Of a DNA stretch of 22,690 nt, positions 1-22,690 are shown piece by piece; position 1 is the stretch's first letter; each line of letters begins with the position of its first letter. Made by a program: the position numbers and the translations under genes. The notes under the pieces were generated by a model. It saw only the letters and a list, made by a program, of their open reading frames with translations, had not been told where the DNA came from and did not search any database. The DNA lies in the IMG/VR virus record IMGVR_UViG_3300006921_000173, positions 1 to 22,690 of that record; one strand, given 5' to 3'. The stretch is from a virus.

Positions 1-27
1 AACGATATAGATCTATGGAAGAAATAG
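1..27 (+). CDS. 3' end of an upstream gene (partial)
   Basis: Frame 1 reads NDIDLWKK and stops with TAG at 25-27. The next gene's ATG at 15 lies inside this reading frame, giving a 13-base overlap of the sort common in this tightly packed genome. Only nine codons are visible, so nothing can be said about function, and the frame could be open by chance. Confidence 0.4.
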   Translation, partial: NDIDLWKK

Positions 28-206
28 ACAAAAAAGATTGGCAGCAGTTTAAAGCTGACGTCAAGAGTAAGCTATCACAAGAACAATATAAGCTATTGTG
101 TAGGCTTCATTCTAAGTATTACAAGCACAAATACCACGAGCCTTGCAGTTGCAATCCTAAAAGACTTGTACAATGGATTGCAGATATAGACAAGATTTAT
201 GATTAA
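15..206 (+). CDS. Small hypothetical phage protein, 63 aa
   Basis: A 63-residue, lysine-rich protein of unknown function. It is mostly helical-looking, with a short Cys-x-Cys element (EPCSCNPKR, about residues 42-50) followed by a tryptophan-containing helix (LVQWIADIDKIYD) at the C-terminus. There is no signal peptide or membrane segment. The stop at 204-206 overlaps the ATG of the next gene at 199, so the two are probably co-translated. The Cys-x-Cys plus basic residues could bind nucleic acid or metal, but this is only a guess. It is kept as a real gene because of the tight overlap and the clean reading frame. Confidence 0.65.
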   Translation: MEEIDKKDWQQFKADVKSKLSQEQYKLLCRLHSKYYKHKYHEPCSCNPKRLVQWIADIDKIYD

Positions 207-612
207 GAATGTACACAAGTGGGAGAAAGCTGTAATACTGTTGCTAAATGCTGATGGTTGGAACTTAACACATACTGGCAAAGGTTTTGAACATTACGAT
301 GCTATTGGCACAAGTCCTAAAGGCAAAGAAGTAGTAATCGAGTTTAAGTTTAGAAACAAATACTACAAAGAAAAAATGCTTGAGGTTTACAAGTACGACA
401 AGTTAATTGATACTGGTAGAATAGCTTTATACTTTGTTAATGACCCTAAAGGCAATTATATGTTCTGGCTAAACAGCCTCAAGGATTTAAAAGAACAAGA
501 TATGTACTGCCCAGATACTACACTATGGACTAAAAAGAAAGTATTAAAGCCTTGTTATTTGATTGACGAGAGCCAAGCTTCTATAATAAATTTAAACGGA
601 TTTAAAAAATAA
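199..612 (+). CDS. Putative PD-(D/E)XK nuclease-fold protein, 137 aa
   Basis: The arrangement fits a minimal restriction-endonuclease-like fold: an N-terminal helix with Glu9, Asp34 in HYDAIG, a strand with Glu48-x-Lys50 in VVIEFKFR, and a following lysine/tyrosine-rich helix (about residues 54-70). Proteins with this D...ExK layout in phages act as Holliday-junction resolvases or small DNA nucleases, but the exact role here is inference. Length (137 aa) suits a single-domain nuclease. It overlaps the preceding gene by 8 bases and is followed by the promoter-bearing gap at 613-672, so it is probably the last gene of its transcript. No signal or membrane segment is seen. Alternative: an inactive member of the fold. 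Confidence 0.55.
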   Translation: MIKNVHKWEKAVILLLNADGWNLTHTGKGFEHYDAIGTSPKGKEVVIEFKFRNKYYKEKMLEVYKYDKLIDTGRIALYFVNDPKGNYMFWLNSLKDLKEQDMYCPDTTLWTKKKVLKPCYLIDESQASIINLNGFKK

Positions 613-623
613 GTTGTTTATAA

Positions 624-656
624 TTTGTTTATAATAAATATTTTTATATATATTTG
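624..656 (+). promoter_or_regulatory. Host-type Bacteroidota promoter
   Basis: TTTG at 624-627 and TATATTTG at 649-656 are separated by 21 bases. This matches the known Bacteroidota primary-sigma consensus (TTTG near -33 and TAnnTTTG near -7). Transcription would start about 663, giving a leader of roughly 10 bases before the ATG at 673. The rest of the 613-672 gap is A+T-rich with no gene. Confidence 0.7.
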
Positions 657-672
657 TAAAAAACAAAACACA

Positions 673-774
673 ATGAAAACACTTACAGAAACAGAAAAGG
701 CTTGGATAACTATGATGGTTCAAGCCTATGGAATGAACGAGCAAACTGCACTATCTTATATATTAAACAAATGA
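673..774 (+). CDS. Small hypothetical protein, 33 aa
   Basis: This 33-codon frame begins MKTLTETEKAW and ends SYILNK. Its ATG lies 17 bases after the TAnnTTTG box of the promoter at 624-656, and its TGA overlaps the ATG of the next small gene (ATGA at 771-774). Those two facts make it the natural first gene of this transcript, although it is short. It looks like a small helical protein with no recognisable motif. Function unknown. Confidence 0.55.
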   Translation: MKTLTETEKAWITMMVQAYGMNEQTALSYILNK

Positions 775-926
775 GAACGCAGCTTGACGACTTAAGCAAA
801 GAGCTAAAGCAAATAGATGCTATATTGTATTACGATAGTTACAAAAAATCTTTAACTAAAGAAAAAAAGATAGAGTTGGAAAACAGAGCATCACATATTA
901 GAAGCATAATTATTAACATACAATAA
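771..926 (+). CDS. Small coiled-coil-like hypothetical protein, 51 aa
   Basis: Starting at the ATG at 771, which overlaps the upstream stop as ATGA, the product is 51 residues beginning MRTQLDDLSKELKQIDAIL. The frame is open further upstream, to an in-frame ATG at 702, but that start would bury most of the 33-aa gene at 673-774, so 771 is preferred. The sequence is a charged two-helix hairpin of the kind seen in short coiled coils, with helices of about residues 3-17 and 26-48. No enzymatic motif is seen and function is unknown. Confidence 0.55.
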   Translation: MRTQLDDLSKELKQIDAILYYDSYKKSLTKEKKIELENRASHIRSIIINIQ

Positions 927-927
927 A

Positions 928-1065
928 ATGAAAACAAGATTAATGACTAATAAAAACAGAAGTTCTTTTAGGCTTGATGTAATACAACATAATAATTTAA
1001 AACAATTTCATTTTAACAACAAAAAAGAAGCCTTACAATATCAAAAAGAATTAACTAATAAATAA
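928..1065 (+). CDS. Small basic hypothetical protein, 45 aa
   Basis: A 45-codon frame begins MKTRLMTNKNRSSFRL and ends QKELTNK, starting one base after the previous stop (924-926). It is strongly basic with a central strand-like segment (SFRLDVIQHNN) and a C-terminal helix (KEALQYQKEL). Size and charge would suit a small nucleic-acid-binding protein, but no family is recognised. It is kept because it fills the gap exactly between two coding frames. Confidence 0.45.
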   Translation: MKTRLMTNKNRSSFRLDVIQHNNLKQFHFNNKKEALQYQKELTNK

Positions 1066-1070
1066 ACAAC

Positions 1071-1088
1071 AGCGCGCGCATGCGCGCT
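1071..1088 (+). repeat. GC-only inverted repeat (hairpin)
   Basis: AGCGCGC (1071-1077), loop GCAT (1078-1081) and GCGCGCT (1082-1088) form a seven-pair stem, and 1074-1087 is also a perfect DNA palindrome centred on CATG. It is the only such alternating G/C block in this A+T-rich window. It lies between two small genes, 16 bases upstream of the ATG at 1104, and is followed by TT then AAATATT. It could be a weak terminator or attenuator, a protein-binding palindrome, or a translation-control hairpin. Confidence 0.6.
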
Positions 1089-1103
1089 TTAAATATTAAT
1101 AAA

Positions 1104-1292
1104 ATGAAAAAGACAAAAACTGGGTTACACATCCAAACACGCAAAAATAGAATAGAGGTTTACACACAGAAAGAGTTGGAAGCCAAAGAACTTAAAAAAG
1201 AACTGCAAAGAGAAAGAATTATACAAGGTGCTATTATATTTATGTTAGCCTTGTGTGTGGCTTTTGGTTACTTAATTGGTTCTGAAAGTTAG
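1104..1292 (+). CDS. Small single-pass membrane protein, 62 aa
   Basis: The ATG at 1104 is chosen because the earlier in-frame ATG at 1080 lies inside the GC hairpin at 1071-1088. The product has a basic, charged N-terminal 38 residues with a helical Lys/Glu-rich stretch (KELEAKELKKELQRE) and one hydrophobic helix near residues 39-59 (IIQGAIIFMLALCVAFGYLIG) ending in GSES. A tail-anchored topology with the charged part in the cytoplasm is likely. Such proteins in phages can be holin-like, spanin-like or superinfection-exclusion factors. No lysis gene is nearby, so none of these can be favoured. Confidence 0.6.
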   Translation: MKKTKTGLHIQTRKNRIEVYTQKELEAKELKKELQRERIIQGAIIFMLALCVAFGYLIGSES

Positions 1293-1293
1293 A

Positions 1294-1548
1294 ATGGATT
1301 TACTACAAAAACAATCTTACGGACTGTGGTACTCATTCTTAATTGAGAAACTTATTGATTGGCAAGAGGCTAAACCTAACAACAAAGATTTAAAGAATTG
1401 TGTTAAGGCAATTACAGAAATAGGAATACTCTCAAGCCAGTTAATTACAGAGGTAGAGATACTAACCAAGAAAGTAGATTTAATAAGAAACGAAAAAAAC
1501 AAAGAGATACAAAAACTAAAACAAGAACTAAAACAATATGAAATCTAA
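1294..1548 (+). CDS. Hypothetical coiled-coil protein, 84 aa
   Basis: The ATG at 1294 comes one base after the upstream stop. A TTG/GTG-type start further upstream (1276) would lie inside the membrane-protein gene and is not preferred. The N-terminus has an amphipathic, tryptophan-bearing segment (YGLWYSFLIEKLIDWQE), followed by heptad-like helices and a very charged C-terminal coiled coil (about residues 55-84, rich in Lys, Glu and Gln). It overlaps the start of the exonuclease gene by 11 bases, suggesting translational coupling. No known family is recognised; a role in DNA metabolism is only suggested by position. Confidence 0.6.
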   Translation: MDLLQKQSYGLWYSFLIEKLIDWQEAKPNNKDLKNCVKAITEIGILSSQLITEVEILTKKVDLIRNEKNKEIQKLKQELKQYEI

Positions 1549-2317
1549 AATAAAACTATTAGACAATAAGTACTACGACAAAGCAGAACTGCTTAAGCGT
1601 ATGGAAGATGACACCTTTTACTATGGAGAACTAAATACTCTTGCGCTTAGTAGTAGTAGCCTTAAACAGCTTCTATCAAGTCCTAAGACATATAAGTTTA
1701 GTTTAGAGTATGGGAGTGGCGAAAGCCAAGCTTTAAGGGATGGGTGGTTATTCCACACCGCCATATTAGAGCCAGAGGTATTTGCAGCACAAACCTTTAT
1801 AGATGTGCAAAGCAAGAACACAAAGAAGTTTAGAGATGCCAAAGCTGAAAACCCAAGAGTATTTACTGCAAAAGAGCGTAGTGATGCTGATAGGCTTGTA
1901 GATGCGTTTTACCGCAACGAACACGCAAAAGAATTAATTACTAAAGCAGAGTTTGAAGTACCAGCAATAGATAACGTATTAAGTTTTCCTTTTAGAGGTA
2001 AGGCAGATGTATTAGCTGACAATAGAATAGTAGATTTGAAAACTACTGCATCAAGCGTAAAAGACTTTAGCTACTCGGCACAAAAATATTCTTATGATGT
2101 ACAATGCTATCTGTATTGTAATTTGTTTAACAAAGATTTTAAGTCGTTTTATTTTTTAGTACTTGATAAAAAAAGCCTTGACATTGGTATTTTTAACTGC
2201 TCAGAAGAATTTTATTTTAGAGGCGAACAAAAAGTAGAAAAAGCATTAGACTTATATAACAAGTTTTTTATAGAAGGTGCAGATTTAGACAACTACTGCT
2301 TAACTGGGGAATTATGA
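1538..2317 (+). CDS. RecE/Cas4-like PD-(D/E)XK exonuclease
   Basis: This 259-aa protein carries the motif set of the RecB/RecE/Cas4 branch of PD-(D/E)XK nucleases: His73 in LFHTAILEPE, Asp157 in FRGKADVL, Asp166-x-Lys168 in IVDLKTT, and a QxxxY motif (Gln189-Tyr193) after a tyrosine-rich helix. It resembles the C-terminal nuclease domain of exonuclease VIII (DUF3799-type). These enzymes resect double-stranded DNA ends for phage recombination and replication and need divalent metal ions. The usual partner, a single-strand annealing protein, is not visible in the window. The stop overlaps the ATG of the ABC-GNAT gene as ATGA, so the two products are made together and may act in one process. Confidence 0.8.
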   Translation: MKSKIKLLDNKYYDKAELLKRMEDDTFYYGELNTLALSSSSLKQLLSSPKTYKFSLEYGSGESQALRDGWLFHTAILEPEVFAAQTFIDVQSKNTKKFRDAKAENPRVFTAKERSDADRLVDAFYRNEHAKELITKAEFEVPAIDNVLSFPFRGKADVLADNRIVDLKTTASSVKDFSYSAQKYSYDVQCYLYCNLFNKDFKSFYFLVLDKKSLDIGIFNCSEEFYFRGEQKVEKALDLYNKFFIEGADLDNYCLTGEL

Positions 2318-3492
2318 AAATAGAACTCAAACACGATATATTAAACGACAAATACACCGAGTACGTTTATGAAGCTTTTGACATACAAAACAAAGAACAA
2401 AGCAACGTAACAATAGATGCTAATTTAGAACATTTGCCAAAACAATGGCACATTGGTGTAGTTTATGGTGGTAGCGGAACAGGTAAAACAACTATATTAA
2501 AAAATTTCTTTAAAAAAGAAATGGATACATATAATTTTGATTACAAAAAATCTCTAATATCTAATTTTGATTGGTTAGAACCTAAAGATGCTACTTTTTT
2601 GCTGTCTGCTATGGGTTTAAGTAGTGTCCCAACTTGGTTAAGACCATTTCATACTTTGTCAAATGGAGAACAATATAGAGCCAGTTTAGCTTATATGGTT
2701 GGCAAAGCAGATGAAAATAATGTAATATTAATAGATGAATATACAAGCGTAGTAGATAGAGATGTAGCAAAAGCTATGAGCAACGCACTACAAAAATACA
2801 TAAGACGAACAAACAAAAAAATAGTATTAGCGTCTTGTCATTTTGATATAATGAATTGGTTGCAACCAGATTGGATTTATTCACCACAAAAAGGGCGTCT
2901 TGAGATAGCGTCAAATCGAAGGCAAAGACCAAGAATTGAATTACAGATATTTCGATGTAGATATGAAACTTGGAAGATATTCAAGCACCATCATTATCTA
3001 ACACAAGATTTAAACAAAGCTGCAAAATGTTTTGTAGTATTGTTTAATGATAAGCCTATTGGTTTTATGGCAATACTTCCAATGCCAAGCGGAACTATAA
3101 AAGATGCTTATAGAGTTAGTCGTTTAGTTGTGTTACCTGATTTTCAAGGTTTAGGAGTTGGTATTAAAATACTTAATTTGTTTGGTGCAATGTACAAAAA
3201 GAATAATAAAATACTTTATATTAAAACCTCTAATCCTTCATTATTTAAAGGTATGATAAGAAATAAAGAAAATTGGACTTTAATAAATGAAAGTAACAAT
3301 GTAGATAAAATAAAAAAATCAAATCTAAAAATAATACAACAAGGCAAAGACAATGGAATAAAACTCCTAAAAGAAAGTATAACTAAAAGTTATAAATACA
3401 CAGGAGAAAAACACAACGATAATATTAATATTTTAGTATTTAATGCTGATGCCTATAAAGAAGTTGCACAAAATCAAATATCAATGTTTTAA
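2314..3492 (+). CDS. ABC ATPase fused to GNAT acetyltransferase domain, 392 aa
   Basis: Residues about 1-200 form a compact ABC-type ATPase: Walker A GGSGTGKTT (52-60), signature LSNGEQ (115-120), Walker B VILIDE (137-142), D-loop SVVD (145-148) and switch His176. There is no membrane domain, so it is a soluble ATPase, and the Walker A to signature distance is short (about 57 residues). Residues about 210-325 look like a GNAT acyltransferase, with HHHYL (225-229) and the acetyl-CoA loop RLVVLPDFQGLGVG (270-283). A Lys-rich tail follows. ABC-acetyltransferase fusions are a known class (COG2401), first noted in archaea; their substrate is not settled. Position after a recombination exonuclease suggests action on DNA or RNA, but a protein substrate is equally possible. 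Confidence 0.8.
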   Translation: MKIELKHDILNDKYTEYVYEAFDIQNKEQSNVTIDANLEHLPKQWHIGVVYGGSGTGKTTILKNFFKKEMDTYNFDYKKSLISNFDWLEPKDATFLLSAMGLSSVPTWLRPFHTLSNGEQYRASLAYMVGKADENNVILIDEYTSVVDRDVAKAMSNALQKYIRRTNKKIVLASCHFDIMNWLQPDWIYSPQKGRLEIASNRRQRPRIELQIFRCRYETWKIFKHHHYLTQDLNKAAKCFVVLFNDKPIGFMAILPMPSGTIKDAYRVSRLVVLPDFQGLGVGIKILNLFGAMYKKNNKILYIKTSNPSLFKGMIRNKENWTLINESNNVDKIKKSNLKIIQQGKDNGIKLLKESITKSYKYTGEKHNDNINILVFNADAYKEVAQNQISMF

Positions 3493-3497
3493 AATAA

Positions 3498-3959
3498 ATG
3501 CAAATGAAATATAAAAATTATAAAAAAGAATATTACAACAATGAATTTAATTACCTTATTAGTAAAATGTGTGATGGAAAAAGAAGTATTATGGATATTG
3601 ATTGTTTTATATCTAAAATTGGTCAAAAAAATTCATTTATAATAGATCACAAAAAACATAATGATAATATAAGTGTCAATACTTTAATACAATTATCTAA
3701 ATTTGTTGATGTGCAGCTTAATGATACAACAAAATTGAAATCTTTTATAATTAGAAGTGATATAAACACAGAAGATAATAAAACAAACACTTATTCTGTT
3801 GTGTATGAATTAAATAATTTTAAAAATGTAATTAATAAAAAAAATAAAAGAGAATATATAAAAGATTATTATACAATTATAAATGATGAAGATTTAAAAA
3901 ATTTCTTTCAGCCAGAAACACACGAACAAACAAAATTAAAATTGAAACAAAAACTATAA
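3498..3959 (+). CDS. Very A+T-rich hypothetical protein, possible nuclease fold, 153 aa
   Basis: A 153-residue Lys/Asn/Ile-rich protein. The segment MDIDCFI (about residues 32-38), strand FIIDHKK (47-53) and a following helix resemble the D...(D/E)xK layout of restriction-endonuclease-like folds, with Asp34, Asp50 and Lys52 as candidate metal and catalytic residues. This is suggestive only. The start may be the ATG at 3498 or at 3504. Base composition is unusual: 3781-3840 has only 9 G/C in 60 bases, against 21 of 60 at 2041-2100 in the exonuclease gene, which points to recent acquisition. The stop (TAA, 3957-3959) shares a base with the next ATG. Confidence 0.6.
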   Translation: MQMKYKNYKKEYYNNEFNYLISKMCDGKRSIMDIDCFISKIGQKNSFIIDHKKHNDNISVNTLIQLSKFVDVQLNDTTKLKSFIIRSDINTEDNKTNTYSVVYELNNFKNVINKKNKREYIKDYYTIINDEDLKNFFQPETHEQTKLKLKQKL

Positions 3960-4147
3960 TGAAACAAAAGAAACACACACAAATACAACGCATACTTAGA
4001 CTTGAAAACATAGTTGCTCAAATGTATGTAAAGTTAGAGGCACTAAAACTAATAATAGACAAAGACAATGAAAACAAAGAAATCAATATGGAGAAAGATA
4101 AAGGGCAAGTGGGTAAACTTGACGGAGATAAGCAAAGCAAAAAATAA
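3959..4147 (+). CDS. Small charged hypothetical protein, 62 aa
   Basis: A 62-residue Lys/Glu/Asn-rich protein starting MKQKKHTQIQRILRLE. The first 36 residues form a good amphipathic helix (RLENIVAQMYVKLEALKLII), and the rest is hydrophilic and low-complexity. It is coupled to the previous gene by a TAATG overlap (3957-3961). The last 80 bases overlap the start of the next frame at 4068, so the natural 3' end or the next start is uncertain. No family is recognised. Confidence 0.5.
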   Translation: MKQKKHTQIQRILRLENIVAQMYVKLEALKLIIDKDNENKEINMEKDKGQVGKLDGDKQSKK

Positions 4148-4268
4148 GGTTAAGTTTATATCTTGTGATGAAGCTTCACAAACAAACTATTACAGCAGAA
4201 CAAATATAAGGTCTAAGATAGCACCAAGCAAAGCACCAGCAAAATCAAAAAAAAGAAAACCAAGATGA
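4068..4268 (+). CDS. Small strongly basic hypothetical protein, 66 aa
   Basis: A 66-residue protein begins MKTKKSIWRKIKGKW and ends in a Lys/Arg/Pro/Ala-rich tail (PSKAPAKSKKRKPR). The high positive charge suggests nucleic-acid or nucleoprotein binding, without further evidence. Its TGA overlaps the ATG of the next gene (ATGA, 4265-4268), which argues it is translated. It overlaps the preceding frame by 80 bases, unusually long for this genome; one of the two may be shorter than drawn. Confidence 0.5.
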   Translation: MKTKKSIWRKIKGKWVNLTEISKAKNKVKFISCDEASQTNYYSRTNIRSKIAPSKAPAKSKKRKPR

Positions 4269-4729
4269 CAAAAAAAATAGATTACATAAGTGGAACAGAA
4301 ACCGCATACACAATGAAAGAACAAGAAGAACTTGAGAGCGAAGAAGAAAGAGCTGGGGTTTATGATGATGACTTTGATTATAACGAAATGTTAGATTTTG
4401 GCTTAAAAGAAACAAACAGAAAACAAATGCCAGTATTTAGTGGAGTACTTAAATACTTCCCAGATGCAATAAGAGAAGTGGCTAAAACATCTTGGATAGG
4501 CAACCAACAGCACCACCCTAACAAACCTTTACATTGGGATAGGTCAAAGAGTGGCGATGAGTTAGATGCTTTAACAAGGCACTTAATGGAAGCTGGGGAG
4601 ATAGACACAGATTTAATAAGACACTCAGCTAAAGTAGCTTGGAGAGCCTTAGCCAACTTACAAAAAGAATTAGAAGAAAATGGGGAAGCACCCCTAAGTG
4701 AATATAATTTAAACAAAGAACAATGGTAA
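4265..4729 (+). CDS. MazG-like dATP/dGTP diphosphohydrolase-domain protein (DUF5664 type)
   Basis: Residues about 55-135 match the phage DUF5664 family, now described as a dATP/dGTP diphosphohydrolase domain related to MazG: PVFSGVLKYFPDAIREVAK (56-74), WIGNQQHHP (77-85), HWDRSKSGDELDALTRHL (90-107) and a final helix. The Glu/Asp residues in the helices are the expected magnesium ligands. Members remove pyrophosphate from purine dNTPs, and one member (MazZ) works in the pathway that replaces adenine with diaminopurine in some phage genomes. No PurZ-like gene is seen here, so the simpler inference is dNTP-pool control. The N-terminal 50 residues are acidic and probably disordered. Both ends overlap neighbouring genes. 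Confidence 0.75.
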   Translation: MTKKIDYISGTETAYTMKEQEELESEEERAGVYDDDFDYNEMLDFGLKETNRKQMPVFSGVLKYFPDAIREVAKTSWIGNQQHHPNKPLHWDRSKSGDELDALTRHLMEAGEIDTDLIRHSAKVAWRALANLQKELEENGEAPLSEYNLNKEQW

Positions 4730-4839
4730 TACACAACTACATATTTGACAGTTACAGAATAGAACAAGAAAAAATAAAGGAAGCGATACAACTTCTAAAA
4801 GAAAACGGATATATTATACACAAGAAAGAAGAAGTATGA
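4723..4839 (+). CDS. Small hypothetical protein, 38 aa
   Basis: The 38-codon frame starts at the ATG at 4723, overlapping the upstream stop (TAA at 4727-4729), and its TGA overlaps the next ATG (ATGA at 4836-4839). It reads MVIHNYIFDSYRIEQEK, then a helix (IKEAIQLLKENGYIIHKK) with a helix-turn-strand look. Overlap at both ends and exact filling of the gap support it as real. Function unknown. Confidence 0.55.
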   Translation: MVIHNYIFDSYRIEQEKIKEAIQLLKENGYIIHKKEEV

Positions 4840-5354
4840 ACTTAGACGAACTAATAAAAGAACTAAACACCCTTTACGGATTTGATATAACACAAAGAGT
4901 AAGACAAAGACAATACTCGTATGCAAGAAAGGTATATTGTAAACTTGCTAAAGAAGCTGGACACACATTACAATTATTAGGCAGTAAGGTAGGTATATCA
5001 CACGACTGTGTACTATATCACAATAGAACTTTTAATACAGTAACACACAGCGACAAAGTAATATTTAACAAAATAGTTAGACAGTTTAGGTTGAATGTTG
5101 AACTGTGCAAAATGCCAAGAAAGAAAAAGGTAGTTAAAAAAATACCTAAGCAAGTCAAAGCACAAGACCTTTTACTAATAGACGAAATAACAGAAGTACT
5201 AAAGAAATGGGAAACAGAAAACCTTATGCAGTTTATAAGTACAAGGCTGATGCCATACGATAAGCTAATAAAAGCTACTAAGCCACAGATACAACCACAA
5301 AAGATAAAAGGTGCTAAACTAAAAAGACAAGTTAAAAACCCAGTACTGTGCTAA
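4836..5354 (+). CDS. DnaA domain IV-like DNA-binding protein, 172 aa
   Basis: Residues about 22-70 resemble the DNA-binding domain IV of the initiator DnaA: a basic stretch (RVRQRQYSYARKVYCKLAK), then LQLLGSKVGISHDCVLYHNRT, comparable with the DnaA helix-turn-helix and its RDHTTVLHA signature. There is no AAA+ ATPase domain, so it cannot be a full initiator. The C-terminal 100 residues are Lys-rich with an amphipathic helix (LLLIDEITEVLKKWE, about 112-126). Phages use such stand-alone domains as regulators or in packaging. Its place just before the terminase genes suggests a late regulator or packaging accessory factor. It is followed by the conserved A/T motif at 5369-5380. Confidence 0.65.
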   Translation: MNLDELIKELNTLYGFDITQRVRQRQYSYARKVYCKLAKEAGHTLQLLGSKVGISHDCVLYHNRTFNTVTHSDKVIFNKIVRQFRLNVELCKMPRKKKVVKKIPKQVKAQDLLLIDEITEVLKKWETENLMQFISTRLMPYDKLIKATKPQIQPQKIKGAKLKRQVKNPVLC

Positions 5355-5368
5355 AAAAATAAAGTTAT

Positions 5369-5384
5369 GTTTATATATTATTGA
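5369..5384 (+). promoter_or_regulatory. Recurrent TTATATATTA motif, copy 1 (terminase)
   Basis: GTTTATATATTATTGA lies 21 bases before the ATG of the small terminase gene at 5405. The core TTATATATTA recurs upstream of four other gene groups (6890, 14345, 16175 and 18448). It could be a phage promoter element, since this copy leaves room for a leader. Confidence 0.5.
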
Positions 5385-5404
5385 ATAAACAATCTTTTTC
5401 AATT

Positions 5405-5674
5405 ATGGACAAAAGAATAAACAATGGTGGTGCAAGGCAAGGCGCTGGTAGAAAACCAAAAGCACAAGAGCAAAAACTAATAGAACGCTTAGACAATATA
5501 ATAGACAAAGACGAAGCAATAGAAACATTAGGTAAGTTAGTAGCTAAGGGCGATATGAGAGCCTTACAAACCTATTTAAGTTATCGTTATGGTAAGCCAA
5601 AGGAAAGTATGGACATCAATAGTTCTGAGGGCTTAAACATCAATTTTAGAGATTTAATAAAATTCGTTGATTAA
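5405..5674 (+). CDS. Putative terminase small subunit, 89 aa
   Basis: From the ATG at 5405 the protein is 89 residues long. An earlier TTG at 5381 overlaps the A/T motif and is not preferred. The N-terminus carries GGARQGAGRKPKAQEQ (residues 8-23), the basic AT-hook-like sequence typical of many phage small terminase or terminase-associated proteins, followed by helices and RYGKPKESMDI. It would recognise phage DNA and hand it to the large subunit. It is shorter than classic small terminases but typical of this GARQGAGRK group. It lies immediately before terL and overlaps its proposed start. Confidence 0.7.
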   Translation: MDKRINNGGARQGAGRKPKAQEQKLIERLDNIIDKDEAIETLGKLVAKGDMRALQTYLSYRYGKPKESMDINSSEGLNINFRDLIKFVD

Positions 5675-6875
5675 AGTTAAAAAGAAATATATGCCTATTA
5701 TTGAAAACGATAGTAGGTACTTTATAGTTAGTGGTGGGCGTGGTTCTGGAAAGTCATTTTCAGTAAACGCCCTTTTAGTTATGCTTACCTATGAAGCTGG
5801 GCACGTTATACTATTTACACGCTATACATTAACCTCAGCATACATCTCAATTATACCAGAGTTCTTAGATAAGTTAGAACAGTTTGGCTCAATAGAACAT
5901 TTCCACATTACTAAGGATGAGATAATAAACAAAAAGACTGGTAGCAAGATAATCTTTAGAGGTATCAAGACATCAAGTGGCGATCAGACAGCAAACCTTA
6001 AATCTCTCCAGGGTATTACAACTTGGGTAGTAGATGAAGCTGAGGAACTAACAGACGAACAAAAGTTTGACACCATAGACCTAAGTGTAAGGCAGCAAGG
6101 TAAAGCCAATAGAGTAATACTGATATTAAATCCCACAACCAAAGAACACTTTATATATAGACGCTTCTTTGAGGAACGAGGGGTACAAGAGGGAAGCAAT
6201 ACACAAAAGGAAAACACAACCTACATACACACCACTTACATAGACAACATAGACAACCTTTCTAAAAGCTACATAGACCAAATAGACCAGATGCGTAAGC
6301 GCAGACCAGAGAAATACAAACAACAAATGCTGGGTGCTTGGATGAGCAAAGCTGAGGGTGTTATATTTAGCAACTGGAGTATAGGCGAGTTCAGAAGAAC
6401 AAGCGTAAGTGTATGGGGTCAAGATTATGGCTTCGCAGCAGACCCAAGTACCTTAGTTGAGGTAAACATAAACACCAGCACAAAGACAATCTATTTAAAG
6501 GAATGTTTTTACTTGCCAAGACTAACCACATCACAAATAGCAGAACTAAACCTTAAACACGCTAACAGTGGTTTGATTGTAGGAGATAGCGCAGAGCCAA
6601 GACTACTAAGCGAAATAAAAGCCAAAGGGTGTAACGTAAAGCCAAGCATAAAAGGTCAAGGGAGTGTAACGTACGGAATAAGCCTACTACAAGACTATGA
6701 CTTGGTGGTAAGTCCAGACAGTACAAACCTCATCAAAGAGTTAAACAACTACCGCTGGTTAGAACGCAAAAGCAACACACCAATAGACAAGTACAACCAC
6801 TTAATAGATGCGATTAGATACGCAGTAGGCTACCAGTTGCAAAACCCAAATAGAGGTAAGTACATTGTTCACTAA
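5667..6875 (+). CDS. terL: Terminase large subunit
   Basis: The motor and nuclease that cuts and packages DNA into the prohead. Walker A is GGRGSGKS (23-30), Walker B WVVDEAEE (120-127), and the coupling motif is LILNPT (152-157). The C-terminal RNase H-like nuclease has acidic residues Asp253 (GQDYGF), Asp307 (GDSAEP) and Asp381 (HLIDAIRY). The 402-aa length and pattern fit the PBSX/Terminase_3 group. The start is uncertain: TTG at 5667 keeps the Lys-rich N-terminus MIKVKKKY common in relatives and overlaps the upstream gene by 8 bases, while the first ATG is at 5691. Numbering here uses the TTG. Confidence 0.95.
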   Translation: MIKVKKKYMPIIENDSRYFIVSGGRGSGKSFSVNALLVMLTYEAGHVILFTRYTLTSAYISIIPEFLDKLEQFGSIEHFHITKDEIINKKTGSKIIFRGIKTSSGDQTANLKSLQGITTWVVDEAEELTDEQKFDTIDLSVRQQGKANRVILILNPTTKEHFIYRRFFEERGVQEGSNTQKENTTYIHTTYIDNIDNLSKSYIDQIDQMRKRRPEKYKQQMLGAWMSKAEGVIFSNWSIGEFRRTSVSVWGQDYGFAADPSTLVEVNINTSTKTIYLKECFYLPRLTTSQIAELNLKHANSGLIVGDSAEPRLLSEIKAKGCNVKPSIKGQGSVTYGISLLQDYDLVVSPDSTNLIKELNNYRWLERKSNTPIDKYNHLIDAIRYAVGYQLQNPNRGKYIVH

Positions 6876-6889
6876 AATAATTTAAAATT

Positions 6890-6904
6890 GTTTATATATT
6901 AATA
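6890..6904 (+). promoter_or_regulatory. Recurrent TTATATATTAATA motif, copy 2 (tail chaperone)
   Basis: GTTTATATATTAATA lies 11 bases before the ATG at 6916, in a 40-base gap after terL. It is the same core as at 5369, 14345, 16175 and 18448. It may start the transcript for the tail gene block. Confidence 0.5.
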
Positions 6905-6915
6905 AGTAAAGTAAT

Positions 6916-7572
6916 ATGAAAGTTAATCTAAGAATACCAACAAGCCTTAACGAGATAACCTTAGGACAATACCAAGAGTTTGCTAAGTTAGACGGAACGC
7001 TTGAGGACACACACGATACAGCGATACAACTTAAGATTGTAGAGATATTCTGCAAAGTGCCAGAGATAGTAGTACGCAATATGAAAGCCACTGACATAGC
7101 TGAGGTATGCGAGATTATCAATACTATGTTTAACACTAACCACCAGCTAATAAATAAGTTTAGTTTAGGTGGTGTAGATTATGGCTTCATCCCAGAACTT
7201 GACGATATGACCTTTGGCGAGTATATGGACTTGGACACTTTCATAGGCGATAACGAAAATTTACACAGAGCGGTAAACGTACTGTTCAGACCAATAGAAC
7301 ACAAGCGAGGCACAAGGTACACCATAAAGGATTATGATGCAGACATAAGCGACAACGCTAAGGACTTTCCTTTAGATGTGGTATTAGGTGCTATTGTTTT
7401 TTTTTACAGTTTAGGCAAGGACTTATCGATGGTTATGCTGAACTCTTTGGACACGAAGAACGAGAAGGCTTTAGCACAGCATCTAATTTCACAGCCAAAT
7501 GGGGATGGTTCAATGCACTCTATGGAATCGCTCAAGGCGATATTACAAGATTTAAAAATATCACTGAACTAA
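6916..7572 (+). CDS. Tail assembly chaperone, 0-frame product, 218 aa
   Basis: Likely the short form of the tail assembly chaperone that keeps the tape measure soluble while tube subunits polymerise. Features are LGQYQEFAKLD near the N-terminus, helical middle segments (IVEIFCKVPE), GVDYGFIPELDDMTFGEYMDLD (about 86-107, a conserved-looking core), and the C-terminal GDGSMHSMESLKAILQDLK. It is the first gene of the tail block. The -1 frame is open from 7362 to 7658 and encodes a second protein-like segment with no start codon, so a longer fusion of about 247 aa is expected if ribosomes slip on the T9 run at 7397-7405. Assignment as chaperone is inferred from position and this two-frame arrangement. 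Confidence 0.7.
   Translation: MKVNLRIPTSLNEITLGQYQEFAKLDGTLEDTHDTAIQLKIVEIFCKVPEIVVRNMKATDIAEVCEIINTMFNTNHQLINKFSLGGVDYGFIPELDDMTFGEYMDLDTFIGDNENLHRAVNVLFRPIEHKRGTRYTIKDYDADISDNAKDFPLDVVLGAIVFFYSLGKDLSMVMLNSLDTKNEKALAQHLISQPNGDGSMHSMESLKAILQDLKISLN
7397..7405 (+). other. Candidate -1 slippery site (nine T)
   Basis: The chaperone frame reads GTT TTT TTT TAC here, so bases 7398-7404 form the heptamer T TTT TTT in the correct phase for simultaneous -1 slippage of two tRNAs. The -1 frame beyond is open to 7658. No strong downstream hairpin was identified by eye. Another slip site further downstream cannot be excluded. Confidence 0.5.
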
Positions 7573-7658
7573 ACGTACACCAATGCTTAACCTATTTAGA
7601 ATACACAAAAGAGAAAAACCAAATAGAAGCATCACAGATTAAAAACAAATTCAAATGA
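7404..7658 (+). CDS. Tail assembly chaperone -1 frame extension (about 84 codons)
   Basis: Read in the -1 frame, this segment runs from LQFRQGLIDGYAELFG through FTAKWGWFNALYGIAQGD to NQIEASQIKNKFK and stops with TGA at 7656-7658. The open frame extends back to 7362 but contains no ATG, GTG or TTG codon, so it should not start independently. It covers the otherwise empty 7573-7654 interval, and its TGA overlaps the next ATG (ATGA, 7655-7658), as usual for neighbours here. This matches the lambda gpG/gpGT logic, where a minor frameshifted chaperone binds the tape measure. Slippage at 7398-7404 would give a fusion of about 247 aa. The exact slip point is inference. Confidence 0.65.
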   Translation, partial: LQFRQGLIDGYAELFGHEEREGFSTASNFTAKWGWFNALYGIAQGDITRFKNITELNVHQCLTYLEYTKEKNQIEASQIKNKFK

Positions 7659-8125
7659 GCCAACAAGGAATAAGAGGGTTTTACCAAATAACAGAAACAA
7701 TAGAAACACAGCTTTTAGCGGATGTGAATGTAAACACAGTTACAACTGGCGATATCTTCGACATTGACTTATCTAAGCAAAGCATATTTCCTTTGGCGCA
7801 TATTATTGTAAACTCTGTTACACTACAAGAACAAGTAATATCTTTTAACATAACTGTTATGGCTATGGATATTGTGGATGAAAGCAAGGATGCTACTACT
7901 GACATCTTTAGAGGTAACAACAACGAGCAAGATGTACTTAACACACAATTAGCAGTTCTTAATAAATTAGTAATGGTGCTTAGACGTGGCGATTTATATA
8001 GCGATAAGTTTCAGCTTGAAGGCGACCCATCGCTTGAGCCATTTTACGAAAGGTTTGATAACAGACTTGCTGGGTATGCTGCAACAATGGACGTAATAAT
8101 ACACAACGATATCACTATATGTTAG
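7655..8125 (+). CDS. Putative tail terminator / neck protein, 156 aa
   Basis: A 156-aa, acidic, beta-rich protein beginning MSQQGIRGFYQITETIE. The C-terminal half has a run typical of phage neck or tail-completion proteins: DKFQLEGDPSLEPFYERFDN, then LAGYAATMDVIIHNDITIC. Its start overlaps the stop of the -1 frame chaperone segment, and its own stop overlaps the next ATG (ATGTTAG at 8119-8125). Size and position between the chaperone and the gp10-like protein favour a tail-terminator or connector role, but no diagnostic motif is present. Confidence 0.5.
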   Translation: MSQQGIRGFYQITETIETQLLADVNVNTVTTGDIFDIDLSKQSIFPLAHIIVNSVTLQEQVISFNITVMAMDIVDESKDATTDIFRGNNNEQDVLNTQLAVLNKLVMVLRRGDLYSDKFQLEGDPSLEPFYERFDNRLAGYAATMDVIIHNDITIC

Positions 8126-8625
8126 CAGATAAGTTTTTAAGGGATGAACTAAACAAGTTCGCTAAGTATGTTATACAACAATCACGAAGCAACTTATCTA
8201 AGGGCAAAAAGAACGCATCTAAGGAACTTTATAACTCTTTGGGTTACCAAGTATCACAAAGCGCACAAACAACGTCTTTAGTGTTTGATATGGCAGACTA
8301 TGGTAAGTTCCAAGACAAAGGGGTAAGCGGAACAGAAAAGAAATACAACACGCCTTATAAGTACACTAACAAGATGCCACCTACTAAGTCTTTAGATAGT
8401 TGGGTAGTTAGAAAGGGGATAGCACCAAGAGGTAAGGGCGGTAAGTTTGCAAGTCGTGAGGGTATAAAGTTTGCAATAGCAAAGGCGATTAAAAAGAGAG
8501 GTATAAGACCAAGTTTGTTTTTTACCAAACCATTCGAGGCAGCTTTTAAAAGATTACCAGACGAATTAGTAGAGGCTTACTCAATAGGCTTAGAGAAACA
8601 AATACAAGTAAACATAAACAAATGA
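8119..8625 (+). CDS. HK97 gp10-like neck / tail completion protein, 168 aa
   Basis: A basic 168-aa protein. The segment DYGKFQDKGVSGTEKKYNTP (about 65-84) is the feature of gp10-like or tail-completion proteins that contact the head-tail joint. It is followed by LDSWVVRKGIAPRGKGGKF (about 92-110) and IKKRGIRPSLFFTKPFEAAF (about 129-148), the usual compact C-terminal strand-helix pair. The role is to join or cap the tail at the neck. It overlaps both neighbours by a few bases (ATGTTAG at the start and ATGA at 8622-8625). The family call rests on motif resemblance, not on a search. Confidence 0.6.
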   Translation: MLADKFLRDELNKFAKYVIQQSRSNLSKGKKNASKELYNSLGYQVSQSAQTTSLVFDMADYGKFQDKGVSGTEKKYNTPYKYTNKMPPTKSLDSWVVRKGIAPRGKGGKFASREGIKFAIAKAIKKRGIRPSLFFTKPFEAAFKRLPDELVEAYSIGLEKQIQVNINK

Positions 8626-9788
8626 GTAAAATAAACGTAAGAAGTCCGTACTACATAACTACTGGCACAGTAACAAACCTAACAAGCACACAGCTTGAGT
8701 TGTATATATATCAAGGCACACAAGGAGTAGGCGGCACAGCTAATAGCAGACCATCAACAGCTACTTATCTTTTAAATTCGTTTGCGGTTAATAACGTATG
8801 TACTTTTGAGATAGCGGAACTTGTAAGGGATTACTTTACTAATGTATTTGATGGCGATTACTTAACAGACATATTCTGGGTAGATTATAGAACAACAACT
8901 TTTGTACAAGGCGCAGCACAAACCACGAGTAGTTATATAGGGCTAAAAGGGTTTTTTGGTTATGGTTTATTTGAGGATGGTGCGCAAAACACAGTTTTAA
9001 CTCCAAGCTCTACTACTACAATAAACAACCAAGCAGTATTACAGTCAAACACCAAGATAGTTAAGCTTGATGATGCACCAGCGGTTATAGCGGTCGATAC
9101 ATCTTTAGCAACGCAAGTAACGTACGAACTAAACGGACAACAAGTTTACACCAAAGCAATAAGCACAAGCACTAACAGTAACGCACAAATAGAATACGTT
9201 ACAAGCGGTGTAAATGGTTCTGATGAGTTTGAGGATAGAGTTATACAAGATAACGGAACTTTTGAGGGTAGCGACTGCCTTACAGCATTTGAAGGCGAAT
9301 ACACACTATTTGACTTTGACACAATCTTAGTGGATAGTTCTACTGGCGTTACTAAGCTAACAGTAACAAGCGAAAGCGAGTGTAAGTTTACGCCTTACAA
9401 GATTACCTTTATAAACAAGTACGGAACGCTACAAGACATTTGGTTTTTCAAGCGCACAAACGAAACGCTAACAACAAAAACAGAGAAGTTTAAAAAAAAT
9501 ATAATAAGCTCTGCAAGTTATAGCATAAGCAACCACCAAGACAAGACACTAACTAAAAACGGCAAAGAGAAACTAACACTAAATACTGGTTACTACCCAG
9601 AGGCTTACAACGAGGTATTTAAAGAGATGCAACTAAGCGAGGATTGTTGGATAGAGATAGAATCTAAGACCTTACCGATACAAGTTACAAGTAGCTCATT
9701 TGCCTACAAGACACAACTTAATGACAAGATCATAAACTACACAATAGAGATAGAGTTTGCTTTTGATACAATAAACAACATTCGCTAA
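8622..9788 (+). CDS. Tail structural protein, 388 aa
   Basis: A beta-rich, Thr/Ser/Asn-rich protein starting MSKINVRSPYYITTG. Residues about 10-110 look like a jelly-roll-type domain, and a central linker-rich part follows. A segment near residues 263-277 (FINKYGTLQDIWFFKR) resembles the strand-turn pattern seen in distal tail proteins. The C-terminal 100 residues contain YYPEAYNEVFKEMQLSEDCW and end in a strand-rich block. No catalytic residues are seen. It directly abuts the 892-aa tail protein (stop 9786-9788, ATG 9789), so the two probably build one distal-tail or baseplate assembly. It is known here only as a structural family of Bacteroidota phages, and the specific position in the tail is inferred. 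Confidence 0.55.
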   Translation: MSKINVRSPYYITTGTVTNLTSTQLELYIYQGTQGVGGTANSRPSTATYLLNSFAVNNVCTFEIAELVRDYFTNVFDGDYLTDIFWVDYRTTTFVQGAAQTTSSYIGLKGFFGYGLFEDGAQNTVLTPSSTTTINNQAVLQSNTKIVKLDDAPAVIAVDTSLATQVTYELNGQQVYTKAISTSTNSNAQIEYVTSGVNGSDEFEDRVIQDNGTFEGSDCLTAFEGEYTLFDFDTILVDSSTGVTKLTVTSESECKFTPYKITFINKYGTLQDIWFFKRTNETLTTKTEKFKKNIISSASYSISNHQDKTLTKNGKEKLTLNTGYYPEAYNEVFKEMQLSEDCWIEIESKTLPIQVTSSSFAYKTQLNDKIINYTIEIEFAFDTINNIR

Positions 9789-12467
9789 ATGCAGATACTT
9801 GAGTTATACATAAGGGATGGAATAAAGTACCCAGAGTTCGGCACAAGCGCAGCCACAAGCACCTCAACAAATAATTTAGTAGATGCCACAGCGGACTTTA
9901 CAAGTGGCGTTAAGGTAGGCTATGTTGTGTTCAATAAAACAACTAACAAAACAGCAAAGGTTACAGCGATAACAAACGCAACGACTTTAGTGTTGTCCGC
10001 TTCAACTGATGGGAGCAATTTCTTTACTGCTGGGGATTTATACCAAATCAAAAGCGACTATGTTAGGCTTGATATGTTTAACGATGAAAGTGTTACAATC
10101 ACAGACACAATAAAGAACACTAAGGACATTTCTAAAGTGTTTACGCCATTCTCTCAGCAGTTCAATGTACCAGCTTCAAAGCATAACTCAAAACTCTTTA
10201 GACACTACGAGGACAATGATGTTGTAAATAGCTTCGATGCAAGGTTTAGAGTTGATGCCTTAATAAAGCTAAACGGAACAGACTACAAAAAAGGTAAGCT
10301 AAGGCTTAACAGCGTTACAATGAAAGACAACAAGGCACACGCTTATAAGTTGGTTTTCTTTGGCGAAACAATAGAACTAAAAGACATATTAGGCGAGGAC
10401 GATTTAAGTAGGCTTGAATTTCCAAGTAGTTTAAATTTTGACTACACTTACGACAAGATAAAAGAAAAATTTACATCTACTGATGGGGATGTTTGTTTCC
10501 CACTTATAACTCATAGCAAGAATATGCGGTTTTCAAATAGCGGATATAAAAGCACTAATAATGAATTTTTAAATCAGCTTGACATTAAACCAGCTTTAAA
10601 GGTTAGAGCAATAATAGAAGCAATAGAAACCACTTACGACATAGACCTTTCAAATGACTTCTTTAACTCTACTGAATTTAATAATATTTATATGTGGCTA
10701 CATAGAGAGAGTGGCTTTATGAGTAATGCTGACGAGGGTGGGGGTTTGCAAACTTTAGAGGCAAGGTTTCATCAACAAACAGACGCGAGTTTGGACTTTG
10801 ATAGTGGAGCAGATATTAGACCAGTAAATTTATTCGGTTCACTTGGAGTAGGTAATAGGCTCAAATTAAATTTTGATATTGATGCTGGTGTTTCTGATGA
10901 TTATAATTTAACAATTCTAAGAAGTTCTGATAATGCTGTTTTATTTGAACAAGACTTTACTGGCGCACAAGACTTTGATATTAGATTAATGCCTAACATA
11001 GGATATACAAGCGGCTCAACTAACATTAATTACGGAGAGGGTATTGTTGATTTTAAAATTCTGCTTACAACATCGAGTACTTTAAGTTTTACAGAAATAG
11101 AGATAACAGCAACACTACAAGAAACTAATCTACCTTATAGCATAACAGACGTTGCGAGTGGAGTTTATACATTATCGGCTTTGTCTACTTCTAATCAAGT
11201 AATTATATCAAGGCAGATACCTAAAATGAAAGTTATAGACTTTCTTACAAGCATATTTAAAATGTTTAACCTTGTAGCTTATAAGGAGAACGACCAAATA
11301 CAAGCGTTGCCATTTAACGATTTTAACTCTCAAGGTAATAGCTATGACATTACACAATATGTAGATACTTCAAAAAGCACAATAGAAAAAGTTTTAAAAT
11401 ACAAAAATGTTAAGTTTGGATTTAAAAGCAAACAGAGTTTTTTAATACAAAACCAAGAAGATATTTTAGGTAATGATTTTGCTGGAGAAAGCTATCCAGC
11501 TTCCAATGACAATGAATGGGATGGCGGAGAATTTAAAGTAGAGTTAGACTTTGAGAAAATGCTTTACGAGAGGTTATCAAACGATAATGACTTAACAATA
11601 TTATCAACTATCTGTCAAGGTGCTATGTTAGACAAAGATTTTAACGCTACTATTGGTGCACCATTGCTTTTGTATATAAAAAACCAAGCGACCTCAGATG
11701 GTTTAAAATTTCAAAACGGTACTGGTGGTGGTCAAGAAACCTTGACAGCTTACAACAGACCAAGTCAAATATTTGTGCCTACAAGTGGAACCATTGCGGA
11801 TGGTTCAAGTTCTTTAAACTTCGGTGTTGAGATAGACGAGTTTTTCAGAGAGGTAAAAGGAACTAATTTGTTTGCTAAATATTATGCAGATTATTTAGTT
11901 AGCATATACGACAGACAAGGCAGAATAAAAAAGGTAGAAGCGTTCTTGCCTTTACACATACTGTTAAACTACAACCTCAACGATAAGTTTGTAATAGGCA
12001 ACAAATCTTACAGAATTAACTCAATAAAAACTAACCTGCTAACAAACAAAAGCTCTTTAGAATTATACACCTTAAGCGAGAGTGTTACTGGTGTATCAAA
12101 TTCACAGTTTGGATTTTTGCCAAGATTATCTGGTTTAAATGTTACAGCTACCACAAGTACAAGCATTTCTTTAGGATGGATTCCAGCTGGTGCGTTAAAC
12201 ACAGACAACATTACTGGATATGACGTTTACAAAGATGACACATTTGTAGAAACCTTAGGCAACGATATAAGTGGAAGAACACTTACTGGTTTAGACAGCG
12301 GAATAACTTACAAGTTAGCTATACGAACAAGATACACAATAAGCAGCCAAGTAGTTTTTTCAGAAGATAGAATAGTTTTTGCAACAACAGACTTAGCATC
12401 AACAGCATTAGCTGAGAATGGAGATACGCTTATAACAGAGGGGTCAGACACAATAATACTGGAATAA
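9789..12467 (+). CDS. Large tail tip / baseplate protein with FN3 domain and C-terminal tag, 892 aa
   Basis: The N-terminus (residues 1-10) continues at about 92 with VRLDMFNDESVTITDTIKN, and between them lies an extra strand-rich module (about 18-90, LVDATADFTSGVKVGYVVFN then TTLVLSA). A conserved-looking segment FTPFSQQFNVPASKHNSKLF follows (about 118-137). The middle 600 residues are long beta-rich tail domains. A fibronectin type III domain lies at about 779-868 (GLNVTATTSTSISLGWIP, then ITGYDVYKDD). The last 19 residues, LAENGDTLITEGSDTIILE, match the end of the 57-aa protein at 21224. The protein is probably a tail-tip or baseplate hub contacting the host; FN3 domains in such proteins often bind carbohydrate. 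Confidence 0.65.
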   Translation: MQILELYIRDGIKYPEFGTSAATSTSTNNLVDATADFTSGVKVGYVVFNKTTNKTAKVTAITNATTLVLSASTDGSNFFTAGDLYQIKSDYVRLDMFNDESVTITDTIKNTKDISKVFTPFSQQFNVPASKHNSKLFRHYEDNDVVNSFDARFRVDALIKLNGTDYKKGKLRLNSVTMKDNKAHAYKLVFFGETIELKDILGEDDLSRLEFPSSLNFDYTYDKIKEKFTSTDGDVCFPLITHSKNMRFSNSGYKSTNNEFLNQLDIKPALKVRAIIEAIETTYDIDLSNDFFNSTEFNNIYMWLHRESGFMSNADEGGGLQTLEARFHQQTDASLDFDSGADIRPVNLFGSLGVGNRLKLNFDIDAGVSDDYNLTILRSSDNAVLFEQDFTGAQDFDIRLMPNIGYTSGSTNINYGEGIVDFKILLTTSSTLSFTEIEITATLQETNLPYSITDVASGVYTLSALSTSNQVIISRQIPKMKVIDFLTSIFKMFNLVAYKENDQIQALPFNDFNSQGNSYDITQYVDTSKSTIEKVLKYKNVKFGFKSKQSFLIQNQEDILGNDFAGESYPASNDNEWDGGEFKVELDFEKMLYERLSNDNDLTILSTICQGAMLDKDFNATIGAPLLLYIKNQATSDGLKFQNGTGGGQETLTAYNRPSQIFVPTSGTIADGSSSLNFGVEIDEFFREVKGTNLFAKYYADYLVSIYDRQGRIKKVEAFLPLHILLNYNLNDKFVIGNKSYRINSIKTNLLTNKSSLELYTLSESVTGVSNSQFGFLPRLSGLNVTATTSTSISLGWIPAGALNTDNITGYDVYKDDTFVETLGNDISGRTLTGLDSGITYKLAIRTRYTISSQVVFSEDRIVFATTDLASTALAENGDTLITEGSDTIILE

Positions 12468-12607
12468 TGATAAAACAAATACTTGAACTTTTAAAACACG
12501 CAAACGGAGAAACAGAAAGAATCCGTATAGCACAAGGTAAACATAAACTACCTACAACACTAAAAGAGGGGTACAAAGCACTTAAACAAGAGATACAATG
12601 GCGATAG
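12467..12607 (+). CDS. Small hypothetical protein, 46 aa
   Basis: A 46-codon frame starting MIKQILELLKHANGETERIR and ending KEGYKALKQEIQWR fills the gap between two tail genes. Its ATG shares a base with the upstream TAA (TAATG, 12465-12469), and its last 10 bases overlap the tape measure start (ATG at 12598). It is helical and charged. Tight coupling at both ends makes it likely to be real. It has no recognised family. Confidence 0.55.
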   Translation: MIKQILELLKHANGETERIRIAQGKHKLPTTLKEGYKALKQEIQWR

Positions 12608-14322
12608 AAAAAACAATAAATATAGACGTAGAAAGTAAAGATGCCTTAGCTGGTATTAAATCTATTGATAGTGGTTTAACTGGTCTTGATAAAAGTGCTG
12701 CAACTGCTGGTAAAGGCGTTGGTGGAATATCAAAGGCTTTTAAAGGTCTTGGGGTAGCTATCAAGGCTGCTGGTATTGGTTTAGTTATTGGTGCTTTATC
12801 CAAGCTATCTGAGATATTTATGCAAAACCAAAAGGTTGCTGATGGGTTTAATACAGCTATGGAAGTTCTTAGTATTGCTTTTAATGACTTTGTAGGTTTT
12901 ATAATAAATAACACATCTGGAGTAGTAAAGTTTTTTAAGGCTATATTTGAAAACCCAAAACAATCACTTATTGATTTTGCAAATGCTTTTAAAAAAAACA
13001 TACAAGAGCGGTTTGAAAGTTATTTAGATACGCTTGGTTTTTTAGCAAGTGCTGTAAAAAAAGTATTTAGTGGAGATTTCGCTGGTGCTTTAGAAGATGT
13101 TAAAAGTGCTGGTAAAGAAAGTATAGACGTTTTAACTGGTGTAAACAACACTTTTGACAAAGCTACTGAGTTTGTAGGCGAAGCAACAGAGGCTGTAAAG
13201 AATTATGCGACAGAAACCTTTAAGGCTGCTTCTGAAAATGTAAAGTTAGCAAAGTCAGCAGAGTTAGCCGCTGTTATAAATCAAGGTTTAATTGAAAAAT
13301 ACGATAGACAAGCAGAGCAACTAAGACAGACAAGAGATGACGAAAGTAAGAGCATAGAGGAACGTATAAAAGCTAATGAAGAGTTAGCCAAGGTTTTAGA
13401 TGAGCAAGAGAAGGTAATGATGAAAAACGCTAATATTTTAGTGGCAGCAGCAGCAGCAGAACTTTCTAAAAATAAAGAAAACATAGAACTTCAAAAGGCA
13501 TATCAAGAAGCCTTAAACGAGCAAGCAGCTATTGAAGCACAAATAACTGGTTTTAGAAGTGAGCAACAAACTAACACCAACTCTTTATTAAAAGAGCAAA
13601 AAGAAATACAAAACGAACTTGCTTTAATTGGTAAAAGCGAAAGAGAAGTACAAAAAGAAGAACTTAAACAACAATATCAATTACAAAAAGAATTAATAGA
13701 CAGACAAGTAACAGACGAACAACAAAAGAACGAACTATTACTAACTGCTGAAAATGACTATCAAACTAAATTAAAAGAATTAAACGCTGATTTTGATGCA
13801 GAAGATTTAGCAAACACAGAAGCTAAAGCAGAAGCAGAGTTAAAGATTGAAAAGGAAGTTAAAGACGCAAAAATAGCCAATGCTGAGGCTGTTGGTGGTG
13901 CTATTGGCACTTTAGCTGGTATCGCTGGAGAGGGTACTGCTGCTGGTAAGGCTTTAGGGGTTGCTTCTGCAACTATTGACACTTATGTAGGTGCAAACAA
14001 AGCCATTGCGGCCTTTCCAGGCCCCGCTGGGATTGCTCAAGCTGTTGCCATAATTGCTACTGGACTAAAAAATGTTAAAACAATTTTAAGCACTAAAGTA
14101 CCTAAAACCAATGTTGGTGGTATTTCTGGCGGTGGCGGTGGTGGCGGCGGTGCGCAAGTACAAGCACCATCCTTTAATATAGTAGGCGCAAGTGATACAA
14201 ACCAATTAGCTGATGCGATAGGTGGACAGACACAACAACCAGTCCAAGCGTTCGTAGTAGCCAATGACGTAACAACAGCACAAAGCCTTGAAAATAACAT
14301 AGTCGAGGGCGCAACTTTATAA
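12598..14322 (+). CDS. Tape measure protein, 574 aa
   Basis: The protein that sets tail length and is threaded through the tube. It has a Gly/Ala-rich hydrophobic N-terminal part (GKGVGGISKAFKGLGVAIKAAGIGLVIGAL, spread over about 38-67), a long helical Lys/Glu/Gln-rich middle (about 210-440) with coiled-coil character, and a hydrophobic Gly/Ala segment near 440-510 with AFPGPAGIAQAVAIIA. A run of eight glycines follows, after GGIS (about 518-525). This hydrophobic-helical-hydrophobic plan is the classic tape measure layout. By the common rule of about 1.5 angstrom per residue it would give a tail of roughly 85 nm; that figure is an estimate. It follows the tail-tip gene directly, reversing the usual order of tape measure then tip. 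Confidence 0.85.
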   Translation: MAIEKTINIDVESKDALAGIKSIDSGLTGLDKSAATAGKGVGGISKAFKGLGVAIKAAGIGLVIGALSKLSEIFMQNQKVADGFNTAMEVLSIAFNDFVGFIINNTSGVVKFFKAIFENPKQSLIDFANAFKKNIQERFESYLDTLGFLASAVKKVFSGDFAGALEDVKSAGKESIDVLTGVNNTFDKATEFVGEATEAVKNYATETFKAASENVKLAKSAELAAVINQGLIEKYDRQAEQLRQTRDDESKSIEERIKANEELAKVLDEQEKVMMKNANILVAAAAAELSKNKENIELQKAYQEALNEQAAIEAQITGFRSEQQTNTNSLLKEQKEIQNELALIGKSEREVQKEELKQQYQLQKELIDRQVTDEQQKNELLLTAENDYQTKLKELNADFDAEDLANTEAKAEAELKIEKEVKDAKIANAEAVGGAIGTLAGIAGEGTAAGKALGVASATIDTYVGANKAIAAFPGPAGIAQAVAIIATGLKNVKTILSTKVPKTNVGGISGGGGGGGGAQVQAPSFNIVGASDTNQLADAIGGQTQQPVQAFVVANDVTTAQSLENNIVEGATL

Positions 14323-14344
14323 ATACAAAATAAATTAAAATCTA

Positions 14345-14359
14345 TTATATATTAATATG
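14345..14359 (+). promoter_or_regulatory. Recurrent TTATATATTAATATG motif, copy 3 (protease)
   Basis: TTATATATTAATATG runs straight into the ATG of the protease gene (14357-14359). The 15 bases are identical to those at 16175-16189. With so little room between the motif and the ATG, a promoter here would give a leaderless or internally started transcript, so a translation-initiation signal is also possible. Confidence 0.5.
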
Positions 14360-15583
14360 CGAATTGTAGAACTCATTTTAGACGAAGACCAAGAAATAGG
14401 GATAGAAGCTATTAGCGTAGTAGAAAACCCAGCAATCGAAGAAGATTTTATTGCCCTTAAATCACAAGAGTTTAAACTTGCAGAGGTAGACAAAGAGAAG
14501 CGCATTTTAATGGGTGCGTTACTTATACCAAACAAGCCTATATACAGACGCAACGGAGAAGATGAGTACTACATATATTTCTCAAAAGATACTGTCTTAA
14601 AAGCCTCGCAAATGTACTTAATGCAAGGCAAACAAAACAATTCAACCTTAGAACACCAATACGAATTAAACGGACTTAGTTTAGTAGAGAGTTGGCTTGT
14701 AGAAGATAAGGTACACGACAAATCTGTAAAGTATGGTATGGACTTGCCTTTAGGTACTTGGGTAGGTGCTGTAAAAGTAAACAATGACCAGATCTGGAAT
14801 GAGTTTGTAAAGACTGGTAAGGTTAAAGGTTTTAGCATAGAGGGCTACTTCGCTGACAAAATGGAAAGACCCAAAGACAAAACTTTAGGGGATTATATGA
14901 CAGACGAGCAAAAGCAAAACGAACTTGCTAAGATAGAAGAAGCCGAAGCAGAGTATTTACTAAGTCAAGTAAAGGCTATCATTAAAAACGATAAGCGTGT
15001 TAAGGGCGGTAAGAAGATGATTCTTGAAAGCTACACAGATTACCCAAGCGGAGTAAAGAACAACGCTAAAAGAGGCTTAGAATTAAACGAGAAGGTTAAT
15101 AACAAATGCGCTACACAAGTCGGTAAAGTTCGAGCGACACAATTAGCACAAGGTAAGCCAATCTCTAAGGAAACTATTAAACGTATGTATTCCTACTTGT
15201 CAAGAGCTGAGGAGTATTACGATGAAGGCGATACTAAGGCTTGTGGCACTATCTCTTATTTATTGTGGGGTGGTAAAGCTGGTAAGCGTTGGGCAGAGAG
15301 CAAACTAAAAGAACTTGGCGAAATTGAGTTGGCAAGTGAGGTTATCAATGATAGTATGGCTATTATAAATGACCGCTTGGCTTATGCCACTAAAGAACTT
15401 GCAATAAAGGCTGCACAAGATATCGGATGTGATAAATACCACACACACGAGTTTGAGGGTAAGACTTGGTTTATGCCCTGCGAACAACACAACCTTAAAG
15501 CACCTTGTACCGCTGGATATGAGCAGTACGGAATGAAAATGAAAAACGGAAAGTTAGTACCTAATTGTATTCCAATCAAATGA
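14357..15583 (+). CDS. Prohead protease (XkdF-like) fused to two C-terminal domains, 408 aa
   Basis: Residues 1-170 resemble XkdF/S78-like prohead proteases: IEAISVVENPAIEEDFIALK (16-35), His100 in STLEHQ, SWLVEDKVHDKS (112-123) and Ser160 in VKGFSIEGYF. His100 and Ser160 are the candidate catalytic residues. They would cut the scaffold and capsid N-termini during maturation. Residues about 225-322 form a second domain (YPSGVKNNAKRGLELNEK, then ISKETIKRMYSYLSRAEEYY and LLWGGKAGKRWAESKL), also found in phage proteins without an assigned function. Residues about 355-408 form a small Cys/His-bearing module (Cys358, Cys375, Cys384, Cys404) that may bind metal. Ends align with the coupled mini-gene at 15580 (ATGA). 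Confidence 0.75.
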   Translation: MRIVELILDEDQEIGIEAISVVENPAIEEDFIALKSQEFKLAEVDKEKRILMGALLIPNKPIYRRNGEDEYYIYFSKDTVLKASQMYLMQGKQNNSTLEHQYELNGLSLVESWLVEDKVHDKSVKYGMDLPLGTWVGAVKVNNDQIWNEFVKTGKVKGFSIEGYFADKMERPKDKTLGDYMTDEQKQNELAKIEEAEAEYLLSQVKAIIKNDKRVKGGKKMILESYTDYPSGVKNNAKRGLELNEKVNNKCATQVGKVRATQLAQGKPISKETIKRMYSYLSRAEEYYDEGDTKACGTISYLLWGGKAGKRWAESKLKELGEIELASEVINDSMAIINDRLAYATKELAIKAAQDIGCDKYHTHEFEGKTWFMPCEQHNLKAPCTAGYEQYGMKMKNGKLVPNCIPIK

Positions 15584-15726
15584 GAAAACTATTTAAAAGA
15601 TTTATAACACCAAGTAAAACAAGTCCTAAAGGAAGTCGCAGAGGCGGTTGTTTGTGTGAAGATAACACTTACAAAACCAAATGCTGTGATGGAAGTTTAA
15701 GGGCGCAAGGTGTAGGTAACGTATAA
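15580..15726 (+). CDS. Cys-rich mini-protein, 48 aa
   Basis: A 48-aa protein with a basic start (MRKLFKRFITPSK) and a compact Cys element, GGCLCEDNTYKTKCCDGSLR (Cys24, 26, 35, 36), then AQGVGNV. The CxC...CC pattern suggests a small metal-binding knuckle. It is coupled by ATGA overlap (15580-15583) to the protease, whose own tail also carries four cysteines. Co-placement in the capsid block suggests a structural or maturation role. Function unknown. Confidence 0.6.
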   Translation: MRKLFKRFITPSKTSPKGSRRGGCLCEDNTYKTKCCDGSLRAQGVGNV

Positions 15727-15745
15727 CAAACAAATAAATTAAAAA

Positions 15746-16150
15746 ATGAGTAATTACAAAAGAGTATTAAAACACTTAAACAAAGAAGAACTATCTACAC
15801 AAAAGGTACAACTTGCTTTAATTGATGATGTTAATAAAAAAGCAAATATTGTTGTTGAAGATTATAGAGCAATATCTAAATCTATTCAAGAAATTAACAA
15901 AAGAAAAAGAGAAGTACGTTCTATTGTTAGAGATTTAGAAACATTTTCTGATAAGTCAAAGTCTTTAATAAAAACTTCATTAAAAAACGCTACAGATTTA
16001 AGTAATCTTATAAATAAATTAGAAGCTGAAGCAAAAAAACTTGGAATTGATTACAATTATGATTTGTTAGCTATTGAACAAAAGGATATAAAAGATGAGG
16101 TAAACAAATTAGAAAAACTTATTCAAGAGATAAATGCAAAAGATTATTAA
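15746..16150 (+). CDS. A+T-rich coiled-coil hypothetical protein, 134 aa
   Basis: A 134-residue, almost entirely helical protein with heptad patterns (ALIDDVNKKANIVVEDYRAI, then ATDLSNLINKLEAEAKKLG). There is no signal or membrane segment. Its sequence is lower in G+C than its neighbours: 15841-15900 has 14 G/C in 60 bases, against 22 of 60 at 15061-15120 in the protease gene. A 19-base gap separates it from the mini-gene, and the next gene has its own A/T motif. It may be an insertion into the capsid block, or a scaffold-like helper. No family is recognised. Confidence 0.6.
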   Translation: MSNYKRVLKHLNKEELSTQKVQLALIDDVNKKANIVVEDYRAISKSIQEINKRKREVRSIVRDLETFSDKSKSLIKTSLKNATDLSNLINKLEAEAKKLGIDYNYDLLAIEQKDIKDEVNKLEKLIQEINAKDY

Positions 16151-16174
16151 AAATGCAAAATTAATTTTTAACAC

Positions 16175-16189
16175 TTATATATTAATATG
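16175..16189 (+). promoter_or_regulatory. Recurrent TTATATATTAATATG motif, copy 4 (scaffold/capsid)
   Basis: TTATATATTAATATG includes the start codon of the scaffold-like gene (ATG, 16187-16189) and is identical over 15 bases to the copy at 14345-14359. The capsid gene is next, so strong expression of this unit is expected. Confidence 0.5.
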
Positions 16190-16792
16190 AATACAAATGA
16201 TATGATATCAAAAATCAAAGAAGTTGTAGGCTTGTCCGAAGAGATTAAGCTTGAGCAACAAACTTTAGAGAACGGTGCTATCTTGGAAGCTGAAAGTTTT
16301 GAGGCTGGTAAAGAGATTTTTATTGTTTCTGAAGATGAGAAAATTGCCGTACCAGTTGGCGAATACCAAATGGAAGACGGACGTATTTTAGTAGTAGCAG
16401 AAGAAGGTCTTATTGGCGAGATTAAAGCTGAGGAAGAAGAAGTAGAAGAAGTAGAGGCTAAAGAAGAAGAAGAAGACAAAAAAGAAATGTACGCTACTAA
16501 AAGAGAACTTGCTGAGGTTAAAGAAATGATTGAAGAAATCAAAGCTATGTTAGAGCCTAAAGAGGACTTAAGTGCTGACGAACTTGGTAACCTTATGACT
16601 GAGGAACTTGCTAAACACGAGAAATTAGAGTTAAGCGAAGTACCAGAAGAAGTGCAAGAGGAACTAAACCAACCAGCTGCTGAGCCAATTAAGGCTAACC
16701 CAGAGGTACAAACAAAACAAAATTTCAAGTTTGCTACAAAAAGAAAACTAAGCACACTTGATAGAGTAATGAACAAAATAATTAACAACTAA
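16187..16792 (+). CDS. Acidic scaffold-like capsid assembly protein, 201 aa
   Basis: A very acidic 201-aa protein directly upstream of the major capsid gene. Residues about 25-80 form a small beta domain (LENGAILEAESFEAGKEIFI, then VPVGEYQMEDGRILVVAEEG) found in phage proteins near capsid genes. A Glu-rich stretch (about 82-97), helical segments and a basic C-terminus (KFATKRKLSTLDRVMNKI) follow, a layout like scaffold proteins with a capsid-binding basic tail. It probably guides capsid assembly and is removed by the protease at 14357. A long opposite-strand frame covers it but is explained by its Glu/Lys-rich codons. Role is inferred from composition and position. Confidence 0.65.
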   Translation: MNTNDMISKIKEVVGLSEEIKLEQQTLENGAILEAESFEAGKEIFIVSEDEKIAVPVGEYQMEDGRILVVAEEGLIGEIKAEEEEVEEVEAKEEEEDKKEMYATKRELAEVKEMIEEIKAMLEPKEDLSADELGNLMTEELAKHEKLELSEVPEEVQEELNQPAAEPIKANPEVQTKQNFKFATKRKLSTLDRVMNKIINN

Positions 16793-16803
16793 ATTTATAT
16801 TAA

Positions 16804-17727
16804 ATGGCTAATCCAACTATTACATCATCCAGTTATGCTGGAGAATTTGCTGGGAAGTACTTAGGTGCTGCCCTATTATCTGCTTCAACCTTAGATGCTG
16901 GGGCTGTAACAATCTTGCCTAACATCAAGTACAAAGCTGCTATGAAAGTAGGAACTTTTTCTAACTTGGTACGTTCTGCTGATTGTGATTTTGATGCTAC
17001 TACTTCTGGTCTTACATTGACTGAGAAAGTACTAACACCAACCGAACTACAAGTAAACCTACAAATCTGTAAGAAAGAATTACACTCAGATTGGGAAGCT
17101 GCTCAAATGGGTTTTTCTGCCTTTGACCAATTGCCTCCTTTATTCTCTGACTATGTTATTTCAAGAGTAGCTGCTGAGGTTGCTAACGCAACTGAAACTT
17201 CTATCTGGAGTGGTTCTGCTGGAGAAGGTTCTTTTGATGGCTTTGCTACTTTAATGGGTGCTGATGCAACTGTTGTAGATGTTGCTAAAGCTACTGTAAC
17301 AAGTGCAAACGTAATTGCTCAGTTAGGTGCTATTGTAGATGCTGCACCATCAGCTATCTTAGGTAAAGAAGATTTAACGCTTTACGTTTCAACAAACATC
17401 GCAAGAGCATATATTCGTGCTTTAGGTGGTTTTGCTTCTAACGTAGGTGCAAATGGTATCGACAACAAAGGTACAACTTGGTACAACGGTGGCGAGTTAT
17501 CTTTCGAGGGTATCAACATCTTTGTTGCTAAAGGTCTTGGAGATAACGAAGCTGTACTTGCTCAGAAGTCTAACTTGTTCTTTGGAACTGGTCTTTTAGA
17601 TGACAGAAACGAGGTTAAAGTAATTGATATGGCTGACCTTGATGGTTCTCAGAATGTCCGCGTAGTAATGCGATATACTGCCGGCGTTCAGATAGGAATT
17701 GGTAGCGATATAGTGCTTTATTCTTAA
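16804..17727 (+). CDS. Major capsid protein (HK97-like fold), 307 aa
   Basis: A 307-aa protein of even composition with Ala/Gly-rich helices and no repeats. Features are an N-terminal GEFAGKYLGAAL, a central acidic helix (LHSDWEAAQMGFSAFDQLPP), a long spine-like helix region (YVISRVAAEVANATETSIWS), a strand (EDLTLYVSTNIARAYIRAL), and a C-terminal RYTAGVQIGIGSDIVLYS. This matches capsid proteins of flavobacterial siphoviruses. It sits between the scaffold-like gene and a strong terminator, as expected for the most highly expressed late gene. The short leader, TTTATATTAAATGG, is a looser form of the recurrent A/T motif. The exact fold is an inference. Confidence 0.8.
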   Translation: MANPTITSSSYAGEFAGKYLGAALLSASTLDAGAVTILPNIKYKAAMKVGTFSNLVRSADCDFDATTSGLTLTEKVLTPTELQVNLQICKKELHSDWEAAQMGFSAFDQLPPLFSDYVISRVAAEVANATETSIWSGSAGEGSFDGFATLMGADATVVDVAKATVTSANVIAQLGAIVDAAPSAILGKEDLTLYVSTNIARAYIRALGGFASNVGANGIDNKGTTWYNGGELSFEGINIFVAKGLGDNEAVLAQKSNLFFGTGLLDDRNEVKVIDMADLDGSQNVRVVMRYTAGVQIGIGSDIVLYS

Positions 17728-17750
17728 TAAATTAATTAACTAACATAAAG

Positions 17751-17779
17751 AGGGTGGGCAAAACTGCCTACCCTTTTTT
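17751..17779 (+). terminator. Rho-independent terminator after the capsid gene
   Basis: AGGGTGGGC (17751-17759) pairs with GCCTACCCT (17766-17774) in a nine-pair stem with one G-T pair and a six-base loop, followed by a T run to 17779. It is 24 bases after the capsid stop. The next ATG is only 18 bases beyond the T run, so some read-through is likely. Confidence 0.85.
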
Positions 17780-17796
17780 ATTAAATCTAAAAAAAT

Positions 17797-18336
17797 ATGG
17801 CTTGTGCAATAACAAAAGGTAGAGGGGTTGGATGTAAGACCGCCTTTGCTGGAATTAAAAATATTTACATCTTAGATTATAGTGCTGCCATTGCTGCTTT
17901 AAGTGATAGTAGTGGTACTATAACACTACCAACGGACAACTCCGCTGAGTTCTTTAAGTTTGAAGTAAAGGGCGGTTTAAGTTCTTTAGAAACTACTGTA
18001 ACATCAAGCAGAGAAAACGGAACTACTTTTTACGAAAGTACTTTAAATGTTACCTTTCAACTGTTAGACGTAGCGACACAAGAAGAGATAAAACTCTTAA
18101 ACAGAGGTCGTGCGCATTACGTTGTAGAAATGTACCCTAATGGTGCTGGAGTTACTAAGTATTTGTTAGTAGGTAGAGATAACGGTGCTGAAATCACTGG
18201 CGGTACTATTGTTACTGGTGCAGCTGCTGGAGATTTACAAGGCTTTACGATTACAGCAGTAGCAACTGAGGTTTTTCCTCCGTTCTTCTGTACTGTTCCA
18301 GATGTAGCTTCTGCAACTCCAATCTCACCAGCATAG
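17797..18336 (+). CDS. Probable major tail tube protein, 179 aa
   Basis: A 179-aa beta-rich protein starting MACAITKGRGVGCKTAFAGI. It contains FFKFEVKGGLSSLETTVTSS (about 51-70), FYESTLNVTFQLLDVATQEE (about 76-95), YVVEMYPNGAGVTKYLLVGR (about 109-128) and GDLQGFTITAVATEVFPPFF (about 147-166). A small strand-rich protein made in quantity next to the capsid gene is typical of tube subunits. It would stack as rings around the tape measure. It is placed far from the other tail genes. The call is from pattern and context, and a minor capsid or head-decoration role is the main alternative. Confidence 0.6.
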   Translation: MACAITKGRGVGCKTAFAGIKNIYILDYSAAIAALSDSSGTITLPTDNSAEFFKFEVKGGLSSLETTVTSSRENGTTFYESTLNVTFQLLDVATQEEIKLLNRGRAHYVVEMYPNGAGVTKYLLVGRDNGAEITGGTIVTGAAAGDLQGFTITAVATEVFPPFFCTVPDVASATPISPA

Positions 18337-18353
18337 GTTTAAATATATTTTTG

Positions 18354-18361
18354 TATATTTG
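18354..18361 (+). promoter_or_regulatory. TAnnTTTG-type promoter box (weak)
   Basis: TATATTTG matches the Bacteroidota -7 box, but no TTTG is visible about 20 bases upstream. If active, transcription would start near 18368 and stop at the terminator at 18399-18427, giving an RNA of about 60 bases. Confidence 0.3.
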
Positions 18362-18364
18362 TCC

Positions 18365-18389
18365 TATGTCCGTTTTGGTTTACGACATA
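18365..18389 (+). repeat. Inverted repeat before the terminator
   Basis: TATGTC (18365-18370) pairs with GACATA (18384-18389), with one extra G-C pair (18372 with 18383) if the C at 18371 bulges out. The loop is about 10 bases. It lies in the 125-base gap between the tube gene and the next gene, just ahead of the terminator. Confidence 0.5.
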
Positions 18390-18398
18390 AAGAAAATT

Positions 18399-18427
18399 AG
18401 CCTTTCCTTTTGGGGAGGCTTTTTTTT
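18399..18427 (+). terminator. Rho-independent terminator before the portal gene group
   Basis: AGCCTTTCC (18399-18407) pairs with GGGGAGGCT (18412-18420), a nine-pair stem with two G-T pairs and a TTTT loop, followed by a run of T to 18427. It ends the tube transcript; a new copy of the recurrent motif follows at 18448. Confidence 0.85.
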
Positions 18428-18447
18428 ATACAAAATAAAATAGTTTT

Positions 18448-18464
18448 GTTTATATATTAGTATG
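18448..18464 (+). promoter_or_regulatory. Recurrent TTATATATTA motif, copy 5 (portal group)
   Basis: GTTTATATATTAGTATG reaches into the ATG at 18462, directly after a terminator. A fresh start signal is needed here, which favours a promoter-like role for the motif in at least this place. Confidence 0.5.
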
Positions 18465-18812
18465 AAGATTATAGGAACTAATGGCGATAAAACTTTTAAG
18501 GTTATACCACGCCAATTTATTAGCGGTGCAATTACTGTAAACCTAACAAGTGAAAGTACTGGCACAACTATAAATAAAACTCCTACTGCTTCAACAGATG
18601 GCAACTATATGTCATTTGTAGCTGCTTTTGGTACATTGACTGAGGGCGATTTTTATGCGCTTGAGATAAAGAATGGTGCTGCTGTTATTTACAAAGATAA
18701 AGTCTTTTGCACAGATCAAACTATAAACCAAGCTAACAACGATTACTATTCTGTAAATGATGGCGAATACACCACAGAGAATAGCTTTGATAACGATTAT
18801 ATTATTTTATGA
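18462..18812 (+). CDS. Small beta-rich hypothetical protein, 116 aa
   Basis: A 116-aa Thr/Asn/Asp-rich protein starting MKIIGTNGDKTFKVIPRQ. Strand patterns alternate with turns (GAITVNLTSESTGTTI, then FYALEIKNGAAVIYKDKVF), like a single small beta-sandwich. The C-terminal 30 residues are polar and Asn/Asp-rich. It precedes the portal gene with an ATGA overlap (18809-18812). It is probably a virion protein, perhaps a capsid decoration or head-tail adaptor. No family is recognised. Confidence 0.5.
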   Translation: MKIIGTNGDKTFKVIPRQFISGAITVNLTSESTGTTINKTPTASTDGNYMSFVAAFGTLTEGDFYALEIKNGAAVIYKDKVFCTDQTINQANNDYYSVNDGEYTTENSFDNDYIIL

Positions 18813-20629
18813 ACGATTTAAGAATAGTTAATTTAAGCACCTACACAAGTCCAGAGATTGTAGAGAAGTCTAACAAACAATGGGTAGCCTATGGTAGTGA
18901 TAACAACTACTTTGGTTACTTAATAGACCGCTACAACGGAAGTCCTACAAACAACGCTATTATTAATGGTGTTAGTCAAATGATTTACGGAAAAGGCTTA
19001 GATGCTTTAGACAGCAATAGAAAGCCAGAGCAATACGCTAAAATGATTACTCTGTTTCATAAGGATTGTGTGCGCAAGTTGTGTTACGACCTTAAGCTAA
19101 TGGGTCAATGCGCTATTCAAGTTATTTACAGTAAGGATAGAAAAACAATAGCACAAGTAGAACACATCCCAGTAGAGAACTTAAGAGCTGAGAAGTGTAA
19201 CGAGAAAGGCGAAATAACTGGGTATTTTTATAGTGATGATTGGTCTAATGTAAAACCAAGAACAGAACTGAAACGCATACCAGCTTTTGGCTATTCCAAA
19301 GAAAGTATTGAGATTATATACGTTAAGCCTTACAGAGCAGGATATAAATACTATTCAAGTCCAGACTATCAAGGTGGTTTACAGTATGCAGAGTTAGAAG
19401 AAGAAATAAGCAACTATCACTTAAACAACATACTTAACGGATTAGCACCGTCAATGTTAATCAACTTTAACAATGGCACACCAAACGCAGAGGAACGCCA
19501 AAACTTAGAAAACCGCATCTACTCTAAATTTAGTGGCTCAAGCAACGCTGGTAAGTTTATACTTGCGTTTAATGATAACGCAGAGAGCCAAGCAACAATA
19601 GAGCCAATACAATTAAGTGATGCGCATAACCAATACCAGTTCTTAAGCGATGAGAGTGGCAAAAAGATTATGGTAGCGCACCGAGTTGTTTCTCCTATGC
19701 TTTTAGGAATTAAAGACAGTACTGGCTTGGGCAATAATGCAGACGAACTACAAACTGCTTCGGTCTTAATGGATAACACAGTTATTAGACCATTTCAGCA
19801 CCTTTTAATAGATGCCTTTGATAGCATATTAGCTTACAATAATATCTCTTTAAAACTATACTTTAAGACCTTACAACCGCTCGAGTTTACAGACCTTGAA
19901 AACGTAGAAGACGAAGAAACGAGAGAAGAAGAAACTGGCGTAAAATTAGCCAAAGATTTGCCAAAGGAATTAGGTAGCGACATAGCAGACGCCTTAATAG
20001 ACTTAGGGGAAGACGAATCAGACCTTTTAAGCGACTTTGACGTAATGGATGAGCGCGAAGTAAACTATGACGAAGAAGATGGCTTAGACGAGGTTATTAC
20101 GGACTTAAACAAACCAAAAGAAAAAAGTACACTTGCTAAAATATGGGAGTTTGTAAGTACTGGTAGCGCAAAGCCTTTTAGAGAAAGCGAACAAGATGGC
20201 GAAAGCAAACAAACCAAAGAAGAAGGTAATACTTTTTTAGTAAGGTATATGTACAGTCCGCAAAGATACAGCGCAAATTCAAGACCATTCTGCAAAAAAA
20301 TGGTAGATGCTAAAAAGGTTTACCGCAAAGAAGATATTATATCAATGGATACCAAAGTAGTTAATGCTGGTTTTGGTAAGGGTGGAAGCGACACATATAG
20401 TATATGGCTATACAAGGGCGGTGCAAGGTGTCAGCATAAATGGCTTAGAAAGACGTATGTGCGCAAGGATGGTGCTAAAGGCTTAGGCGATGCAATTACA
20501 ACGTCAGAAGCAAGGTCAAGAGGTTTTAAGCCAGAGGCAAACGCTCAGAAAGTACCAGTAGCACCAAAGGATATGAAGTATAAAGGTTATACCGCTGAAT
20601 ATTGGAACAAAATAGGATTTAAGAACTAA
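18809..20629 (+). CDS. Portal protein with extra C-terminal domain, 606 aa
   Basis: Residues about 1-360 form the portal: NNYFGYLIDRYNGSPTNNAI (32-51), DLKLMGQCAIQVIY (94-107), YRAGYKYYSSPDYQGGLQYA (175-194), HRVVSPMLLGIKDSTGLGNN (291-310) and the helix ELQTASVLMDNTVIRPFQHL (313-332), which is typical of portal stems. It is the dodecameric DNA channel. Residues 365-470 are an acidic linker. Residues about 474-550 form an extra domain, FLVRYMYSPQ, RPFCKKM (Cys495), SIWLYKGGARCQHKW (Cys541, His543), not needed in a standard portal; it may resemble a MuF-like minor head domain. The C-terminus ends YTAEYWNKIGFKN. The stop overlaps the next ATG by one base. Confidence 0.8.
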   Translation: MNDLRIVNLSTYTSPEIVEKSNKQWVAYGSDNNYFGYLIDRYNGSPTNNAIINGVSQMIYGKGLDALDSNRKPEQYAKMITLFHKDCVRKLCYDLKLMGQCAIQVIYSKDRKTIAQVEHIPVENLRAEKCNEKGEITGYFYSDDWSNVKPRTELKRIPAFGYSKESIEIIYVKPYRAGYKYYSSPDYQGGLQYAELEEEISNYHLNNILNGLAPSMLINFNNGTPNAEERQNLENRIYSKFSGSSNAGKFILAFNDNAESQATIEPIQLSDAHNQYQFLSDESGKKIMVAHRVVSPMLLGIKDSTGLGNNADELQTASVLMDNTVIRPFQHLLIDAFDSILAYNNISLKLYFKTLQPLEFTDLENVEDEETREEETGVKLAKDLPKELGSDIADALIDLGEDESDLLSDFDVMDEREVNYDEEDGLDEVITDLNKPKEKSTLAKIWEFVSTGSAKPFRESEQDGESKQTKEEGNTFLVRYMYSPQRYSANSRPFCKKMVDAKKVYRKEDIISMDTKVVNAGFGKGGSDTYSIWLYKGGARCQHKWLRKTYVRKDGAKGLGDAITTSEARSRGFKPEANAQKVPVAPKDMKYKGYTAEYWNKIGFKN

Positions 20630-21129
20630 TGGCAACAGCACTATTTATAAACAGAACGGATTTAGTTAAAAACTCTATCATTGATGGTAATGTTGATGTA
20701 GACAAATATATTCAATTTATCAAGGTAGCACAGCAAATCGACATACAAAACTTGTTAGGCACAGACCTCTACAATAAGATAAGTGCTGATATTGTTGCTG
20801 GTTCTTTAGCTGGTAATTATTTAAGTTTAGTAAACACATACGTTCAGCCTACTTTAATATGGTTTGCACAAATGAACTACATACCTTTTGCTGCTTATCA
20901 AATAAAAAATGGTGGTGTGTTTAAGCACAGTAGCGAAACCGCACAGAACGTAGATAAAAACGAAGTAGATTACTTAGTATCTAAAGCAAGAGAATACGCT
21001 AACTATTACTCTACTCGTCTTGTAGATTACCTTAGTTTTAATGATAACTTGTTCCCAGAGTACAACACAAATAGTAACGACCAAATTGACCCAGATACCG
21101 ACACAACGTTCAAAGGCTGGGTGTTATGA
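20629..21129 (+). CDS. Head-tail connector (DUF6712-like), 166 aa
   Basis: A 166-aa mostly helical protein. The N-terminus has FINRTDLVKNSIIDGNVDVD (6-25), then a helix with QFIKVAQQIDIQNLLGTDLY (29-48), a middle hydrophobic helix (YVQPTLIWFAQMNYIPFAAY, about 72-91) and ETAQNVDKNEVDYLVSKARE (about 103-122). This resembles gp6-like connector proteins that attach below the portal and join tail to head. It directly follows the portal gene and overlaps the small gene at 21126 (ATGA). The family name is from memory of Bacteroidota phages and not checked. Confidence 0.65.
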   Translation: MATALFINRTDLVKNSIIDGNVDVDKYIQFIKVAQQIDIQNLLGTDLYNKISADIVAGSLAGNYLSLVNTYVQPTLIWFAQMNYIPFAAYQIKNGGVFKHSSETAQNVDKNEVDYLVSKAREYANYYSTRLVDYLSFNDNLFPEYNTNSNDQIDPDTDTTFKGWVL

Positions 21130-21227
21130 AATATAAGGTAAAAGAAACAAACCTGATCAAACTAAAAAGGTACATAGACGAGGCATTAAAGAAAATGAAT
21201 AAAAATAATAAAAAAGAAAAAGTATGA
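21126..21227 (+). CDS. Small basic hypothetical protein, 33 aa
   Basis: A 33-codon frame, MKYKVKETNLIKLKRYIDEA then LKKMNKNNKKEKV, has ATGA overlaps with the connector gene (21126-21129) and the next small gene (21224-21227). The first two-thirds is one basic amphipathic helix; the end is Lys/Asn-rich. It fits neatly between two coupled genes, which supports it being real. Confidence 0.55.
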   Translation: MKYKVKETNLIKLKRYIDEALKKMNKNNKKEKV

Positions 21228-21397
21228 GTTGGGGCAAAATATATGACACTACTTACTGGGGATTACCAGAAGAAAATGGATGGGGTGGTATTTATTATGA
21301 TGATGCAAACCCAAGTCCTACACCTTTCTTTGAGGTTTTAGCGGAGAATGGCGATTACTTACTAACAGAACAAGATATTAATATAACTTTAGAATAA
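21224..21397 (+). CDS. Small tail-region protein with C-terminal tag, 57 aa
   Basis: A 57-residue aromatic and Gly-rich protein begins MSWGKIYDTTYWGLPEENGW and ends LAENGDYLLTEQDINITLE. The last 19 residues share 12 identical positions with the C-terminus of the 892-aa tail protein (9789-12467). Such end tags on two separate virion proteins may mark a common partner or site. The start ATG overlaps the upstream stop. The N-terminal half is a compact Trp/Tyr-rich, perhaps strand-forming, domain. Function is unknown; a virion role is inferred from the tag and from the fibre gene 12 bases downstream. Confidence 0.65.
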   Translation: MSWGKIYDTTYWGLPEENGWGGIYYDDANPSPTPFFEVLAENGDYLLTEQDINITLE

Positions 21398-21408
21398 AAT
21401 AAAATAAA

Positions 21409-22690
21409 ATGGCAAATAAAAAATTTAGTGAATTTACAGTAAAAACCTCGACTTCTGATGTAGATTTTGTTGTAGGTTATGACGGAACTGACAACGTCAG
21501 AATAACACCAGCCAATTTAACTGGCGGTGGTGGTGCATCAAGCTTAAACGGTCTTACAGATTGTTTAGTTGATACTGACTCTTTGTATGTAGGCGAATCC
21601 CCAAGCAGTTTAAGTGGTAACCCTCAAGGGAATACTGCACTTGGTATAGATGCTGCAAATGCTTTAACAAGTGGTACTAATAATACCTTTATGGGTAATG
21701 ATGCTGGATTAAGTGCAACAACCGCAAATGATAATGTAGCGATTGGATATCGAGCTGGTAAAGGCATAAATAATACATCTAAACAAAATAATGTTGCGAT
21801 AGGAAGCGGCACATTTGACATTTCAGCGGGTCAAAACTCTGTTGTCATTGGCTACCAAGCTGGTAGAGTAAGTTCATCAAGTTCAGCTGTTTACATTGGC
21901 TATCAATCTGGCTGGGGCAATAGTGGTGCAAGTAATACTGGAGTAGGTTATTTTGCCCTAAATGGCGGTGGCGGTTCACAATCTGTTGGAATTGGTTATG
22001 AAACTGGTAGAGTTAATTCTGCAACTGGTCATATTTCAATAGGTTACAAAGCTGGCTACTCACAAACTTCTGCAAATGATAACACATATATAGGATATGA
22101 AGCTGGTTATAGTGGTACAACTGCTACATATAGAACATTTTTAGGTTATCAAGCTGGAAAAGGAAATACTGGTACTCAAAACGTATTTATAGGTCAAAGG
22201 TGTGGAACTGGAACTGGTTCTGGTGCTGATAATGTAGCAGTTGGTTCAAACTCTTTAAAAGCTAATAGTGTTGGTTCAAATAATGCGGTTTTAGGATATA
22301 ATGTTATGCCAACTGCAACTGGCAGCAATAATACCGCAGTAGGTTATCAAGCTGGAAATTCTTTGACATCTGGTGATAAGAATACTTTAATGGGTTATCA
22401 AGCTGGCAAATCATTGACAACGCATCAACAAAATGTGTTTTTAGGAACTTCGGCTGGTTTTAATCAAGTTGCTTCATATAATAATATTATAGGCCACGAG
22501 GCTGGCTTTGGCAGCGGAAGTTCTAATTCGGGCGCCACAAATAATAACTTTATGGGATGGAGAGCTGGATACTCAATTACGTCTGGCACTTCTAATACAT
22601 TTATTGGAACACACGCTGGAAGAGCTATGCTAGATGGCGATAATAATATTGCGATAGGTCAAGGTTCACTTTATAATGACCAAGGCTCAG
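21409..22690 (+). CDS. Tail fibre with repeated IGYQAG motifs (5' part, runs off window)
   Basis: The frame from the ATG at 21409 is open through the end of the window (427 full codons). Residues 1-40 (MANKKFSEFTVKTSTSDVDF, then a Gly-rich GGGGAS) look like a virion-anchoring head. From about residue 75 the protein is a chain of 20-30 residue repeats of the pattern N-x-x-[IVFL]-G-[YNTQ]-[QEKRD]-[AST]-G, for example AIGYRAGKG, VIGYQAGRV, SIGYKAGYS, FLGYQAGKG and AVGYQAGNS. These resemble YadA/Hep_Hag-type head repeats that stack as beta-rolls in trimers. A fibre that touches host surface polysaccharide or protein is the best guess. The stop is not in the window. Confidence 0.8.
   Translation, partial: MANKKFSEFTVKTSTSDVDFVVGYDGTDNVRITPANLTGGGGASSLNGLTDCLVDTDSLYVGESPSSLSGNPQGNTALGIDAANALTSGTNNTFMGNDAGLSATTANDNVAIGYRAGKGINNTSKQNNVAIGSGTFDISAGQNSVVIGYQAGRVSSSSSAVYIGYQSGWGNSGASNTGVGYFALNGGGGSQSVGIGYETGRVNSATGHISIGYKAGYSQTSANDNTYIGYEAGYSGTTATYRTFLGYQAGKGNTGTQNVFIGQRCGTGTGSGADNVAVGSNSLKANSVGSNNAVLGYNVMPTATGSNNTAVGYQAGNSLTSGDKNTLMGYQAGKSLTTHQQNVFLGTSAGFNQVASYNNIIGHEAGFGSGSSNSGATNNNFMGWRAGYSITSGTSNTFIGTHAGRAMLDGDNNIAIGQGSLYNDQGS

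Follow-up and report, generated by a model that had tools for sequence, protein, structure and literature searches.

Open reading frames at a T run

How is a protein segment expressed when it is encoded in a reading frame that has no start codon of its own? The question is raised by a locus in a 22.7-kb virus record of IMG/VR (IMGVR_UViG_3300006921_000173), which at its full length of 22,690 nt is the window analyzed here. At this locus a 0-frame ORF overlaps a -1-frame stretch that is open without any ATG, GTG or TTG and closes as ATGA with the ORF that follows, and the overlap contains an uninterrupted run of nine Ts (T9) (Table 1). The 0-frame reads the run as GTT TTT TTT TAC, with a T_TTT_TTT heptamer in phase at 7398-7404. 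An earlier note, made from the letters of the window, had described this arrangement, and its coordinates, the missing start codons, the in-phase heptamer, the ATGA junction and the -1-frame peptides it quoted are all correct. The window includes late genes of a tailed phage (Table 1), and Rfam and tRNA scans of it gave no matches.

Table 1. Positions in the window of the two-frame gene, its parts and its neighbors
Feature	Position	Strand	Basis
Terminase large subunit (Terminase_3)	5667..6875	+	family match
Repeated upstream element TTTATATATTAATA, probable promoter of the studied gene	6874..6913	+	inference
0-frame ORF, 218-aa short product (ATG start)	6916..7572	+	substitution pattern, relatives
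Whole -1 open stretch, 98 aa and stop	7362..7658	+	no ATG, GTG or TTG
T9, proposed slip site	7397..7405	+	run kept among relatives
-1-frame C-terminal segment of the predicted 247-aa long product	7404..7658	+	84 residues and stop, no start codon
Dual-coded stretch, purifying selection in both frames	7406..7572	+	substitution pattern
+1-frame TAG stop, reached at once by U8/U11 transcripts	7412..7414	+	sequence
Next ORF, start overlapping the -1 stop as ATGA, function not assigned	7655..8125	+	ORF list
Tape-measure-like protein	12598..14322	+	match to the tape measure protein (MS-supported) of Cellulophaga phage phi46:1, E 6e-12
Head-maturation-protease-like protein	14357-15583		similarity
Portal	18809-20629		

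The explanation we favor, with a probability of about 0.7 for the reading as a whole, is that of a two-protein late gene with a polymerase slip site at T9 and products that would form a pair like gpG/gpGT of phage lambda. A single late gene would give two proteins sharing their N-terminal part: transcripts of the usual kind, with nine Us (U9), would be translated into the 218-aa protein; in a fraction of transcripts the RNA polymerase would slip on T9 and add one U; on this U10 mRNA the ribosome would read straight into the -1 frame and make the 247-aa protein with a different and longer C-terminal segment; slips to U8 or U11 would lead to an immediate stop. The two predicted products have 163 residues in common and the short one has 55 of its own. 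The pair would most likely act like the lambda chaperone, with an excess of the short form and an additional binding domain in the long form. The transcriptional nature of the slip, its direction and efficiency, the resulting protein ratio and the chaperone role are what we infer from the comparisons described below.

Conservation of the T run among relatives

Relatives were collected by protein-guided scans using degenerate back-translated peptides, so the search was blind to TTT codon use; with two annotated phage regions added, the collection comprises 398 loci, of which 300 are distinct. They belong to a large and almost unstudied family of Bacteroidota phages that is common in aquatic viromes. 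Both segments are encoded at all 398 loci. One distinct locus is truncated before the run and was left out of the run-length count; in each of the other 299 the run is either T9 (244) or T10 (55), and T7, T8 and T11 never occur. The second segment lies in the -1 frame in 298 of the complete distinct loci (T9 in 244, T10 in 54). A pattern test on the collected loci found T9 312 times, T10 54 times, and T8, T7 or a broken run not once. Because the loci are akin to each other these counts are not independent, and a set of 65 representatives less than 80% identical corrects for this in part. Conservation of T-rich runs at this place had been proposed in the earlier note as a check on its reading, and the check turns out in its favor.

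The run also persists at the margins of the family: two prophages found later (L519 and L520, the latter only 32% identical) have T9, as do the cultured Nonlabens phages (L082, L083), and prophages and Nonlabens phages retain the run at only about 30% identity. By codon phase the run occurs in the contexts [GAC]TT TTT TTT TAy/TGG and TTT TTT TTT TAC, with TTT TTT TTT CTG (L079), AGT TTT TTT TTT CGT (L274) and GGT TTT TTT TTG (L520) as divergent forms. In more than half of the distinct contexts the distance from the run to the 0-frame stop is 167 nt. The dual-coded overlap of about 55 codons is long for a phage recoding site.

Selection on both frames and the point of entry

The course of coding along the locus is seen in the changes per site at 0-frame codon positions 1/2/3, counted on a tree of 125 ungapped sequences. 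Upstream of the run the values are those of an ordinary 0-frame gene (5.2/3.0/18.2); between the run and the 0-frame stop the wobble positions of both frames are held down (2.6/5.5/6.3); past the 0-frame stop they are those of an ordinary -1-frame gene (1.9/12.5/3.7). The pattern changes at the T run and again at the 0-frame stop; contingency tests give p = 7e-53 and 2e-26, values that do not correct for relatedness. This succession of 0-frame, dual and -1-frame coding therefore places both products under selection, and the -1 segment, which had been called protein-like from the window's letters, has a coding pattern selected across the 125 sequences. The loci in this test were picked with T9 in one codon phase, which makes the nine invariant columns there a matter of the choice of the set; the invariance of the run rests on the count of 299 loci.

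Immediately 3' of the run the -1 frame encodes FFLxFR, residues that rank with the best conserved ones of the segment, and 17 distinct contexts have a -1 stop 2 nt upstream of the run. Hence, the point of entry into the -1 frame is the run itself, and the earlier idea that the slip could also occur further downstream has to be given up. The part of the -1 open stretch that lies 5' of the run is not thought to be translated, as some relatives have this stop 2 nt before it.

The products and their genomic neighborhood

The gene has no match in Pfam and matches only PHROG 32199, a family with no assigned function. An AlphaFold2 model of the fused form (sequence of the locus L040, 51-row alignment) has a pLDDT of 80.8 and a pTM of 0.75, and a Foldseek search with this model against BFVD returns 45 phage proteins with E values of 0.001 or less, and no function is stated for any of them; several are near full-length single chains of 258-267 aa with TM 0.70-0.79. 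The PDB gave no useful match by sequence or by fold (Foldseek, VIA-align).

The gene lies directly 3' of the gene for the terminase large subunit, and four genes separate it from the tape-measure-like gene. This does not correspond to gpG/gpGT, which have the major tail protein gene on one side and the tape measure gene, directly adjoining, on the other. The order terminase, studied gene, genes for proteins of about 140 and 160 aa, two structural genes and tape measure is identical in Cellulophaga phage phi46:1, and in Elizabethkingia phage TCUEAP1 it is only close to this. In both these cultured Bacteroidota phages the gene after the terminase is a single ORF (phi46:1 gp16, L528:8836-9366; TCUEAP1_3, L529:2164-2706). 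The phi46:1 gp16 is a positional equivalent and not a proven relative in sequence, because its hhalign match is weak (30%) and concerns another part only. Elsewhere in the window, positions 2314-3492 encode a 392-aa protein with a P-loop ATPase part (ATPase_2, E 2e-8) and a GNAT acetyltransferase part (E 8e-7), and 51-nt imperfect repeats at 21668-22417 encode a recurring GYQAG-type motif that may belong to a tail fibre.

The studied gene is preceded by a repeated element (Table 1), whose copies, ending in TTATATATTAATA(TG), are found at 5353-5392, 6874-6913, 14327-14366, 16146-16199 and 18432-18471. At three copies an ATG follows one base after the element, as if the mRNA were leaderless. The string TTTATATATTAA with one mismatch has 7 matches against 1.1 expected, and a similar TAAAA...ACGTTATATAnATATG is present upstream of the gene's counterpart in the majority of some 40 diverse relatives. 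The element is probably a phage promoter.

What the two products do is best approached through their architecture. Known chaperone pairs of this type combine overlapping ORFs with a programmed shift, and their long form consists of the N-terminus of the short form and an extra segment; the predicted products have the same layout. In chaperones of this type the short form is also in large excess, and the proteins stay out of the virion and bind both the tape measure and the tail tube protein. A tail assembly chaperone role modeled on lambda gpG/gpGT (PMC5009743) is our best guess, plausible but unproven, to which we incline by analogy. A somewhat less probable account keeps the two-product gene and makes it another assembly or connector factor needed in two forms: a position that immediately follows the terminase and precedes small neck-like genes speaks for such a factor, as does the failure to find chaperone homology, and it is opposed by the gpG/gpGT-like architecture, by the extension of the conserved module to the tape measure gene, and by phi46:1 gp16, which has no virion-MS note while gp19-gp21 have one, a weak fit to a non-virion chaperone. 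Chaperone proteins diverge fast. Of the earlier claim of a gpG/gpGT pattern with a tail chaperone, the pattern is retained and the chaperone identity is not carried by the Pfam, PDB and PHROG results or by the position beside the terminase.

Polymerase or ribosome

A slip at the run could be made by either of two machines. If by the ribosome, as the earlier note assumed, two tRNA-Phe would slip back by one base on U_UUU_UUU in the manner of lambda gpG/gpGT. The T_TTT_TTT heptamer is in the 0-frame phase in all 65 representatives and is, by its sequence, a valid ribosomal slip site too at every locus; U_UUU_UUY, that is both U_UUU_UUU and U_UUU_UUC, gives -1 shifts efficiently in E. coli (PMC4066793), and the known phage chaperone pairs have been ascribed to ribosomal shifts (PMC5009743). 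For such a slip seven Ts would suffice, yet 9-10 are always kept. The Ts beyond the heptamer on its 5' and 3' sides number (1,1) in 37 of the 65 representatives, (1,2) in 16, (2,1) in nine, and (2,0), (0,2) and (0,3) in one each. Together they always amount to 2 or more, and where a T has been lost at one side, in three cases, the other side has gained, these compensating end changes being limited to three lineages. The codon phase of the run drifts and its length stays at 9 or more. The flanking Ts are partly forced by the amino acids encoded (V/I/L/F before, Y/W/F/L after).

The ribosomal account also meets a silent change that is never used: T-to-C at 7404 would be synonymous in the 0 frame (TTT/TTC) as well as in the -1 frame (TTA/CTA), and the heptamer would then read U_UUU_UUC, yet it is not seen among the relatives, and in the remainder of the gene TTC accounts for 25% of Phe codons. 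Each of the 60 upstream wobble sites has undergone five changes or more. The stimulators that are usual, though not obligatory, for ribosomal frameshifting are likewise missing: no Shine-Dalgarno-like site was found near the run, and downstream folding has a z of -0.04 over 45 representatives in pseudoknot-free models.

Long runs are avoided in the rest of these genomes. In 191 kb of these phages' other genes, T runs of at least 9 occur 0 times against 5.4 expected from synonymous shuffles, T runs of at least 8 twice against 16.8, and A runs of at least 9 twice against 19.3, counts that cover phage genes only. A slip of the opposite sign (U8/U11) leads to a stop no more than 8 nt from the run in all 65 representatives, which may in part be a consequence of the dual coding of the TTTAGG stretch. 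According to Baranov et al. (2005), a 9A/9T run of conserved length among homologs with a conserved ORF layout is very likely a case of purposeful transcriptional slippage (PMC1088944). The T run of this family fits that description: it is uninterrupted, at least 9 nt long, conserved in length and placed in overlapping ORFs, and the depletion of runs in coding regions, here of phage genes, is a further mark of transcriptional slippage.

Several things favor the transcriptional reading: the run is strictly 9-10 Ts long and is never broken, its codon phase shifts, stimulators were not found, and such runs are depleted elsewhere. Slippage of the RNA polymerase from U9 to U10 appears more likely than a ribosomal slip, at odds of about 3:1, and we consider the latter unlikely. 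The programmed shift to a longer protein that the earlier note placed at the run is upheld in this, and its ribosomal nature gives way to a probably transcriptional one on the grounds of run length, phase and depletion.

The slip could also belong to replication, T9 and T10 genomes being mixed in the virus population so that some make the short and others the long form. The locus L040 agrees with this: its T10 (L040:2227-2236) puts both segments in one frame as a 247-aa fusion, with no other one-base coding indel relative to the window. Such a merging of the frames by a different run length, which the earlier note had named as evidence against a slip, is found here alone, at one of the 300 distinct loci; T8 and T11 are wholly absent and the -1 relation is retained in the T10 lineages, which makes replication slippage very improbable. 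The T10 of L040 is a single variant, natural or a sequencing error.

Hardly credible is a separate gene with its own start, or a split due to assembly error or pseudogene decay: the Nonlabens phages P12024S and P12024L do have an ATG within the -1 frame, and it is annotated as the start of a gene, of the kind the earlier note had also thought damaging, yet the window and 157 of 396 loci (about 40%) have no ATG, GTG or TTG in that frame and a separate gene is therefore not the general explanation, the -1 codons are conserved right up to the run, both frames are under selection across the 125 sequences, and the same layout recurs in independent assemblies and cultured isolates.

Implications and comparison with known systems

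Taken together, it is likely, as far as comparative sequence analysis goes, that in these Bacteroidota phages, a very widespread family, polymerase stutter at T9/T10 fixes the proportion of two assembly proteins, with about 55 codons read in two frames. If true, there are two molecular routes by which phages arrive at a gpG/gpGT-like short/long pair, and where a gene of a Bacteroidota phage contains a long T run, this may be an expression signal and not an error. The long product is missing from the annotations examined, in which the homologs are two separate hypothetical proteins. Moreover, hundreds of natural variants of one slip site help in telling polymerase from ribosome slippage by comparison. 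We know of no other phage assembly gene pair under programmed transcriptional slippage, within our limited knowledge of the field, and the open-access subset of the literature yielded no tail chaperone gene for which transcriptional slippage is reported.

Several relatives have no need of a frameshift. The BFVD models A0A516L611 and A0A6J5N0W0 align over nearly the full length of the fused model; a second Galbibacter element (L526) encodes a C-terminal domain akin to that of the family within one 209-aa ORF (hhalign 90%); and the Elizabethkingia TCUEAP1_3 has a weak C-terminal match (36%). Of four weak genome matches (L522-L525) none was convincing, and L522 and L523 yielded nothing supportive. 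Closer are the Nonlabens (Persicivirga) phages P12024S (genes 38/39) and P12024L (genes 40/41), which have a homologous pair after the terminase with CTT TTT TTT TAT (T9) in place and differ in being annotated as two separate hypothetical proteins, in a shorter 0-frame tail and in the internal ATG.

The lambda gpG/gpGT pair and its counterparts in tailed phages resemble the present gene in having two overlapping ORFs, the second in the -1 frame without its own start, which give short and long forms with a common N-terminus in the late structural region. In contrast to them, the present gene has a strictly kept T9/T10 and a dual-coded overlap of about 55 codons, follows the terminase instead of standing beside the tape measure gene, and has no match to them in sequence or fold. 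On the side of transcription, Shigella mxiE, Thermus dnaX, Citrobacter tssM1 and IS elements likewise have an A/T run of conserved length in an ORF overlap (PMC1088944): in mxiE an extra base joins the two ORFs (PMC1088944), and in Citrobacter tssM1 both forms and their ratio matter (PMC4256274). Compared with these sites, the present one, known from sequence, belongs to a phage late gene, and its T run has been retained by homologs that are far more numerous and more diverged.
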